DNA of 64,000 nucleotides from Gemmatimonadota bacterium (lineage in GTDB: Bacteria; Gemmatimonadota; Gemmatimonadetes; Gemmatimonadales; Gemmatimonadaceae): positions 248,001 to 312,000 of the forward strand of contig JAQBPX010000038.1 of NCBI GenBank assembly GCA_028287305.1. Reading direction: 5' to 3'. Shown one piece after another: positions 1 to 64,000 of this stretch. The translations under genes were made by a program, and so were the position numbers. The notes under the pieces are model-generated. The model ran no database searches and was not told where the DNA came from. It saw only the letters and a program-made list of their open reading frames with translations. How positions within the stretch are numbered: the stretch's first letter is position 1; each line of letters opens with the position of its first letter.

Positions 1-1035
1 CTTGCCGCCACCCTCGCCGGAGTAGAGCACGTTCCCCGCGATCGCCGGCGACGCCCAGGTGAGACCGGTGAGCTTGCGCCACTTCTCCACTCCGGTGGTC
101 GCGTCGACGGCCTGCACGAACTGCTTGTCCGAGCTGCCTGCGTACACCACGCCGTCCTTCACGGCGGGGGACGTGTTCACCCAGCTCACCTGGTGGTCGT
201 AGCGCCACTTCTCGGCGCCCGTGGTGGCGTCCACCGCGTACAGGAACCCGTCGCGCGAGCCGACGAACACGCTGTTGCCCGAGACGGCGGGCGACGCCTG
301 CACGGTGCGGCGATCGAAGCCGAACTTTTTCGACTCGAGCGTCACGCCCGTCGTCGCGAAGCGCCAGCGCCGCGCGCCAGTAGTCGCGTCAAAGGCGTAG
401 AGGTATCCATCGGCGGAGCCCACGTACACCGCGCCATTCGCGACCGCGGGGGAGCTGCGCACGCGTCCCTCGGTCATGGACTTCCAGATCGTGGCACCGG
501 TGTGCAGGTCGAGCGCGTAGAGCGCGCCGTCCCCCGCCCCGATGTACACGCGGTGGCCCACCACCACGGGCGACGAGTGATAGATGTCCCCGGTCTCGTG
601 TCCCCATGGAAATGGGAGCGTGGCGCCCGTGCGATGCGTCCAGGCGACGTGGCCATCGCGCGCATCGAACGCCTCGATCACGCCAGCGCGATTGGCGAGC
701 ACCACGAGCCCCTCGGCCACGGCCGGGCTCGAGAACACCGCGCTGCCGGCGGCGTGCTTCCAGCGCAGCGCGCCCGTGGGCAGGTCGAGCGCGTAGAGGT
801 TGCCGTCACCGCTTCCTACGAACACGGCGTCGCCGGCAATCGCCGGAGAAGCGATGACGTCGCCCTGCGTCTCGAAGCGCCACTGCAAGCCGAGCAGCGC
901 GCGCCCGGGGGTCGCGTGAAACACGCCGGTGTGGGCGGCATCGCCGCGGAACATCGTGGGCGCTGGGGCCACCGGCACGCTGCTGGCCGGCAGCGCGAGC
1001 GCCGCACCCATCGCGAGGAGTCTTGGAAGGTTCAT
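1..1035 (-). CDS. Secreted PQQ-type beta-propeller repeat protein (partial, 3' end outside window)
   Basis: The frame is open from an ATG at 1035 to the window edge, giving 345 codons with no stop. It begins with a signal-peptide-like segment (MNLPRLLAMGAALALPASS). Then come repeated blades of the form 'SSPAVA-G-VYVGS-DG-LYALD--TG--RW', seen at least five times (for example YVGSADGYLYAFDATTG and FVGSRDGFLYAVDATTG). This is the PQQ_2/BamB-like eight-bladed propeller pattern. Such domains serve as scaffolds or as quinoprotein subunits; no cytochrome or calcium/PQQ ligand motif was identified, so a scaffold or binding role outside the cytoplasm is the safer reading. No clear Shine-Dalgarno sequence precedes the ATG. 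It follows the SusCD operon in the same direction, 260 bp downstream and beyond a strong hairpin, so it is probably a separate unit. Confidence 0.85.
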   Translation of the reverse strand, partial: MNLPRLLAMGAALALPASSVPVAPAPTMFRGDAAHTGVFHATPGRALLGLQWRFETQGDVIASPAIAGDAVFVGSGDGNLYALDLPTGALRWKHAAGSAVFSSPAVAEGLVVLANRAGVIEAFDARDGHVAWTHRTGATLPFPWGHETGDIYHSSPVVVGHRVYIGAGDGALYALDLHTGATIWKSMTEGRVRSSPAVANGAVYVGSADGYLYAFDATTGARRWRFATTGVTLESKKFGFDRRTVQASPAVSGNSVFVGSRDGFLYAVDATTGAEKWRYDHQVSWVNTSPAVKDGVVYAGSSDKQFVQAVDATTGVEKWRKLTGLTWASPAIAGNVLYSGEGGGK

Positions 1036-1101
1036 GCGCCCACGATAGTGCGCGGCTCCAACAGCTGCTTGACGGATCTTGACGCATGCCCGCAAACGCC
1101 G

Positions 1102-1142
1102 GATGGCTGCCACCGGGACCTTGCGGTCCGGTGACAGCCATC
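1102..1142 (-). terminator. Strong hairpin downstream of the first SusCD operon
   Basis: GATGGCTGCCACCGGGACC (1102-1120) pairs with 1125-1142 across a TTGC loop, with one mismatch and one bulge. It lies 150 bp past the SusD stop on the minus strand and 67 bp before the PQQ-propeller gene. There is no T-run, so the terminator role is inferred from position and stem strength. Confidence 0.5.
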
Positions 1143-1295
1143 ATCAGGCGATGGCTGGTACCAGTAGCTGGGGTGCGGGTCCCTCAGCAGTCAGCCATTC
1201 TGTAACAGGGCAGCGCGCATCATTGCTCAGACCTGCGGGGTCCTCACAACAGCCACCCTTCCCGCAAACGTTCAGCCCGTATGAGGGGCGCTCTA

Positions 1296-2840
1296 TCAGG
1301 GCACCGGATCGGCGCAGTCGGTCCCGACGCCGCCACAGCTGTAGTTCGCGATGCGCAGCGTGCCGAGCTCCTTCCCCGGAACCGGCAGCGAGCGCGGCGA
1401 GCCCGGGAACATCACGTCGAAGCGACGGGCATCGCCCCATCCTACTACGACGTTCGTGCCATACAGTTCCAACAGGCGCTCGTAGATCACGGCATCCAGC
1501 AGCGTGCCGCATCCCGTTCCCGCCACGTTCTTCGGCAGGCAGTCCGCCGAGGCCGGCACGCCGGCCGTGGTGACCGCGGGCAGCTTGCCGCGACCGACAC
1601 GGGTCTTGTTGATCATGTCCACCGCGCGCTGCAGGTTGCCGGAGGTGCGGATGAGCGCCTCGGCGATCAGCAGGTCGTTCTCTGCGGAGATCATGTTCGG
1701 GGTGAGTCCCAGGAAGCCGTTCGGCTGTCCACGCGCCATGTAGAGGTAGCGCTGGTAGGCCCACGGCGAGAGCATGTAGAAGCCGCGGGTCGGGTCGCCG
1801 ATCGTGTTGCCGCGATAGGCGAAGTCCGTCCCCATGCGCGCGTCGGGTGACGTCGCCTTGGGGGGGAGCTGCGTGCTGTTCATCTGGACGGGCTGGGTGG
1901 GGTCCATCGCGCGGATCACGCGAAAGTCCACCCGCGTCCAGCTGTCGGTGTTCATGTACACCGTGTAGTTGTTGCCGAAGGGGTTCGAGCTCGTGACGGT
2001 GAGGGAGTAGTCCATTCCCGGAGCCGTGGTCGAGGTCGAGATGCCCTTCTCGGCGTACTGCAGGACCTTCGCCCAGTTGGCCGCCGTGTTCTGCGCGGCA
2101 TTGCGGCTCGTCTGCGAGATCGTGCGGGCCGCGAGCGAGTTCGCATACTTCGCGAGCTTGTCGCCGGTGAGCCCGCCCACGCCGCCCAGGTCTTCCACGT
2201 ACTGCGTGGCGATCGTGTAGTTCTTGCCCGTTGCGCTGGCGATCACCTTGTCGAACCGCGCAAGCGCCGAGTCACGCACTTCCGTGAAGGGGCGCAGCGT
2301 GAGGGCGACCGGATCCGCCTGGTCGCTCGGGATGAAGGCCTTGTCGTAGATCATCGCCAGCTCGCTGACGGACGCTGCCCACACGAAGTCGGCGAGGTCG
2401 TTGTACGCGGCGGTCTGGTCGCTGCCCTCGAGGTTGAGCTTCACGCCGTTCTTGATCGCGCGAATGCCGTCGTTCGCCGAGCCGATGGCCCCGTAGAAGC
2501 CCTGCCACGGGTTGAGCGCGGTCTTCTCGTCGGTGTTGCCCGGCGCATTGTTGTAGGGGATGCGCGGCTGCTGCTGGTTGAAGCGCATGCTGAAGTTGCC
2601 GAAGTTGCCGGTGGCCTCATCGGCCGTGACCGACAGCCCGACTGTCTCCGATTCCTGCGACTCGTTCCAGTAGGGGCCCATGGCGCCGCCGATGACGTTG
2701 CGTACGTCGCCGGGATTCGAGAGCGCCTTGGACTGGTCCGGATTGTTGAGGTTCGGGACGGTGAGTTCCCTGCTGCACGCGGTGGCCACTGCCAGGACCC
2801 CAAGGGTCCCGGCGAGTGCCATCAGGCGAAAGTTCTTCAT
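1296..2840 (-). CDS. SusD/RagB family outer-membrane lipoprotein (first copy)
   Basis: A 514-residue nutrient-binding lipoprotein that would cap a SusC channel on the cell surface. It starts MKNFRLMALAGTLGVLAVATAC, a lipoprotein signal with lipobox VATAC, followed by the typical SusD opening LTVPNLNNPDQ. The late segment with 'LIAEALIRTSGNLQRAVDMINKTRVGRG' character and 'YERLLELYG' matches the C-terminal SusD/RagB region. The ATG at 2840 was chosen over an in-frame ATG at 2849 because the second copy in this window (31702-33246) begins with the same MKNFRL and has exactly the same length. It lies 17 bp after the SusC stop, so the two are co-transcribed. The substrate cannot be told from sequence; SusCD pairs import glycans, peptides or other oligomers. 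Confidence 0.93.
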   Translation of the reverse strand: MKNFRLMALAGTLGVLAVATACSRELTVPNLNNPDQSKALSNPGDVRNVIGGAMGPYWNESQESETVGLSVTADEATGNFGNFSMRFNQQQPRIPYNNAPGNTDEKTALNPWQGFYGAIGSANDGIRAIKNGVKLNLEGSDQTAAYNDLADFVWAASVSELAMIYDKAFIPSDQADPVALTLRPFTEVRDSALARFDKVIASATGKNYTIATQYVEDLGGVGGLTGDKLAKYANSLAARTISQTSRNAAQNTAANWAKVLQYAEKGISTSTTAPGMDYSLTVTSSNPFGNNYTVYMNTDSWTRVDFRVIRAMDPTQPVQMNSTQLPPKATSPDARMGTDFAYRGNTIGDPTRGFYMLSPWAYQRYLYMARGQPNGFLGLTPNMISAENDLLIAEALIRTSGNLQRAVDMINKTRVGRGKLPAVTTAGVPASADCLPKNVAGTGCGTLLDAVIYERLLELYGTNVVVGWGDARRFDVMFPGSPRSLPVPGKELGTLRIANYSCGGVGTDCADPVP

Positions 2841-2857
2841 GGAAGTCATGTCTCCGG

Positions 2858-5800
2858 TCAATAGTTGATCGTGATCTGGCCGGTCACCTGCCGCAGCGAC
2901 GGGTAACGGAAGCCGTCGAGGCGGAAGTTGAAGTCGTCGCCGGCGAGCGTCTCCGGATCGGCGCCCGAGTACTTCGACCACGTCTTCAGGTTGCGACCGA
3001 TGAGCGCGACCTTGACGCCATTCGTGAAGCGGCTGAGGCCGATCGCGGAGCGGACGGAGTTCGGCAGCGTGTAGTTGAGCGAGAGCTCGCGGAGCTTGGC
3101 GTAGGAGCCATTCTCGACGAAGTACTCGTTCGGGCTGATGTTGTCGTAGAGCGACCCGGAGTAGAACTCCACCGGCTTGCGCTCGGCGACCGGCTTGCCC
3201 GCCTGGTCCTCGTCGGCGTGACGATAGTCCTGGAACATCCACTGCTTGGTGAAGTTGTAGATCTTGCCGCCCTTCACGCCGTCCACGAGCATGTGGAGGC
3301 CGAAGTCGCCGATGCGAACGTCGTTCGTGATGCCGTAGTTGAAGTCGGGATTCACGTCGCCGATCTTCAGCAGCTGGTTGCCGGTGGGATCCACGTACTT
3401 GATCGGCTTCTCGGCGGCCGTGTGGAACTCGGACTTCTTCACCACGAAGCCCAGCTCGTTCACCTGATAGTCGTTCGTGCTGAACGCCGTGTTGGCCTTG
3501 TTCACCGGGTTGTCGAGCAGCTCGTTGACGTTGTGCACCCACTTGGCGCCGTACATCACGCCGAGGCGCTCGCCTTCCTTGTAGTAGAACTGCTGGCCCT
3601 GGAACTGGCCGAAGGCGTCGGACTGGTTGAACGGTGCCACGCCGAGCCTGTCGATGAACTGGCGGGTGCGATCCCCGGTCAGCGTCATGTTCCAGCTGTA
3701 CTTCGACGCCTCCAGGAGGCGCGTGTTCAGCTGCAGCTCGAGCGTGCGCGCCGAGACGTCGGCCGCGTTCTGCACCTGGAAGGTGAAGCCGCCGGACTTG
3801 GCGGTGGAGAGCGGCACGTTCAGGAAGGCGCCACGCGTGAGGCGATCGGCCTTCGTGAGCTCGAGCGAGAAGCGGTCGAGGAAGTCGGCATTCACCGAGT
3901 ACTCGTTCTCCGTCTGCTCGGCGGGCTTCAGGTTCTTGTTGCCGAGCGCCTGCTTGGAAAGCGACCCGTTGCTGAGCGTGTAGCGCTCGTACTGCGCGGT
4001 GAAGGCGGGCCGGAGGCCGGCGGTGCCGCGCGCCGCGCGGATCTTGAGCTCCTGGACGCCCGGGATGGTGAAGTCCTGGGAGATGCGATACGCACCCGAC
4101 ACTCCGTAGTAGTCACGGAAGCGGTCGTTGGCGCCGAACAGCGAGGAGCCGTCGCGGCGATAGACGAGCTGCGCCAGGTAGCGATCCTTGAGGTCGAACT
4201 GCTGCGTGACGTAGTAGTCCTGCGAGCGCACCGTCTGCTGCGAGGAGGACTGCGCATTCTGCGATGGATCGCCGGCGTTGATCGTCGGCAAGTCCACGTT
4301 GATCTTTCCGGACGTCGCGGCCTGCTGCGCCTGGTACGTGTCCTCGAGGAGGTACGTGAGGCGCGTGGTGCTCTTCAGCGCGCGCCAGTGATTGCTGGAC
4401 GTGGCGTTGAGCTGGGTGTTCTGGTTGGTCGAGCGGAAGAACGACTCGCCGTAGGTGCCGTTGCCTGGCACGCCCTGGTCGGTGAGGAAGCCCTTGAACG
4501 CGTAGTTCGTGTTGTTCGTGTTCAGGCGGTCGGTGCCGTAGGTCCCGTCGACCGTCAGCCAGGTGGTCGGGCGGTAGCGGCCGGTGAACGAGCCGAACAT
4601 GCGCTCGCGGCGGAAGCTCTGGTCACGCGCCCACAGGTCGTAGAGCGGGTTGTCGCGCTGCGACGGCGAGTTCTCCGTGGGCAGCTTGCGGTTGAAGCGC
4701 AGGTCGTTGGCGCCCGCGGGGAACTCGAGGTTCACGTCGGGCGGCGCCTGCAGGAGCGCGAAGAAGGGGCCGTTCTGGGTGGGATCCTGGTCGTTGTTGG
4801 AGAGCGCGTAGAGCACGCTCGCCGACATGTCCAGGTTCTCCAGCAGGCCCTGGTCGAAGTTCACGCGGATGTTGTCCTTCTTCTCGCCGTCCACGAATGG
4901 GAGCAGCCCCTTGTTGCGCTCGGTCGAGTACGAGGTGCTCAGGTTGAGCGCCTGGCGACGAAGGCCGAGGTTCACGTACGAGTTGCCGAAGTCACCGTTG
5001 CGCAGCCACTCCTTGGACTGGTTGCGCCACGTGCCGGCGACGAACTCGTTGTCCGCCACGTGATCGGTGTCGGGCACGCGTGCGCCGCTCACGAGCAGGA
5101 AGCTGCCGTCGGGGTTCAGCTTGAAGTGATGATGATGGTTGAGCGGGACGTACTTCTCCTCGCCGCCGCTCCCCATCTCACCGCGGGCGGTGAGCGAGAA
5201 GCGCGTGTCCGACGCGTTCTTGCCGCGCTTCGTGATGATGTTGATCACGCCGTTCGCGGCGTCGGAGCCGAAGGTGTTGGCCGAGGCCGCACCCTTCAGG
5301 ACCTCGATCGACTCGATGTCGTTGGCGTCGAGGTCGGCGAGCGACCCGCGCGTGATCACGCCGTCCACGATCAGCAGCGGGGACGATCCACCCACCGTGA
5401 GGTTCGTGGAGCCGCGAAGCCGGATGACCGGGTTGGCACCCGGGGTTCCGCGCGCGAGGGCAATGCGCGCGCCGGCGACCTTGCCCTGCAGCGCGCCGAT
5501 CGGCGACACGGAGGGCACCTGGCTGATCTCGGCTTCGCCGACGTGCGTGACGCCGATCGTGAGCTTCTTGGACGACGTCGCCTCGGCGACGCCGGTGACG
5601 ATCATGGCGTCGAGCTTCACGGCTTCGGACTTGAGCGTGAAGTCGGCGGTCTGGGTTCCAGCGGTCACGGCGACCTGGCGGCTCTGCGGGCCGAAGCCCA
5701 GGTGGCGGGCCGCAAGGATGACACTCTGCCCGGACACGCGTGCCGCCGGCACGGTCATCCGGTAGACACCATTGGTGTTCGTGAGCACGTTCATCCCCAT

Positions 5801-5965
5801 CGAAGCGATGGAGACGTTCGCGCCCTGGATCGGGCCACCTGCCTCATTGCTGATGCGTCCCGTGATCACTGCGTCCTGCTCCTGTGCCGCTGCGACAGGC
5901 GCGTGAATTGCGGCGACCAACGCACCCACGCCGAGCAGGCGCAGGAATCTGCGTGTTCCCATCAT
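2858..5965 (-). CDS. SusC/RagA family TonB-linked outer-membrane receptor (first copy)
   Basis: About 1035 residues. It has a signal peptide (MMGTRRFLRLLGVGALVAAI, then AAAQ), an N-terminal carboxypeptidase-regulatory-like domain (AVITGRISNEAGGPIQGANV), a plug domain with the SusC signature (LLIVDGVITRG, IESIEVLKGAASANTFGS, GVINIITKRG) and a long beta-barrel ending in a terminal strand (TGQITINY). It forms the TonB-energised channel that works with the adjacent SusD lipoprotein. AGAGAGG lies 4 nt before the ATG at 5965 (7 nt before an ATG at 5962), so the start is one of these rather than further upstream. A run of four histidines (5126-5137) is conserved as THHH in the second copy. The gene is divergent from a LytS/LytTR pair. 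Confidence 0.95.
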   Translation of the reverse strand: MMGTRRFLRLLGVGALVAAIHAPVAAAQEQDAVITGRISNEAGGPIQGANVSIASMGMNVLTNTNGVYRMTVPAARVSGQSVILAARHLGFGPQSRQVAVTAGTQTADFTLKSEAVKLDAMIVTGVAEATSSKKLTIGVTHVGEAEISQVPSVSPIGALQGKVAGARIALARGTPGANPVIRLRGSTNLTVGGSSPLLIVDGVITRGSLADLDANDIESIEVLKGAASANTFGSDAANGVINIITKRGKNASDTRFSLTARGEMGSGGEEKYVPLNHHHHFKLNPDGSFLLVSGARVPDTDHVADNEFVAGTWRNQSKEWLRNGDFGNSYVNLGLRRQALNLSTSYSTERNKGLLPFVDGEKKDNIRVNFDQGLLENLDMSASVLYALSNNDQDPTQNGPFFALLQAPPDVNLEFPAGANDLRFNRKLPTENSPSQRDNPLYDLWARDQSFRRERMFGSFTGRYRPTTWLTVDGTYGTDRLNTNNTNYAFKGFLTDQGVPGNGTYGESFFRSTNQNTQLNATSSNHWRALKSTTRLTYLLEDTYQAQQAATSGKINVDLPTINAGDPSQNAQSSSQQTVRSQDYYVTQQFDLKDRYLAQLVYRRDGSSLFGANDRFRDYYGVSGAYRISQDFTIPGVQELKIRAARGTAGLRPAFTAQYERYTLSNGSLSKQALGNKNLKPAEQTENEYSVNADFLDRFSLELTKADRLTRGAFLNVPLSTAKSGGFTFQVQNAADVSARTLELQLNTRLLEASKYSWNMTLTGDRTRQFIDRLGVAPFNQSDAFGQFQGQQFYYKEGERLGVMYGAKWVHNVNELLDNPVNKANTAFSTNDYQVNELGFVVKKSEFHTAAEKPIKYVDPTGNQLLKIGDVNPDFNYGITNDVRIGDFGLHMLVDGVKGGKIYNFTKQWMFQDYRHADEDQAGKPVAERKPVEFYSGSLYDNISPNEYFVENGSYAKLRELSLNYTLPNSVRSAIGLSRFTNGVKVALIGRNLKTWSKYSGADPETLAGDDFNFRLDGFRYPSLRQVTGQITINY

Positions 5966-6303
5966 GTTGCCTCTCTGTTCTGACTGGTTCAGCATCGCGA
6001 GGACTGATGTCGTGCGATGAGCTCACTCGTCCTGAGTGGACGTGCGCATGGTGTCCCGCGGCGCTGCAAAGGGACAACGACGAATCCCCCACCCGCGCGA
6101 TCGTGCCGTGAGTCGCGCAGGACGCGGCCATGTCGGGAGTGGCGGCGTGCGCCTCGCCGCGTCGCGGGCCACACCTCGCGAGGCGCGGCTCACACCGCAC
6201 GGGAAGCGGTTCGGCCCCGCGCACATCGGCTGGGCCACTCACTGCGCGGCTCACCACCTGGCGTATTGGATTGCGCCCGCCGCGGTGCCACTATGGGTAT
6301 CAC
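5966..6303. other. Divergent intergenic region between susC copy 1 and the LytS-type kinase
   Basis: These 338 bp separate two genes reading outwards and must hold both promoters and any regulatory sites. A short dyad CACTC-GTCCT-GAGTG lies near 6020-6035. No convincing sigma-70 hexamer pair or LytTR-type repeat could be assigned by eye. An open frame continues upstream of the kinase ATG, but its protein sequence there is arginine-rich and unlike a membrane N-terminus, so it was treated as non-coding. Confidence 0.5.
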
Positions 6304-8427
6304 ATGGGCACCTCCTCGGGCACTCGTTCACCGGCCAGTCATTCCTTCTCGCGAGGCGCAGCCGCGCTGGTCGGGGCGTGGCTGGCGCTCTCGCTGGTGC
6401 GCCTGCTCGCGCGCCTCGTGGCGTTCAGCATCTCGGCGCGATCGGCCGGCGACCTGGCGCGCATGATCCTGCTGGTGACGGCGTTCTGGATGCTGGCCAC
6501 GCCGGTGGTGCTGATGCTGGAACGGCGCGTTGCGCACTGGCCCGTCCGGTCCGCCGGGAGATGGGGCGCGCACGCGCTTCATCTCGCCGTGCTGATGCTC
6601 GTCGAGCCATGGTGGTTCAGGCAGGTGCTCCTGTGGGCTGGGGGCACGCCCGCCGGGTACTGGGTCGCCATGGTCTCGCGCGCGGACACCAACGCCCTGC
6701 TCTACGCGCTGGTGCTGATCGTGGACCAGCTGCGCCTGCGCTATCGGGACGCACAGGCACGTTCCGATGAGGCGGCCAGGCTGCAGTCGGTCGTCGCCGA
6801 CGCCGAGCTGAATACGCTCACCCTGCAGCTGCAGCCGCACTTCCTGTTCAACGCGATGCAGCTCATCGCGGAGGCTGGCCACTCCGACGTGGATGGCGCG
6901 CGCAAGACGCTGTCGGACCTGCGCGGGCTGCTCGCCTGGTCGTCGGGCCTCGAGAAGCGGCGCGAGGTCTCCCTGCATGAGGAGCTGGACTTCCTCTGCG
7001 CATTCGCCGCCATCCAGGAGCGCCGCTTCGGCCGGCGACTCACCGTGTCGGTGCTGGCGAGCAGCGAAGCCATGACCATGCTCGTGCCGCCGCTGCTCCT
7101 CCAGCCGCTGGTGGAGAATGCCATCCGTCACGGCATCGCGCCGCGCGCGCGTGGTGGCATCGTCACCGTGAAGGCATTCTGCGTGGAGGGCCGCCTGCTG
7201 ATGACGGTCACGGACGACGGCGTGGGCCTGCGCGGCCGTGACCAGGCGACTGGGCTCGGCATCTCCGTCACGCGCAAGCGGCTCTTTCACGCCTACGGCG
7301 AGGACCACTCGTTCGGGCTGGGCCCTGCCGACGGCGTGGGCACTACCGCGCGCGTGGACATTCCCGCGCGGCGCGCGCTCGAGCATGGCGCGGTGGACCT
7401 GACCGCCGGCGCATTCGGCGATGACGACGCGCAGGCGGACCACCAGGAGTCCCCAAGCGCCGAGCGCGGGCATGCCCATCCGCTGGCGCAGGGCTTCCGC
7501 ATTGCCGCGGGATGGGCGCTGGTGCTCCTGCTGCTGATGCCCGTGGAGATGTTCGCGGCCGACCCGACGCGCGGCGCCTTCGTGCAGAACATGGTCGAGG
7601 AGCTGGCCGGCATTCCATTCTGGCTGCTCCTCACCGTGGCCGCACTGGTCGCCGGCAACCGCGCACGCCACACGAGGATCACCTACGCGGTGGATGCACT
7701 CGTCGCGCTGGGCCTGCTCGCGCTGCATGCGCGCGCGGGACCGATGATGCTCGGCCTGCTCGGGCGGCCGATGGAGGCGACGCTCACCTACGCGATGTGG
7801 ATTCCGTGGGACCTCTCGGCGTACGGCATCGTGCTGGCGGCAACGCGCGCTGACGCGATGGCGGCGTGGGCTCGCTCGCACCTGGATCGCGCCGCTCGCC
7901 TGCGAGAGCAGTGGCAGCACGTGCGCGGACGGCTTCAGCGCCTGCGAATGCAGCAGCCACTGCTCCTGAACGCGCTGGACTCAGTCGCCCGCGCGCAAAC
8001 TGTCGCAGCCTGGGATCGCGCCGCCGTGAGCTGCGCCGAATTCTTCCGGGCACTGCTCGCCGCCGGTGAGTCCGCGGAGCTCACGCTCGGGCAGGAGCTT
8101 TCGCTGGCGGAATCGTATGCCTCCCTCTGCCTCGCGCACGACGTGGATGGCGAGGGCTGCGTGACCGAGGTGGACGAGATGCTCCTCGAGTCGCGCGTGG
8201 CCACGGGGTGCGTGACGGTGATGGTGGACACCCTGCTCCGCTCGCTGGACTCGACGCCGCGCCGCCTGACCCTGCAGGTCGCCGAGGGCGGTGATGCGCT
8301 CGCCATTCGCGTGACGGCGTTGCTCCCGGATGGAGTTGCCACGGTGAAGGCCCCGCTCCACTCGCTCGCGCCTGCAGCCGGGCGCGCACCCCACGCCCGC
8401 CTCTTTTCCTTTCTCCCACACTCCTAG
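6304..8427 (+). CDS. LytS/YehU-type sensor histidine kinase with a fused degenerate second kinase module
   Basis: 707 residues. Module 1 has about four membrane helices (residues ~12-150), then a His_kinase (PF06580-type) box with LQPHFLFNAM (H179, N183) and an ATPase domain with VENAIRHG, DDGVGL and GLGIS. A linker is followed by module 2: four more membrane helices (~400-520), then a helix with QQPLLLNAL, where P552 replaces the phospho-histidine and N556 aligns with N183. The N-box is VDTLLRSL and no glycine-rich boxes remain. Module 2 is therefore a full-length internal copy that has lost catalytic residues. It ends 1 bp before the LytTR regulator gene, its likely partner. The ATG at 6304 was chosen because the protein upstream of it is not membrane-like. 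SusC copy 1 is divergent and is a plausible target. Confidence 0.9.
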   Translation: MGTSSGTRSPASHSFSRGAAALVGAWLALSLVRLLARLVAFSISARSAGDLARMILLVTAFWMLATPVVLMLERRVAHWPVRSAGRWGAHALHLAVLMLVEPWWFRQVLLWAGGTPAGYWVAMVSRADTNALLYALVLIVDQLRLRYRDAQARSDEAARLQSVVADAELNTLTLQLQPHFLFNAMQLIAEAGHSDVDGARKTLSDLRGLLAWSSGLEKRREVSLHEELDFLCAFAAIQERRFGRRLTVSVLASSEAMTMLVPPLLLQPLVENAIRHGIAPRARGGIVTVKAFCVEGRLLMTVTDDGVGLRGRDQATGLGISVTRKRLFHAYGEDHSFGLGPADGVGTTARVDIPARRALEHGAVDLTAGAFGDDDAQADHQESPSAERGHAHPLAQGFRIAAGWALVLLLLMPVEMFAADPTRGAFVQNMVEELAGIPFWLLLTVAALVAGNRARHTRITYAVDALVALGLLALHARAGPMMLGLLGRPMEATLTYAMWIPWDLSAYGIVLAATRADAMAAWARSHLDRAARLREQWQHVRGRLQRLRMQQPLLLNALDSVARAQTVAAWDRAAVSCAEFFRALLAAGESAELTLGQELSLAESYASLCLAHDVDGEGCVTEVDEMLLESRVATGCVTVMVDTLLRSLDSTPRRLTLQVAEGGDALAIRVTALLPDGVATVKAPLHSLAPAAGRAPHARLFSFLPHS

Positions 8428-8428
8428 C

Positions 8429-9232
8429 ATGCTGACCGTCATCATTGTGGACGATGAAGAGCTGGCCCGGGCGCGCATGCGCCGCCTGCTCTCGTCGGAG
8501 CAGGACGCCGAGCTCGTTGCGGAGTACGACAACGGCGCCGAGGCGCTCGAGGGCATTCGCGAGCATGCGCCGGACGTCGTGTTCCTGGACGTCGAGATGC
8601 CGGAGATCGATGGCATCGCGGTAGCCGAGCAGCTCGCGGCGGACGCGCACGTGCCGATGATCGTCTTCGCCACGGCATTCGACCGTTACGCGGTGCGGGC
8701 GTTCGAGGTGAGCGCCATGGACTACCTGCTCAAGCCGGTGAACGAGGAGCGGTTCGCACAGGCGTGGGCGAAGCTGCGCGAGCGCGCCGCGGCGGGCGCG
8801 CCGGGTGAGGCGCAGCGGCTGCTTGCGGCGCTGGCGCAGATCCAGGCGGGCGACGAGACGGGCAAGCGCGCTGGATCACGGTCGCTCTATCGCATCCGGT
8901 TCATGGTGCCGGAAACGGACAAGACGGTGCTGGTGCGCGCCGAGGACGTGCAGTGGATCGAGGCGGCGGGAAATTACGTGCGCCTGCACACGGCGCAGGG
9001 GAACCGGTTGATCCGCGAGTCGCTGGCGTCGCTGGATGCGGAGCTGGACCCGACGCGATTCGCGCGCATTCACCGGCGGGCGATCGTGAACCTGAACTGC
9101 ATCAAGGAAATCCGCCCGTGGATCTCGGGCGACGGCATCGTGCTGCTGCAGACCGGGGAGAAGCTGCGCCTGAGCCGGACCTATAGAAGGGCATTCGACT
9201 CGCGGCTGGAGGGGTTGCCGGTGCCGGCGTGA
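8429..9232 (+). CDS. LytTR family response regulator
   Basis: 267 residues. The N-terminal receiver domain has acidic residues D8-D9, phospho-acceptor D54 (VVFLDVEMPEIDG) and a conserved lysine in DYLLKPVNEE. The C-terminal LytTR DNA-binding domain is recognised by VQWIEAAGNYVRLHT and RIHRRAIVNLNCIKEI. It starts one base after the stop of the membrane kinase, which is the classical LytS-LytTR arrangement, so it should receive phosphate from H179 of that kinase. It activates or represses promoters through LytTR direct repeats; no site was assigned here. Downstream lies a long inverted repeat shared with the convergent gene. Confidence 0.95.
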   Translation: MLTVIIVDDEELARARMRRLLSSEQDAELVAEYDNGAEALEGIREHAPDVVFLDVEMPEIDGIAVAEQLAADAHVPMIVFATAFDRYAVRAFEVSAMDYLLKPVNEERFAQAWAKLRERAAAGAPGEAQRLLAALAQIQAGDETGKRAGSRSLYRIRFMVPETDKTVLVRAEDVQWIEAAGNYVRLHTAQGNRLIRESLASLDAELDPTRFARIHRRAIVNLNCIKEIRPWISGDGIVLLQTGEKLRLSRTYRRAFDSRLEGLPVPA

Positions 9233-9246
9233 CTTAACAACATCTG

Positions 9247-9337
9247 GCACGCCGAAAAACGCCGAAACAGCCGAAAGGGCACTGCAACGTCTTCTTGCCC
9301 TTGGTCGTTTCGGCTGTTCCAGCGTGTTTCGGCGTGC
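9247..9337. repeat. Long imperfect palindrome between convergent genes, built of GCCGAAA units
   Basis: The left arm 9247-9276 and right arm 9308-9337 are 30-nt near-perfect inverted copies. The inner AAGGGCA (9275-9281) also pairs with TGCCCTT (9296-9302), so the whole stretch folds into one long hairpin. GCCGAAA or its complement recurs about three times per arm. It sits 14 bp after the LytTR regulator stop and 26 bp before the stop of the convergent gene, which suggests a two-way terminator or a mobile palindromic element settled there. Confidence 0.8.
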
Positions 9338-9363
9338 AACAAGTCGTACTTTCCTGCCACTCC

Positions 9364-9849
9364 TCACATCCGAACGTATATCGCATCGAAGTTCACGATC
9401 CAGGTGCGGCCCCCGTCGACGGAGATCTCGATCACCTGGTGCACCCTGCCGTCCGGCATTGGCGTGAGCGTGGTGCGATCGAGGATCACGCCGCGCGGGC
9501 TCAACAGCTCACCCTGGAACCGTGTCCCGCCATCGGGAAAGCGCGCGATGAGCGACTTTTCCTTCAGGCCGCCGAGCTGCGTGGCCCGTGTCGTGACCCA
9601 CACCTGCTTCCAGCGGCGCTGCTCCGGCTCGTAGTAGAAGAGTCCCTGCCCCAAGCTGCCGTCGGCGTCGGTCCACTTCTCGGTCACCGCGCATCCGTCG
9701 AGTACGCGCTCTATCACGTCCTCGCCCTGTTTCCTGCCGGCGGAGTCCACCACCGTCCACCGTCCCAGCCAGAAATCCAGCACGGCATAGGTGGAATCCC
9801 CCCGGCAATCGCCGAGGCTCACGGCGAGCGCAAGCGCCAGGTGGATCAC
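9364..9849 (-). CDS. Secreted protein of the same beta-rich family as its upstream neighbour
   Basis: 161 residues if translation starts at GTG 9849, which overlaps the neighbour's stop by 4 nt (GTGA). A short hydrophobic leader (IHLALALAVSLG) suggests export. The mature part (LDFWLGRWTVVDSAGRKQGEDVIERVLDGCAV and so on) aligns with the C-terminal domain of the 9846-10787 protein (LDFWVGDWDVTQWANPS...ILEGCVVLEEW). Shared features are the FW-G-W opening, the single mid-domain cysteine in the 'GC' turn, W-QVW, and a closing 'DGGRTW' or 'DSGKTW' strand. The layout resembles lipocalin-like DUF1579-type proteins, but no enzyme motif is visible and the function is unknown. The pair is translationally coupled. 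Confidence 0.75.
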   Translation of the reverse strand: MIHLALALAVSLGDCRGDSTYAVLDFWLGRWTVVDSAGRKQGEDVIERVLDGCAVTEKWTDADGSLGQGLFYYEPEQRRWKQVWVTTRATQLGGLKEKSLIARFPDGGTRFQGELLSPRGVILDRTTLTPMPDGRVHQVIEISVDGGRTWIVNFDAIYVRM

Positions 9850-10787
9850 GGCGCCTTCCGCCGTACGTAGCGACCATCGAAGGTGCTCTGCCACGTCTTG
9901 CCGCTGTCGGCGGACTGCTCGAAGAGCTGCCTCACGGTGTCGGGCGCGATGTTGAAGAAGGTCAGCTTCTGCAGCACGCGCTCACCCTTGGCGCCGCGGG
10001 TCCAGCCCTCGAAGCGCATCGCCCTGTCGCGATACTCGCCCTCGTAATCCAGCGAGCCGTTGCCATCGTCGTTCCAGACCTGGCGCCACTTGAGGCGGTT
10101 CGCGTCCCAGAAGTTCATGCTCGTGCCGTGACCGCCGTTGCCACTGGTCCACTCCTCGAGCACCACGCATCCCTCGAGGATGGGATGCACGTGGTTGAAG
10201 CCGCCGGTGCCGGCCGGCTGCGAGGGATTCGCCCACTGGGTCACGTCCCAGTCGCCCACCCAGAAGTCCAGCTGGTGCGAGTTGCTATCGGCCCTGCAGG
10301 GATAGCGCGCGGCGGCGATGCGCTGGTACACGGGAGCATAGCCGGCCGCCCTGCGGATCGCGTCGAATGCCTGCGCCGTGTCGAGCACGGTGGGCGACAT
10401 GCCGAAGGTCGCGGCGCGCTCGAGGTGCGCGAATGACTGCGCCATGTCCTGCGTGGCAGCGTACGCCCGCGCCAGCCGCGCCTGCGTCATCATCGGCTGT
10501 AACCGCGCCCTCTCGGCCCGCAGCAGGGGCACGATCGCCGCCGCCGCCTGCCCGCTCTCCAGCAGGCTGCTGCCAAGCCTGAACTGCGCCTGCGCGTTGC
10601 TGGTATCGGCGCTCGCGATCGGCGCGTACAGCTCGGCGGCGCGCTTCCAGTCAGCGCGCCGGAAGGCGGTGTCTGCGCGGAGCATGGCGGGGGTAGGTGA
10701 CCCGGCCTGCTGCTGGGCACGCGCGCCCGCGGGCAGCACGAGGGAGGCGGTGATGGCGAGCATCGAGGCGAGCGCGCGTGCATGCAT
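9846..10787 (-). CDS. Secreted TPR-like protein with a C-terminal DUF1579-like beta domain
   Basis: 313 residues. It starts MHARALASMLAITASLVLPAGARAQ, a clear signal peptide. The ATG at 10787 is preceded by AGAGGA at 8 nt, which sets the start. Residues ~35-160 are alanine-rich helical repeats in TPR style (DTAFRRADWKRAAELYAPI, AQAQFRLGSSLLESGQAAAAI, TQARLARAYAATQDMAQSFAHL). From ~165 on there is a beta domain beginning LDFWVGDWDVTQW, which is duplicated as the stand-alone downstream gene. It is likely periplasmic. The role is unknown; the combination suggests a binding protein with a protein-interaction arm. Confidence 0.8.
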   Translation of the reverse strand: MHARALASMLAITASLVLPAGARAQQQAGSPTPAMLRADTAFRRADWKRAAELYAPIASADTSNAQAQFRLGSSLLESGQAAAAIVPLLRAERARLQPMMTQARLARAYAATQDMAQSFAHLERAATFGMSPTVLDTAQAFDAIRRAAGYAPVYQRIAAARYPCRADSNSHQLDFWVGDWDVTQWANPSQPAGTGGFNHVHPILEGCVVLEEWTSGNGGHGTSMNFWDANRLKWRQVWNDDGNGSLDYEGEYRDRAMRFEGWTRGAKGERVLQKLTFFNIAPDTVRQLFEQSADSGKTWQSTFDGRYVRRKAP

Positions 10788-10927
10788 GACTGGAATCCTC
10801 TCGTGGGGGAAGGCGGTGCCCGGATACGCGCAAGAATCTGCAAGCCCCGAGGGGCCAACGCACCCGCCGTGGTTCGAGCCGACCGGGTGCGTGCCGAGTC
10901 GCACTCCACATGGGCCGACACGACGAA

Positions 10928-10956
10928 GCCGCAGGCGGAGGATCTCCGCCTGCGGC
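10928..10956 (-). terminator. Perfect 13-bp hairpin with 3-nt loop
   Basis: GCCGCAGGCGGAG (10928-10940), GAT loop, then its exact complement (10944-10956). It lies downstream of the membrane PH-like gene (stop at 11081) on the minus strand. There is no T-tract after it. The rest of the 293-bp gap 10788-11080 shows no gene. Confidence 0.55.
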
Positions 10957-11080
10957 CGCGTCACTTCCCAGGTACCGAGAGCGCACCACCCCTGGCACGT
11001 TCCGGCGATGCATGATGCCACGCTCCGCAGGCAGTTACCAATGCATTGTGCTCACCCGCGCCATGCGCGGGCCGAATGCG

Positions 11081-11647
11081 TCAGCGACGGATGAGCCGGT
11101 ACACGCGCCACACGTCGGGCACCGCATGCAGCACCAGCGTGGCCGCGCCGCGCGCGCTCGCCGCCGAGGGCGCCATGGTGAGGATGATCGAGCCCGCACC
11201 GTTGGCCGTCTCCTGCACCAGCACGTCCTCGATGGCGCGCAGGGGCACCGAGTGCGTCACGGAGCGCCAGTGCATCCGCGTCACGAGCAGCCGCTGGTCG
11301 GTGATGACGAACGACGTGCGGCGGTGCCGCCAGGGGAGGACGCCCAGGCACCACGCGAACGGTGCGAGGCCAAGCAGCGCATATCCCACGCATTCCGCGA
11401 GCGCAGCGGGATGCTGGTGACGGCCCTCATGATGCGCGATCGACATGGCGAGCGCGATGATCAGGAACGCCGCGCCCGCCGCGAGGAGCGCCCAGTCCTG
11501 CGTGCCGAGCTGCACCTGTTCCGTGGGTCGCCCACACCACACGATGTCCTCTCGGGGGCCTGGTGCGTAGATGGGGCGGGTCACGGGTGTCGCGGCGGTC
11601 GCCATCGCTCGGGCTGGAGAGGTTACATCGAGAATGCTGATGCCCAT
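11081..11647 (-). CDS. Membrane protein with a bacterial PH-like domain
   Basis: 188 residues. Two hydrophobic helices (WALLAAGAAFLIIALAMSIA around 52-71 and ALLGLAPFAWCLGVL around 90-105) are followed by a soluble beta-rich domain. That domain starts TSFVITDQRLLVTRMHWRSVTHSVPLRAIEDVLV, the usual pattern of bacterial PH (DUF304-type) domains, where 'ITdqRll' and 'v-l--I--V' recur. It is probably an inner-membrane protein of unknown role. The start is uncertain: ATG 11647 has only weak GAG upstream, and ATG 11605 has no visible ribosome-binding site. It is separated from flanking genes by 290 and 240 bp and seems to stand alone. Confidence 0.7.
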   Translation of the reverse strand: MGISILDVTSPARAMATAATPVTRPIYAPGPREDIVWCGRPTEQVQLGTQDWALLAAGAAFLIIALAMSIAHHEGRHQHPAALAECVGYALLGLAPFAWCLGVLPWRHRRTSFVITDQRLLVTRMHWRSVTHSVPLRAIEDVLVQETANGAGSIILTMAPSAASARGAATLVLHAVPDVWRVYRLIRR

Positions 11648-11891
11648 TCAACTCGATGCGCGCCGGGACACGTCACCCGCGTCATTTCGCGCTCGAACGG
11701 CGCTCCTTACATCCCGCGGTGTGAGCCGCACCCGGCTCGCGTCGGGCACGCTCGCCTGAACCCGCGTGACGCGCGTGCTGTCCCCCATTCATGCTGCACG
11801 GCACTCAGCGCACCGCGTGACTGGCACAGGATTGCCCCGCGAGCAGATACATTCCCGACAAAATGCTGACGTGGAGGCGCGCCAGCGTCGC

Positions 11892-12359
11892 TCACCCGAC
11901 CTGCACGTCCCCCTCGACCAGCACCTCGAAGTTCACCGAGTTGGCGATGAAGCAGAGCTCGTGGGCCCGGTGGTGCAGCTCCTCGATCCTCGCGACCATC
12001 TCCTGGCCCTGCACGGTGACCGAGGGACGCAGGAGCACGCGCGTGAAGCGTCCACCGCCGGTGGGCGTCTCCGCCATCGTGCCCTCGGCGTGGTCTTCGT
12101 ACGCGGTGACCACGACGCCTGCGTCGGCTGAGAGGTGCAGGAACCAGAGCTTGTGACACGCCGAAAGCGAGGCGACGAGCAGCTCCTCCGGGTTCCAGCG
12201 TTGCGCGTCGCCGCGAAAGTTCGGGTCGCTCGATCCGGCAATTGCCGGCTTAGCGCCTGCACTGATCTCGTGCGCGCGCTCATACGCGCGGTAGGCGGAA
12301 GTGCCGGTGCCGGTGTTGCCCGTCCACCGAACGGTCACTCGGTAATGGTGGTCGCTCAT
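11892..12359 (-). CDS. OsmC family peroxidase-like protein
   Basis: 155 residues, standard for the small OsmC/Ohr-like family. The two family cysteines are present: one in LLVASLSACHKLWFLHLS and one in HELCFIANSVNFEVLVEGD. These fit the OsmC fold, in which a dimer reduces organic or fatty-acid hydroperoxides with paired thiols. 'GDAQRWNPEELLVASL' is the typical helix leading to the first cysteine. The ATG at 12359 overlaps the stop of the upstream NTF2-like gene by 4 nt (ATGA), so translation is coupled. The protein is cytoplasmic with no signal peptide. The 240 bp after its stop (to 11648) show no gene. Confidence 0.92.
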   Translation of the reverse strand: MSDHHYRVTVRWTGNTGTGTSAYRAYERAHEISAGAKPAIAGSSDPNFRGDAQRWNPEELLVASLSACHKLWFLHLSADAGVVVTAYEDHAEGTMAETPTGGGRFTRVLLRPSVTVQGQEMVARIEELHHRAHELCFIANSVNFEVLVEGDVQVG

Positions 12360-13177
12360 TCCCCAACCATCGCCTTCCACGTCGAGATGCGCCAGCGTCC
12401 ATCCGCCCCGAGCTGGTAGACCGTGACGTATGATCCGGACAATCCCTGGTCGGGCATCGTGAAGCGTCCCGTCTCCATCGCCGAGTTGCCCTGTCGCACG
12501 GCGCCCTGCGTGGCGAAGCGCATCGTCACCGGCGACTTCACCGCCGAGAACAGCGTCGCGTAGAACTGCATCACCTCGGCGAGTCCGGAATTCACCTTTC
12601 CCCCGCGGGGCTGGTGAAAGAGCGTGATCGCGTCCTCGGTGAGGGCCGTGCGAAAGAGCGACGTGTCCTTCGTGGCCAGCGCGGAGAGAAAGCTCGTGCG
12701 CGCGCTGTCGATTCCCGGCACTCGTTCGGCCGCGCCCGTGGGCGTCTGCTGGTAGAGCGCGTTCTCCCAGCGACCCGCGCGGCGGACGTACAATGAGCTG
12801 GTCCACACGGGGCTCGGCACGGGCGCGCCACCGCACGTGGTGGATTGCTCGGCGTGATACGTGAGCACGGCGACGTCGGCGGTGAAGCGCACCACGTGGA
12901 AGTCACGCGTGCCGTAGCTGGCGACCACGCAGGCCGGGGACGCCACGCTGCGCACCACGTAGCTCTTTCCGCCCGGGCCGCCCGCGCCCATTTCCACATG
13001 GTCCGCCGAGAGGAACCGCGAGAAGTACACGCTGTCGCGCGCCTTCCACGCTTCCCACGAGAGCGTCTCGAGGCGCACCAGCGTATCCGTCAGGGACTCG
13101 GTGCGCACGCGCGCCACGGAGTCGGGCGAGGTGAGGGCAATCGACGCTAACAGCAGGCTGGCGATGGTCAGGGACAT
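12356..13177 (-). CDS. Secreted protein with two NTF2/SnoaL-like (DUF4440-type) domains
   Basis: 273 residues. The ATG at 13177 follows GGAG at 5 nt and gives the leader MSLTIASLLLASIALTS. Residues ~30-140 (TLVRLETLSWEAWKARDSVYFSRFLSADHVEM...) and ~160-270 (SARTSFLSALATKDTSLFRTALTEDAITL...WRISTWKAMV) are two cone-shaped NTF2-like domains in tandem. Both show the W-A---D---F---L opening helix and a closing W-I-tW strand. Such proteins may bind small ligands or act as lyases or isomerases; no specific active site is evident. It is translationally coupled to the downstream OsmC gene and divergent from ADOP permease 1. Confidence 0.82.
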   Translation of the reverse strand: MSLTIASLLLASIALTSPDSVARVRTESLTDTLVRLETLSWEAWKARDSVYFSRFLSADHVEMGAGGPGGKSYVVRSVASPACVVASYGTRDFHVVRFTADVAVLTYHAEQSTTCGGAPVPSPVWTSSLYVRRAGRWENALYQQTPTGAAERVPGIDSARTSFLSALATKDTSLFRTALTEDAITLFHQPRGGKVNSGLAEVMQFYATLFSAVKSPVTMRFATQGAVRQGNSAMETGRFTMPDQGLSGSYVTVYQLGADGRWRISTWKAMVGE

Positions 13178-13260
13178 GAGGGCTCCGGTCGGTGAGGAGT
13201 GCGCGCCAAAGATGCGCGCGGCGACGACGGCCAATTGTCAGGATCTTGGAATTACCGCGA

Positions 13261-13289
13261 TTGACACTGTATTAGTCGTATGATACACT
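13261..13289 (+). promoter_or_regulatory. Sigma-70-like promoter of ADOP permease 1
   Basis: TTGACA (13261-13266), 17-bp spacer, TACACT (13284-13289). Transcription would begin near 13296, at or next to the ATG at 13295, so the mRNA would be leaderless or nearly so. An upstream ATG at 13280 overlaps the -10 region and cannot be the start from this promoter. Confidence 0.6.
13266..13289. promoter_or_regulatory. Dyad operator candidate shared by two ADOP genes
   Basis: ACTGTAT (13266-13272), N10, ATACACT (13283-13289). It fills the promoter spacer and the -10 box. The same dyad (ACTGTAT-N10-ATACAGT) lies before the paralogous permease at 24467-26896. A bound protein would block RNA polymerase, so repression is the likely mode. 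PadR-type regulators commonly accompany ADOP genes, but none is encoded here. Confidence 0.55.
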
Positions 13290-13294
13290 TGCGG

Positions 13295-15709
13295 ATGCTC
13301 GCCACCCTCCGCATCGCCGCTCGCACCCTCCGCAAGCAGCCCGCGTTCGCCAGCGTGGTGGTGCTCTCGCTCGCGCTCGCGATCGCGCTGAACACGACGA
13401 TGTACAGCGTGCTCGACGCGCTCATCCATCCGCAGCTCGACATGGCGCATGCCGAGCAGCTCTGGTGGGTGCGGATGTATGGCGACTACCACTTCAAGGT
13501 GGACGACGTCGCGCGCGACTCCGCCGTGCGGCAGGGGATGCACTCGTACTCGGCCATCACGGATTACCAGCAGAACTTCATGAGCAACGAGCTCGTGGAG
13601 CACGGCTCCAACACGCGCGAGGCGAACGTCGCGCGCATCTCGCCCGACTACTTCGACTTCCTGGGCGCGCGTCCCCTCTACGGGCGAACGTTCACGCCCG
13701 CGGATGCGCACGCGGAACAGCAACCCGTGGTGCTGACTCGCAAGCTGGCCACGAACCTGTTCAACGATGCCTCCCGCGCAGTGGGTGCCACCGTGCTCTT
13801 CAATCACGAGCCCCGCCTGGTGGTGGGAGTGGTGAGCGACCACGCGATGTTTCCCGGCGAGGCAACCGGCGCCTGGATGATCGGCCCGCCCCCCACGAAG
13901 GGGATGTTCGTCCGGCTCGTTCGCCTTCGCGCCGACCGCACGCGGAAGGATGCCGAGGCGGAGCTGGCCGCGGTGGCGCGCCACATCGATGAGCAGGGTG
14001 GCTACGCCCCGGGCGAAGCCGCCTTCCGGTTCGCGCCCGCGTGGGATCCCGAGTTCCAGCTCAAGGGATTTCACGAGGCGATGATCTTCTCGGTGTTCGC
14101 CGTGCTGCTGGTGGCGTGCGCGAACCTCGCCAACATCCAGGTGGCGCGCGGCATCGGCCGGCGCCGGGAGCTGGCGCTGCGATCCGCACTCGGCGCAACC
14201 CGGGCGCGCCTCGTGGGAACGCTCGTGATGGAGAGCGCGCTGCTCGCGGCGCTCGGCCTCGCGCTCGGGCTGGTGCTCACGTACTGGGGCGTGCGGCTGC
14301 TCGGCTCGTCGCTCCCGCCGAGCGTGGGCGAGCTGATCGTGGAGCCGCAGTGGAGCTGGCGGGTGCTGCTCGCGGCGCTCGGGTCCACCGCGCTGTGCGT
14401 GTTCCTGATCGGGCTCATTCCGGCAATACGCGTGTCGCGCATGGACCCCGCCGAGCTGCTCAAGTCCGGCAACGGAACGGGCGCGACGAAGCGCAATCGC
14501 CGCCAGTACAGCGTGCTCGTGGGCGCCGAGATCGCGCTGGCCCTCGCGCTCCTCAGCGGCGCCGCCGTGATGGTGCACGCGGCAATCCGCGTCTCCACCG
14601 TGGGCATGGGCTACGATCCGGCGCCCCTGGCGATGGGCTACCTGCAGGTGACGCTCGACTCGACTCGCCAGCGCACGGTGCGGGACATGATGAACGACCT
14701 GGAGACGCGGCTCGCCGGTACACCCGGCGTCTCGGTTGCCTCGGTGGGCTCGTGGCGCGGCCTCGACCAGAACGCCCTGACGTACACCGACGGCACCGGC
14801 ACGCACGAGTACGAGTCGCGGGGATACGGTGTGCGCCTGGTGACGCCGGCGTTCATGCGCGCCCTCGCCCTGCCGATCATTCGCGGGCGCGACTTCACGC
14901 CGGGCGTGTCCGATGAGGGCGAGATCATCGTGGACGAGACCACCGCGCACGAGCTCTGGGGCACGGCGAACCCGGTGGGACAGCAACTCAAGCTCGGGGC
15001 GGCGCGCACCGCTGCACGGTACGCGCGAGTGATCGGCGTGGTGGGGGAACAGGCGGGATTCAGCAGCAAGGCCATGTACGCCGACGGAGGCCGCGCCCGC
15101 CAGCTCCGAGGGATGTACCTGGTGCCGCCGGCCGGCGACACCCTCCGGAGCCGCAGCCACCGCATGGGCTTCTCGTTCACCGTGCGCGCGAGCAACGGCA
15201 ACGGACGCAACCTGGCGCTGGCAGTCCGCAACACGCTGCGCGGCTCTGGTGACGTGCGCGTCTCGTCCGTGGCCAGCGGCAACGACGCCATGGGCATCAC
15301 GCGAGCGCGCGACGTCACGCGATTCATGGCCTGGATGTTCACCTTCTTCGGCACGCTCGGTGTGGCGCTCGCGGCCTTCGGCGTGTACGGCGTCGTGGCT
15401 CACTCGGTTGCGGAGCGCCGGCGCGAGCTTGGCGTGCGCCTGGCGCTGGGGGCCACGAGCGGTGACATCCTGCATGCGGTGTTGCGGGAGAGCGCGGTCG
15501 TCGCGCTGGCGGGCATCGCGCTGGGACTGCTGGCCACCAAGTACGGCGTGCAGCTCCTCGACGCGTTTGCCTGGCCCGACGACCTCTACAATGCGTTCCT
15601 GTTCGCGGGCACCGCGCTCGTGATGTTCGCGACGGTCGCGGGCAGCGCCTGGCTTCCCGCCCTGCGGGCCACGCGCATCGATCCTGCAGAGTCATTGCGG
15701 GCGGAGTGA
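13295..15709 (+). CDS. MacB/FtsX-type ABC permease without ATPase, ADOP family (copy 1)
   Basis: 804 residues. An N-terminal helix (MLATLRIAARTLRKQPAF, then ASVVVLSLALAIALNTTMYS) is followed by a MacB-like periplasmic domain. Then comes a first FtsX domain (MIFSVFAVLLVACANLANIQVARGIGRRRELALRSALGATRARL), a second periplasmic part, and a C-terminal FtsX domain (GVYGVVAHSVAERRRELGVRLALGATSGDILHAVLRESAVVALAG) ending in the family tail 'ALRATRIDPAESLRAE'. This duplicated architecture defines acidobacterial-type duplicated orphan permeases. No ATP-binding subunit gene is adjacent. It is probably an inner-membrane component of efflux or mechanotransmission. It is closely related to copy 2 at 24467-26896. 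Confidence 0.92.
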   Translation: MLATLRIAARTLRKQPAFASVVVLSLALAIALNTTMYSVLDALIHPQLDMAHAEQLWWVRMYGDYHFKVDDVARDSAVRQGMHSYSAITDYQQNFMSNELVEHGSNTREANVARISPDYFDFLGARPLYGRTFTPADAHAEQQPVVLTRKLATNLFNDASRAVGATVLFNHEPRLVVGVVSDHAMFPGEATGAWMIGPPPTKGMFVRLVRLRADRTRKDAEAELAAVARHIDEQGGYAPGEAAFRFAPAWDPEFQLKGFHEAMIFSVFAVLLVACANLANIQVARGIGRRRELALRSALGATRARLVGTLVMESALLAALGLALGLVLTYWGVRLLGSSLPPSVGELIVEPQWSWRVLLAALGSTALCVFLIGLIPAIRVSRMDPAELLKSGNGTGATKRNRRQYSVLVGAEIALALALLSGAAVMVHAAIRVSTVGMGYDPAPLAMGYLQVTLDSTRQRTVRDMMNDLETRLAGTPGVSVASVGSWRGLDQNALTYTDGTGTHEYESRGYGVRLVTPAFMRALALPIIRGRDFTPGVSDEGEIIVDETTAHELWGTANPVGQQLKLGAARTAARYARVIGVVGEQAGFSSKAMYADGGRARQLRGMYLVPPAGDTLRSRSHRMGFSFTVRASNGNGRNLALAVRNTLRGSGDVRVSSVASGNDAMGITRARDVTRFMAWMFTFFGTLGVALAAFGVYGVVAHSVAERRRELGVRLALGATSGDILHAVLRESAVVALAGIALGLLATKYGVQLLDAFAWPDDLYNAFLFAGTALVMFATVAGSAWLPALRATRIDPAESLRAE

Positions 15710-15775
15710 CCGCGCGGCGTTTCGGCGGTTATGCCTCGTGCAGGCTCTCTCGCCACCCATCATGAGGACGCACAC

Positions 15776-16219
15776 ATGAAGCTCGCCGGCACGCTCGCGC
15801 TCGCGCTGTCACTGGCCGCCTGCAGCTCCGCCACCTCGGTGAAGGTCTCCCTGCCCGCCGAGCAGGTGTCCGACGTGGGCGCCCTCCACCTGGTGGTCTC
15901 CGACCAGGCAGCGCGCGTCGGCGTGCTCTGGGCGCTCCCGGATGTCACGACCAGCGCGGGAACGGTGCACGTCCAGCAGACCACCTACGGCAGCCTCTGC
16001 GCGCTCGCGGTGGCGGGCGTCGCTGACGTCACCGGCGGCGTGATCACCCTGCACGTGACGTACACCGAGCGCACCGCGCTCTGCACGCAGGAGATTCGCG
16101 CGATCAGCTACAAGGCCGACATCTCGTCGATACCGCCTGGCAGCTACCAGGCGCGCGTGATCGTGACGAATGACGCAGGCACGAACGTGCTGGTGACGCG
16201 AGCGGTCGTGGTGCCGTAG
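15776..16219 (+). CDS. Small lipoprotein with an immunoglobulin-like beta domain
   Basis: 147 residues. The ATG at 15776 has GAGG 8 nt upstream. The leader MKLAGTLALALSLAAC ends in a lipobox (SLAAC). The mature part is beta-rich with two further cysteines (SLCALAVAG, TALCTQEIRAI) that could form a disulfide, and it ends in a strand 'PPGSYQARVIVTNDAGTNVLV', reminiscent of Ig-like folds. Its function is unknown. It follows ADOP permease 1 by 66 bp in the same direction and may be co-transcribed. A hairpin lies just past its stop. Confidence 0.75.
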   Translation: MKLAGTLALALSLAACSSATSVKVSLPAEQVSDVGALHLVVSDQAARVGVLWALPDVTTSAGTVHVQQTTYGSLCALAVAGVADVTGGVITLHVTYTERTALCTQEIRAISYKADISSIPPGSYQARVIVTNDAGTNVLVTRAVVVP

Positions 16220-16223
16220 CTGG

Positions 16224-16251
16224 CGCTGCGCGGGTGCGGTCCCCCGCAGCG
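16224..16251 (+). terminator. GC-rich hairpin after the lipoprotein gene
   Basis: CGCTGCGCGGG (16224-16234) pairs with CCCCGCAGCG (16242-16251) with one bulge, starting 5 bp after the stop codon. There is no clear T-run. It may end the ADOP 1-lipoprotein transcript. Confidence 0.4.
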
Positions 16252-16319
16252 ACGCAGTCTTACAGGACCCGAACGCATGCGATGATGCGGGGAAGCCGGC
16301 GAGCAGGGAGCTTGCTGAC

Positions 16320-17801
16320 ATGACCCATCTCGCCAGCTACCTGGCGCTGCTCTTCCCGGTCGCGATGCAGGCGCAGGGCGTGAGCAGCGCATTGCTTCCC
16401 TCGCCTCCGGCCGAGCGCTGCTCGGCGGCTCCCGCCGGAATCGGCACTGCGTCCGCCTGGCTGGAGCGCGCTGCGGCACGCGTGCTCCCGGCGCAGCTGG
16501 ACGGCAAGGTGCTTCGCCTGCGGGCAACGCACGACGTGCCGCTCTGGGAGCAAAGCGATCGCCCCTACGAGCCGTACATTCCCGGCGCGCGCGAGGTGAA
16601 TCGCTGGTACGATCCAGCGACCGGCGCACAGGGACAGCAGGGCGTCGCCCGCGTTCCCACGCCGACGCAATACCCCCAGCAGCTCGCGAGCCTCACGCTC
16701 TCCTATGCGGGGCGCGACACGCTCCTCGCGCCGAATCCCGGACTGCATCCCTTCGACGCGGCCAGCCTGCTGCTGAACCCCTGGCTCGTGCTCGCCGAGT
16801 GGCGGGCCCACGCGGGCGACGCCCGCGTCGTGCAGCGGTGCACCTATCGCGACTATCCCCGCATCGTGCTCGCGCGTGGTGCCGAGCGGCTGTACCTCTC
16901 GGAATCGGACGCCGTGCCGGTGAAGCTCGAGCGCACGGAGCCGCACTACCTGTTCGGGCAGGTGAAGGCGGAGTACCTCTGGAGCACGTGGTGGGTGGTG
17001 CGCGGGGGAGGCAGCTATCCATTCGCGTCATTCCGCCAGTTCGACGGAACCACCTACGAGCGCGTGGGGGTCGCGTCGAATTCCATGTCGCTGGTGCCAC
17101 GCGACTCGGCGCCGCGGCTCACGCTGCCGGATGCGCCGGCGATGACGGACCGCATCGCGATCGGCGTGCAGGAAGCCGACACGGTACGCGTGGACGACCG
17201 CACCTTCCAGCTGGTGACGCGCGCGTACACGGAGACGGTCACGCTGCAGCGCGACACCGTCTTCCTGCTCGACGCCACCAGTGGCGAGCAGCGCGGGCGC
17301 CAGGACTCGACGTGGATCGCGAAGCTCTTTCCGGGCCGGCACCCAATGGTGCTGGTGGTCACCGACCTCGCGTGGCCGCACATCAGCAGCGTGCGCTTCT
17401 GGGTGGCGCGCGGGGCCACGATCGTCTCGCACCGGACGTCGGAGGACTTCATCCGACGCGTGGTGGCGCGACGGTTCACGCTGGAGCCGGACGCGCTCGA
17501 GAAGGCGCGCGCAAGCACGAGGCTCAGCTTTCGCGCGGTGGACGATTCGGTGCGACTCGCCGGCGGCGACGTGGTGGTGCACGCCCTGCGCGGCAACTCG
17601 ACGGAGGGTGCCCTGGCGGTGTGGGTGGCGCCGAGCCGCTACCTCTGGGCGGGCGACTATGTACAGCCGGACCCGGCGTCGCCGTATTACGTGGACGTGG
17701 TGAGGACCGCGCGGGCGCTCGGACTTTCCCCACTGAAGCTGGGCGCGCAGCACATGCCACTCACGGCGTGGAGCGCGGTCGAGTCGAGAGTGGCGCCGTA
17801 G
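16320..17801 (+). CDS. Secreted metallo-beta-lactamase-fold protein lacking the metal site (copy 1)
   Basis: 493 residues, with a leader (MTHLASYLALLFPVAMQAQG) and GGAG 9 nt before the ATG. The N-terminal half is beta-rich and unassigned. The C-terminal half, from about 285, reads like a metallo-beta-lactamase fold: VFLLDATSGEQRGR, then 'PMVLVVTDLAWPHISSVRFWVARGATIVSH', which lines up with the family strand-motif 'VV-TH-H-DH--G---lvarGA-vv-h'. The metal-binding THxHxDH is replaced by TDLAWPH (348-354), keeping only the last histidine. The same replacement is found in the paralogue at 58823-60370, so it is a fixed trait of a subfamily, not chance decay. It is likely a binding protein or an enzyme with a different chemistry. 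Confidence 0.75.
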   Translation: MTHLASYLALLFPVAMQAQGVSSALLPSPPAERCSAAPAGIGTASAWLERAAARVLPAQLDGKVLRLRATHDVPLWEQSDRPYEPYIPGAREVNRWYDPATGAQGQQGVARVPTPTQYPQQLASLTLSYAGRDTLLAPNPGLHPFDAASLLLNPWLVLAEWRAHAGDARVVQRCTYRDYPRIVLARGAERLYLSESDAVPVKLERTEPHYLFGQVKAEYLWSTWWVVRGGGSYPFASFRQFDGTTYERVGVASNSMSLVPRDSAPRLTLPDAPAMTDRIAIGVQEADTVRVDDRTFQLVTRAYTETVTLQRDTVFLLDATSGEQRGRQDSTWIAKLFPGRHPMVLVVTDLAWPHISSVRFWVARGATIVSHRTSEDFIRRVVARRFTLEPDALEKARASTRLSFRAVDDSVRLAGGDVVVHALRGNSTEGALAVWVAPSRYLWAGDYVQPDPASPYYVDVVRTARALGLSPLKLGAQHMPLTAWSAVESRVAP

Positions 17802-17817
17802 CGGGCCTTGTCACTGA

Positions 17818-18026
17818 GACTGCCGACTGCGACAGCAACTGCCTGAGACACGGATTCCACGGGTCGCGCCTTCGGCGCGACACACGGGTATTACGCTCCA
17901 GGAAGCGAATCCTCATCTGGGCCCTGTCGGGCCGAAGCTTTTGTTGCCACGATCGCCGTACCCGTGTGCCGCCGCAGGCGGCCAGTGTAATCCGTGTCGA
18001 GGCAGTTGTAGTTGATGTCAGCAGTC
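17818..18026. repeat. 209-bp nested palindromic element (CACGGATT family, copy 1)
   Basis: The outer arms begin GACTGC at 17818 and end GCAGTC at 18026. Both arms carry CAACTGCCT, then GA-ACACGGATT-CAC, then their own perfect hairpin (17863-17881 and 17968-17982), which differ in sequence. A further GGCCC-TGTC-GGGCC lies in the centre. It fits between two convergent genes, 16 bp from one stop and 5 bp from the other. A related element is at 21581-21741. Confidence 0.8.
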
Positions 18027-18031
18027 ACCCC

Positions 18032-19024
18032 TCATCGCCGAAACGACAGGTCCCACACCTTCACGGTGCCGTCGCTCGAGCCCGTGACCAGCGTGGTGCC
18101 GCGACGGTCCAGCGCCATCGCCGAGATGCTGCCGAAGTGCGCGAGGAACGCGATGTTCAGTGTGTCGCCCTGCGTGCCGGCCATGTGCACCACGCCGCGC
18201 GCGTCGCCCGCCACCAGCAGGCGCCCGTCGCCGGCGAGCGCCATGGACGACATCGCCACGCGCACGGTGTCGCGCACGGTGCCGCGCGCCGAGGCGATGG
18301 AGACCTCTCGCACGCTCACGAGCGAGTCCAGTATCGCGCCTCGCTCCAGGTCCCAGAGGTAGGTGACGCCGCGAATGTGGGCGGAGCAGGCGAGGCGCCC
18401 GTCGTCGGAGAATGCCACGCGCGTCAGGCCGCCGGGGGCCCGCAACGCACGCATCGGAACGGAATCCACTTCCGACCAGAGCTGCAGCGGGCCGCCCGTG
18501 GCGAGGCGAGAGCCGGTAATCGCCGACGCGAGCACGACGACCGGCGCGCCCACCTTCCATCGCCGGATGAGGTGCCCCTTGCGTGCGTCGAACGCCGAGA
18601 GCCACTCGTCCTGCGTTCCGACCACGAGCGTGTCGCCCCCCGCGAATGCGACCGCCGTGGAATAGCTGGTGAGCGGAATGCGGCGCAGCAGCGCTCCCGT
18701 GACAGTCTCCATCACGCGCGCTTCGGCCTGCTCGCCGACGATCGCGACCAGGTGGCCATCGCGCGAGAAGGCGACGGCATAACTCTCTCCCTCGCCCGAC
18801 CGCATCGTGATCGCGCACTTGCGGGATGCGAGCGTGCAGAGCGAAACGCGCCCGTCGGTGCCCGCGATAGCGAGGGTGCCACCGTCGGGAGAGAAGGCGA
18901 CGTCGGTGACGGTGCCGCGATGCGACTGCAGCGTGTAGGAGTCCGGCACGCCCGAGGCGGGCAGCTGGGCGCCCAGTGTGTGCATCGCGAGGAGCGGCAG
19001 CAGGGCGAGGGCGCGCGCGATCAT
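18032..19024 (-). CDS. Secreted WD40-repeat protein
   Basis: 330 residues. The signal peptide MIARALALLPLLAMHTLGAQ is followed by about seven WD-type blades. The clearest are the first (HRGTVTDVAFSPDGGTLAIAGTDGRVSLCTL) and the last (HFGSISAMALDRRGTTLVTGSSDGTVKVWDL), with weaker blades between (VAFSRDGHLVAIVG, VAFSDDGRLACSAHIRG, YLWDLERG). A seven-bladed propeller in the periplasm is a protein-interaction platform. It overlaps the upstream gene by 4 nt (ATGA), so the two are made together. It converges on the degenerate beta-lactamase-fold gene, with a palindromic element between. Confidence 0.9.
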   Translation of the reverse strand: MIARALALLPLLAMHTLGAQLPASGVPDSYTLQSHRGTVTDVAFSPDGGTLAIAGTDGRVSLCTLASRKCAITMRSGEGESYAVAFSRDGHLVAIVGEQAEARVMETVTGALLRRIPLTSYSTAVAFAGGDTLVVGTQDEWLSAFDARKGHLIRRWKVGAPVVVLASAITGSRLATGGPLQLWSEVDSVPMRALRAPGGLTRVAFSDDGRLACSAHIRGVTYLWDLERGAILDSLVSVREVSIASARGTVRDTVRVAMSSMALAGDGRLLVAGDARGVVHMAGTQGDTLNIAFLAHFGSISAMALDRRGTTLVTGSSDGTVKVWDLSFRR

Positions 19025-19575
19025 GGCAGCTTCGAGCCCCCGGGAAGCTGCGCCACCGACTTGCCCGCCTTCACGAAGTCGAGGAACGGCCCCTCGCGCG
19101 AGGTGCCGAGACGGATGCCGTTGTCGAATTCATCGGTGAGGTTAAGGCGCACGCCCCCCGCGGGCTGCGCCATGAAGTTGGCGACCATGCGGCCGACCTC
19201 ATCGAGCGTGAACATCACCTGCCCGCTGTCGGTGGTGGCGTAGCCGCTGCGCTCGTCGCCGTTCGCGTCGAGCAGCAAGATCCCGGAGTAGTTGCCGCCG
19301 CGCGATCGCCGCTTGCCGAAGAGCGAGGGGTCGGGGAGCGGGGCGCCGATGAACACGCGGTCGTGGCCCTGACCGTCCACCACCACCAGCCCGCGCACCC
19401 GCAACACGGAGTCGGTGGACGCGACCCTCGGCCCGCTCGCGGCGGAGGCCGGCGTGGCGCGCAGCGGCGCGACGAGTGCGACGACTGTTGCCGCGAGTGC
19501 GAAGAGGGCGAGTCGCCGGTCGCGGCGCGCGCGATGCTCGAGCCGGTCGATGCGTGCTGCGCAGGAGGTGCACAT
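19021..19575 (-). CDS. Membrane-anchored protein with N-terminal CxxC, partner of the WD40 protein
   Basis: 184 residues. It starts MCTSCAARIDRLEHRARRDRR, a cytoplasmic CxxC and basic stretch, followed by one membrane helix (LALFALAATVVALVAPL) and an extracytoplasmic beta domain. That domain has a recurring 'LRVRGLVVVDGQGHDRVFIGAPLPDP' and 'SGILLLDANGDERSGYATTD' pattern, as in bacterial proteins that carry an 'lvv-d--G--r--lg' propeller-like or beta-helix unit. The family was not identified. The start overlaps nothing upstream; the stop overlaps the WD40 start by 4 nt. The CxxC could bind a metal or a thiol partner. Confidence 0.7.
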   Translation of the reverse strand: MCTSCAARIDRLEHRARRDRRLALFALAATVVALVAPLRATPASAASGPRVASTDSVLRVRGLVVVDGQGHDRVFIGAPLPDPSLFGKRRSRGGNYSGILLLDANGDERSGYATTDSGQVMFTLDEVGRMVANFMAQPAGGVRLNLTDEFDNGIRLGTSREGPFLDFVKAGKSVAQLPGGSKLP

Positions 19576-19660
19576 GAGTTACGCCCGTGGGTGGCTGGTC
19601 ACGGGTTGGACAGCGGGATCGCGCCGGGCGTTCGGGGGTGCGACAAAACCTTACGAGCGA

Positions 19661-19734
19661 ACGGCAGATCCCTCGCTTCGCTCAGGATGACTGCAGGGCG
19701 GTGACGGCAGATCCCTCGCTTCGCTCAGGATGAC
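19661..19734. repeat. Two direct copies of a 31-nt repeat, period 43
   Basis: A 31-nt sequence (core CAGATCCCTCGCTTCGCTC) occurs identically at 19661-19691 and 19704-19734. The second copy contains the stop codon of the aminotransferase gene (19725-19727), so its last residues are repeat-encoded. It is short, intergenic and non-coding in itself. Confidence 0.85.
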
Positions 19735-20918
19735 CCGAGGGCCTCCAGCGCCGCGTCCACCTCCGCCTCGGTGTTGTAGTAGTGCGGCGACAGGCGCAGC
19801 GCGCTATCGACCTGCTTCTCCCCGAAGTCGAGCAGCCCGTACCAGCGCAGGCTCGACACCACGTTGATCCCGCGCTTCGCCATGAGGGCCACGAGCTGCG
19901 TGGCGTCGCGACCGGCGAACGCGGCGGTCACGATCGCGCAGGGCTCCGAGCCACGGTCGAGCACGCGCACGCCGTCCATCGACAGCAGCCCCTCGCGCAG
20001 CCGGTTCGCAAGCGCGAAGGCGCGCCGGCCGGTCGCGTGAATTCCCTGCTCCGCTGCATACCGCGCAGCCGCGCCCAGGCCGAGCACCAGGGCGTACGGA
20101 AATTCCCAGTCCTCGAAGCGTCGCGCACCCTCCGCGATCGTGTATTCGTGCTGCGACGTCCAGCGCGCGCCGCGCATGTCCACGAAGAGCGGATGGTCGC
20201 CGCGCGCCAGCGCGCGATCCGATGCATACAGGAATCCCATGCCGCGCGGTCCGCGCAGGAACTTGCGCGCTGTCGCCGAGAGGTAGTCGCACCGCAGCCG
20301 GCTCACGTCGATGGGGAACTGTCCGACCACCTGGCACGCATCCACCAGGTATGGCACGCCGAGTTCCTCGCAGACCGCACCCACGCCCTCGGCGTCCTGC
20401 ACCAGCCCCGAGTTCGTGGGCACCCACGACACGTGCACCAGCCGGCAGCGGGGATCACTCGCGAGCGTGCGCACCGACTCCGGATCCACGCCACCCTCCG
20501 GCAGGTCCTCGGCGTGCCGGATCACCACGCCGAGCCGCTTGGCGAGCGCGAGGTAGGTGATCTGGTACGAGGTATAGTCGCAGCGCGTGGTGACGATCAC
20601 GTCACCCGGCTCGAAGTCGAACGCGCTGAGCGCCTGGATGAAGCCCGCCGTCGCGTTGGCCACGAGCGCCACGTTGTGCGGCTGCGCGTTGATGAGGGCG
20701 GCGACGTCGCCGTAGGCCTGCGCCACCTCCGACTGCTTCGCATCGGCTGCCTCGTAGCCCCCGATCTCCGCCTCGAGCTGGAGGTGCGCGGTCATGGTGT
20801 CGAGCACCACGCCCGGCATCAGCGCGGCGCCCGCGTTGTTGAGGTGGTTGCGATGCGCGGTGCCGGGCGTGTCGGCGCGCCAGCGCGCGAGCTGCGCCTC
20901 GCCTGCGGGATTGCTCAT
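19725..20918 (-). CDS. Class V aminotransferase-like PLP enzyme
   Basis: 397 residues with the fold-type I layout of NifS/isopenicillin-N-epimerase relatives. NHLNNAGAALMP is the substrate-end motif. VANATAGFIQAL marks the phosphate loop, VDACQVVG places the ring-contacting aspartate at D193, and SATARKFLRGPRGMGFLYAS contains the Schiff-base lysine K219. The C-terminal small domain ends LRLSPHYYNTEAEVDAAL. It may act as an epimerase, lyase or desulfurase; the substrate is not deducible. The ATG at 20918 lies 2 bp after the DinB stop, so translation is coupled. The C-terminal serines and stop lie in a dispersed repeat, so the original end may have been altered. Confidence 0.92.
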   Translation of the reverse strand: MSNPAGEAQLARWRADTPGTAHRNHLNNAGAALMPGVVLDTMTAHLQLEAEIGGYEAADAKQSEVAQAYGDVAALINAQPHNVALVANATAGFIQALSAFDFEPGDVIVTTRCDYTSYQITYLALAKRLGVVIRHAEDLPEGGVDPESVRTLASDPRCRLVHVSWVPTNSGLVQDAEGVGAVCEELGVPYLVDACQVVGQFPIDVSRLRCDYLSATARKFLRGPRGMGFLYASDRALARGDHPLFVDMRGARWTSQHEYTIAEGARRFEDWEFPYALVLGLGAAARYAAEQGIHATGRRAFALANRLREGLLSMDGVRVLDRGSEPCAIVTAAFAGRDATQLVALMAKRGINVVSSLRWYGLLDFGEKQVDSALRLSPHYYNTEAEVDAALEALGSS

Positions 20919-20920
20919 GC

Positions 20921-21481
20921 TCAATACAACCTTCCCGGGAGCAGGCATGGAAGGTCGAGGGGGCGACCGAGCAGCTCGCGGCGCGCGAGCAGCTGCGCCA
21001 GGTGGCGCTCGGAATGGTCGGCGTAGAGCTCGAGCAGGTTGCGCATCGTCACGGGTCCGTGCTCGGCGTGCTCCACGTAGGCGTCGCTCCACTGGTGCGG
21101 CGCGAGTCGCGCGAACACGGAGAGGCTGTGTCGTCGTAGCGCCTCGAACAGCACGAACGCCTCGCGCACGTCGGTGTCGGAGGAGTCCTGGTAGTCGAAC
21201 ATGGCCGCCCAGCGTTCCTGGTCGTATCCGGGCACAGCAATTCCCGGCGACGTGAATGCCAGGCGAATGCGGGTGGCGCCCATCAGCTCGGAATCGACGA
21301 CGTGCATGATGAGCTCATTCACCGACCACTTCCCGGGAATCGGTCGCGCGGCTCGCTCTGCAGGCGTGAGGCCGATGGTGGCGAGTCGGAGTCGCGCCGG
21401 CCCCGCCTCGAAGGCGTGGAGCAGCTCGGTGGTGTCGAGCGCTGCGTAGGTGTCGGGGAATGAAGAGGTGAGGCCACGCAC
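20921..21481 (-). CDS. DinB family putative metal-dependent hydrolase (copy 1)
   Basis: 186 residues from GTG 21481, chosen for GGAG 7 nt upstream. It is a four-helix DinB-like protein: GPARLRLATIGLTPAERAARPIPGKWSVNELIMHVVDSELMGATRIRLA, then LFEALRRHSLSVFARLAPHQW, then NLLELYADHSERHLAQLLARRELL. The histidines in HVVDSE and DHSERHLAQL match the family's metal triad. Members of this YfiT/BstA-type family act as thiol transferases or hydrolases. It is directly upstream of, and coupled to, the class V aminotransferase. Confidence 0.9.
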   Translation of the reverse strand: MRGLTSSFPDTYAALDTTELLHAFEAGPARLRLATIGLTPAERAARPIPGKWSVNELIMHVVDSELMGATRIRLAFTSPGIAVPGYDQERWAAMFDYQDSSDTDVREAFVLFEALRRHSLSVFARLAPHQWSDAYVEHAEHGPVTMRNLLELYADHSERHLAQLLARRELLGRPLDLPCLLPGRLY

Positions 21482-21580
21482 GGTGTTGCTCCGATGGGGA
21501 TTACTCAATCTCGGCGCCCGCGGCTGATGGGGCCAACGGCGTGTCGGCATGCTCGGCATGTGGAAGCCTCATGCCCCCTC

Positions 21581-21741
21581 GCACACTGAAAACTGCCTCA
21601 ACTGCAACTGCCTTGAGCCACGGGTTTCACGGGCGCCTGCTACGCAGGCGCGACACTGCGCGCAGGGGCCAGTGTCAGCCGCGCAGCGGCTCAGTGCAAC
21701 CCGTGGCTCAAGGCTCTTGCTGTTTGGTTGTTTCAGTGCGC
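21581..21741. repeat. 161-bp nested palindromic element (CACGGATT family, copy 2)
   Basis: The arms start GCACACTGAAA at 21581 and end TTTCAGTGCGC at 21741. Each arm contains CTTGAGCCACGGGTT followed by its own perfect hairpin: GCGCCTGC-TAC-GCAGGCGC (21633-21651) and AGCCGC-GCA-GCGGCT (21677-21691). Architecture and core match the element at 17818-18026. It lies between the LysR stop and the DinB start, both on the minus strand. Confidence 0.8.
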
Positions 21742-21754
21742 ACGCTTTCGCTGC

Positions 21755-22696
21755 CTACCCCTTCGCCAGCCGCAGCCTGCGGCGCTCCGGGCCTGCGAGC
21801 GTCTGCCGCGAGAGGAGCGTGAGGAAGTCACCGATGTAGGGCGGCGCGGGGGCTGTGCCGGCAATGGTCGCGGCGGTCCAGGTGCGCCAGAAGCCCTTGG
21901 CGGTGAGTGGCCGCGCCACCAGCGTGCGCGCGCCGAGGTAGGGCGCCACCGCCCAGCGCGCGAGCACGCTCACGCCAAGGTCCGCCTTCACCATCTCGAT
22001 GATGGCCTCGGTGAGCTGCACGCGCGACACGCGGCGCGGCTCCACCCCACTGGGGCGCACCACGTCGCGCAGCACGCTGCTCTCCGACTGCGAGCTGTAG
22101 AGGATCAGGTGCTCGCCGGCAAAGTCGGCGGCCGTCACGCTCTTGCGCGCGGCAAGCGGGTGCGTGGGCGCCATGATGACCACCATCTCGTCGTCGAAGA
22201 GCGGGGTGCTGTCGATGCGCGACCCATGCCTCGCACCCTGCACGATCGCGATGTCGAGCGACCCCTCCTCCAGCGCACCGATCGGGTCACCAGTGGCCTC
22301 GGGCACGATGCGAACTTCGACGTCGGGCCAGCTCTTCCGGAACTCGCAGACGATCGACGGCAGCCAGTGATAGGCGGTGTAGCACTCGGTGGCGATGCGA
22401 ACCAGGCCGGCGCCCGCGTACGCCCCCGTGCTGAGGTCACGCTCCGCTGTCTCGATCTCGGCCAGCACGCGGCGCGCGGTGGCGAGCATTCGCTCCCCGG
22501 TGGCGGTGGGCACCATCCGTCGCGTGGTGCGCACGAACAGCGGCGTCTCGAGGCGCAGCTCGAGGTCGGCCAGCTGGTGGCTGAGCGCCGACTGCGTGAG
22601 GTTGAGCACGCGCGCCGCGCCGGTCACGGTACCCAGGTCGGCGATGGCCGACATCAACCTGAAGTGGCGAATCTCGAGCTGTAGCGCGATCGGCAT
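21755..22696 (-). CDS. LysR family transcriptional regulator, MetR-like (copy 1)
   Basis: 313 residues. The N-terminal winged helix-turn-helix is LEIRHFRLMSAIADLGTVTGAARVLNLTQSALSHQLADLELRL. The linker helix follows, then the type-2 periplasmic-binding-like effector domain from ~95 (VRIATECYTAYHWLPSIVCEF...VRIVPEATGDPIGALEEGSLDIAIVQG). The opening and the 'TECYT-YHWLP' effector segment resemble MetR, the methionine-pathway activator, but no met gene is near, so the role is open. GGAG lies 5 nt before the ATG. A dyad GCTCAT-N16-ATGAGC (22717-22744) just upstream could be an autoregulatory site. Confidence 0.92.
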   Translation of the reverse strand: MPIALQLEIRHFRLMSAIADLGTVTGAARVLNLTQSALSHQLADLELRLETPLFVRTTRRMVPTATGERMLATARRVLAEIETAERDLSTGAYAGAGLVRIATECYTAYHWLPSIVCEFRKSWPDVEVRIVPEATGDPIGALEEGSLDIAIVQGARHGSRIDSTPLFDDEMVVIMAPTHPLAARKSVTAADFAGEHLILYSSQSESSVLRDVVRPSGVEPRRVSRVQLTEAIIEMVKADLGVSVLARWAVAPYLGARTLVARPLTAKGFWRTWTAATIAGTAPAPPYIGDFLTLLSRQTLAGPERRRLRLAKG

Positions 22697-22768
22697 CCGG
22701 GCTCCCCATGTGCGAGGCTCATAGCATAGTCATGCCCCATGAGCACCACAACTACCCTGACGGAACCC

Positions 22769-24397
22769 TTACCGGCGCGTGATCGCCCACGTCATGCCGG
22801 AAACGCTCGCGCCCAGCCGCACGGTGATGGGCGTGGTGCGCGCCGCGAGACCCGTGTACCCGGTGTACCCGGCGAGCCCCACGTAGATCTCCACCGGCTT
22901 GCCGCCGGAGAGGTCGAGCACCTGCTTGCTGTCGTCGCACTTGAAGAGGCCACCGGTGGAAATGCACGGGACGTCGGCCCCCCAGTTGTGCCACACGTTG
23001 AGCACGTCGTCGTTCGTGAGCGTCGCGCTGCCGCCGCGATCGTCGAGCGACGCGGCGAGCGTCCACGTGAGCAGCGCCGACTCGGGGCTCCAGTCGCTCC
23101 CGAGGAGCGATCGCATCACGCCCGTCATCCCCGGCCGCGTGACGCTGGATTGTGTGAGCCCGAACCCGCCGTCCAGGCTCGCGCGCGCCACGCTTCGCCG
23201 CGCTAGTGTGTACGACGCGCCATTCCGGCGCGCGCGCTGTACCTGGTCGCGCAGGAAGCTCTCGCCATTCGAGTAGCCACTCTCGATGTCGCCGGCACCC
23301 GTGCGCGCCCACGAGGAATACGACGCCAGCCATGGATCGGGCGAGGTGAGCCCCGCCTCCATGTCGAGGTTCGCATCGAGTGCGACGCCGGCAGCGCGTC
23401 GCAGTGCATCGTACGCGGCGAGGTCGGCGCCTCCCTCCACGGCCCAGCGCTGCGAATACTGGAGTGGCACCGGCGCGCCCTGCTCGAGCGACACCTGTCC
23501 CTGGAACAGGTGCGCGGTCTCGTGCGCGAGCAGGTAGTACGACACCTGCTCGTTCGGCTGGTGCCCCATCGTGAGTGACACGAATCCACCCACGCGCCCC
23601 GGCGCGAGCGTGAAGGGGTACGCCGCTCCCGACAGGCCGCTGAAGGTGGCGTTCAGCATCACGAGGTACTGGCCGGCCCCGGCACTCGACACGGGCACCA
23701 CCGGGGAAAGCTCATCCTCGAACACCGGCAGCGCGTCGCGCACGAGGCGCTCGGCTGCACGCGTCCACGCGGCGCGCACCTCGTCGGAATACGTGTCGGC
23801 CCCTACGTCGTTGATCGCGAGCACCAGGGGACCCGTCACGCTGAACACCTTCAGTCCGTATACCACGGTTCCATCGCCGCGCATCAGGAAGTGATCGCCC
23901 ACCTTCCATGGCGTGGACTGGCACGAGAAGTCGGTGCCCGTGTGCGTGCACTCGCCAGCGGCCGATCGTGACGAGAGCATGCGCGGTGACGGCGCGGCCT
24001 CGAGGGGGTGCACGTCCGAGCCCGGCCGGCTGCCACCGAGGGGCAACACCGAGCGAGACGCAACCGACGCACCCGTTGCATCGGCATCCACGAGCGTGAT
24101 GCTGAAGCCCGTTTCCGGCCTTGCCGTGCCCGCGCGCGTGGCGGCAAGGACGCGTGTGTCCAGGAACCCCAGCGACCAGGTGCCCACCCCTGCGGGCAGC
24201 ACGATGCAGGGCGACTCACCCGCGGGCAGCTGCTGCACCTGCCCGGCGACCTGGCTTGCCGCCGTCACGCTCGAGCAGGTCCTGGCTGCGGGCTTCGCGG
24301 AGGTCGGCGCGGAAGCGTCATGCCCACACGCGGCCTGCATTTCGATCAGCAGGAATGCGGCGAGCGCCAGCACGTGCCGTCGGAGTGAAGTCGTCAT
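22769..24397 (-). CDS. Lipoprotein with a HETAH metallopeptidase-like domain
   Basis: 542 residues. The leader MTTSLRRHVLALAAFLLIEMQAAC ends in a lipobox cysteine (C24). The central domain carries YLLAHETAHLFQGQ (H292, E293, H296) and, 25 residues later, WAVEGGADLAAYDALR with E321. This is the HExxH...E layout of gluzincin or peptidase-MA-like zinc proteases. The N-terminal ~200 residues and the C-terminal ~100 (VEIYVGLAGYTGYTGLAARTTPITVRLG, beta-rich) are unassigned. It lies 69 bp downstream of ADOP permease 2 in the same direction, so it may be co-transcribed. It is probably a cell-envelope protease; the substrate is unknown. Confidence 0.82.
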   Translation of the reverse strand: MTTSLRRHVLALAAFLLIEMQAACGHDASAPTSAKPAARTCSSVTAASQVAGQVQQLPAGESPCIVLPAGVGTWSLGFLDTRVLAATRAGTARPETGFSITLVDADATGASVASRSVLPLGGSRPGSDVHPLEAAPSPRMLSSRSAAGECTHTGTDFSCQSTPWKVGDHFLMRGDGTVVYGLKVFSVTGPLVLAINDVGADTYSDEVRAAWTRAAERLVRDALPVFEDELSPVVPVSSAGAGQYLVMLNATFSGLSGAAYPFTLAPGRVGGFVSLTMGHQPNEQVSYYLLAHETAHLFQGQVSLEQGAPVPLQYSQRWAVEGGADLAAYDALRRAAGVALDANLDMEAGLTSPDPWLASYSSWARTGAGDIESGYSNGESFLRDQVQRARRNGASYTLARRSVARASLDGGFGLTQSSVTRPGMTGVMRSLLGSDWSPESALLTWTLAASLDDRGGSATLTNDDVLNVWHNWGADVPCISTGGLFKCDDSKQVLDLSGGKPVEIYVGLAGYTGYTGLAARTTPITVRLGASVSGMTWAITRR

Positions 24398-24466
24398 GTC
24401 CCAGGGTGCGCGCGAGTGGGCGTTCAGGTTCCCCGTGACAAACCTCGGCAGCCGCACGCCGGGTCA

Positions 24467-26896
24467 CTACTCCGCCTGGAGCGACTCCCTGGGATCGATA
24501 CGCGTTGCCCGCAGCGCGGGGATGAACGCGGTCGCGGTCGCCGTGGCGACCATCAGCAGCGCGACGCCGCCGAACAGCCAAGCATTGTAGAGGTCGTCCT
24601 CCCACGCCATGGCCGACAGCAGGAAGACGCCGTACTTCGTCGCGAGCAGGCCCAGCGCAACTCCGGCGAGCGCGACGACGGCGCTCTCGCGCAGCACCGA
24701 GTGCAGGATGTCGTTGCGACCCGCGCCGAGCGCGATGCGCACGCCGAGCTCGCGTCGTCGCTCGGCGACCGAGTGCGCCACCACGCCGTAGATGCCGAAG
24801 GCGGCGAGCCCCACGCCCATGGCGGCGAAGACGCTGAACATCCACCCGATGAAGCGGCGCTGCTCGCGGCTGTTGGTGAGGCCGAGCTCGTCGTCCATCG
24901 TTCTGGCGAAGAAAGGCTGCACCTGCGCGGCGCCAAATCCACCCGTGAGCGCCCGACGCGCACCACTCGGGATCTTCGCAGCCAGGCCTTTCGTCCGAAC
25001 GAGGTACGTGAGGTATGCACCCCAGCGACGCCCCATCGGGAGTGTGTCATGAGCGGAAGGCAGGTAGAAAATGGAGCCGAGGGACTTGGTGTCATGCCAC
25101 CCAATTCCCATCAGGCGATCATTGTGGAACCCCTGAGGCTCGCCTACCACGCCAACCACTCTCGCGTACGGCAGCACAACCTCAGGCGCCCCGAGCTTGA
25201 GCTGTTGCCCGATGGGACTGGAGTTGGGCCAAAGCGTGTGCGCCGTGAGCTGATCCACGATCACGAGTGGCTCGTCTGCGTAGGACGCAGGAAAGTCGCT
25301 ACCCTGAAGTATCGGCAATCCGAAAGTGGGGAAATAGCGAGGCGACACGACCATCGCGCTGAACATCGGGGCTGGGTACCCGTGAGCACCGGAGCCATCG
25401 GTGTAGGTGAGCTGCTTCTTCGCGACGCCGCGGCGATCGTTGATCGCGACGTCCTCGACGCCCTCCAGTGAGCGAAGGCGAGCCGCGATCTCCTCGAAAA
25501 GCGCTCCGGTCATGAGAACGGGGCGTGGACCGTGAGTCGTGTCGACGCGCACACCCAGCATGCCCGTCACCAGCGGGGCCGGATCGAACCCGTATGAATC
25601 GATGTTGGTCTTGAGGGCGGAACGCACCATGACGAAGGCGCCGCTGAGCAGCGCGAGGGCGAGCGCAATTTCGGCTGCCACGAGGATGCTGTACTGGCGA
25701 CGGTTGCCGCGCGTCGCGCCGGTGCCGTGGCCTCGCTTGATCATCTCGGCGGGGTCGAGGCGCGAGACGTGGATGGCGGGCGCGACGCCGATGAGCAGCA
25801 CGCAGGTGAGCGTCGCGCCGAGGGCGGCGGCCATTACGCGCCAGCTCCAACGGGGCTCGACCACGTACTCACCGACCGCCTCGGGAATGGAAGTGCGCAG
25901 TGCCTGACCGCCCCAGTAGGACAGCACAAGCCCGAGCGCGAGCCCGGCGAGCGCAAGCAACAGGCTCTCCGACACGAGGAGCGTGACGAGTCGCGCCCGG
26001 GTGGCGCCGACGGCGGATCGCAGCGCGAGCTCGCGGCGTCGCCCGATGCCGCGCGCGAGTTGAATGTTCGCGAGGTTCGCGCACGCCACGAGCAGCACGG
26101 CGAATACGGAGAAGATCATCGCCTTGTGGAATCCCTTGAGCTGGAACTCGGGATCGATGGCCTGCTTGAGGCGGTAGGCCACGTCCTTCACCGGCTCGTC
26201 CACCTCGTGCGCGATGATGGCGGAGACTTGTGCGAGTTCCTTCTCCGCTTGCGCGCGCGTGGTCCCGCTCCGCAAGCGGACGAGTTGGCGCCCTCGCCCA
26301 GGCGATGGCTGGAGCAGCCAAGCGCCGGTATTTTCCCTGGGAAAGGAGGAAAAGCGGCCCACGAGGCCCACGACCATGTAGGGCTTGCCCTCTACCTCGA
26401 GCGTCTGGCCGAGCGAGTGCTTCGGGTCGCCGTAAAGCTCGTGCGCCAGTGACTCTGTGAGTACCATCACCGGGGCGTGGCTCGAGTCGTCGGCCACGGT
26501 GAAAGTGCGGCCGGCAATTGGGCGAATACCGACGAGGTCGAAGTAGTTCTGGTTCACGAGGAGAATTGGCGCCTCGCGCGATATGTGCTCCCGCTCAAGC
26601 AATACGTTGTAGGACGATCCCTGCGTCTGCGTGATCCCCTCGAGGGTGGTGAGCCCTCTCCGCAGCAGCTGCTCGCGCTCGTGCGAATTGAGCCGGGAGT
26701 GCATGTCGCCATACAGCCCGATGAAGTACAGCTGCGACGGATCCCGCATGTCCACGCGCGGATGGATGAGCGCGTCGAGCACGCTGTACATCGTGGTGTT
26801 GAGCGCGATGGCCAGCCCCAGCGACAGCACCACGACGGCAGCGTAGGCGCGCTGCCGGCGAAGAGATCGAAACGCGCCGCGGAGGGAATCGAGCAT
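24467..26896 (-). CDS. MacB/FtsX-type ABC permease without ATPase, ADOP family (copy 2)
   Basis: 809 residues, closely similar to copy 1. It begins MLDSLRGAFRSLRRQRAYAAVVVLSLGLAIALNTTMYSVLDALIHP, has FtsX domain 1 with MIFSVFAVLLVACANLANIQLARGIGRRRELALRSAVGATRARLV, and FtsX domain 2 with GIYGVVAHSVAERRRELGVRIALGAGRNDILHSVLRESAVVALAG. The tail is 'IPALRATRIDPRESLQAE'. The ATG at 26896 lies 17 bp after the shared dyad operator; further upstream the frame has no membrane character. No ATPase gene is nearby. The HETAH lipoprotein gene follows. The shared operator and near-identical domain ends indicate that copies 1 and 2 arose by duplication with their promoters. Confidence 0.92.
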   Translation of the reverse strand: MLDSLRGAFRSLRRQRAYAAVVVLSLGLAIALNTTMYSVLDALIHPRVDMRDPSQLYFIGLYGDMHSRLNSHEREQLLRRGLTTLEGITQTQGSSYNVLLEREHISREAPILLVNQNYFDLVGIRPIAGRTFTVADDSSHAPVMVLTESLAHELYGDPKHSLGQTLEVEGKPYMVVGLVGRFSSFPRENTGAWLLQPSPGRGRQLVRLRSGTTRAQAEKELAQVSAIIAHEVDEPVKDVAYRLKQAIDPEFQLKGFHKAMIFSVFAVLLVACANLANIQLARGIGRRRELALRSAVGATRARLVTLLVSESLLLALAGLALGLVLSYWGGQALRTSIPEAVGEYVVEPRWSWRVMAAALGATLTCVLLIGVAPAIHVSRLDPAEMIKRGHGTGATRGNRRQYSILVAAEIALALALLSGAFVMVRSALKTNIDSYGFDPAPLVTGMLGVRVDTTHGPRPVLMTGALFEEIAARLRSLEGVEDVAINDRRGVAKKQLTYTDGSGAHGYPAPMFSAMVVSPRYFPTFGLPILQGSDFPASYADEPLVIVDQLTAHTLWPNSSPIGQQLKLGAPEVVLPYARVVGVVGEPQGFHNDRLMGIGWHDTKSLGSIFYLPSAHDTLPMGRRWGAYLTYLVRTKGLAAKIPSGARRALTGGFGAAQVQPFFARTMDDELGLTNSREQRRFIGWMFSVFAAMGVGLAAFGIYGVVAHSVAERRRELGVRIALGAGRNDILHSVLRESAVVALAGVALGLLATKYGVFLLSAMAWEDDLYNAWLFGGVALLMVATATATAFIPALRATRIDPRESLQAE

Positions 26897-26913
26897 GCCG
26901 GTGCGAGAGGGAG

Positions 26914-26937
26914 ACTGTATTATTCTACCGATACAGT
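26914..26937. promoter_or_regulatory. Dyad operator candidate upstream of ADOP permease 2
   Basis: ACTGTAT (26914-26920), N10, ATACAGT (26931-26937), a perfect 7-bp dyad. It is the counterpart of 13266-13289, with identical spacing. Read on the minus strand, TACAGT occupies the place of the -10 box of copy 1. Confidence 0.6.
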
Positions 26938-26944
26938 AAGGTTT

Positions 26945-26958
26945 CCGCGATATCGCGG
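26945..26958. promoter_or_regulatory. Perfect 14-bp palindrome in the divergent promoter region
   Basis: CCGCGATATCGCGG, lying 7 bp from the ADOP operator and 74 bp from the divergent hydrolase start. Half of it (CCGCGAT) also precedes the operator of ADOP copy 1. It could be a second protein-binding site. Evidence is position only. Confidence 0.35.
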
Positions 26959-27031
26959 CAAGGGCAGGATCATTCAAGGGCTCGCACGGCTAGTCCCTCA
27001 GTATTGCTGGACACCCTCGCCCACTCGAGCC

Positions 27032-28147
27032 ATGTCCATGTCACGCGCTGCGCGCGCCCTCTCCTCCCTGCTCTCCCTCGCCGCCCTCGCACACGTCGCG
27101 CGCGCGCAGGCGCCGCGAGAGTCGGTCCTCTCCTTCCGCACCGTGCAGGTAGCCGAGGGCGTGTTTGCCTTCATCACCCCCGAGGAGCGCTCCGGATTCC
27201 AGGCGGGCAACTCGGTGGCAATCATCGGTGACAGCAGCGTGCTCGTGTTCGACACGGGCAACCTCCCCTCGGCCACGCGCGCCGAGATTGCCGCGTTGCG
27301 CAAGCTGACGCCGCGCCCGGTGCGCTACGTGGTGAACTCGCACTGGCATCCCGACCACAACCTGGGCAACGCCGAGTATCGCGCGGCATTTCCGGGGGTG
27401 ACGATCATCGGCACCAAGGCCACTCGCGACGGCATTCGTGACTTCGTGCCGCGCTACATCGAGGAGATGCGGGGATTCCACGTACAGGATTCCCTCATGC
27501 GCCTCAGGCTCTCCACGGGCAATATGCGCGACGGTACGCCGATGCCGGACAATGTGCGCACCATGTGGGGCATCGTGACGCAGGACTACGCCCTCTTCAT
27601 GCCCGAGGTGAACTCGGCGAAGCCGACGCCGTCGAACCTCGTGTTCAGCGACAGCATGACGATCGATCTCGGCAATCGCGAGGTGCGCATCGTGAGCCTC
27701 GGTCGAGGCAACACGGCGGGCGACGCGTTCATCTGGGTGCCGGCGTCCCGCACGCTGCTCACCGGCGACCTGGTGACGCTGCCTGCGCCATTTCCCGGCA
27801 CGAGCTTCTTCGCCGACTGGATCCGCGACCTGGACCTGCTGCATCGCTACGGCGCGCAGGCGATCGTGCCCGGGCACGGCGACGTGCAGCACGACTACGC
27901 GTACGTGGACATGGTGCACGACCTGCTCGTGTTCACGCTCGAGGGGGCGAGAGCCGCGGTGCGGCGCGGCGAGACCGCCGAGCAGGCGGAGAAGGCGATC
28001 GACTTCAGTGAGTGGGAAAAGCGATTCGGTGGGGGCGACCTGGTGCGCACCGATTCCTTTGGGAGCTTCTATTCGAAGCAGGTGGTGCCGCGCGCGTGGG
28101 AGCAGGCGAAGGCCGAGTCGGAGAGGGCGTTGCCGCCGGGGGGCTGA
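27032..28147 (+). CDS. Secreted metallo-beta-lactamase-fold hydrolase with intact metal site
   Basis: 371 residues. The signal peptide is MSMSRAARALSSLLSLAALAHVARAQ. The fold's motifs are complete: VLVFDTGNLPS, then VNSHWHPDHNLGN (H104, H106, D108, H109), a long insert, RGNTAGDAFIWVPASRTLLTGDLV for the second metal site, and IVPGHGDVQHDYAY for the last histidine. This is the general subclass-B3-like or quinoprotein-relay-like architecture; the reaction could be lactam, lactone or phosphate-ester hydrolysis. The first ATG at 27032 has no strong ribosome-binding site, and ATG 27038 is an alternative. It is divergent from ADOP permease 2 and ends 8 bp before a long palindromic element. Confidence 0.9.
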   Translation: MSMSRAARALSSLLSLAALAHVARAQAPRESVLSFRTVQVAEGVFAFITPEERSGFQAGNSVAIIGDSSVLVFDTGNLPSATRAEIAALRKLTPRPVRYVVNSHWHPDHNLGNAEYRAAFPGVTIIGTKATRDGIRDFVPRYIEEMRGFHVQDSLMRLRLSTGNMRDGTPMPDNVRTMWGIVTQDYALFMPEVNSAKPTPSNLVFSDSMTIDLGNREVRIVSLGRGNTAGDAFIWVPASRTLLTGDLVTLPAPFPGTSFFADWIRDLDLLHRYGAQAIVPGHGDVQHDYAYVDMVHDLLVFTLEGARAAVRRGETAEQAEKAIDFSEWEKRFGGGDLVRTDSFGSFYSKQVVPRAWEQAKAESERALPPGG

Positions 28148-28154
28148 TCCCTGC

Positions 28155-28421
28155 GCGCTCCACACGTACGGGTCTCTTGGCGTACCGGCAGACGTGGTTC
28201 CAACGGAAACGGCCACGGACGAACAGATGCGGACCGCGCGGATTCAACAAGGACAACTGATTCCTTGATACGGCACACCCATCGAGCTCGAGCCCGATGG
28301 GTGTGCCGTTGGCAAGGCTGTGCAGTTGCTGTATCCGCGCAGTCCGTATCAGTTGTTCCGCGGCTGTCTCCGTTGGAACCAGGTACGCTGGTTCGCCAAG
28401 CGACCCCCACGTGTGGAGCGC
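28155..28421. repeat. 267-bp long-arm palindromic element A
   Basis: The two ~130-nt arms are imperfect inverted copies from GCGCTCCACACGT (28155) to its complement ending at 28421. The central stem CGGCACACCCATCG (28271-28284) pairs with 28295-28308. It fits between convergent stops, 7 bp after the hydrolase stop and 8 bp before the DUF5916 stop. It is homologous to element B at 31306-31572 in both arms. No gene is supported inside it. Confidence 0.85.
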
Positions 28422-28429
28422 ACCAGAGC

Positions 28430-31174
28430 TCACCGCCCCAGCCAGTACGTCGCCTTCACCTGGAAGATGTTCGTCGGCCGGTCGCTGAACAGCGCTGCCC
28501 GGTCGCGCGAGAAGTTGAAGTCGCCGAAGCTGTCGGCTCCGTCGCGCTCCTGCGTCCAGACAAGGAAGAGCGTGGAGCCGGGATGATACTCCCACCGCAC
28601 CACCGCCGTGCCGCGGAGCGAGCGTACGGTGAAGTCGGGGTTCTGCAAACTGAATGACTTCGCCGGCCCTGCGCCGTCGGGGTCGATGGTGTACGTCGCC
28701 GGCATGCCACGGGCATCAGAGGTCGAGGTCACCGTGCCCGCGTCCACGCCGTAGCGCACCATTCGCGCGGAGCGCGGCGCGCCGAACTCGCGAAAGCTCG
28801 CATAGTCCCCACTCGCCACGAAGGGCTGCGCGAACAGCTCGAGGGTGAGCGTGGGACTGAACGTCGCATTGATCCGGGTGCCCATGGACAGCGACCGCTG
28901 CTCGATGCGCGAGAACACATATCGGCGCCCGGCGAAACCCGCGGGAGCCGTGACGTCGGCCACCGCGGTGACGTACTGCTGTCCCGAGAGCGAATGATTC
29001 CACGAAGGCGTGAGTCCGATCGACATCCACGTCGAGGGCTTGTACGTGACGCTCGGCCCGAAGTACTCGGAGTGCAACTCGGCGTCTTCCATCGGTCGCA
29101 CGATGGTGGCGCTCGCGCCGAGCACCACCGGCTTGCGCGAGTCGGTGCCGTAGAATCCGTTGTAGAGCCAGTAACCGGACTGCTTCACCATCGGGCCCCC
29201 GCGCGTGAGCGTGCCGCTGAGCAGTTGCGGTTCATACATGACGAGGACACTGGCGCTGTGATAGTTGGGCAGCGTGATGCTCGCGAGCCCGTGATACATG
29301 AAGTCCACGCGATTGCCGCCGAAGTCGAGCTCCTGCTCCCACTCACCGAAGAGCGACGCGTCGCGGTACCACCGGGTCGGCGTGTTCCAGCCGTAGCCGA
29401 GCGTGGCATTCATCCACTTGGAATCCGTGCGACGCAGCGTGCCGAGGTCGTTGGTCTCGAAGCCCGGGCTCCGCCAGCTCTGCTGCGTCTCCCAGAGCCA
29501 GTTGCCGTTGTCCTTGGCAATCCGCGCGTACATCGCGTAGCCGTCGAGCGACGTGCGAGTGGGGTCATAGCGCGTGCTGAACAGCCCGTCGGTGGTCTCG
29601 GTGCGGTCGGGTCGCTGATAGTAGCGCGCGCTCGACTCCTGGGTACGACGGATGGTGGCGGTGTCGCCGCCCACGCTCGACATCGCGACGAGTCCACGCA
29701 GCGTGTAGTCGCCGCGCTTCCAGCTGTCGTTGAAGTCCAGTCCCCCGTACGCCGCATGGGCGCGAAGGCGCGCGACCTCGTCCGGATTCTTCAGCACGCG
29801 ATTCACGAGGGTGCCGAGGAAGCCCACGCGCGCGAGCCCATCGCGCAGGTCCTTGCGCACCCGGCCCACGAAGTAGTTCGTGAGCGGCTCGATCTCCTGC
29901 CGCCCCTGCACGCCGGTGCTCGTGAGGAACCGGGCCTCCTGCGGGTTGGTGACGGCGTCCATCAGGCCGATGCTCACGCCGCCGCGCGTGCGGCCGGTGA
30001 CCTTGGCGGCGCCCGCGATGGACGTCGCGTCTGGCGCGTCCATGTACGCCACCCGGCTGCCCACGAGGCCGGCGAGCTGGGGGGAGCGACCGATGCGTCG
30101 CGTGTACACGGGATTCACCGCCTCGCCGTGCATGCAGAAGTGGCACGCCAGCCCGGGCGCGGAGAAATAGCGCGAGTCGGCGACGAAGAAGGGGCGCTTC
30201 TCCTGGAAGGTGGTCTCGAACGCCGAGAGGTTGACCACGGCGGGATCCACCTCCACCTGCCCGAAGTCGGGATTGATCGTCGCGTTGAGCGTGAGGTTGC
30301 TCGTGACCAGGTACTTGACGTCGCCGCCCACTCGCAGCGCATTCTCGGTGTTGGCGTGGAAGGGGTCGCCGACCGCGGCGAGCTTGAACGTCTGCCGGGT
30401 CGTGGCGTAGGGGACGACCTCCACCTGGCGCGCGGCGGCGGGGATCTCGAGTCCCTGCAGCACGCCGAAGTACTTGGCGGACGTGGACTCGTTGCGCCGG
30501 TGAAAGGCCCAGAGGTCTGTCTCGCTGTTGCGGTCACTCGTGCGCACCACCTGCATTCCCCACGACTGGATGCTGTCGCGCGAGAAGCGAAGCTGCGACC
30601 AGGGGATGCGCACCTCGGCGATCCAGCCAAGCGAATCCACCGAGGTGGCGACGTCCCAGACCGGATCGTAGGTCGCGTCCCCATCCTGCGACTCTCCCTT
30701 CACGCCGAGCGGATTGACCTTGAACCAGGTCTCCCCGTTGCCGTCGCGAAAGGTGTCGAAGCCGAACGCGATGAGGTCGGAGGTGAGGTCGCTGTGCGAG
30801 AGGAGCTGGTCGTGTCGCGTGAGCACCCCGTGCACGCCGGCCTTGCCGAGCGAGTCGTACATGCGCGCGGCGATGTAGATGGCGCTCGCGTCGTAGAGGA
30901 CGCGCACCTCCGTGCGCTGCGTGGGCGCCGCACCCTGCACGGGGTCGAGCTGCAGGAAGTCGCGAATGACGGGGGCGCTGGACCAGGCGGCTTCGTCGAG
31001 GTGGCCGTCGACGCGAACGGGTGCGATACGGGGCGCGGCGTGCGCCACGGGACGGGGGTCGGATACGGACGGGCCGCCCTGCGAGACGGGCGAGGGCTGC
31101 TGGCCGCGCGCGCTGGCTGAGGGGAGCAGCGTGGCGGCCAGCATGACGAACAGGGTGAGCGGGCGAGAGGTCAC
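28430..31174 (-). CDS. DUF5916 outer-membrane protein with N-terminal CBM9-like domain
   Basis: 914 residues from GTG 31174, fixed by GGAG 7 nt upstream and the following leader (VTSRPLTLFVMLAATLLPSASARGQ). Residues ~45-210 (APVRVDGHLDEAAWSSAPVIRDFLQLDPVQGAAPTQRTEVRVLYD) form the carbohydrate-binding family 9-like domain usual in DUF5916 proteins. The remainder is a predicted beta-barrel with many aromatic-ended strands, ending TNIFQVKATYWLGR. A CxxC segment (GLACHFCMHGEAVNPVYTRRIGRSP) lies near ~360. It is probably an outer-membrane protein involved in polysaccharide handling; its exact role is unknown. The gene is flanked by palindromic elements A and B. Confidence 0.88.
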   Translation of the reverse strand: MTSRPLTLFVMLAATLLPSASARGQQPSPVSQGGPSVSDPRPVAHAAPRIAPVRVDGHLDEAAWSSAPVIRDFLQLDPVQGAAPTQRTEVRVLYDASAIYIAARMYDSLGKAGVHGVLTRHDQLLSHSDLTSDLIAFGFDTFRDGNGETWFKVNPLGVKGESQDGDATYDPVWDVATSVDSLGWIAEVRIPWSQLRFSRDSIQSWGMQVVRTSDRNSETDLWAFHRRNESTSAKYFGVLQGLEIPAAARQVEVVPYATTRQTFKLAAVGDPFHANTENALRVGGDVKYLVTSNLTLNATINPDFGQVEVDPAVVNLSAFETTFQEKRPFFVADSRYFSAPGLACHFCMHGEAVNPVYTRRIGRSPQLAGLVGSRVAYMDAPDATSIAGAAKVTGRTRGGVSIGLMDAVTNPQEARFLTSTGVQGRQEIEPLTNYFVGRVRKDLRDGLARVGFLGTLVNRVLKNPDEVARLRAHAAYGGLDFNDSWKRGDYTLRGLVAMSSVGGDTATIRRTQESSARYYQRPDRTETTDGLFSTRYDPTRTSLDGYAMYARIAKDNGNWLWETQQSWRSPGFETNDLGTLRRTDSKWMNATLGYGWNTPTRWYRDASLFGEWEQELDFGGNRVDFMYHGLASITLPNYHSASVLVMYEPQLLSGTLTRGGPMVKQSGYWLYNGFYGTDSRKPVVLGASATIVRPMEDAELHSEYFGPSVTYKPSTWMSIGLTPSWNHSLSGQQYVTAVADVTAPAGFAGRRYVFSRIEQRSLSMGTRINATFSPTLTLELFAQPFVASGDYASFREFGAPRSARMVRYGVDAGTVTSTSDARGMPATYTIDPDGAGPAKSFSLQNPDFTVRSLRGTAVVRWEYHPGSTLFLVWTQERDGADSFGDFNFSRDRAALFSDRPTNIFQVKATYWLGR

Positions 31175-31305
31175 GACGACGCTCCTGGAGAGTGGGCACA
31201 CGAGGGTGTGCGTCAGGATGCGTGGTTCGCCCATGGGTCGCGATGGCAATGCGGGGAGATGTGCCCGCGACGCGGCGATCGTGCTTCGGCCTGCAGCGAG
31301 CGGGA

Positions 31306-31572
31306 GCGCGCTCCACACGTACGGGTCTTCTGGCGTAACCGCGTCCTTGGTCTACGCGGACACTGCCGGACGAACGGAAGCGGAGGACGCGGATACAGCA
31401 ACTATCCTGCTCTTGAAACGGCAAACCCATCGGGCTCGAACTCGATGGGTGTGCTGTTACAAAAGCTTTGCAGTTGTCGTGTCCGCGAAAGTCCGCTTCT
31501 GTTCGTCCGTGGCTGGTTCCGCGTAGACCAAGGACGCCCTTACGCCAAGAGACCCCTACGTGTGGAGCGCGC
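31306..31572. repeat. 267-bp long-arm palindromic element B
   Basis: The arms run from GCGCGCTCCACACGT (31306) to its complement ending at 31572, with a centre near 31439. It contains a perfect 20-nt inverted match, 31341-31360 with 31518-31537. It is homologous to element A, but its arms match each other better than they match A over that segment. It lies between the SusD copy 2 stop and the DUF5916 start, all on the minus strand. The remaining parts of 31175-31701 show no gene. Confidence 0.85.
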
Positions 31573-31701
31573 GTGACGGCACACCGCAAGCGAAAAGACC
31601 GCCACCCGACCTCTTGCGAGATCGAATGACGGCCCTCTCTACTAACCCGTTCTCCCAGCGACTGCTGCCAGTATCTGAGCTGCGGGCTCAGCAACCAGTC
31701 G

Positions 31702-33246
31702 TTACGGAGCCGGGGTCCCGCAATCGTCCGCGCCAACACCGCCGCAGGTGTACACCGGCAGCAGCAGCACGCCGAGCTCCTTCGCAGGAACCGGCAGCGA
31801 CCGCGGACGGCCGGCCTGCAACTGCTCGAAGCGACGTGCATCGCCCCAGCCCACGACGACGTTCGTGCCGTACAGCTCGATCAGGCGCTCGTACATCACC
31901 GCGTCGAGCAGCGAGCCACAGGCGCCGGCCGCCGTCTTCGGGAGGCAGTCCGCACTCTGCGGAACGCCAGCCGTGGTGATCGCCGGCAGCTTGCCGCGAC
32001 CCACGCGGGTCTTGTTGATCATGTCCGCCGCGCGCTGGAGGTTGCCACCCGTCCGGATGATGGCCTCGGCGATCAGCAGGTCGTTCTCCGTCCCCAGCAT
32101 GTTCGGCGTGAGGCCCAGGAAGCCGTTCGGCTGCCCGCGCGCCATGTAGAGGTACCGCTGGTACGACCACGGCGAGAGCAGGAACACGCCGCGCGTCGGG
32201 TCACCGATCGTCGCGCCCTTGTAGAGGAAGTCCGTGTTCAGTCGCGCGTCCGGCGAGGTCGCCCGCGGCGGCAGCGTGGTGCTCGTCATCTCCTTCGGCT
32301 GGCTGGGATCCATGGCGCGGATCACGCGGAAGTCCACCCGCGTCCAGCTGTCGGTGTTCATGTACGCCGTGTAGTTGTTGCCGAACGGGTTCGAGCTCGT
32401 GACCGACAGGGAGAAGTCCAGTCCCGGTGCGGTGGTGGAGGTCGAGATGCCCTTTTCGGCGTACGACAGCACGCGCGACCATGCGGCCGCGGTGTTCTGC
32501 GCGCCGGTGCGGCTCGTCTGCGAGATCGTGCGCGCAGCGAGCGAGTTCGCATACTTCGCGACCTTGTCGCCGGTCAGGCCCGTGGGCCCGCCGAGGTCCT
32601 CCACGTACTGCGTGAGGATCGTGTACGTCTTGCCCGTGGCGCTCGCGATGACCTTGTCGAAGCGAGCGAGCGCGGAGTCACGCACCGTGGTGAACGGCAC
32701 GAGCGTCAGCGTGTTCGGGTCGGACTGGTCACTCGGCACGAATGCCTTGTCGTAGATCATCGCCAGCTGGCTGACCGAGGCCGCCCACACGAAGTCGGCG
32801 AAGTCGGTGTAGGCCTGCGTCTGGTCGCTGCCCTCGAGGTTCAGCTTCACGCCATTCTTGATGGCCTTGATGCCGTCGTTCGCGGAACCGATGGCGGAGT
32901 AGAGGCCCTGCCACGGGGACAGCGAGACGTTCTGGTCGGTGCCGCCCGAGATGTTGGCGTACGGCAGCGACGGCTCCTGGCCGTTGAAGCGCATGCCGAA
33001 GTTACCGAAGTTGCCGGTCGCTTCGTCCGCCGCCACCGACATGCCGGTGATCTCCACGTCCTGCGCCGCGTTCCAGTAGCCGGCGATCGCGCCGCCGATG
33101 ACGTTGCGCACGTCACCGGGGTTCGACAGCGCCTTGGTCTGGTCCGGGTTATTGAGGTTCGGGACCGTGAGGTCCTTGCTGCATGCGGTGGACACCGTCA
33201 GGGCCGCGAGGGCCCCGGTCAGCGTCACCAGTCGAAAGTTCTTCAT
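31702..33246 (-). CDS. SusD/RagB family outer-membrane lipoprotein (second copy)
   Basis: 514 residues, exactly the length of copy 1 and clearly paralogous throughout. The leader MKNFRLVTLTGALAALTVSTAC has the lipobox VSTAC, followed by LTVPNLNNPDQTKALSNPGDVRNVIGG. The C-terminal SusD segment is LLIAEAIIRTGGNLQRAADMINKTRVGRG and YERLIELYGTNVVVGWGDARRF. It starts 14 bp after the SusC stop. Differences from copy 1 are concentrated in short exposed stretches, for example the C-terminus (VLLLPVYTCGGVGADDCG), which keeps the paired-cysteine pattern of copy 1 (IANYSCGGVGTDCAD). This suggests a similar ligand class with tuned specificity. Confidence 0.93.
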   Translation of the reverse strand: MKNFRLVTLTGALAALTVSTACSKDLTVPNLNNPDQTKALSNPGDVRNVIGGAIAGYWNAAQDVEITGMSVAADEATGNFGNFGMRFNGQEPSLPYANISGGTDQNVSLSPWQGLYSAIGSANDGIKAIKNGVKLNLEGSDQTQAYTDFADFVWAASVSQLAMIYDKAFVPSDQSDPNTLTLVPFTTVRDSALARFDKVIASATGKTYTILTQYVEDLGGPTGLTGDKVAKYANSLAARTISQTSRTGAQNTAAAWSRVLSYAEKGISTSTTAPGLDFSLSVTSSNPFGNNYTAYMNTDSWTRVDFRVIRAMDPSQPKEMTSTTLPPRATSPDARLNTDFLYKGATIGDPTRGVFLLSPWSYQRYLYMARGQPNGFLGLTPNMLGTENDLLIAEAIIRTGGNLQRAADMINKTRVGRGKLPAITTAGVPQSADCLPKTAAGACGSLLDAVMYERLIELYGTNVVVGWGDARRFEQLQAGRPRSLPVPAKELGVLLLPVYTCGGVGADDCGTPAP

Positions 33247-33260
33247 TCCGAAACTCCGGA

Positions 33261-36200
33261 CTAGTAGTTGAAGGTGATCTGGCCGGTCACCTGGCGGAGC
33301 GACGGATAGCGGAAGCCATCGAGGCGGAAGTTGAAGTCGTCACCGGCAAGGGTCTCCGGATCCGCGCCCGAGTACTTCGACCACGTCTTCAGGTTGCGGC
33401 CGATCAATGCGATCTTCACCCCGTTCGTGAACCGGCTGAGGCCGATTGCAGAGCGAACCGAGTTGGGGAGCGTGTAGTTCACCGAGAGCTCGCGGAGCTT
33501 CGCGTACGAGCCGTTCTCCACGAAGTAGCTGTTCGGTGCGAGACCATCGTAGAACGAAGCGGAGTAGAACTCGACCGGCTTGCGAGCCTCGACCGGCACG
33601 CCGGACTGGTCCTCATCCGCATGGCGATAGTCCTGGAACATCCACTGCTTGGTGAAGTTGTAGATCTGTCCGCCCTTCACGCCGTCCACGAGCATGTGCA
33701 GGCCGAAATCACCAAACCGGACATCATTTGTTACCCCATAGTTGAAGCTGGGGTTCACGTCGCCGATCTTCACGAGCGTGTTGCCCGTGCCGTCCACGTA
33801 CTTGATCGGGCGCTCGTTGATGGTGTGGTAGCTCGCCTTCGTCACCACATAGCCCAGCTCGTTCACCACGTAGTTGTCGGTGGTGAAGGTCGCGTTCGCC
33901 TTGTTCACCGGGTTGTCCGCCAGCTCGCTGAGGTTCTTCACCCAGCGCGAGCCGTACATGACGCCCAGCCGCTCACCCTGCTTGTAGTAGAACTGCTGGC
34001 CCTGGTTCTGGCCGAACGCGTCCGTGTTGTTGAACGGCGCGACGCCCAGCTTGTCGATGAACTGACGGGTCCGGTCGCCCACGAGGGTCATGTTCCAGCT
34101 GTAGCGCGAGCTCTCGAGCACGCGCGTGTTCAGCTGCGCCTCGAAGGTACGGGCCGACACGTCGGCCGCGTTCTGCACCTGTGACACGAACCCGCCCGAC
34201 TTGGCCGAGGAAAGCGGCACGTTCAGGAACGCGCCCTTCGTCACGCGGTCCGCGCGCGTGAGCTCCAGGGAGAAGCGGTCGAGGAAGTCCGAGTTGATCG
34301 AGTACTCGTTCTCCGTCTGCTCGGCCGGCTTGAGGTCCTTGTTGCCAAGGGCCGACTTCGAGAGGCTGCCGTTGCTCAGCGCATAGCGCTCGTACTGCGA
34401 GGTGAAGCCGGGGCGGAGCCCCGCGGTGCCGCGCGCGGCGCGGATCTTCAGCTCCTGCACGCCCGGGATGTTGAAGTCCTGGGTGATGCGGTAGGCGCCC
34501 GAGATGCCGTAGTAGTCACGATAGCGATCGTTCGAGCCGAAGAGCGACGACCCATCGCGGCGGTACACCAGCTGCGCGAGGTAGCGGTCCTTCAGGTCGA
34601 GCTGCTGCGTGACGTAGTAGTCCTGCGCGCGGATCGTCTGCTGGCTCGACGCGAACGAATTCTGCGTCGGGTCGCCGCCGTTCAGCGTCGGCAGGTCCAC
34701 ATTGAGCTTCGTGGTGGCACCGCTCTGCTGCGCCTGGTACGTGTCCTCGATGAGGTACGTGAGGCGCGTGGTGCTCTTCAGCGAGCCGAAGTGGTTGCTG
34801 GCCGTGCCGTTGACCTGCGTGTTCTGGTTCGTCGAGCGGAAGAAGCCCTCCGAATAGTCGCCGTTGCCCGGCACGCCCTGGTCGGTGAGGTAGCCCTTGA
34901 AGGCGTAGCTCGTGTTGTTCGTGTTCAGGCGGTCGGTGCCGTAGGTGCCGTCGAACGTCAGCCACGTGGTGGGACGGTAGCGCCCGGTGAACGAGCCGAA
35001 CATGCGCTCGCGACGGAAGCTCTGGTCGCGCGAGAACAGGTCGTAGAGCGGGTTGTCACGCGCGCTCGGCGACACCGCCGTGGGCAGGTGACGGTTGAAG
35101 CGCAGGTCGCCCGTGCCGTTCGGGTACTCGAGGTTCACGTCGGGCGGCGCCTGCAGCAGCGCGAAGAACGTGGCCGTGCCGCCGCCGTTGGTGGCGGGGT
35201 TCGGGTCCTGGTCGTTGTTCGACTGCGCATAGAGCAGGCTCGCCGACATGTCGAGATTGTCGAGGAGGCCCTGGTCGAAGTTCACGCGGATGTTGTCCTT
35301 CTTCTCGCCGTTGAGGAACGGCAGGATGCCCGCGTTCCGCTCGGTGGAGTACGACGTGCTCAGGTTGAGCGCCTGGCGACGCAGCCCGAGGTTCACGTAG
35401 GAGTTCCCGAAGTTGCCGTTGCGGGTCCACTCCTTCTGCTGGTTGACGATCGCGCCGGGATAGTTGTTGTCGGCGATGTGATCCGTGTCGGCCACGCGCA
35501 CGCCACCGCTGAGGACGAACGAGCCGTCCGGGTTGAGCTTGTAGTGATGGTGCGTGTTGATCGGCGTGAACTTCTCCTGGTTGCCCGTGCCGGCCTCACC
35601 ACGCGCCGTGAGCGAGAAGCGCGTGTCCGACGCGTTCTTGCCGCGCTTCGTGATGATGTTGATCACGCCGTTCGCGGCGTCGGAGCCGAAGGTGTTGGCC
35701 GAGGCCGCACCCTTGAGGACTTCGATGGACTCGATGTCGTTGGCGTCGAGGTCGGCGAGCGACCCGCGCGTGATCACGCCGTCCACGATGAGCAGCGGCG
35801 ACGAGCCGCCGATGGTCAGGTTGGTCGAGCCGCGAAGGCGCACGACCGGGTTGGCGCCCGGCTGGCCGCGCGAGAGCGCGATGCGCGCGCCGGCCACCTT
35901 GCCCTGGAGCGCGCCGATCGGCGACACCGAGGGCACCTGGCTGATCTCGGCCTCGCCCACGTGGGCGACGCCGATCGTGAGCTTCTTGGTCGAGGTCGCT
36001 TCGGCGACGCCCGTGACCACGAGGGCCTCGAGCTTGACCGCCTCCGACTTCAGCGTGAAGTCCACGGTCTGGCTGCCGGCCGTGACCGCCACCTGGCGGC
36101 TCTGGGGGCCGAAGCCCAGGTGACGCGCGGCGAGGATCACGCTCTGGCCGGACACCCGCGCCGCGGGCACCAGCAGGCGATAGACGCCGTTCGTGTTGGT

Positions 36201-36383
36201 GGTGACGTTCATGCCCATCGTGCCGATGGAAACGTTGGCGCCCGTGATGGGACCGCCCGCTTCATCGCTGACGCGCCCGGTGATCACGGCGTCCTGGGCC
36301 TGCGCAACTGCCGCATTCCCGAAGACCGCAGCGATCAGGGCGCCTGCACCGAAGCGGCGCAGGAGTCTGCCCAAACCAATCAT
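33261..36383 (-). CDS. SusC/RagA family TonB-linked outer-membrane receptor (second copy)
   Basis: 1040 residues. The ATG at 36383 follows AGAGAGG by 6 nt, and the leader is MIGLGRLLRRFGAGALIAAVFGNAAVAQ. It has the same domain order as copy 1: regulatory-like domain (AVITGRVSDEAGGPITGANVSIG), plug (LLIVDGVITRG, VLKGAASANTFGSDAANGVINIITKRG) and barrel ending TGQITFNY. Long identical stretches remain with copy 1 even in barrel strands, so the duplication is recent or maintained by conversion. It is followed by its SusD partner and preceded by a LysR gene in the same direction, unlike copy 1, which faces a LytS/LytTR pair. Confidence 0.95.
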   Translation of the reverse strand: MIGLGRLLRRFGAGALIAAVFGNAAVAQAQDAVITGRVSDEAGGPITGANVSIGTMGMNVTTNTNGVYRLLVPAARVSGQSVILAARHLGFGPQSRQVAVTAGSQTVDFTLKSEAVKLEALVVTGVAEATSTKKLTIGVAHVGEAEISQVPSVSPIGALQGKVAGARIALSRGQPGANPVVRLRGSTNLTIGGSSPLLIVDGVITRGSLADLDANDIESIEVLKGAASANTFGSDAANGVINIITKRGKNASDTRFSLTARGEAGTGNQEKFTPINTHHHYKLNPDGSFVLSGGVRVADTDHIADNNYPGAIVNQQKEWTRNGNFGNSYVNLGLRRQALNLSTSYSTERNAGILPFLNGEKKDNIRVNFDQGLLDNLDMSASLLYAQSNNDQDPNPATNGGGTATFFALLQAPPDVNLEYPNGTGDLRFNRHLPTAVSPSARDNPLYDLFSRDQSFRRERMFGSFTGRYRPTTWLTFDGTYGTDRLNTNNTSYAFKGYLTDQGVPGNGDYSEGFFRSTNQNTQVNGTASNHFGSLKSTTRLTYLIEDTYQAQQSGATTKLNVDLPTLNGGDPTQNSFASSQQTIRAQDYYVTQQLDLKDRYLAQLVYRRDGSSLFGSNDRYRDYYGISGAYRITQDFNIPGVQELKIRAARGTAGLRPGFTSQYERYALSNGSLSKSALGNKDLKPAEQTENEYSINSDFLDRFSLELTRADRVTKGAFLNVPLSSAKSGGFVSQVQNAADVSARTFEAQLNTRVLESSRYSWNMTLVGDRTRQFIDKLGVAPFNNTDAFGQNQGQQFYYKQGERLGVMYGSRWVKNLSELADNPVNKANATFTTDNYVVNELGYVVTKASYHTINERPIKYVDGTGNTLVKIGDVNPSFNYGVTNDVRFGDFGLHMLVDGVKGGQIYNFTKQWMFQDYRHADEDQSGVPVEARKPVEFYSASFYDGLAPNSYFVENGSYAKLRELSVNYTLPNSVRSAIGLSRFTNGVKIALIGRNLKTWSKYSGADPETLAGDDFNFRLDGFRYPSLRQVTGQITFNY

Positions 36384-36500
36384 GTATTCCTCTCTCCGTT
36401 GGTGGGATCGGCGCCGTGGAGACGAACTCCGACATCGGCGCCACTTAATCAACTCCACACGTCACCCACGGAGCCACGTCGTTTCGCTGCAACTATTTCA

Positions 36501-36530
36501 CGCGTGCATGCAGCTTTCTTCATGCATCGC
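36501..36530. promoter_or_regulatory. Inverted repeat between LysR gene and susC copy 2
   Basis: TGCATG (36505-36510), N10, CATGCA (36521-36526), extended by CGCG on both sides with one bulged base. It lies 48 bp after the LysR stop and ~120 bp before the SusC start. It could be a regulator site for the susCD operon or a terminator of the LysR gene. Confidence 0.4.
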
Positions 36531-36577
36531 GCGACGCAGCGACATCACTCGCGCGCGTGCTACGCGCGTTGGCGAAT

Positions 36578-37498
36578 TCAGGCGGCGGCTTCGGCGCTCG
36601 CGCCGGGTTCCGCGAAGCCGCGGATGCCGGCCATCAGCAGCCCGAGCAGCTCGAGCTGTCCCGGCTCAGACTCCTCGCCCTGCCGCATGGCGCCGAACCA
36701 GTGCAGCGTGCGGCGCGGGTTCGCACTCGCCCACCGAATGGCCACGAGCCCGCGCGCCGCCGCCTCGCGCTCGCCGAGCCAGCGCGGCACCAGCGCGGTC
36801 GCCATGCCCGCCTTCACCAGCGCGAGCGAGGCATCACTCATGGTCTGCCGAGCCAGGCGCGGGTGGCTGATGCGCACCACGCTCGGGTTGTACGTGTCCT
36901 CGCTCACTGCCGGATGCAGGAAGATCTGGTCGGCGCGCACGTCGCCTCCCGACACCTCGCTGCGATCGGCGAGCGGATGCGACGCGTCCACCAGCAGCAC
37001 GAGCCCGTCGGTGAACAACGGGTGATGGACGACGCCCTCCTGGGGCTCCTCGCCCGCCACGAACGCCAGGTCCACCTCACCCTCGAGCAGCGCCCGGCGC
37101 GGATCGTCCACGGCCGAGTCCACGAACTCGATCTCGAGGCCGGTGCGGTCGGCGGAGATGCGGCGCAGCACATCGATCATCCAGCCGTAGCAGGTGGTGC
37201 CCTGGGCCGCCACGCGCACGGTCTGGATCCCCGCAGCGAGCGCCCTGACCTCGCGCTCCGCCGCTTCATGGATCGGCAGCGTCCGCCTCGCGTGCTCGAT
37301 GAGCTTCTGCCCCGCCGAGGTCGGCACCATCCGTCGCCCCAGCCGGCGAAACAGCACGCCGCCGAGCCTGACCTCCAGGTCGCGGAGTTGGTGGCTCAGT
37401 GCGGAAGACGTGAGGTTCACCACGCCGCCCGCTGCTGCGAGCGAACCGGTGTCGGCAATGGCCCTCACGAGCCTGAGGTGCTTGATCTCTACAATCAT
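36578..37498 (-). CDS. LysR family transcriptional regulator, MetR-like (copy 2)
   Basis: 306 residues. The helix-turn-helix is VEIKHLRLVRAIADTGSLAAAGGVVNLTSSALSHQLRDLEVRLGG. The effector-binding domain runs from about 95 to 290 (VRVAAQGTTCYGWMIDVLRRISADRTGLEIEFVDSAVDDPRRALLEGEVDLAFVAGEEP). It is related to the LysR at 21755-22696 and, like it, closest in style to MetR. The gene lies 194 bp upstream of susC copy 2 in the same direction, which makes the susCD operon a plausible target. The family usually acts as a ligand-dependent activator. The ATG at 37498 is the only sensible start. Confidence 0.92.
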   Translation of the reverse strand: MIVEIKHLRLVRAIADTGSLAAAGGVVNLTSSALSHQLRDLEVRLGGVLFRRLGRRMVPTSAGQKLIEHARRTLPIHEAAEREVRALAAGIQTVRVAAQGTTCYGWMIDVLRRISADRTGLEIEFVDSAVDDPRRALLEGEVDLAFVAGEEPQEGVVHHPLFTDGLVLLVDASHPLADRSEVSGGDVRADQIFLHPAVSEDTYNPSVVRISHPRLARQTMSDASLALVKAGMATALVPRWLGEREAAARGLVAIRWASANPRRTLHWFGAMRQGEESEPGQLELLGLLMAGIRGFAEPGASAEAAA

Positions 37499-37588
37499 GA
37501 GAATGCTCGCGCGATGGTCACGGATCGCTACGCGCGATTGATGTGATGTGTTGTGGTTGCTTACGCCATTCGTACAATGAGGTCCGTC

Positions 37589-38861
37589 CTACATGCGTCG
37601 GACCGGCACGGTTGCGCTCACGCGCGGATACGTGGTCGCGCGACCGTCGGCTGTGACGATCTGCAGCGTGGCGCGTGCACCGGTGCCCGCGAATCGATAG
37701 CGGGCACTTCCCGCGCCGAATGAGCCATCGCGCATCGAAACCAGCCACACCCGCGGCTGCGCCACGCGAGACTGGTAGGTGAGGTGGCCATCCTCGACCG
37801 TCACGTACTGTCCGCCCTCGTAAGTACCAACATAGTCACTGCCCGCGCGCGACGGCAGCGCGCGCTGACGGCCAGCTTCGCGCACCGCCTCCGCAACCAG
37901 CCCCAACTCCCGCTGCCGCGCCGCATTCGTGCTGCGGGCCGCAACGGCCTCGAGTGCGAGTGCATGCGCCTCGGGCAGTGCCGAGTCGGGAGGGATTCGG
38001 ATGTCGGGGGTGATCCCCGTGCGCTCCCACTCGCGATGCGTCACGGGGTCCATCACGCGCGTGAACGAGATGGACGCGGTGAACCCCTCTCCCACCGTCA
38101 CGAAGGTGTTGTTCCGCCCTGCGCCGGCCGTGTTGCTTCCGACAATCGTTGCCCGCTTCATGTTCTGCAGTACGAAGGGCACGTCCTCCGCGGCTGAACG
38201 AGTGACGTCGTCAACGAGCACGAACAGGGGGACGTCCGGCCTCCGCGGGCCCGGCACGCTGGCCATCGTGTAGCGCTCGAACGAGCTGTTTCGCACCCGG
38301 TCGTACACGGTCAGCGAATGCTGCGTGTCGGCGGGCGCGAAGTGGCTGATGAGGAAGTTCGCCAGCGCCGCGCTGCCGCCGCGCGAGTTTCGGAGGTCGA
38401 TGATCATCGGTTTCCTCGAGCTGGCGCAACGCATGCTCGAGCGCCCGGTTCGCCGACTCGCCGCCGAGGAAGTGGCTCATGCGGAGGTAGCCGACGTTGC
38501 CCTCCAGGCGGTCCACCTGCTCCACACCGTGACCCGCCGGCGGTGGCGCGCCTCCCTGCGCGACACCCTGCATCTCGAGCACGAGGTGCGTGTCGTGGTT
38601 GGGCGCCTGCAGGTCCTGGGTCACGAGCCGTGCAAACAGCGCCGGGTCGCCCGCGGCAGCGTATGCGCCGGCGGCCGCGCGCGCGCGCAGGTGCTGCGCG
38701 ATCATCGCACCCGTGTCGGCGGCGGGATAAATGTTGGTGACCGCCTTCGCGAGCGAATCGACCACGCTGGCGCGCGCTTCCATTGAAAGCTGTGCGCTCG
38801 CCGGCGTGGCCAGGAGCGCCGCACCGCCAAGGATCGTGAGCCAGCAATGCGTGTGCGTCAT
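37589..38861 (-). pseudogene. S41 family (tail-specific/tricorn-type) peptidase with a frameshift
   Basis: The N-terminal part is read from ATG 38861 (MTHTHCWLTILGGAALLATPASAQ, signal peptide; then GNVGYLRMSHFLGGESANRALEHALRQLEE). The frame then breaks between 38420 and 38407. The remainder is in another frame: MIIDLRNSRGGSAALANFL, LVDDVTRSAAEDVPFVLQNMKRATIVGSNTAGAG with the catalytic serine in RSAAED, and a C-terminal extension to 37589. 'IIDLRNSRGG' is the expected direct continuation of 'LEHALRQLEE' in this family. The total length of 1273 nt is one more than a multiple of three, so one extra base in GAGGAAACCG would explain it. The start overlaps the ADOP stop by 4 nt. It may be a sequencing error, a true mutation or a programmed shift. 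Confidence 0.8.
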
Positions 38862-41383
38862 GTGTGCGACTCCCGCAGCGCGAGCATGGGGTCCACCCTC
38901 CCAGCGTGCCACGCAGGCCAGAGCGCGGCTGCAACGGTGACTCCTACCAGGATGACGAGCGCACTGCCCAGGCCAGCGGGCTCCCATGGCGACGTCTCGA
39001 ACAGCATGCCGCGCAGCAGGGGGCTGGCCGCGAGGAACACCACGCTCCCGAGCGCGATGCCACTCGTCACCAGCCTGAGCGAATCGACCACGACCAGGCG
39101 GGCGAGCCGGCCGCGCGTGGCGCCGAGCGCGATGCGAACCCCGATCTCCTGCCGCCGTTGCGCGAACAGGTACGAGACCACGCCGAACAGGCCGAGTGCG
39201 GCGATGCCGAGCGCGAGCGCGCTGAACGCAGAGAGCAGCACGGCTCCCAGCCGCCTTGAGCGCAGCTGCGGGTCGAGCAATTCCTGGTACGGGGTCACTC
39301 GCGCAAATACAGCCGTGCCCGCGCCGCCCTGCACGGAGCGCTGCACGGTCGCCACCGACGCGCGCGCGTCGCCGTTCACCTCGACCAGCAGTCCGCTCAC
39401 GTGTGGCTCCAGCTCCATTGGATTCGTGGGCAGCTGCCCGAAGGGCACGTAGTACTGCATCAGCCTCGCCTCGCCAGCCTCGGGGCGAAGCGAGCGTGCG
39501 CGGGAGTCGCGCACCACGCCTACCACCGTACGACACGGTGACCCGTCCGCAGGGTTTCCCGTGGGCGGCACATCGGGATCGAAGTGGAAGCCCGCCGGGA
39601 ATCCGGCGCGCACGCAGCGCCCCAGCGCGGATGCCGGCGAGCCCCAGATGCTCCTGGCCATGGTCTCGTTGACGATCACGACCCTCTGCGCTCCCGCCTC
39701 GTCTCGGTCGGTGAACAGCCGCCCGGCGAGCGCGCTCACCTTCAGCATCGCGAGGTATTCGGGCGAGGCTCCGTACAGGATGGGAAGCTGCACCAGCCCG
39801 GGATCGGGCATTTCCCAGCCGGGGATGCTGATGGCCGGGATGTGGTGCGCGCCGAAGGGCATCCCCTGCACCAGGCTGGCGTTGCGCACGCCGCCCACGC
39901 CTCGGAGGCGACGAAGCGCATCCCGGTGGAGCGCATTCAGCGCGACGTCATCCACGGGTGGCTGCGGCTCGAGCACGACATACAGCAGCCCGCTGGTCGA
40001 GAAGCCAAGGTCCTGCGACTGCACGCGCTGCAAGCTGCGCACGAACAGGCCCGCGCCCGCCAGCAGCGCGGTGCAGAGCGCGACCTGCGCCCCGATCATC
40101 ACGTTCTGCGTCGAAACCCGCCGGCTCGCGCCGTGCCCTCCCCCGCTTCGCAGCTCTCGCGAGATGTCGCGCGCGCGGAGCTGCAGCAGGGAGCTCGCGC
40201 TGGCAAGCACTCCGCTCGCGCATGCGATGGCGATCGAGATCCACACCACTCGCTGGTCCACGAAGCCCTCCGCGGGCGCGAGGTTCGGCAGGAGCGTGGC
40301 GCGAATGACGCTCCCGAACCAGTGCGACAGCAAGAGGCCGCCAGCCGCCCCGAGCAGCGCGAGCACGAGGCTTTCGATCACGAGCGGTCGCGCCAGGTCG
40401 CGCACCGTGGCGCCGAGCGCGATCCGAACCGCCACCTCGCGACGGCGCCGCACCGAGCGAAGCAGCAGCATGGTGCCGGCGTTCGCGGTGGCGATCAGCA
40501 GCACGATCATCGAGACCGCCGCGAGCCAGAGCGTGACGCGTGACTGTGGCGTATCGCGCTGGCGCGAGCCGGGCGTCACGGGGTCGAGCCCGATGGAAAG
40601 CGCGCTTCGCCCATCGGAGCGCAGCGAGGCGCGCGTCGCCGACGTCGCCATGGCGGCGGCCTGCTCGAACGACGCACCGGGGCGAAGGCGCACCACTATG
40701 GAAACGAGGTTCATCCCCACGGTGGACCACCAGCCCGGCGGACGCGTACGCATCGCGGCGGACAGCGGGATGAACAGGTCGACCGGCGCCAGCTCGTGAC
40801 CGGTGAATCCCGCGGGCGCCACGCCGATGATCGTGAACTCCTGGCCAGCGACCAGCTGTGAACGGCCGATCACCGCCCGATCGCCGCCATAGTGCGACAG
40901 CCAGTAGGCATGCCCCAGCACGACCGCTGCCGAGCCCGCGGGAAGCTCATCCTCCTGCGGCCCGAACAGCCGGCCCACCACGGCCGACACTCCCAGCGTG
41001 CGAAAGTAGTCGCCCGATGCAGCGATGACCGCCGCCTGTTGGAGGTCGGCGCCTCCGCCCACGGTCAGCGACTCGGCGGACACCGCGGCCACGCCATCGA
41101 ACGCGCTCACGCCTCGCAGGGCCGTGAACGCGGGATATGAGGTGGTCGTCATCACGTTTGCAGGACTGCCTGATTCCGTGCGCCTCACCTCCACGCGCGC
41201 CACGCGGTGCGGGTCGCGTATGCCCGGTGGTGGCGAAAGCATCAGTCGCGTCACGAGGCCGAGCATCACGGCGTTGGTGCCGATCGCCAGCGCGAACGTT
41301 CCCACCACGCCCGCCACCAGCGCAGGCTCCCGGCGCAGCGTGCGCAGCGTGTGTCGCAGTTCCTGCGAGATGGAGTTGCCCAT
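38858..41383 (-). CDS. MacB/FtsX-type ABC permease without ATPase, ADOP family (copy 3)
   Basis: 841 residues. The opening is MGNSISQELRHTLRTLRREPALVAGVVGTFALAIGTNAVMLGLV. Domain 1 has MIVLLIATANAGTMLLLRSVRRRREVAVRIALGATVRDLARPLVIESLVLALLGAAGGLLLSHW. The C-terminal FtsX domain has GLFGVVSYLFAQRRQEIGVRIALGATRGRLARLVVVDSLRLV, and the tail is 'WPAWHAGRVDPMLALRESHT'. It is more distant from copies 1 and 2 and lacks their operator. Its stop overlaps the S41 peptidase start (ATGA), so permease and periplasmic protease are made together. No Shine-Dalgarno sequence is evident before ATG 41383. Confidence 0.9.
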   Translation of the reverse strand: MGNSISQELRHTLRTLRREPALVAGVVGTFALAIGTNAVMLGLVTRLMLSPPPGIRDPHRVARVEVRRTESGSPANVMTTTSYPAFTALRGVSAFDGVAAVSAESLTVGGGADLQQAAVIAASGDYFRTLGVSAVVGRLFGPQEDELPAGSAAVVLGHAYWLSHYGGDRAVIGRSQLVAGQEFTIIGVAPAGFTGHELAPVDLFIPLSAAMRTRPPGWWSTVGMNLVSIVVRLRPGASFEQAAAMATSATRASLRSDGRSALSIGLDPVTPGSRQRDTPQSRVTLWLAAVSMIVLLIATANAGTMLLLRSVRRRREVAVRIALGATVRDLARPLVIESLVLALLGAAGGLLLSHWFGSVIRATLLPNLAPAEGFVDQRVVWISIAIACASGVLASASSLLQLRARDISRELRSGGGHGASRRVSTQNVMIGAQVALCTALLAGAGLFVRSLQRVQSQDLGFSTSGLLYVVLEPQPPVDDVALNALHRDALRRLRGVGGVRNASLVQGMPFGAHHIPAISIPGWEMPDPGLVQLPILYGASPEYLAMLKVSALAGRLFTDRDEAGAQRVVIVNETMARSIWGSPASALGRCVRAGFPAGFHFDPDVPPTGNPADGSPCRTVVGVVRDSRARSLRPEAGEARLMQYYVPFGQLPTNPMELEPHVSGLLVEVNGDARASVATVQRSVQGGAGTAVFARVTPYQELLDPQLRSRRLGAVLLSAFSALALGIAALGLFGVVSYLFAQRRQEIGVRIALGATRGRLARLVVVDSLRLVTSGIALGSVVFLAASPLLRGMLFETSPWEPAGLGSALVILVGVTVAAALWPAWHAGRVDPMLALRESHT

Positions 41384-41494
41384 GCCCGAATGTGCGGGCG
41401 ATTCGCACGTCGGTGACAGGGTCCGAACGAGAACCTTACCACCGCGCGCGCACCCGCAGTGGCTACGCGCGACCCGGGCGAGCAGCTTTCGCGA

Positions 41495-42556
41495 ATGTCT
41501 TCCCCCAGCATGCGTGCGGCGCTGCTCCGCGAGTATCACGCGCCATTGAGCGTGGAGCAGGTGCCGCTCCCCGCCGTTTCGCGTGACGGCGCGCTCGTTC
41601 GCGTGCGCGCCTGCGGCCTCTGCGGCAGCGACTGGCACGTATGGCGCGGCGACTGGCGCTGGCGCATGACGCCCGCGCTGCCGCACGTGATGGGGCACGA
41701 GATTGCCGGCGACGTGATCGCCGTTGGCGCCTCCGTCACCTCCGTTGCGCCTGGCGACCGCGTGACGATCCCCTTCCACCTCTCGTGCGGCGACTGTCCG
41801 TGGTGCGCGGCAGGGCAGCCCAACCTCTGCGATCGGTACAGCGCGATCGGCTTCTCGCTCCCGGGCGGATTCGCCGAGCACGTGGCCGTGCCGCGTGCCC
41901 ACGCGAACCTCGTCGCGCTGCCCGCCGGCGTGTCGTATCGCGCGGCCGCCGCGCTCGGCTGTCGCTACATGAGTGCCTGGCACGCGCTGCGCGACCAGCT
42001 TGCGCTCACGCCAGGCGATGACCTGGTGATCGTGGGGTGCGGTGGGCTCGGGCTGGCGGCCGTGCAGGTGGCGGTGGCGATGGGCGTGCAGGTGGCCGCC
42101 GTTGACCGAAGCGCAACCGCATTGGAGATCGCGGCGCGACTGGGAGCTGCGTCGTCGCATCTCGTCGCTGGCACCTCACTCGCCGAGGACCTCCGTGCGG
42201 CCACGCGCGGTGGGTCGGCTGCGTCGCTGGAGGCAGTGGGAAGCGAGCAGGCGCTCGCCGTCGCGCTCGGTGCGCTGCGAAAGGGAGGCACCTGCGTACG
42301 GCTCGGCCTCACCGGCGCCGAGGAGCGCGGCCTGCTTCCCACGGCCGTGGACACGCTCACCAAGGGCGAGCTCACCCTGCGAGGATCGCTCGGCTGCCCC
42401 ACTCCGAGCCTGCACGCGCTGCTGGCCGAGGTGAGTGCGCTACGGCTCGATCCCGAGCTGCTCATCGCCGAGGCGCGCGGCCTCGACGGGGTGACGGAGA
42501 TGCTGCAGGCGATGGATGCAGGCACGGCGAGCGGCATCATGCTGGTGGAGCCCTGA
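41495..42556 (+). CDS. Zinc-dependent alcohol dehydrogenase family enzyme
   Basis: 353 residues of the medium-chain dehydrogenase/reductase superfamily. The catalytic zinc ligands are C40 (RACGLCGSDWH) and H68-E69 (VMGHEIAGDV). The structural zinc lobe is CGDCPWCAAGQPNLC (C98, C101, C104, C112). The Rossmann fold has VIVGCGGLGLAAVQVAVAMG followed by AAVDRS, where D after the second strand favours NAD over NADP. ATG 41495 was chosen; ATG 41510 (MRAALLREYHAPL) is equally possible. It is divergent from ADOP permease 3. The substrate is an unknown secondary alcohol or polyol. Confidence 0.92.
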   Translation: MSSPSMRAALLREYHAPLSVEQVPLPAVSRDGALVRVRACGLCGSDWHVWRGDWRWRMTPALPHVMGHEIAGDVIAVGASVTSVAPGDRVTIPFHLSCGDCPWCAAGQPNLCDRYSAIGFSLPGGFAEHVAVPRAHANLVALPAGVSYRAAAALGCRYMSAWHALRDQLALTPGDDLVIVGCGGLGLAAVQVAVAMGVQVAAVDRSATALEIAARLGAASSHLVAGTSLAEDLRAATRGGSAASLEAVGSEQALAVALGALRKGGTCVRLGLTGAEERGLLPTAVDTLTKGELTLRGSLGCPTPSLHALLAEVSALRLDPELLIAEARGLDGVTEMLQAMDAGTASGIMLVEP

Positions 42557-42658
42557 TTTCATAGTGCGTTTCACGGGAGCGTGCGGCGGCTGGTCACTGC
42601 AGGATGCCGTGCGTCACTCCCTCGCTGCGCTCGGCGCGCGCGCGCAGCATTCATTGGC

Positions 42659-42892
42659 ATGCTCGCACTCCTCATCATCGCAGCCAGCCTGCAGCAGGAC
42701 GCGCCCGCCGTGCTGCTGGGTGGGTGCTTCTCGATCAATCCGCAGGCGCTCGAGAACGGGCGCAACCTCTCGTCGCAGCAGGTGATCTACGGCCCGAAGG
42801 GATTCCGCGCCGTGCAGGACCTGCGGCTCCGCGCGGATCCCGTGCGCTCGATGCACATGGCCCGCCCCTTCACGCCGTTCACGCATTTCTAG
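42659..42892 (+). CDS. Possible small protein of unknown function
   Basis: 77 residues with a short hydrophobic start (MLALLIIAASLQQDAPAVLLGGC) and then a polar part (INPQALENGRNLSSQQVIYGPKGF). It lies in the 362-bp gap between the alcohol dehydrogenase and a convergent lipoprotein gene, which is otherwise empty. There is no visible ribosome-binding site and no recognised family. It is listed because its composition looks less like a shadow frame than its surroundings. It could be a short secreted or membrane peptide, or not a gene. Confidence 0.3.
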   Translation: MLALLIIAASLQQDAPAVLLGGCFSINPQALENGRNLSSQQVIYGPKGFRAVQDLRLRADPVRSMHMARPFTPFTHF

Positions 42893-42918
42893 CGTCAGGG
42901 GCGCCCGGGCAGTCGCGG

Positions 42919-43830
42919 TCAGTCCACCACGTATCGCCAGCGCCCGTCCGGCTGGCGACGCCAGATCGTGAGGTATCGCCCGCGCGGCGCATTCGGGTTG
43001 CGTCCCGCAGGCTCGGCGCCCTGCACCACGTGGCCGATGGTGAAGCCGAGATCCTGGCTCGCGGAGCTCATCGCGAGCTCGGGGGTCCACTGGAATGTTC
43101 CGGCGGGCGCCTGCAGGAAGAGCCGCCCGACCGCCGGCGGCCCGAAGACGTATGCGCCGTCCGGGCCGATCTTGGCGACGTTCGGCGCGGCGAACGCCTC
43201 GAACGCGCGCGATCGCGTGGAAGCGGTGCTGCTGTCCGAGAACTCCTGGTCCACGCTGGACAGCGATCGGAGCACGTCCGCGGGCATGCGACGGTCGAAG
43301 CGCGTCACACCCGGCGCGCGGCCAAAGGGCTCGGGTGTCTCGCGCGTGACGCTCACGCTGGCGCGACGCCCCCGGCCGATGGCGAGTATCTCCCAGCGTC
43401 CCGCGAGCGACCGGCGCCAGTAGCCATGGAACTCCCCCGGCGCCGTGTCGCCCGACGCTCGAACGACGTCCAGGTAGCCGTAGGCATATCCGTCGTCACC
43501 ATCGGCGGACACATCCACGAAGAGCGCGCGCAGCTCGGCGTGCGACGTCGCGTTCAGGGTATCGCGAAGCAGCCACGCGCGCGCCGCGGCAGGCCCGCGC
43601 GAGTCGAGCGCCGCGCTGGCGAAGAACCCGTTCGGAGCGAACGCGGCCGAGAGCACATCGGGAAAGGGCGCCAGGCGCAGCTGAGCATTCACCGAGCTGA
43701 TGGCCTCGCGAAGCTCCGTGCGTCGCAGTTCCACGTCGAGGCCGGCGAGCGGTTGCGGCGCGGCGCGGGTGCCGCAGGCGACTGCGAGCGCGCTGCAGGA
43801 AAGGACCAGCGAGAGATGACGCGTGCGCAC
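42919..43830 (-). CDS. Lipoprotein with NTF2/SnoaL-like (DUF4440-type) domains
   Basis: 303 residues from GTG 43830. The leader MRTRHLSLVLSCSALAVAC ends in a lipobox (LAVAC). Residues ~35-155 (LREAISSVNAQLRLAPFPDVLSAAFAPNGFF...GYWRRSLAGRWEILAIGRG) and ~190-300 (LSSVDQEFSDSSTASTRSRAFEAFAAPNVA...LTIWRRQPDGRWRYVVD) have the NTF2-like helix-then-curved-sheet pattern with the closing 'GRW-----' strand. It is a relative of the two-domain protein at 12356-13177. It is anchored in the periplasmic leaflet. The ligand is unknown. The upstream 142 bp separate it from a co-oriented Ser/Thr kinase. Confidence 0.78.
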   Translation of the reverse strand: MRTRHLSLVLSCSALAVACGTRAAPQPLAGLDVELRRTELREAISSVNAQLRLAPFPDVLSAAFAPNGFFASAALDSRGPAAARAWLLRDTLNATSHAELRALFVDVSADGDDGYAYGYLDVVRASGDTAPGEFHGYWRRSLAGRWEILAIGRGRRASVSVTRETPEPFGRAPGVTRFDRRMPADVLRSLSSVDQEFSDSSTASTRSRAFEAFAAPNVAKIGPDGAYVFGPPAVGRLFLQAPAGTFQWTPELAMSSASQDLGFTIGHVVQGAEPAGRNPNAPRGRYLTIWRRQPDGRWRYVVD

Positions 43831-43972
43831 GATTGCGGGAGTCGAGGTTCGCGGTGGCGCTGGCAGGCGCCAGCCGGAGCATCATCGCACACTCAGGGCG
43901 CGCCCGTGCTCCTGCGGTGACGAGGCGCTGCAGCACGTGATGGACGGTCCACCCTGTTCCACGATTCTCCCG

Positions 43973-45199
43973 CTACCGGGTGCGTCGCACCACCGCGGCC
44001 ACGCTGTCCATGAGGGAGAGCGGCGCGCGAAGGCTGCCGTCCACGGTGCGCCGCGCGGACGCGGGGCCGACCTCCACGCGCAGGCGGTCTCCCTCGCGGT
44101 AGAGCACCGCGCGCACGCCGCCCACGTCGCCATCCACTGTTCGAAGGTGCGCCTGCAGCGCCTCGGCGAACTGCCGCGACTCGGCAGAACTGTCGGCGCT
44201 CGACACAATGGCGTCCGTGGCGGGCTCGCGGCTCATGTACGCCGCGCCGAGCACGAAGAGCATGCCGCAGGTTCCCGCGACCATCCACAGGTTGCGATCA
44301 GCGTTGCGACGCGTGCGCTGGGTGACCGCGGCCGCGCTGCCCGCCACCTCCGGCGACTCGAGCACGCGCACGATCTCCACGGCCGACTGCGGGCGATCCG
44401 CAGGGTCCTTTGCGAGGCAGCGCATGACCAGCGCCTCGAACGCCGGCGGCACGCCATAGCGTCGCTGCGAGAGCGGCGGCGCTCGCTCGGCGAGCTGCGC
44501 GGCGAGCACCGCGCGCGCGCCACGCCCGTGGAAGGGCGGCGTACCCACCAGCATCTCGTACGCAACAAGTCCGAGGGCATACAGGTCCACGCGGTGATCC
44601 ATGGCGGGATCGGCGGCCACCTGCTCGGGCGCCATGTACTGCGGCGTGCCCATGGCCAGCCCGCCATCGGTAATTCCGGGACGCGAATCGCGCGCCCGCG
44701 AGCGCGACAGCTCGATCGCCTTCGCCACGCCGAAGTCGGTGACCACCGCGCTCCCCTGCGCGAGGAGCACGTTGTCGGGCTTCACGTCGCGATGCACCAC
44801 GCCGCGCCCATGCGCAAACTGGAGCGCGTGCGCCACCTCCTTCATGATCCGCGCGGCCTCGCCCACGGAGAGGGGGCCGCGCGTGATGCGCGCCCGCAGC
44901 GACTCGCCCTCGATGAAGGGCATGATGAAGAAGGGGAGCGAGTCCGCCTCGCCCGCCGAGATCACCGGCACGATGTGCGGATGTGGGAGGCGGGCCGCGA
45001 GCAGGATCTCCTGCTGGAACCGCTCCACGGAGAGCGAGGCCATGAGGTCCGGCGACAGCACCTTGATCGCCACGCGACGGCCCAGGCGCTTCTCGGTGGC
45101 CACGAACACGCGCGACATGCCGCCGCCACCCAGCTCGCGCTCGATCTCGTAGCGGTCGCCGAGCGCCCGCGCGAGCGACTGCAGTAGCGGGTCGTCCAT
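43973..45199 (-). CDS. Membrane-anchored PknB-type serine/threonine protein kinase
   Basis: 408 residues. The kinase domain spans ~17-275: glycine loop ELGGGGMSRVF (24-30), VAIK lysine K46, HRD catalytic loop VVHRDVKPDN (H136-D138, K140, N143), DFG at 155-157, and activation-segment end GTPQYMAPEQ. All catalytic residues are present. One membrane helix (LWMVAGTCGMLFVLGAAYM, ~305-325) leads to a ~75-residue extracytoplasmic domain (SRQFAEALQAHLRTVDGDVGGVRAVLYREGDRLRVEVG). There is no PASTA repeat. The start is ATG 45199 (AGAGGG 9 nt upstream) or ATG 45208. It is divergent from ADOP permease 4, a potential regulatory partner. Confidence 0.95.
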   Translation of the reverse strand: MDDPLLQSLARALGDRYEIERELGGGGMSRVFVATEKRLGRRVAIKVLSPDLMASLSVERFQQEILLAARLPHPHIVPVISAGEADSLPFFIMPFIEGESLRARITRGPLSVGEAARIMKEVAHALQFAHGRGVVHRDVKPDNVLLAQGSAVVTDFGVAKAIELSRSRARDSRPGITDGGLAMGTPQYMAPEQVAADPAMDHRVDLYALGLVAYEMLVGTPPFHGRGARAVLAAQLAERAPPLSQRRYGVPPAFEALVMRCLAKDPADRPQSAVEIVRVLESPEVAGSAAAVTQRTRRNADRNLWMVAGTCGMLFVLGAAYMSREPATDAIVSSADSSAESRQFAEALQAHLRTVDGDVGGVRAVLYREGDRLRVEVGPASARRTVDGSLRAPLSLMDSVAAVVRRTR

Positions 45200-45402
45200 G
45201 CGTTTCATCCCTCTTCAGCTCCAAGGACACTGTCCGCTTCCGGGACGTTGGGTCCCATGGTCGGACAGCAGGGCACGCGACCGGGGCGGTGCACCACAAC
45301 GTAAGCTACGCCACGGGCGCGAGTTGTCACTCGGGAATGGCGGGCACGATGGTTGTTAATACCAGTGCGGCATTCCTCCTCGCGGCAACCGGAGAACGAC
45401 TC

Positions 45403-47826
45403 GTGGACACTCTCGCGCTGGACCTTCGCATCGCGTTTCGGCGCCTCGTGCGCTCCCCGGGCTTCACGCTCGTCGCCACGATCACGCTCGCGCTGGGGAT
45501 CGGGGCGAACACGGCGATCTTCAGCGTGGTGGATGCGGCGCTCCTGCGCGCCCTGCCCTACCCGGACGCCGGCCGCATCGTGCGCATCTATGGCACGGCG
45601 AAGAGCGGACTGGGAACGGTCTCCCCGCCGGACTTCGTGGACTACCGCGCGCAGGCGCGCTCCTTCGTCGGCATGGCCGCGGTGAATGAGGGCAGCTATG
45701 CCCTCTCCGGCGATGGCGCGGCCGAGCAGGTGAGCGGTGCCGGCGTCACGGGCGATTACTTCACCGTGATGGGAATGGCTCCCCAGCTGGGTCGTGCCAT
45801 CGGGGCTGACGACGCGGTGGTCGGCGCGGCGCCCGTCGCGGTGATCTCCGACGGACTGTGGCGGCGGCGCTTCGGCGCCGACTCGCTGCTCGTGGGGCGC
45901 ACCATCATCCTCGATGCGGTGGCCACTCGCGTGATCGGCGTGATGCCTGCGCGCTTCGACTATCCGGAACAGTCCACGGTCTGGACGCCCATGTCGTTCA
46001 CGCCGCAGGCGCTCGCCACGCAGCGCGGGGCGCACTACCTGAACGTGGTCGGCCGCCTGAAGCCCGGCGCCACAGTGGAAGCCGCGCATGCCGACATGCG
46101 CGCGATCCAGCTGCGCCTCGCCGCGGCGTTCCCGCGCACGAACTCCACCAACCCGGCGAACGTCGTCTCCCTTCACACCGACATGGTCGGAGACACCAGG
46201 CCCGCGCTCCTGATCCTGCTCGGCGCCGTGGCGCTCGTGCTGCTCGTCGCCTGCGCCAACGTCGCCAACCTGCTGCTCGCGCGGGCCATCGGCCGCCAGC
46301 GCGAGGTCGCGTTGCGCACCGCGCTCGGCGCCACGCGCTCTCGCCTCGCGCGCGAGCTGCTCGCCGAGTCGGTGATCCTCGCCCTGCTCGGTGGCGCCGG
46401 GGGGCTGCTGCTTGCGGCGTGGGGCACGCGCGTGTTCGGCGCACTGCGCCCGAACGACCACCTGCTGGCCGCGGCGACGATCGATGGCCGGATGCTGCTG
46501 GCCACGCTCGTGCTCAGCCTGGCCGTGGGCATAATCTTTGGCCTGGTGCCGGCAATGCAGATGGCGCCCGAGCGAAACCTCGGGCCCGCTGTCAGCGCCG
46601 GTGGACGCTCGAATTCCCCCAGTGGCAAGGCGCAGGCGGCCAAGCGCATCCTCGCGATCGGCGAGGTGGCGCTGAGCGTGGTCCTGCTCACGAGCGCCGC
46701 ATTGCTGGTGCGCAGCTTCACGCAGCTCGTCTCGGTGGAGCCGGGCTTCTCGACCGCGGACCGCATCACCTTCGGCGTGTCGCTCCCGACTGCCGGGTAC
46801 GAGACGCCGGAGAAGCAGGCGCGCTTCACCGCCGACCTGCTGGACCGGCTGAAGACCCTGCCTGGTGTCACGGACGTAGGCGCGGTATCCGGCCTCCCGC
46901 TCAGCGACTACTCGTACGGCCTGTCGATTCACAGCGTGGATGGACGCCAGCTGGCTGACGTCGCCAACGGTCCCTCGGCGCAGGTCCGCATCGTGACGCC
47001 GCAGTTCCTGCGCGCCATGGGCATCCCGGTTCGCAGCGGGCGAGGCATCTCCGACGAAGACCGCTTCGGCGCGCCGAACGTGGCGGTGCTCAACGAGTCC
47101 GCGGCGAGAATGCTCTTCCCCGAGGGCAACGCCGAGCGTCATTCCGTACTCATCGGGTCGACGTTCGGCCTCGGCCGCGGCCGCGCGGGGGGACAGGTGG
47201 TGGGCGTGGTGGGAGACACCCACGAAGCGGGGCTCGATGCTCCCGTGGCGCCGATGATCTACCTGGCACAGGACCAGTTCCCGTCGAGCTACTTCAGCGT
47301 GATCGTGCACGGCACCGCAGCACCCGCGCTCGTCATTCCCTCGGCTCGCGCGGCGCTGGCCTCGGTGGATCCATCCGTGCCCCTCTTCGCGGCGCTCACC
47401 ATGGAACAGATCGTCGCGAGCTCGGTCGCACGGCCGCGCTTCATCACCACCCTGCTCGGCATCTTTGCCGTGCTGGCGGCGGCACTCGCCGCGATCGGGC
47501 TGTACGGCGTGATCGCGTACGCGGTGGGCGAGCGCACCCGGGAAATCGGCATTCGCGTCGCACTCGGCGCGCGCCAGGCGGACGTGCTCAAGCTGGTGCT
47601 CGCGGGCGGCCTGGTGCTCACCGCAACGGGCCTCGGCCTGGGGTTGCTCGGGTCGCTGGCGTCATCGCGACTGCTGGCGGGGTTCCTCTTCGGCGTGAAG
47701 CCGCTCGACGTCACCGCCTTCGCGCTCACCGCGCTGATCGTGGTGGCCGCGTCGCTGCTGGCAACGTGGCTGCCCGCCCTGCGCGCTGCGCGGCTGGATC
47801 CGGTGGAGGCCCTGCGGGCGGAGTGA
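45403..47826 (+). CDS. MacB/FtsX-type ABC permease without ATPase, ADOP family (copy 4)
   Basis: 807 residues from GTG 45403, which has GGAG 8 nt upstream. The opening DTLALDLRIAFRRLVRSPGFTLVATITLALGIGANTAIFSVVDAALLRALPYPDAGRIVRI is the classical ADOP start. FtsX domain 1 has LVLLVACANVANLLLARAIGRQREVALRTALGATRSRLARELLAESVILALLGGAGG. Domain 2 has GLYGVIAYAVGERTREIGIRVALGARQADVLKLVLAGG. The end is 'LPALRAARLDPVEALRAE'. It belongs to the most common ADOP subtype and is distinct from copies 1 and 2. No ATPase is nearby. It is divergent from the Ser/Thr kinase across a 203-bp region. Confidence 0.93.
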   Translation: MDTLALDLRIAFRRLVRSPGFTLVATITLALGIGANTAIFSVVDAALLRALPYPDAGRIVRIYGTAKSGLGTVSPPDFVDYRAQARSFVGMAAVNEGSYALSGDGAAEQVSGAGVTGDYFTVMGMAPQLGRAIGADDAVVGAAPVAVISDGLWRRRFGADSLLVGRTIILDAVATRVIGVMPARFDYPEQSTVWTPMSFTPQALATQRGAHYLNVVGRLKPGATVEAAHADMRAIQLRLAAAFPRTNSTNPANVVSLHTDMVGDTRPALLILLGAVALVLLVACANVANLLLARAIGRQREVALRTALGATRSRLARELLAESVILALLGGAGGLLLAAWGTRVFGALRPNDHLLAAATIDGRMLLATLVLSLAVGIIFGLVPAMQMAPERNLGPAVSAGGRSNSPSGKAQAAKRILAIGEVALSVVLLTSAALLVRSFTQLVSVEPGFSTADRITFGVSLPTAGYETPEKQARFTADLLDRLKTLPGVTDVGAVSGLPLSDYSYGLSIHSVDGRQLADVANGPSAQVRIVTPQFLRAMGIPVRSGRGISDEDRFGAPNVAVLNESAARMLFPEGNAERHSVLIGSTFGLGRGRAGGQVVGVVGDTHEAGLDAPVAPMIYLAQDQFPSSYFSVIVHGTAAPALVIPSARAALASVDPSVPLFAALTMEQIVASSVARPRFITTLLGIFAVLAAALAAIGLYGVIAYAVGERTREIGIRVALGARQADVLKLVLAGGLVLTATGLGLGLLGSLASSRLLAGFLFGVKPLDVTAFALTALIVVAASLLATWLPALRAARLDPVEALRAE

Positions 47827-47872
47827 CGCGTCGCCCTAGGCGAAGGGGCGTCGCGCGTCGTAGCTTTGGGCC

Positions 47873-48334
47873 ATGCCACCACTGCGCGAAGCACGGCTCG
47901 ACGACGCACCCCGCCTCACCGCCCTGATCAACGAGGCGTTCGTAGTTGAACGATCATTCAAGAACGGCGATCGTACGACGCAGCCCGACGTCGAGGAGCA
48001 CCTGGGGCGCGGGTGCTTCCTGCTGCTCGGCGAGCCCCCCGCGATCGACGCGTGCGTCTACGTGGACCTGCGACCCGAGGGCGGCTACTTCGGCATGCTC
48101 TCCGTGGACCCCGCGCGACAGGGCGCGGGACTGGGACGCCTGCTGATCGATGCGGCCGAGCAGTGGTGCCGCGACCGCGAGGCGAGCCAGGTGGAGATCA
48201 TGGTCGCCGACGTCCGTCCCGAGCTCCGCTCGTTCTACGCGAAGCTCGGCTACGAGGAGCGGCACATGTCGCCCTTCCTGCACGAGGGGCTCACCAAGGA
48301 AGTGAAGTTCGTGCACATGGTGAAGCCGCTCTAG
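47873..48334 (+). CDS. GNAT family N-acetyltransferase
   Basis: 153 residues. It shows the acetyl-CoA-binding pattern: strand 4 in YFGMLSVDPARQGAGLGRLLIDAAEQWCRD (motif A, with the Q/RxxGxG/A-type loop RQGAGLG) and motif B in LRSFYAKLGYEERHMSPFL. N-terminal motif C is REARLDDAPRLTALINEAF. The acceptor substrate is unknown. Its stop codon shares a CTAG with the convergent DinB gene, so the two genes overlap by 4 bp at their ends. It starts 46 bp after ADOP permease 4. Confidence 0.93.
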   Translation: MPPLREARLDDAPRLTALINEAFVVERSFKNGDRTTQPDVEEHLGRGCFLLLGEPPAIDACVYVDLRPEGGYFGMLSVDPARQGAGLGRLLIDAAEQWCRDREASQVEIMVADVRPELRSFYAKLGYEERHMSPFLHEGLTKEVKFVHMVKPL

Positions 48335-48852
48335 CGCACGAGGCGCAGGTTCGCGCGCCAGGGGCCCACGTCGTCCTGGTACTGCGTCCCCAGCACGCGC
48401 ACGATCTGCGCGGTGTGCGAGAGGTCGTGCACCACCCACGTGGAGAGCAGCTGGCGCAGCCGCACCGCGCCGAACTCGGGATGCGTGCCCGTGAGCTCGA
48501 GTTGGGCCTCGGTGATCCCCAGCGCATCCAGGTCGTGCAGGCTGCGCTCTCGCTCAGCCGCGAATTCGGTGAGCAGCTCACCGATCGGGCGATGCGCGCT
48601 CGCGGTGATCTCGGCCTCGCTATCGAAGGGGGCGAGCGTGGGCGTGGCGCCGAACTCCAGGATATGTCGGATGCGCGGCATCCACGCGTGCTTCTCGGAG
48701 CCGAGCAGGTGGGCGACCACGTCGCGCGGGCTCCAGGAGCCCTCGGCCTCGCGTGAGGAGATCCAGGATTCGGACAGCCCGGCGAGCATGCCCGTGAGGG
48801 CACTGGGGGTGCGCTCGAGCAGCTCGCGGCCGTCAGGAATGGAGAATGTCAT
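48331..48852 (-). CDS. DinB family putative metal-dependent hydrolase (copy 2)
   Basis: 173 residues. Four-helix DinB signature: LTGMLAGLSESWISSREAEGSWSPRDVVAHLLGSEKHAWMPRIRHIL, then LTEFAAERERSLHDLDALG, then LRQLLSTWVVHDLSHTAQIVRVLGTQYQDDVGPW. The metal-site histidines are in HLLGSEKH and VHDLSHTAQ. ATG 48852 was chosen as it precedes a typical start (MTFSIPDGRELLERTPSAL); no strong ribosome-binding site is seen. It belongs to the same broad family as 20921-21481 but to a different branch. It converges on the GNAT gene with overlapping stop codons. Confidence 0.9.
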   Translation of the reverse strand: MTFSIPDGRELLERTPSALTGMLAGLSESWISSREAEGSWSPRDVVAHLLGSEKHAWMPRIRHILEFGATPTLAPFDSEAEITASAHRPIGELLTEFAAERERSLHDLDALGITEAQLELTGTHPEFGAVRLRQLLSTWVVHDLSHTAQIVRVLGTQYQDDVGPWRANLRLVR

Positions 48853-48977
48853 GCGGTGAATGAACCACCGCCGGGCGGGCCTGCGCCAGAGATGGCTGCG
48901 CATGCCGTCAATGCACTTCGCTCATGGACCCCATGCGGGCCCTTTGTTTTTTCGCGCGCACCGCTGCAGCTTGGGTC

Positions 48978-49889
48978 ATGAAGCGCCTCGTCATGTTCGC
49001 ACTGTGCGCCACCGCGCTCGGCACCGCGCTTGGCGCCCAGCAGCCGGTCCTGACCCGCTACTGGGTGCGCCCGCAGGATGCCGATTCGCTGCTGACTCGC
49101 TACCTCGAGCCGAACTACGTGGTGTTCGACGCGACGGCGAGCGACAGCGCGCCGCTGCTGGTATTCATGCCCGGCACCGGCGGGCGTCCCGCGAACACCA
49201 GCGCGTTCACCGATGCCGCGGCGCGACAGGGATATCGCGCGATCGGGCTCGAGTACGACGACCAGCCCGCAGTGGAACAGCTGTGTCCTCGCGACCCCGA
49301 TCCCGAGTGCTCGGAGTACGTGCGCCGCAAGCGCATCTTCGGCGATGACGTCACGCCGCTGATCGACGACCGCGCCGAGGAGTCCATCGTCAACCGGCTG
49401 TCGAAGCTCCTGGTCTCGCTCGACCGCGATCATCCCACGGAGGGCTGGTCGCGCTATCTCGAGAATGGGCAGCCGAGGTGGACGCGCATCGCCGTCGCCG
49501 GCCTGTCACAGGGCGCAGGCATGGCGGCATACATCGCGCAGCGCACCCTGGTCGCGCGCGTGATCCTCTTCTCGAGTCCGTGGGACCAGTACGGTCCCCG
49601 CCGCACCCTCGCCCCCTGGGTGCGGCGCGGCAATGGCGCCACGCCCTCCGATCGGTGGTATGGCGCATGGCACGAGCGCGAGCCCACGGCGAGCCTCATC
49701 GAGCACGCGTACTCTGCGCTGCACGTGCCGGGAGATCACATTCGCCGACTGTCGCTCGCCCCCGCAGGGAACGCGCTGGTGCCGCCGTACCATCCGAGCA
49801 CCGTGGCCAATGGCGCCACGCCCCGCCTGCCCGACGGCACGCCCGCCTACCTGGAAGACTGGAAATTCCTGCTCGGCAGCGCGCGGTAG
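48978..49889 (+). CDS. Secreted alpha/beta-hydrolase, BPSS1187-like
   Basis: 303 residues. ATG 48978 gives the leader MKRLVMFALCATALGTALGAQ. The fold signals are PLLVFMPGTGGRPANTSAF (oxyanion loop region), GYRAIGLEYDDQPAVEQLC and the nucleophile elbow IAVAGLSQGAGMAAYIA, where the serine lies in G-L-S-Q-G. A later histidine in HVPGDHIRRL may complete the triad. The pattern fits the BPSS1187-type hydrolases, whose substrates are not established. It is exported to the periplasm and stands alone between the DinB gene and a small convergent gene. Confidence 0.85.
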   Translation: MKRLVMFALCATALGTALGAQQPVLTRYWVRPQDADSLLTRYLEPNYVVFDATASDSAPLLVFMPGTGGRPANTSAFTDAAARQGYRAIGLEYDDQPAVEQLCPRDPDPECSEYVRRKRIFGDDVTPLIDDRAEESIVNRLSKLLVSLDRDHPTEGWSRYLENGQPRWTRIAVAGLSQGAGMAAYIAQRTLVARVILFSSPWDQYGPRRTLAPWVRRGNGATPSDRWYGAWHEREPTASLIEHAYSALHVPGDHIRRLSLAPAGNALVPPYHPSTVANGATPRLPDGTPAYLEDWKFLLGSAR

Positions 49890-49900
49890 CGCGTCGCTGC

Positions 49901-50143
49901 TCAGCGCGCCTGCGCGAGTTCCTCGAGCGCCGTGTCATCCAGCTCGCGCCAGTTCGACGGATAGTCGCGCACGCGTCGCACCACCTCGGCGCAATCGAAC
50001 ACGAGCACGCGCCCCCGCCGGCGGTCGTACGGGTATTCCATTTCGAACACCCGCCAGTGCCGATGGTCGGAGTCCACGAACTCGCGCCCCGTCTCGGCGA
50101 CGCGCGTCCATCCCTCCGTGCCATCGGTTTCGCGCTCCGGCAT
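49901..50143 (-). CDS. Small protein of unknown function
   Basis: 80 residues from ATG 50143 (MPERETDGTEGWTRVAETGREF). The composition is that of a real small soluble protein: alternating charged and aromatic residues, a central strand pair (RHWRVFEMEYPYD, RGRVLVFDCAEVVRRV) and an acidic C-terminal helix (ELDDTALEELAQAR). An in-frame start 33 nt further upstream is also possible. No family was recognised. It lies 41 bp downstream of the PepSY gene in the same direction and could be co-transcribed with it. Confidence 0.6.
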   Translation of the reverse strand: MPERETDGTEGWTRVAETGREFVDSDHRHWRVFEMEYPYDRRRGRVLVFDCAEVVRRVRDYPSNWRELDDTALEELAQAR

Positions 50144-50184
50144 GGGCCCCAAGTTAGCGGCGATTCGCCGGGGCAACAGGTGGC

Positions 50185-50589
50185 TCAGGTGGTCGGCTTC
50201 TTTTTCGCCGCGGCCTTCTTCTCCCTGGCCTCGTCCCTGGCTTCCTTCTTCTCGGCCTTGGGCGTCTCGTGCTCATGCGCGAGCATCGCGCCAGTGTTGG
50301 CGTCGACGTTCACTTCCTCGATCCCGGCCTTGCCGGCCACCTTGATGTCGAACGAGTAGATCAGCTTGCCGCCCTCGCGCTCGATTTCGCTCGACTGGAT
50401 CTTGCCGGTCGGCACTTCCTTCTGCGCGGTGGCGGTCGCCGCGGCCATCGTGACCTTCGCTTCCCTCATGAGTGCGGCCTGCGACTCTTCGACCTTCTTC
50501 GCAGCCTTGGGCTTCGCGGCCTGCGCGTTCGCGGTGCCCGCGACGGCGATCAGCGCGAGCGATGCGATGGTGAAAATGCGAGGTGACAT
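50185..50589 (-). CDS. Periplasmic PepSY domain protein
   Basis: 134 residues. The signal peptide MSPRIFTIASLALIAVAGTANAQ is preceded by GGAG at 6 nt. A lysine/alanine-rich linker is followed by the PepSY fold (ALMREAKVTMAAATATAQKEVPTGKIQSSEIEREGGKLIYSFDIKVAGKAGIEEVNVDANTGAML). A charged helical tail (KAEKKEARDEAREKKAAAKKK) ends it. PepSY domains are thought to inhibit or bind peptidases or act as sensors. It lies downstream of an Oar-like receptor, histidine kinase and OmpR regulator, all on the same strand. PepSY proteins are frequent partners of such two-component systems. Confidence 0.9.
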   Translation of the reverse strand: MSPRIFTIASLALIAVAGTANAQAAKPKAAKKVEESQAALMREAKVTMAAATATAQKEVPTGKIQSSEIEREGGKLIYSFDIKVAGKAGIEEVNVDANTGAMLAHEHETPKAEKKEARDEAREKKAAAKKKPTT

Positions 50590-50752
50590 GTGAGTCTCCA
50601 GAGAAAGGGGGTGTTGCTGCCTGCTCCTGTGAGTCTACACCGATTCGCGTCGCTTTGTTACGGCCTGCTACGATGTCATGTCGTTGTCAGGCTTGGAGTT
50701 ACCTCGCCGTCAGCTTGCGCCGCCCCTGACCCCCGAGCGCACGAAGCTCACC

Positions 50753-53700
50753 TCAGCCCCCGGGCTTCTTGGGGGCCGGCGGCGCGAGCGGGAGGCGAAT
50801 GCGCTCTGGCAGCTTCGCCCACTGAGCCTCCGTCAGGTTCTTCCTGATGTCGCCCACGGCGTCCTGGATCGCCTTGATGAGGATCATGTTCTGCGCCTGG
50901 ATCTTCGGCGCGATCGCGCCTGGATCAGGGCGCGGGCCGGCGGCCGAGAGCATGGTGGCGATCGCAGTGACGACGCTGTCGAGGTGCGTGGTGAGCGCAT
51001 CGTTCAGCGTGGTGAGCCGAGCGACCTGCAGCGGCGTGAGCGACAGCTGCAGCGAGTCAGCCTGGTCGAGCAGCAGCTTCATGGGGTTGGGCACCTGGTT
51101 CACCAGGCGCGCCTTCCAGTCGGCCACCGAGAGGGCCTTTCCGTCTGCCGACGCGAGCGGGTTCTGGGCGGGGTCGTGTCCGAGCAGCATGCGAGCCTGC
51201 AGTACGAGCTGGAAGGGAGTGCGGAACGCGGAGCGCGCGCCGGCACTGGAGCCGAAATGTTCGTTCACCTGGTACTGGAACCGCTTCTCCTGCGGGTCGA
51301 ATCCCCGCGCGAGGAGCAGCGTGCGGTCGGGAATCGCGGCCTGCCCCCAGCCGCGCAGCGCGTCCGCGCCATGCAGCAGCTGGTCCACCGCGGCGAGCGT
51401 GTTGATCGCCTGGAGCGAGAGCGTGAGTCGCTGCTTGAGGCCGAACGCCTCGGGACGCGTGGTGAGCTGCAGGTCGAAGGAGGTGGTCCAGGGCAGGGCG
51501 CAGCTGTTGCGCGTCGCGATCGTTCCCTCCTGGCGCATGAGGCAGGAGCGCGCTCGCGCGTCGGTGGCGCCGTAGAGTCGCTGCATGCCGTTGCGGAGCG
51601 CCGTGTCCGGCGCGGCCGAGGGCGCGAAGACGAATGCGCGGTCGTTGCGCGCGCCGTCGCCGTTCACGTCGCCGTTCACCAGCGGCGTGTAGGCGCCGCC
51701 CGACGTCAGTCGCGTGACGAAGCCGAGCTCCACGCCCGTGCGCACGGGGATGTTGAGGATGCTGATGATCGCATGACGTCGCTCGAGGTCGCTCGTTCCC
51801 CACTCGACCAGGTTCGGGTTGCCGCTCGTCGTGGGCAGGTAGCCCCCGATCGAGTAGCCATTCGCCTGGTCGCGCGAGCGCGTGTAGGTGTACGACACCA
51901 CGCCGTACACGCGACGGAACACGTTGCCGCTCAGGTTCACGCTCCCCTGCGCGGTCTCGGATTCCATCATCGACCCGATGGACGACACCGCGCCGAAGGC
52001 AGCGTGCTGCCTGCTGGCGGCGAGCGAGACGGCGCCGGTCTGCGGCACGATGTCGCTGGGACCGGCATACACCACGCGGTGCTCGTCGGAGAGCGACATG
52101 CGCGGGGCCGACACCAGGTTGATGTCGGTGACGCCGGGATTGTCCAGCCCGCGGAGCACGGTCCCCTCCAGCGAGATCGAGCCCTTGCTGAAGAAGCGTG
52201 CGCCGCCGAGCGAGGCGCGCCAGACGCGCGGCGCCGCGAAGGACCGGTCGAACAGCGCGACGTTGCGCGTGCCGTCGGCGGCGCCGGACATTCCCGCGGC
52301 GCCATTCAGGCACGAGGAGGGAATGCTCGCCGTGTCGGCGAAGTAGCTGCTCCACGCGGGCACGGGCGTGTCGCTTCCCACGCAGGCCAGCTGGCCCTGC
52401 GAGCTCGCGAGGCCGGTGCCGTTGCGCACCGCGCCCACCAGCTGCGAGAGCACGCGACCGCGGAACTCGCCCACGCCGCCGCGCAGGAATCCCTTCGGGA
52501 TGCCGATGGTGTTGCCGAGCAGGTAGCTGAACCCGATGCGCGGGCTCACGCGACCGCTGGACGGGAAGTACGCGGTGCTGCGACCGAATGCGGCGAGCAC
52601 GCCAGGGTTCTCGGCCGGCGCGCCGGGCAGCGTGGAGCGCTCGATGCGCGTGCCGTAGGTGACCTGCAGCGAGGCGGAGCGCCGCCAGGTATCGCCGATG
52701 TACACGGCCTCGTTGTCCGAGCCACTCGACTGGTCCTGCCCACTGAGCGTGCGCGCGAACAGCGCAGGGCGATCGGCCTGGAAGTCGGCGAGCGAGTTGA
52801 AGACGAACGTGCCGTAGCGATTCGGGATGAACCCGCTCGTCGAACGGTCCCGATTGTAGAGCAGCCCGAGCTTCACGCGATGCGCGCCGCCCGCCGAGAG
52901 CCAGGAGACTTCATTGGCGAGCTCCTCGAGCGTGGAGCGCGCATGGCGCGGCAGTGAGCCGCTGCCGCCGAACTGGAGCGACGTGATGCCGCGCGTGCCG
53001 TCAGCGCGGCTGCTTGCAACGGACACGACGCCGGTGGGGGCACTGAGGTACGCCTCGCCGTCCTGCGCGTCGTCGGAGTACGAGGCGCGCGCCTCGTTGA
53101 GGAAGCTGCCCAGCGTGGACGTGAGCGTCGCCAGCCCGCCGGTGCCACGCGCCGAGGTCGAGCCACCCGTTCCCGGCACCGCGGTGGGCGCCACGCGCGT
53201 ACCGGACTGGCGCGCACTGCGGAAGTCGCCGCGCACGCTGAGCGAGTGCGCATCGGCCAGGTCGTAGTCCACCTTGGCGAGCGCGGAGACGTTGCGCGAG
53301 TCGCGTCGCAGCGGGCTGCCATTCCGGAAGCCGATTCCCTTCTGCGACAGCCCCGCGAGGAACGCGTTGACGGAGTCACGCGACGTGCCGAGTCCCACGA
53401 GCGTCGCGTCGCTGGCGTCGAGCAGCGAGGCCATCGCATCGTCGCGCGTGTCGTATTGGCCAGAGAGGAAGTAGAACGCCTTGTCCCGTACGATCGGTCC
53501 TCCAAGCCCCGCGCTGCCCACGTGCTGCCCGTAGCGCTGGCCGAAGCCGGCATCGGGACCGCTCGCGAAGGTGAGCGACGGGTCGCGCCGCGAATAGTTC
53601 GCGGTGCCGCTGAACAGGTTGGTGCCGCTCTTCGTGGTGGTGGCCACCTGGCCACCGGTGAACTGCCCGCGGCTCACGTCGTAGGCGTTCGTCACGACCT

Positions 53701-54361
53701 TGGTGTTGCGGATCGCGTCCTGTGGCAACGACCCGAAGAGCACGCTCGCGCCGTCCACCGTCACCTTGTTCTGCGACGCCGACTGTCCGGCGACGGAGAA
53801 GCCATTCGCGGTGGTGTCGGTGCCGGCGACGGCGACCACGCCAGGCGACAGCGTCGCCACTGCCGCGAAGTCGCCGGCCAGCACCGGGAGCCGCTCGAGC
53901 AGCTGCGGCGGCAGGTTGCGCTCGATGCTCCCGGGCGGCGGTGCGCCTCCGCCCTGCGGCGCGTTCGCCCGGGCCTTCACTTCCACCGTCGAGAGCTGCG
54001 TCGCCGTGCGCCCCATGCGGAAGTCGTTCACGATGCGATCGTCCTCGCCGCGGCGCTGCACCGTGAGCTTCGCCGGCGCCATGCCGAGATAGGTGACCTG
54101 CAGGCGATAGTTGCCGCCGCCGTCACGGAAGAGCAGCGAGTAGCGGCCATCGGTGCGCGTGGTCGCGCGCTTGGTGATTCCCGTCTCCATCGACATCGCC
54201 TCGATGCGCGCGCCCGCAATGGGCTGGCTGTCGGGACCGATCACGCGACCGACCAGGATGTCGGTCGTCGAGCCCACCTGCGCGGCGACGCGGTGCGAGG
54301 CAAGGACGACCAGGGCGAGCGGCAGCAGCGCGATGATCGCGCGCATGCGAAGCGACTTCAT
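50753..54361 (-). CDS. Oar-like TonB-dependent receptor with a CpxP/Spy-like C-terminal tail
   Basis: 1202 residues; ATG 54361 has GGAG 4 nt upstream. The leader (MKSLRMRAIIALLPLALVVLASHRVAAQ) is followed by a carboxypeptidase-regulatory-like domain (ILVGRVIGPDSQPIAGARIEAMSMETGITKRATTRTDGRYSLLF). Then come an Oar-type plug (NGFSVAGQSASQNKVTVDGASVLFG, VSRGQFTGGQVATTTKSGTN) and a very long barrel. Unlike a normal receptor it does not end at the last strand: about 110 more residues follow. They include LSLTPLQVARLTTLNDAL and NLTEAQWAKLPERIR, two LTxxQ motifs as in CpxP/Spy/ZraP periplasmic chaperones, and a proline-rich end (APPAPKKPGG). The gene sits between an OmpR/kinase pair and a PepSY gene. 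Confidence 0.88.
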   Translation of the reverse strand: MKSLRMRAIIALLPLALVVLASHRVAAQVGSTTDILVGRVIGPDSQPIAGARIEAMSMETGITKRATTRTDGRYSLLFRDGGGNYRLQVTYLGMAPAKLTVQRRGEDDRIVNDFRMGRTATQLSTVEVKARANAPQGGGAPPPGSIERNLPPQLLERLPVLAGDFAAVATLSPGVVAVAGTDTTANGFSVAGQSASQNKVTVDGASVLFGSLPQDAIRNTKVVTNAYDVSRGQFTGGQVATTTKSGTNLFSGTANYSRRDPSLTFASGPDAGFGQRYGQHVGSAGLGGPIVRDKAFYFLSGQYDTRDDAMASLLDASDATLVGLGTSRDSVNAFLAGLSQKGIGFRNGSPLRRDSRNVSALAKVDYDLADAHSLSVRGDFRSARQSGTRVAPTAVPGTGGSTSARGTGGLATLTSTLGSFLNEARASYSDDAQDGEAYLSAPTGVVSVASSRADGTRGITSLQFGGSGSLPRHARSTLEELANEVSWLSAGGAHRVKLGLLYNRDRSTSGFIPNRYGTFVFNSLADFQADRPALFARTLSGQDQSSGSDNEAVYIGDTWRRSASLQVTYGTRIERSTLPGAPAENPGVLAAFGRSTAYFPSSGRVSPRIGFSYLLGNTIGIPKGFLRGGVGEFRGRVLSQLVGAVRNGTGLASSQGQLACVGSDTPVPAWSSYFADTASIPSSCLNGAAGMSGAADGTRNVALFDRSFAAPRVWRASLGGARFFSKGSISLEGTVLRGLDNPGVTDINLVSAPRMSLSDEHRVVYAGPSDIVPQTGAVSLAASRQHAAFGAVSSIGSMMESETAQGSVNLSGNVFRRVYGVVSYTYTRSRDQANGYSIGGYLPTTSGNPNLVEWGTSDLERRHAIISILNIPVRTGVELGFVTRLTSGGAYTPLVNGDVNGDGARNDRAFVFAPSAAPDTALRNGMQRLYGATDARARSCLMRQEGTIATRNSCALPWTTSFDLQLTTRPEAFGLKQRLTLSLQAINTLAAVDQLLHGADALRGWGQAAIPDRTLLLARGFDPQEKRFQYQVNEHFGSSAGARSAFRTPFQLVLQARMLLGHDPAQNPLASADGKALSVADWKARLVNQVPNPMKLLLDQADSLQLSLTPLQVARLTTLNDALTTHLDSVVTAIATMLSAAGPRPDPGAIAPKIQAQNMILIKAIQDAVGDIRKNLTEAQWAKLPERIRLPLAPPAPKKPGG

Positions 54362-54446
54362 GTAACTCCAGGAACGCATGGGGAGAGACGGCGACAACTG
54401 GCAAGCTCGCGCGAGGGCGGGCACGACTGGCAGCGACGCAGTATGC

Positions 54447-56093
54447 CTATTGTAGGGGATCGGTCAGTGCGGGAAAGCGGGCGATGAAGCGCGCGCCGCC
54501 GGAGGGGGAACTCTCCACGCTCACGGAGCCACCGTTGCGCTTCACGAGGTCATGCACGACCGAGAGCCCGATGCCGGAGCCGGTGCTGTCGGTGCGTCGC
54601 CCTGTCTCGCCGCGCACGAACGGCTCCCAGATGAGCTGCCGTTCCGCGACCGGCACGCCCGGACCCTGGTCATCCACCCACACCACCACTTCGCCGTTGT
54701 GCTCGTCGGCCCCCACCACGATCTGCTGCTGGGACGGGCCATAGCGCGTGGCATTCTCGAGGAAGTTCACGAGCACCTGGCGGAGCGCCTGCGAATCCAC
54801 GAGCGCCACGAGCTCCTCCCCGCCCTCGTTTCGCACGGTCACGCCCCGCTCGGCGGCCAGCGGGGCAAATGCCTCGATGACGTGCGCGATCGCGTCCGAG
54901 ACGTCGGTCGGCACCGGCGAAACGCTCGCCTCCTCGCGACGAAGCCGCGTGAAGTTGAGGATGTTGTCCACCATGATGCCGAGGCGTCGCGACTCCTTCT
55001 CGATCACGCGCAAGCCGCGATCGAGGTCGTCCTTGTCGCGAAGCGAGCCCTTGCGCATCAGCTCCGCGAACATGCGGATCTGCGCGAGCGGCGTGCGAAG
55101 CTCGTGCGAGACGCTCGACACGAAGTTCGATCGCAGCTCCGTGAGCTCGTGCTCGCGACGGAGGCGGGATGCGCGCACTCGCTGGTCCGCGACCGCGATG
55201 GCGAGCGCCAGGATGAGGCCGACCAGCACCGCGAGCACCACCATGTTCAGGCGGAGTGACGCGAGCGACTCGTCGGCGGCAATCTCGCGAATGAGCGGGA
55301 GCCCCAGGGCCTTGACGGTGTGCGAGGCGTAGAACGCGGTGCGGCCCGACGTGCCACCCGCCTCGCCCGCGGCGTCTCGCGCGAGGGCGCGCCGGTAGAC
55401 CTCCGGAGCCTGCGACGCGAGCATCGAGCGCCGTGGCGCGGGCGCATCCTCGGGACCCTGCGTGAGCACCACCACGATCGAGTCGCCCACGCGGGTGATG
55501 AGCGACGTCCGGGCGGACCGGGGCGCGCTCACGGACCGCGGGTTGATCCGCGCGAACGACTTCACGCGCAGCGGCGCGCGCAGCACCACCAGGGGCGAAG
55601 AGGGCGAGCTACCCGCCGCCATGGCGAAATCGAGGGCGGCATCGTCGCCCTGCCGCACCAGCGTCACTCCCGATGCGCGCGCGCCGGTGGGTGCACCGGG
55701 CGGCCCGGCGATCACGGCGCCCGCGCCATCGAGCACCCACCCGACGGCATAGCCGGCCTGCACGGCAGTGGAATCCAGCAGCGCCCCCAGCCGCTCCGCG
55801 AGCAACGCGCGATTCGCGGCGGTAGTCGGCGGATGCGCCGTGATCTCGCTCGCGGCAACGCGCGCGAGGACGCTCGCGGCGACCTGGTGCACCTGAACCC
55901 ACGAATCGATCTCCGACGCGCCCACGGCCACGCCGGTGCCCAGTCCACTGAATGCCTGCGCGGCGGCCAGGCGGCGATAGTACGAGAACCCGAGCTGTGA
56001 GCCCGCGAGCACGAACAGCGCGAAACCGAGCACGTACCAGCGCCCGCGCGACGGTCCGCCGCGCGTGGAGCGGACGCCCGCGGTCACGCGCAC
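54447..56093 (-). CDS. Sensor histidine kinase of an OmpR-type two-component system
   Basis: 548 residues if started at GTG 56093, which follows the regulator stop by one base; TTG 56117 is an alternative with poor spacing to AAGG. Membrane helix 1 is at ~20-40, a ~250-residue periplasmic sensor region follows, and helix 2 is at ~283-303. The dimerisation box is SNFVSSVSHELRTPLAQIRMF with the phospho-histidine near 330. The ATPase boxes are N (LVNFLENATRYG), G1 (VDDQGPGVP), F (IWEPFVRGE) and G2 (GSGIGLSVVHDL). All are intact. It is a class I kinase for the adjoining regulator; the periplasmic signal is unknown. Confidence 0.93.
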   Translation of the reverse strand: MRVTAGVRSTRGGPSRGRWYVLGFALFVLAGSQLGFSYYRRLAAAQAFSGLGTGVAVGASEIDSWVQVHQVAASVLARVAASEITAHPPTTAANRALLAERLGALLDSTAVQAGYAVGWVLDGAGAVIAGPPGAPTGARASGVTLVRQGDDAALDFAMAAGSSPSSPLVVLRAPLRVKSFARINPRSVSAPRSARTSLITRVGDSIVVVLTQGPEDAPAPRRSMLASQAPEVYRRALARDAAGEAGGTSGRTAFYASHTVKALGLPLIREIAADESLASLRLNMVVLAVLVGLILALAIAVADQRVRASRLRREHELTELRSNFVSSVSHELRTPLAQIRMFAELMRKGSLRDKDDLDRGLRVIEKESRRLGIMVDNILNFTRLRREEASVSPVPTDVSDAIAHVIEAFAPLAAERGVTVRNEGGEELVALVDSQALRQVLVNFLENATRYGPSQQQIVVGADEHNGEVVVWVDDQGPGVPVAERQLIWEPFVRGETGRRTDSTGSGIGLSVVHDLVKRNGGSVSVESSPSGGARFIARFPALTDPLQ

Positions 56094-56094
56094 T

Positions 56095-56790
56095 TCAGGG
56101 ATCGAAGCGATAGCCAACCTTCCGCACGGTCATGATGTGCCGCGGCGTCGCCGGTTCCAGCTCGAGCTTGCGGCGCAGCTCGCCCACGTGGATGTCCACC
56201 GTCCGCGTCATCACGTCCGCGTTGTGCCCCCACACCTCGCGCAGGAGCGAGACGCGGGACAGCACTGCGCCCGGTCGCCGCAGGAGCGCGAACAGGAGGT
56301 CGAACTCCTTGGGCGTGAGCGACACGCGCTCGCCGCCGCGCGTCACGATGCGGCCGCGGGGGTCGAGTGAGACGTCGCCGAACCCCAGCGCGCGCTCCTC
56401 GTCCGACGCGGTCGGTCGGCCGCGGCGCAGCAGCGCCCTGATGCGCGCCATCAGCTCCGACAGGCCGAACGGCTTCACCACGTAGTCGTCGGCGCCAAGC
56501 CGGAAGCCGTGCACCTTGTCGCTCTCCTCGCCGCGCGCGGTGAGGATGAGCACGGGCATCTCGAGCTTCGCATGTCGCAACGCCGACAGCGTGCGATACC
56601 CGTCGAGCGCGCCGGGGAGCATCAGGTCGAGCACCACCAGGTCCGGGTCGCGCTGCAGCGCCAGGCGCATGCCCGTGGTGCCGTCGGGGGCGATGTCCAC
56701 CTGGTAACCCTCGTCCTCCAGGGAGCGACGCAGGCCGAACGCGAGGTCCTCGTTGTCCTCGACGATCAGGATCTTGGGCGGTGACGTCAC
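56095..56790 (-). CDS. OmpR/PhoB family response regulator
   Basis: 231 residues from GTG 56790, preceded by a strong AGGAAGG. The receiver domain has D12 (VEDNED), phospho-acceptor D55 (LVVLDLMLPG), T84 and K106 (DDYVVKPFG). The winged-helix effector domain has LTPKEFDLLFALLRRPGAVLSRVSLLREVWG and TRTVDIHVGELRRKLE, ending VRKVGYRF. It is encoded one base before the kinase. The co-oriented Oar-like receptor and PepSY gene downstream are likely members of its regulon, which is an inference from position. Confidence 0.95.
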   Translation of the reverse strand: MTSPPKILIVEDNEDLAFGLRRSLEDEGYQVDIAPDGTTGMRLALQRDPDLVVLDLMLPGALDGYRTLSALRHAKLEMPVLILTARGEESDKVHGFRLGADDYVVKPFGLSELMARIRALLRRGRPTASDEERALGFGDVSLDPRGRIVTRGGERVSLTPKEFDLLFALLRRPGAVLSRVSLLREVWGHNADVMTRTVDIHVGELRRKLELEPATPRHIMTVRKVGYRFDP

Positions 56791-56846
56791 GTTCCCTTCC
56801 TCCGGCAGGATCGTTCCCCGCGCGCGCGGCGCGGCCAGCTGGGCAT

Positions 56847-58211
56847 TCACTTGCCCGCGACGTGAGCGCGCACATCGGCGAGCATCGCCGCGAGGCCCGC
56901 CTGGTCGATCCATCGGCCGCGCAGCATCACGCCGCGCAGCTTCCGCACGTTCGACACGTTCGCGAGCGGGTTGGCGTCCAGCAGGATCAGGTCGGCCTGC
57001 TTGCCCACCGCCACCGTGCCCACGTCCGCCCGGTGAAGATACTCGGCGGGATTGCGCGTGGCAGCCTCCAGCGCATCGTATGGCGAAAGGCCGGCATGCA
57101 CGAATGCGTCGAGCTCGTCGAGCGCGCCGAAGCCGGGCGTGAGGAAGAACTGCGGCGTGTCCGAGCCCACCAGGAGCCTGGCGCCAGCGTCATGCAGTGC
57201 ACGCACGACCTGGTCGCGCACCGCCGCGAACTGCCGCCGGCCCGCCTCGGGCATGCCGAGGGTGCCCGCCTTCTGCTGCGCGTACTGCTGCACGGAGCTC
57301 GGCAGCGAGTACTGCATCTCGGCGCGCTTCGACAGCTCATCGGGGCTCTCGGCGGACACGATCCGGTTGAAGAGCGCGAGCGTGGGACCGTTCCAGATGT
57401 TGCGGCGCTTCATCTCCTCGGCGAGCGCCTTGAGCTTTGCCGCGTCGATGTGGGCAAGGATCGCGGTGTCGAGGACGACCTGGCCGGGACCGGTCGGCGG
57501 CGTGCCCGCGGCGGCGATCTCGGCGATGAACCCGTCGAGGTGCTCCACCTCCTGGTTGGCGTCCATCGCGCGCCGCAGGCCGTACTCGGGGGTCACGTGC
57601 CCCACGAGCGGAAGGCCGGCGCGATGCACGGCCGCATCGAGCGAGTCATAGAACTCACGTCGCGGCCAGCCACCGTGGGTCTTCACCAGGTCGAAGCCCT
57701 GGGCCTTCGCCGAGTCCACGAGTCGCACGACGTCCTGCACGGTGCGCGCGGTGCCCCCGTTGATCGAGGGCGACGCGACCACCAGCTGGGGACCCACGAG
57801 CTCGCCGCGCGCGATGCGATCGCGCAACCCGAGTGCCGTCGGCACCCCACCGAGCCCGCGCACCGTGGTGAAGCCGTTGGCCACGTAGAGCGCAAGCTGG
57901 CGACCGGCGGGATCGTCCAGCGACTCGGTGCCGGCCACGAAGTGCGCGTGCATGTCCACCAGGCCAGGCATCAGGAACTTGCCCCGGCCGTCGATGCGGG
58001 TCGCGCCTGCCGGCAGCGCCACCGACGCCGCCGCGCCAACCTGCGCCACGCGCCCGTCGCGAACGATCACGGTCTGGTGCTCGAGAACGCGCTCGCGATC
58101 CATCGGGATCACGGAGACATCCACGAAGGCGAGCACCGGCGCCGCGCGACGCGCCAGCGCGCCGGACGCCGCGAGTGACAGCAGCGCGAGCGTGCCGATC
58201 AGCATGCGCAC
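56847..58211 (-). CDS. Secreted amidohydrolase, imidazolonepropionase-like
   Basis: 454 residues. GTG 58211 has GGAAGG at 9 nt; ATG 58205 is next in frame. The leader is RMLIGTLALLSLAASGALA. The amidohydrolase barrel has metal ligands H88 and H90 (GLVDMHAHF), VGHVTPE and VEHLDGF histidines, and the late aspartate in VGSDTPQFF. The N- and C-terminal strands (VIVRDGRVAQVGAAASVALPAGATRIDGRGKFLMPG; GKQADLILLDANPLANVSNVRKLRGVMLRGRW) form the small composite beta domain. It lies 4 bp after the upstream gene's stop, so translation is coupled. The family includes prolidase-like and imidazolonepropionase-like enzymes acting in the periplasm. Confidence 0.93.
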   Translation of the reverse strand: MRMLIGTLALLSLAASGALARRAAPVLAFVDVSVIPMDRERVLEHQTVIVRDGRVAQVGAAASVALPAGATRIDGRGKFLMPGLVDMHAHFVAGTESLDDPAGRQLALYVANGFTTVRGLGGVPTALGLRDRIARGELVGPQLVVASPSINGGTARTVQDVVRLVDSAKAQGFDLVKTHGGWPRREFYDSLDAAVHRAGLPLVGHVTPEYGLRRAMDANQEVEHLDGFIAEIAAAGTPPTGPGQVVLDTAILAHIDAAKLKALAEEMKRRNIWNGPTLALFNRIVSAESPDELSKRAEMQYSLPSSVQQYAQQKAGTLGMPEAGRRQFAAVRDQVVRALHDAGARLLVGSDTPQFFLTPGFGALDELDAFVHAGLSPYDALEAATRNPAEYLHRADVGTVAVGKQADLILLDANPLANVSNVRKLRGVMLRGRWIDQAGLAAMLADVRAHVAGK

Positions 58212-58215
58212 GATG

Positions 58216-58713
58216 TCAGCCCTTCCGGGCGAGGATCATCGTCCGGGCGATCGACTGGTCTCCGACCTTCATCTCGCGCTTGATCGTGAGCGTCTTGCCG
58301 GCGTCGGACATCGTCCAGTGATCCACCTGCGAGATCTCCTGTCCGCCAGTGTGCAGCGTGGTGGAGAACGTGGGCGTCTCGCCCGCCCAGCTCACGACCG
58401 TCTCGGCGTCCACGTCGGACGCGGCCTGCACGAAGTGGTTCGCCGAGAGCTTGCCGTCGAGCGTGTACTTGAGGTTCACGACCTGCGGTCCCGTCTGGAG
58501 CTCCACCTCGCGCCGCAGCAGCATCGCGTCGCCCTTCTGGTCCACGACCATGGTGAGGGCCGGTGGCACACCGGGCCCCTGGTCGCTCTTCGCCACGTCC
58601 ATGACCCAGGTGCCGCTGAAGTCTGGGTGCGCGGCCTGCGCGCCGGCGGTTGCCGGCGCGGCGAGCGCAAGCGTGGAGAGGAAGGCTGCAAGGGCAAGGC
58701 GGGTACGGCGCAT
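58216..58713 (-). CDS. Secreted lipocalin-like protein of unknown function
   Basis: 165 residues. ATG 58713 has GAGG 4 nt upstream and gives the leader MRRTRLALAAFLSTLALAAPATAGAQ. The mature protein is a small beta-barrel type: DFSGTWVMDVAKSD opening, then repeated amphipathic strands (ALTMVVDQKGDAMLLRREVE, VVNLKYTLDGKLSANHF, FSTTLHTGGQEISQVDHWTMSDAGKTLTIKREMKVGD). 'FSGTW-----kS' openings are widespread in secreted proteins of this kind in soil bacteria, but their function is not known. It is co-transcribed with the amidohydrolase immediately downstream. Confidence 0.8.
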   Translation of the reverse strand: MRRTRLALAAFLSTLALAAPATAGAQAAHPDFSGTWVMDVAKSDQGPGVPPALTMVVDQKGDAMLLRREVELQTGPQVVNLKYTLDGKLSANHFVQAASDVDAETVVSWAGETPTFSTTLHTGGQEISQVDHWTMSDAGKTLTIKREMKVGDQSIARTMILARKG

Positions 58714-58822
58714 GGGACCTCGAGAGAGTGGGATGACGTGTGTGATGAATCCTACGGTCGGCGACGGTGAACGCGGTGTGCCGGTGGTAGGGGGATTGTC
58801 GGCGTTGTGTATGGCGGCCAGT

Positions 58823-60370
58823 TCAGGGGGCGGGCGCCAGCCTCGCAATCGCCTCCCACGGAACCACGCCGATGTGCTCGGCCGCCACGCGCGCTGGCTG
58901 CAGGCCGTGTGCGATCACCGCGCGCGCCACGTCGGCGGTGTAGAGCGACCAAGCACGCGTGTTCTGCACGTAGTCGCTGGCCCAGAGGAAGCGATCGGGG
59001 GAGTGCCAGGCCACCAGCGCTCCCTCGCTGGCCGCGCCATCCAGTGCGAACAGCCTCAGGTCGCCGCCGGCGAGGGAGGCGGAATCGCGGACCGCGCGAA
59101 AGCGATAGCGCGGCGCCGAGCCCGCGCGCCTCAGCTCCTCGAGTAGGTCGGTACGCGACGTCCAGCGCCGTTCCACCACGCGCTGCAGCATGTCGCGCGA
59201 ACCCTCGGCGGCCACCACGAGCGCGCCGCGCGCCACCCAGAAGCGCACGCCCGCGATGTGCGGCCAGGCGAGGTCAGTCACCACCAGCACGAGTGGATGG
59301 CGCCCGGGAAAGAGCTGCGCGATGCGCGACGAGTCCGCGCGCGCGCGGCGCTCATCCATCGTGGCATCGAGGATGAATATCGTGTCGCGGGCGAGCACCA
59401 CCGCGCTGCTGTAGGCCACGTTCGCGAGCTGGAAGGAGTGCGAGCCGGCGCGCGCGGTGTCCACGTTCCAGAGGCCCGGAGGCGTGGCGCCCGCGGCGGC
59501 GGCTGGCTGGTCCTGTGCGAGGGTGCTGTCCGGGACAGCCATTGCGGGCGCCCGCTCGCGCGGCACCAGCTGCACGGCGCCGAGCGTGCGCGTGAGCGTC
59601 TCGACACCGTCCGCCAGGCGCGACACGGTGACGGGCAGCGCGAGCTTGCCCACCTGGAGCCACGACATGTAGGCGTACTCGATGTGCAGCTGTCCCCAGA
59701 GGCCGTCACGCACCTCGCGATCGAGCTTCACGGGAGCCGCGGTGGCTCGGTCGAGGTAGAGCCGCTCCTCGCCGAGGGTCGTGGTGCGGGCGATCACGAC
59801 GCGGGAGTGGTCGCGATAGTAGCAGGTGGCCGCGATGCGTGCGTCACCGGCGGCACGCCACTCTGCAACCGTGGCGAGCACGTCCAGCGGCCGGCGATCG
59901 CGCCCCTGCGCGTGCAGCTGCGGGAAGGGACGCATGGTGGTGTCGCGCACCAGCCACGTGGCGCGCGACGTGGAGAGCGTGGTGACCGCGGGCGTGGGGC
60001 CACTCCCCTGCCCCGTGATGATCGTGCTCGTGCGAGTGGCACCGCTCCGCGCGTCGAAGGTGACGTCGTGCGCGTGCGTGAGCGAGAGGAAGGGCGGGTA
60101 CGGGCGGTCGGACTGGTAGGCCTGCAGCTCCTGGTCCACCGCGTGATACGCTGCGAGCGACTCGCCGAGTGCGTCGAGGCCGGTGAGGTGCGCGGCGCGC
60201 GCGAGGAGGGCGGCCGCGTCACCGCCGGTGGCCGGCGCGCAGCGCTCGGCGACGGGCCACGCGCGTGATGGAGCGCGGGAGGGGAGCTGCGCGAACGACG
60301 CGCTCGAGAGGACTGACAGGACGGTGAGCGCGTGGATGGCAGTCGAGCGGGAGCGAGGCATCATTTCCAT
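58823..60370 (-). CDS. Secreted metallo-beta-lactamase-fold protein lacking the metal site (copy 2)
   Basis: 515 residues. The leader is MMPRSRSTAIHALTVLSVLSSASFAQ; starts at 60370, 60364 or 60361 are possible. It is paralogous to 16320-17801: an N-terminal beta-rich half (RPYPPFLSLTHAHDVTFD, AEWRAAGDARIAATCYYRDHSRVV, matching YEPYIPG and AEWRAHAGDARVVQRCTYRDYPRIV) and a C-terminal beta-lactamase-like half. There PLVLVVTDLAWPHIAGVRFWVARGALVV holds TDLAWPH at 365-371 in place of THxHxDH. The downstream 'LWASDYVQN' segment also matches. Both copies keep the tryptophan and last histidine, so the altered site is under constraint. The function is unknown. Confidence 0.78.
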   Translation of the reverse strand: MEMMPRSRSTAIHALTVLSVLSSASFAQLPSRAPSRAWPVAERCAPATGGDAAALLARAAHLTGLDALGESLAAYHAVDQELQAYQSDRPYPPFLSLTHAHDVTFDARSGATRTSTIITGQGSGPTPAVTTLSTSRATWLVRDTTMRPFPQLHAQGRDRRPLDVLATVAEWRAAGDARIAATCYYRDHSRVVIARTTTLGEERLYLDRATAAPVKLDREVRDGLWGQLHIEYAYMSWLQVGKLALPVTVSRLADGVETLTRTLGAVQLVPRERAPAMAVPDSTLAQDQPAAAAGATPPGLWNVDTARAGSHSFQLANVAYSSAVVLARDTIFILDATMDERRARADSSRIAQLFPGRHPLVLVVTDLAWPHIAGVRFWVARGALVVAAEGSRDMLQRVVERRWTSRTDLLEELRRAGSAPRYRFRAVRDSASLAGGDLRLFALDGAASEGALVAWHSPDRFLWASDYVQNTRAWSLYTADVARAVIAHGLQPARVAAEHIGVVPWEAIARLAPAP

Positions 60371-60407
60371 GGTGAGGGAACAGGAGTCACAGGGATCACG
60401 AATGCGC

Positions 60408-61292
60408 TCACGCGTGCGCGCACACGAGGCCGAGAAGCGAATCGAGGACGTTCGGCTCACCGAGTATCAAGTGGCCACGGCCGGCGAGAACCTTCAGGTC
60501 GCTGGAGGGAATTCGCTTCGCGACGGCCTGCGCCATCCAGAATGGCGCCATCGCGTCGTGCTCCCCGTGCCAGAGGTAGGTTGGCACCCGGACCTCGGAC
60601 GCGTCGAAGTCCCACGGCCGACTACCGAGCATCATGTCGGAATAGACTCCCAGGCTTCCCCCGTGAAAGGCCTCGCGCAAGAGTGACGTGAGCGCCTTCC
60701 TGCGCGCTCCCTGCTGCATGAGGTCACGATCGCTTGCCGAGAGCTGTGCCACTCCGCGGGCCAGCAGGGCTGGTGCGATCCGGGCCAGCACTCCCACCAG
60801 CGCCAGGTCGAAGCGCAGCACTTTCGGCGCGATCAGGGGCAGCCCGAACTTCATCCGATTGCCTGCGTCAAGCCTTCGCAGGATGGACCGATCCACTACT
60901 TCCCCAGCCGTCGAGACCAGGCCCGCCATGGTGACGCGCCGCGGCAGTGCACGCGCCACCGCGAGCGCGTACGGGCCGCCGCCGCTGGCACCCGCCACCG
61001 CGAACCGGTCAATGCCCAGCGAATCGGCGAGCGCCTCGACGTCGTGAGCCCATCCGCCGATGGTGCGGCCCGGCATCGCGCTCGACAGCCCGTATCCAGG
61101 ACGCTCCGGTGAAATGATGCGAACCCCGCACGCGCGCGAGACTGCTTCGTGTCCCGAGAGAACCAGGCGTGATCCAGGCGTGCCATGAAAGAAGAAGAGG
61201 ACATCACCGCTCTCGGCGCCCATCTCGGAATAGCCGAGCAGGCGGTTGTCCCGCAGGCGAAGGACGCGGTCACTTCGGCTCGTTGCACTCAT
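60408..61292 (-). CDS. Alpha/beta-hydrolase
   Basis: 294 residues from ATG 61292. The signs are: oxyanion loop HGTPGSRL, ERPGYGLSSAMPGRT, nucleophile elbow VAGASGGGPYALAVA (serine in G-A-S-G-G), acid in YLWHGEHDAMAPF, and histidine in LKVLAGRGHLIL. All catalytic positions are present. There is no signal peptide, so it acts in the cytoplasm. Substrate is unknown; relatives include haloperoxidase-like and esterase-type enzymes. It is divergent from the aspartic-protease-like lipoprotein gene across 150 bp. Confidence 0.92.
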   Translation of the reverse strand: MSATSRSDRVLRLRDNRLLGYSEMGAESGDVLFFFHGTPGSRLVLSGHEAVSRACGVRIISPERPGYGLSSAMPGRTIGGWAHDVEALADSLGIDRFAVAGASGGGPYALAVARALPRRVTMAGLVSTAGEVVDRSILRRLDAGNRMKFGLPLIAPKVLRFDLALVGVLARIAPALLARGVAQLSASDRDLMQQGARRKALTSLLREAFHGGSLGVYSDMMLGSRPWDFDASEVRVPTYLWHGEHDAMAPFWMAQAVAKRIPSSDLKVLAGRGHLILGEPNVLDSLLGLVCAHA

Positions 61293-61442
61293 GACGCAGG
61301 GTAGCCGTGCGCGGCTCCTGCACGAGCGCTTGCTGGTTCGAAGGCTGTACGCAAGTCGTAACCTCGTGCCGCATCGCCGATTGCTTACAGCGTCACTACG
61401 AGCAGCGTGCCGTGCGCCACGTGCAGCGGGGTAGCGTACGTG

Positions 61443-62462
61443 ATGGCTCCCTACCTCACTGATTGTGTGTTGCGGCACGCGCGATTGGCACTGCTGCCCA
61501 TGGCGTTGCTGGGCGGTTGCATGCCTGTGCACTCGCATGGCGCAGCGCCAGGCTGGCGTGAGCTCCACGTCCGGTTCATTCGCGATCGGATCTTCGCACT
61601 CGCCGAGACCCCAAGCGGCGACACGGTCACGCTCTTCCTCGACACCGGGGCCAATCCGAGCGTGGTTCTCGACGCGAGTGCCAGTCGGCTGGGCATGCCC
61701 ATCGTGCGCGGGCAGGCCGACGCACCCCCGCGCGCGAGCCTTCCCGCGCTCGCGACGGGGAGCTACCTGCCCCCGCTCCCCTCGTCGCCCGACTTCGTCT
61801 CCTCGCTGATCGTGACTTCCCCGGTTGGCGAAGCCGCGATGTTCGCGATGGATCACGCGGATGGCATGCTGGGCCGAGGATGGTTTGCAGGTCGCAGCTG
61901 GCGCTTTGACTACGGCAGTGCCCGGGCCTTCGTGATCGAGGGAGACAGCGACCCGTGTGGGGCACCGGCCCACTGCATTCCCATGGGCTTCCAGGTCGAC
62001 TCCGCTGGCAGGCGTACCTTCGACTTTCCCCGCATCCGAATCGGCGTATTCGGCGATTCACTCGACCTGTTGCTCGACCTGGGTGCGAGCACGCTGCCAA
62101 CGCCGGCCGCGCTGGCGGTGCTGGGTGGGACGGCCGGAATCCGTGGGGCGAGCTTCATCAAGGACTCCGTCTTCCGTAAGTGGCAGCTCGCGCACCCGGA
62201 GTGGCGAGTGGTCGAGCAGGCGGATCAGGTGTCGCGACAGGCGATGATCGAGGTGCCGCAGGTGAACATCGCCGGCTTGTCACTGGGTCCAGTGTGGTTC
62301 GTGCGTCGCCCTGATCGCGCCCTCGGTGAGATGATGACCGCCATGATGGACCGGCCCATCGACGGCTCGCTTGGTGGCTCCGCCTTGCGCTATCTCGACG
62401 TGACGCTCGACTATCCTCGTGGCGTCGCGGGGTTCACGCGCGCCTCGCCGCCGGCGCCGTGA
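61443..62462 (+). CDS. Lipoprotein resembling a two-lobed aspartic (retropepsin/pepsin-type) protease
   Basis: 339 residues from ATG 61443. The leader ends LALLPMALLGGC, a lipobox with C26. Lobe 1 has VTLFLDTGANPSVVLDASASRLGMP, with the catalytic D67-T68-G69 triad of aspartic proteases. Lobe 2, about 145 residues later, repeats the motif as LDLLLDLGASTLPTPAALAVLGG, with D212-L213-G214, so the threonine is replaced by leucine. A bilobal DTG/D-G arrangement in one chain would be pepsin-like. The lost threonine makes activity uncertain. The stop overlaps the next start by 4 nt (GTGA). It is anchored in the envelope. Confidence 0.75.
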   Translation: MAPYLTDCVLRHARLALLPMALLGGCMPVHSHGAAPGWRELHVRFIRDRIFALAETPSGDTVTLFLDTGANPSVVLDASASRLGMPIVRGQADAPPRASLPALATGSYLPPLPSSPDFVSSLIVTSPVGEAAMFAMDHADGMLGRGWFAGRSWRFDYGSARAFVIEGDSDPCGAPAHCIPMGFQVDSAGRRTFDFPRIRIGVFGDSLDLLLDLGASTLPTPAALAVLGGTAGIRGASFIKDSVFRKWQLAHPEWRVVEQADQVSRQAMIEVPQVNIAGLSLGPVWFVRRPDRALGEMMTAMMDRPIDGSLGGSALRYLDVTLDYPRGVAGFTRASPPAP

Positions 62463-62995
62463 CCGCGCGCAAGCTGGCCTGCTGCCCTGGCTGCGGCGCG
62501 CGCGTCCCCGACGAAGGAAGGGCCACGCACCCGTACTACGACGCGTCGCCTGGCTGCTGGGCGACCTACGGGAGCGTGCTCGCGCGTGAGTACACCGACG
62601 CGCGCTACGCATCGGTGCACCGACTCACGGTGGACAGTTACGCCGTGCAGCATCCGGGCGTGGAGGAACGTCGCACGATCCAGTCGGTCGCAGTGCACCT
62701 GATTGGACTGCAGCTGGTGCTGGAGCGCTCGCTGACGAGTGCACACGTGGTGCAGCTGCTGCGCATCGCGGCTGACCGCAGCGGCCAGTATCACTGGCTC
62801 GTTCCCCCCGCCGCCGATCCCGCGTGCACCGTGGTCGAGGTGAGCAGGGCCGGGATCAGGGATCCAGTCGCGCACGTTCACGCGGTTCGCGCATGGGCGA
62901 GCCACGCCTGGCGCACCTGGCAACCTCATCACGCCCAGGTGAGGCACTGGGCCCTGGAGCTGGAGGGGCGCGATGTCGCCGCACATTCACCGTAA
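62459..62995 (+). CDS. DUF5946 family protein
   Basis: 178 residues from GTG 62459, overlapping the upstream stop (GTGA). The zinc-ribbon-like opening is CCPGCGARVP. The family core follows: HPYYDASPGCWATYGSVLAREYTDARYASVHRLTVDSYAVQHPGVEERRTIQSVAVHLIGLQLVLERSL. The DUF5946 hallmark is 'VDSYAVQHPG' with 'SVAVHLIGL'. The family has no established function. It is soluble, with no signal peptide, and is translationally coupled to the aspartic-protease-like lipoprotein. Confidence 0.92.
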   Translation: MTARKLACCPGCGARVPDEGRATHPYYDASPGCWATYGSVLAREYTDARYASVHRLTVDSYAVQHPGVEERRTIQSVAVHLIGLQLVLERSLTSAHVVQLLRIAADRSGQYHWLVPPAADPACTVVEVSRAGIRDPVAHVHAVRAWASHAWRTWQPHHAQVRHWALELEGRDVAAHSP

Positions 62996-63089
62996 GCATC
63001 AGGCAAGGGTGACGTAGGCGTTCGCGCTTTCAGGCAACCCGGGTTCCCGCGCCGGGGACGAACCAGGCATCCCTTCCTCGGAGACCCAC

Positions 63090-64000
63090 ATGAAACGCCC
63101 GCTCGTTCACCTGCTCGCCTGCGTCGCCTGCGTCGCCGGCATCAGTGTCTCACTCGGCGCCCAGGCGCCCACGGACAGCGCGCTGCGCGCGGAACTGCTC
63201 GCCAGGCAGCAGGACGCGATGACGCGCAAGCGCGAACTGCTTCCGCCGCCCGGGCCCGGCGGGATGACCACGATACGATCGGACGATCCGGTGTTCGCGA
63301 GGCTCGCGTCGCTCGACTCGACGACTACGGAATACATCCGGGGCGTGATCGCGCGCGTGGGCTGGCCGGATGAACGGCTGGTGGGCAAGGAGGGCTCGCA
63401 CGCGGCGTGGTCGCTGGTGCGCCAGAGCCGAGACCAGGATTTTCGTCGCGCGAGCCTGACACTGATGCAGAAGTCGGTGGCCGCCGGCCGCGCCTCCGCC
63501 ACCGATGCCGCAATGCTGGAGGATGAGATCCGGGTTTCCCTGGGCCAGATGCAGTGGTACGGCACGCGATACACCGTTCGCGACGGCAAGCGACAGCTCA
63601 ACACGATCGAGGACTCGGTGAACGTGGACACGCGTCGCGCCGCCGTGGGTCTCGGACCGCTCGCGGATTCGGTGCGCTCGATGGGCATCGGCGCGACGGT
63701 TTCCGGCATGTCCACCATTTCGACCGGCAGCGCCACTGGAATGCCGCAGGCCGCGATGATTCCCGATCCGCCAGCAAGCGAGCCGGCGAGCGACACCGCC
63801 CTCCGGCACGAATTGATCGTGCGCCTTCGCGAGGACCAGCGCGTGCGGCAGCTGGGCGCCGTGAAGCTTGGGCAGGCCGTGATCGTGGATCCGGCGCGGG
63901 CGAGGGAGCTTCGCAGCGTGGACTCGTCGAACACGGCCTTCATGAAGGCCCTGGTCAAGCGTGTCGGCTGGCCGGGCCGGACGATGGTCGGCCGCTCCGG
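63090..64000 (+). CDS. Secreted protein with tandem DUF6624 domains (3' end outside window)
   Basis: ATG 63090 has GGAG 6 nt upstream. The leader is MKRPLVHLLACVACVAGISVSLGAQ. Domain 1 shows the DUF6624 signature: GVIARVGWPDERLVGKEGSHAAWSLVRQSRDQDF, then ATDAAMLEDEIRVSLGQMQWYGTR. After a ~100-residue linker, a second copy begins (LRHELIVRLREDQRVRQL... MKALVKRVGWPGRTMVG) and runs off the window edge. Domain 1 has R in place of the usual H in 'lvQHAD'. The function of the family is unknown. The frame is open to the end of the window. Confidence 0.88.
   Translation, partial: MKRPLVHLLACVACVAGISVSLGAQAPTDSALRAELLARQQDAMTRKRELLPPPGPGGMTTIRSDDPVFARLASLDSTTTEYIRGVIARVGWPDERLVGKEGSHAAWSLVRQSRDQDFRRASLTLMQKSVAAGRASATDAAMLEDEIRVSLGQMQWYGTRYTVRDGKRQLNTIEDSVNVDTRRAAVGLGPLADSVRSMGIGATVSGMSTISTGSATGMPQAAMIPDPPASEPASDTALRHELIVRLREDQRVRQLGAVKLGQAVIVDPARARELRSVDSSNTAFMKALVKRVGWPGRTMVGRS

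Follow-up and report, generated by a model that had tools for sequence, protein, structure and literature searches.

A LytS-like histidine kinase covalently joined to a putative pseudokinase half in Gemmatimonadaceae

Histidine kinases are taught as symmetric homodimers. Here we describe, in a stretch of 64,000 nucleotides from a Gemmatimonadota bacterium (hereafter the window), a gene for a 707-residue membrane protein in which a PF06580-type kinase is covalently joined to a second, kinase-like half that appears to have lost its catalytic parts. We lean towards the reading that this second half (module 2) would act as a non-catalytic sensor and DHp partner of the first (module 1), and that the whole would work with the LytTR regulator encoded downstream. 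Selection has maintained the pairing in at least 25 genes, suggesting a role for the dead half as a built-in sensor or dimer partner of the live one. The features of the locus are the following.

6304..8427 (+): tandem kinase-pseudokinase gene, 707 aa (open frame, Pfam matches, G+C by codon position)
6304..7389 (+): module 1, residues 1-362, with four membrane helices, DHp and CA; the predicted active half (AlphaFold helices, GHKL strands, Pfam PF06580 and HATPase_c)
6802..7041 (+): DHp domain of module 1 (PF06580 His_kinase), H179 lying at 6838-6840 (Pfam, residues 167-246)
7096..7371 (+): ATPase domain (HATPase_c) in module 1; N-box VENAIRHG, G-boxes DDGVGL and TGLGI (Pfam, residues 265-356; motif positions)
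7384..7479 (+): inter-module linker, residues 361-392 (AlphaFold pLDDT under 50 across 361-392)
7480..7863 (+): membrane region of module 2 with four predicted helices, residues about 393-520 (AlphaFold; hydropathy agrees for the first three)
7798..8130 (+): lead-in helix and predicted pseudo-DHp in module 2, spanning residues 499-609; P552 (7957-7959) replaces the His and N556 is retained (DHp alignment, PF06580 E 0.0066, AlphaFold)
8155..8361 (+): predicted GHKL (CA) remnant of module 2, residues 618-686; VDTLLRSL replaces the N-box, and the ATP lid and G-boxes are absent (AlphaFold strands and helix, hhalign to module 1)
8429..9232 (+): LytTR response regulator, starting 1 base past the kinase stop (Response_reg E 2.8e-26, LytTR E 5.8e-25)

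The kinase gene is read as one uninterrupted frame of 707 codons; its contig measures 677 kb and its genome 4.37 Mb. Third-codon-position G+C is alike in module 1 (0.89), module 2 (0.86) and the downstream regulator (0.90), and the entire frame is therefore coding. Module 1 matches PF06580 at residues 167-246 (E 1.7e-18) and HATPase_c at residues 265-356, both above cut-off, and it carries H179 within PHFLFN, VENAIRHG at 270, DDGVGL at 304 and TGLGI at 316; AlphaFold places its helices at 10-40, 45-76, 84-111 and 119-175, together with GHKL strands. By its motifs, module 1 is predicted to be a PF06580-type (LytS-like) histidine kinase with every catalytic motif in place. Because no Pfam match to the 5TMR-LYT sensor domain was obtained in the 707-aa protein, even at a maximum E of 10, and four helices are predicted instead, the protein is better labelled a LytS-like catalytic core with a four-helix membrane sensor than a member of the LytS family. 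NCBIfam gave no informative name for this kinase, and Pfam found no Response_reg match in the 707-aa protein, which is thus not a two-transmitter kinase of the hybrid kind.

In module 2, P552 stands at the histidine site, N556 is present and VDTLLRSL, at 641, takes the place of the N-box. Taken alone, this half scores below threshold against PF06580 (17.1 bits for a cut-off of 25.2; E 0.0066) and has no Pfam match to HATPase_c. Its relationship to histidine kinases was addressed by profile and structure comparisons. When a profile of 20 module-2 sequences was aligned by hhalign to a profile of 19 module-1 sequences sharing no rows with it, the match spanned 297 columns, beginning at the first membrane helix and ending midway through the GHKL strands (probability 99.7, E 3.8e-27); the window's module 2 by itself matched the module-1 profile at E 5.1e-10. 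Individually, 11 of the 20 module 2s match PF06580 at E <= 0.01, and none of the 20 matches HATPase_c in Pfam. A sequence search of the PDB with the module 2s returned GanS (6swj) as sole match, at E 0.00099. The window protein was modelled with AlphaFold from a 9-row alignment of its own and related-locus sequences (pLDDT 71, pTM 0.57), and a longer relative, L133, likewise from 9 rows (pTM 0.62). In the window model, module 2 comprises helices 393-419, 425-453, 460-482, a long helix 499-562 running from the membrane into the DHp, 567-587 and 595-609, followed by a GHKL part made of strands 618-623, 654-662, 665-674 and 677-686 and helix 636-647, with no ATP lid; module 2 of L133 shows a fuller GHKL fold that is still lid-less. 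The best Foldseek match was the GanS kinase domain 6swj, with DivL (4q20) and RetS also listed; the queries were the whole models, so these matches concern the kinase core and are not reported separately for module 2. As far as sequence and predicted fold can tell, module 2 is a true histidine kinase relative that lacks the phospho-accepting His and the ATP-binding motifs.

A sequence-only reading of this DNA had already described a 707-residue LytS-type kinase made of two full modules, the second a complete and inactivated copy of the first. The single frame, the catalytic residues and boxes of module 1, the substitutions of module 2 together with N556 and the missing glycine boxes, and the four membrane helices preceding the DHp in each half are all as it had claimed, and the second half is indeed predicted to fold like a kinase. 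The LytS designation holds for the PF06580 core, the HATPase_c domain and the LytTR partner, and fails for the sensor, 5TMR-LYT being absent. Module 2 of the window protein is not complete, the last section of the GHKL part (ATP lid, later helix and strands) being missing. Nor does it look like a copy of module 1, at least not a recent one: the two fall into separate clades and share about 20% identity (18% within the window protein).

We asked how widely the tandem layout occurs. Profile searches covered 179 genomes of the family and then, more widely, 288 at the level of the order and 395 at that of the phylum, and the frames were then read. The top-scoring group consists of tandem proteins (177-490 bits, one case cut by a contig end apart), all from the window's own family, Gemmatimonadaceae: among the matches listed, at least 25 tandem genes occur in 22 genomes and in 10 of the 35 genera of the family. 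The histidine is kept in all 22 readable first modules, each time within PHFLFN, and in none of the 24 readable second modules, in which E, P, Q or A is found instead; the 51 single-module kinases from the same loci all keep it. The loss in module 2 (0/24 against 51/51) is therefore not due to chance. Four single frames without the His proved to be module 2s of tandems cut by contig ends. A module-2 profile could favour His-less relatives; the same searches also scored many single-module kinases and one tandem of another family with both histidines (L125, in genome G375), and tandems with an active second half should therefore have been noticed. A scan of contigs with the window's module 2 alone retrieved no relatives, and a scan with eight aligned long-form module-2 sequences retrieved 8 named loci. 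Relatives in the named collection belong to Gemmatimonadetes and Gemmatimonadaceae MAGs and to Roseisolibacter sp. H3M3-2. No stop or frameshift separates the modules in any tandem relative, the cut cases sitting at contig ends. The reading of a kinase fused to a pseudokinase has thus survived on both points that could have overturned it, the fold of the second half and the unsplit state of its relatives; as for the orthologues, the double layout is retained in at least 25 genes and the exchange of His for Pro, which had been singled out in the window protein, is not uniform.

Three of these loci deserve separate mention. The window's own genome carries a second tandem, of the short form described below (L076:4303-6057 (+), G000:C23); it adjoins a LytTR regulator and a further PF06580 kinase, this one single. 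At L092:46-2652 (-) (G040:C13), the tandem frame continues without a stop into an apparent lipoprotein with DUF305-like sequence, recognised by eye; this may be a genuine fusion or a mistake of assembly or sequencing. The both-histidine case, L125:2205-4709 (-) (G375:C188), comes from another family of the same class and is a separate tandem PF06580 protein of 835 aa, in which the degenerate module comes first (it keeps its H, with FLFATLE and the N-box LVEGALERGAA) and is followed by an intact one. Its two modules are mutual sisters (support 100/99) and, judged from sequence, a similar design arose here a second time, independently.

The history of the tandem was then examined. Distances among the first modules parallel those among the second (Mantel r 0.92, 0 of 2000 permutations) and, in a tree without the long rows, each module forms a single clade (100/100 for module 1 and 100/99 for module 2); with the window's very long rows included, the supports are 97/88 and 59/97. 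Because of this congruence and of the single clade per module, the tandem most likely arose once in Gemmatimonadaceae and was inherited as a unit. A recent self-duplication is ruled out by the within-protein identity of the modules (15-25% over the tandems) and by the separate module clades; BLASTP of module 1 against module 2 gave a best E of only 0.045. Regarding deeper origins, very old internal duplication versus fusion of two paralogues gave AU p 0.23 and 0.41, and a constraint joining the window's own two modules gave p 0.14, with no formal rejection. NG86 dN/dS lies between 0.06 and 0.39 in module 2 and between 0.17 and 0.35 in module 1; these values refer to pairs of relatives, with dS near saturation in several of them, and the branches that lead to the window's own module pair are very long (2.5 and 2.7 changes per column). 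These ratios and the open frames rule out a pseudogene or frameshift artefact. The tandem layout is evidently old and under purifying selection in Gemmatimonadaceae, and its conservation across 10 genera under such selection supports a retained function.

Two forms of module 2 can be distinguished: a long form with a lid-less GHKL remnant and the conserved motifs IPSRLxCTMVDDLL and HxWW, and a short form that ends soon after the DHp. The window gene has a partial GHKL remnant. The short form makes up a whole clade, in which the membrane helices and the DHp are kept and the ATPase part is lost, and its module 2 is nevertheless under purifying selection (dN/dS 0.24-0.36); module 2 would therefore work through its membrane helices and DHp and not through ATP binding, which argues that these are its working parts. 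Past its fourth membrane helix, module 2 has a conserved W-x-R-x-R signature. The surroundings of the former H-box differ strongly between the forms (PPxLL in the short, RP[QE]F[LV]LATL in the long). Within the linker, which varies elsewhere along its length, a motif W[RK]TGE[FY] is conserved in a long-form clade (L069, L071, L073, L074, L075, L077, L078 and L083) and is absent from the window.

A LytTR regulator lies directly downstream, on the same strand, in 20 of the 23 tandem loci with sequence there, the window included; the gap ranges from about -4 to 79 bases and is 1 base in the window. In the other loci the regulator is upstream (two cases, L091 and L092) or none is nearby (L072). 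The downstream LytTR regulator is probably the cognate partner of the tandem kinase. None of the other neighbours recurs widely across the tandem loci, and no pathway is therefore assigned.

How might the two halves work together? Module 2 putatively modulates module 1, the hint being its covalent linkage to an intact kinase. In the mechanism that we propose, the four membrane helices of module 2 would receive a second signal, its two DHp helices would pair with those of module 1, one chain thereby forming the four-helix bundle that normally takes two, and module 1 would autophosphorylate in cis on His179 before phosphorylating the LytTR regulator. By analogy, such an intramolecular DHp1-DHp2 pairing, which would make the protein a fused pseudo-heterodimer, is plausible. 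A chain working as a monomer would have to phosphorylate its own histidine in cis. In its strictest form, the proposal is a single-chain asymmetric pair of one active and one dead protomer that functions as a monomer, necessarily autophosphorylates in cis and takes in two separate membrane signals; this form we put forward tentatively, as a possibility that may well give way to another arrangement. It would be comparable in design to the tandem of kinase and pseudokinase in JAK kinases, which are eukaryotic tandem kinase-pseudokinases.

We consider it rather unlikely, though also compatible with the sequence and worth weighing, that two chains assemble through an ordinary, active module 1-module 1 homodimer, the module 2s forming a separate non-catalytic sensory or stabilising bundle, in which case module 2 would be an extra membrane sensor and not a substitute protomer. 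Histidine kinases homodimerise as a rule, the LytS-type BtsS having been shown to do so normally (PMC10653868), and module 2 has membrane helices of its own under a selection pressure that would fit a sensor; however, the retention of the DHp pair after loss of the CA part in a whole clade is left unexplained, unless that pair is needed for contacts between module 2s. It is improbable that the pseudo-DHp of module 2 instead serves as a docking site for the LytTR regulator or for the phosphorylated regulator, tuning or sensing the output as DivL does with DivK~P: DivL is a His-less histidine kinase fold that binds a phosphorylated regulator and controls another kinase (PMC5361649), and the LytTR regulator is the only constant neighbour, yet in module 2 the sequence around the H-box is very different in the short and the long forms, in contrast to the conserved regulator. 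That module 2 is a functionless duplication heading for loss is very improbable, for although its catalytic motifs are gone, its CA part is lost in one clade and the window's copy is very divergent, the dN/dS of module 2 between relatives (as given above), the lack of internal stops in more than 20 genes, the conserved W-x-R-x-R signature and the congruent module distances all contradict it.

The favoured reading, a kinase with a covalent, non-catalytic partner, has precedents among systems built from separate proteins. In group A Streptococcus, the kinase FasB and the proposed pseudokinase FasC heterodimerise upstream of the regulator FasA (PMC12675982), an arrangement that resembles the window locus in placing a kinase and a pseudokinase ahead of a response regulator; however, FasB and FasC are separate proteins and FasC keeps its phospho-accepting His, its CA domain being dispensable, whereas the window protein is one chain with a His-less pseudo-half. 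The heterodimeric DHp-DHp four-helix bundle of RetS-GacS from Pseudomonas aeruginosa has been crystallised (PDB 7N0E), RetS replacing one GacS DHp (PMC12148439). Here two histidine kinase folds pair by their DHp, as proposed for the window protein, but the two are separate proteins, the interaction is inhibitory and each is also able to homodimerise. Caulobacter DivL is a His-replaced kinase fold that modulates another kinase, CckA (PMC5361649); it shares with module 2 the histidine kinase fold and the replaced His, and its structure is among the best fold matches, but it is stand-alone, has Tyr for His and carries PAS sensors. GanS, BtsS and LytS (PF06580) share the PHFLFN H-box, HATPase_c and a LytTR regulator, GanS 6swj being the best solved structure, and differ in having a single catalytic module; in addition, BtsS and LytS have the 5TMR-LYT sensor (PMC10653868) that the window protein lacks. 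Two transmitter modules in one chain are also known: a 2010 survey found them in only 2 of 15,704 non-hybrid kinases (PMC3018481), and the known two-transmitter histidine kinases are nearly all hybrids with receiver domains, unlike the window protein.

Pseudo-histidine kinases were already known (PMC12632262; PMC5361649), as was a plant family of tandem kinase-pseudokinases among the eukaryotic protein kinases (PMC6170490). In a literature search that mostly covered papers outside subscription, we found no paper joining LytS, histidine kinase and pseudokinase, and no covalent histidine kinase-pseudokinase family. Pseudo-histidine kinases, eukaryotic tandems and heterodimers of separate proteins being known, what appears to be new is thus a covalent histidine kinase-pseudokinase family. 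The catalytic need for a second protomer is hard to test when both protomers are the same gene product; in the tandem, the two halves have been made different and joined by evolution in many species, and each can be mutated alone. Asymmetry, cis versus trans phosphorylation and regulation by a pseudokinase thereby become directly testable in bacteria. Domain annotation can overlook the class, since Pfam scores of the dead half are often under the cut-offs.

Other genes of the window are of side interest. Divergent to the kinase, at 2858-5995 (-), lies a gene for a SusC/RagA-kind TonB-dependent receptor (Plug, CarboxypepD_reg), followed at about 1296-2740 (-) by a SusD-like lipoprotein frame recognised by eye, with no Pfam match. 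This pair, which is not a conserved neighbour of the tandems, is a possible target of the kinase system. Another fused duplicated domain is found nearby, at 12356-13234 (-), where a single protein has two NTF2-like halves, DUF4440 then SnoaL-like.
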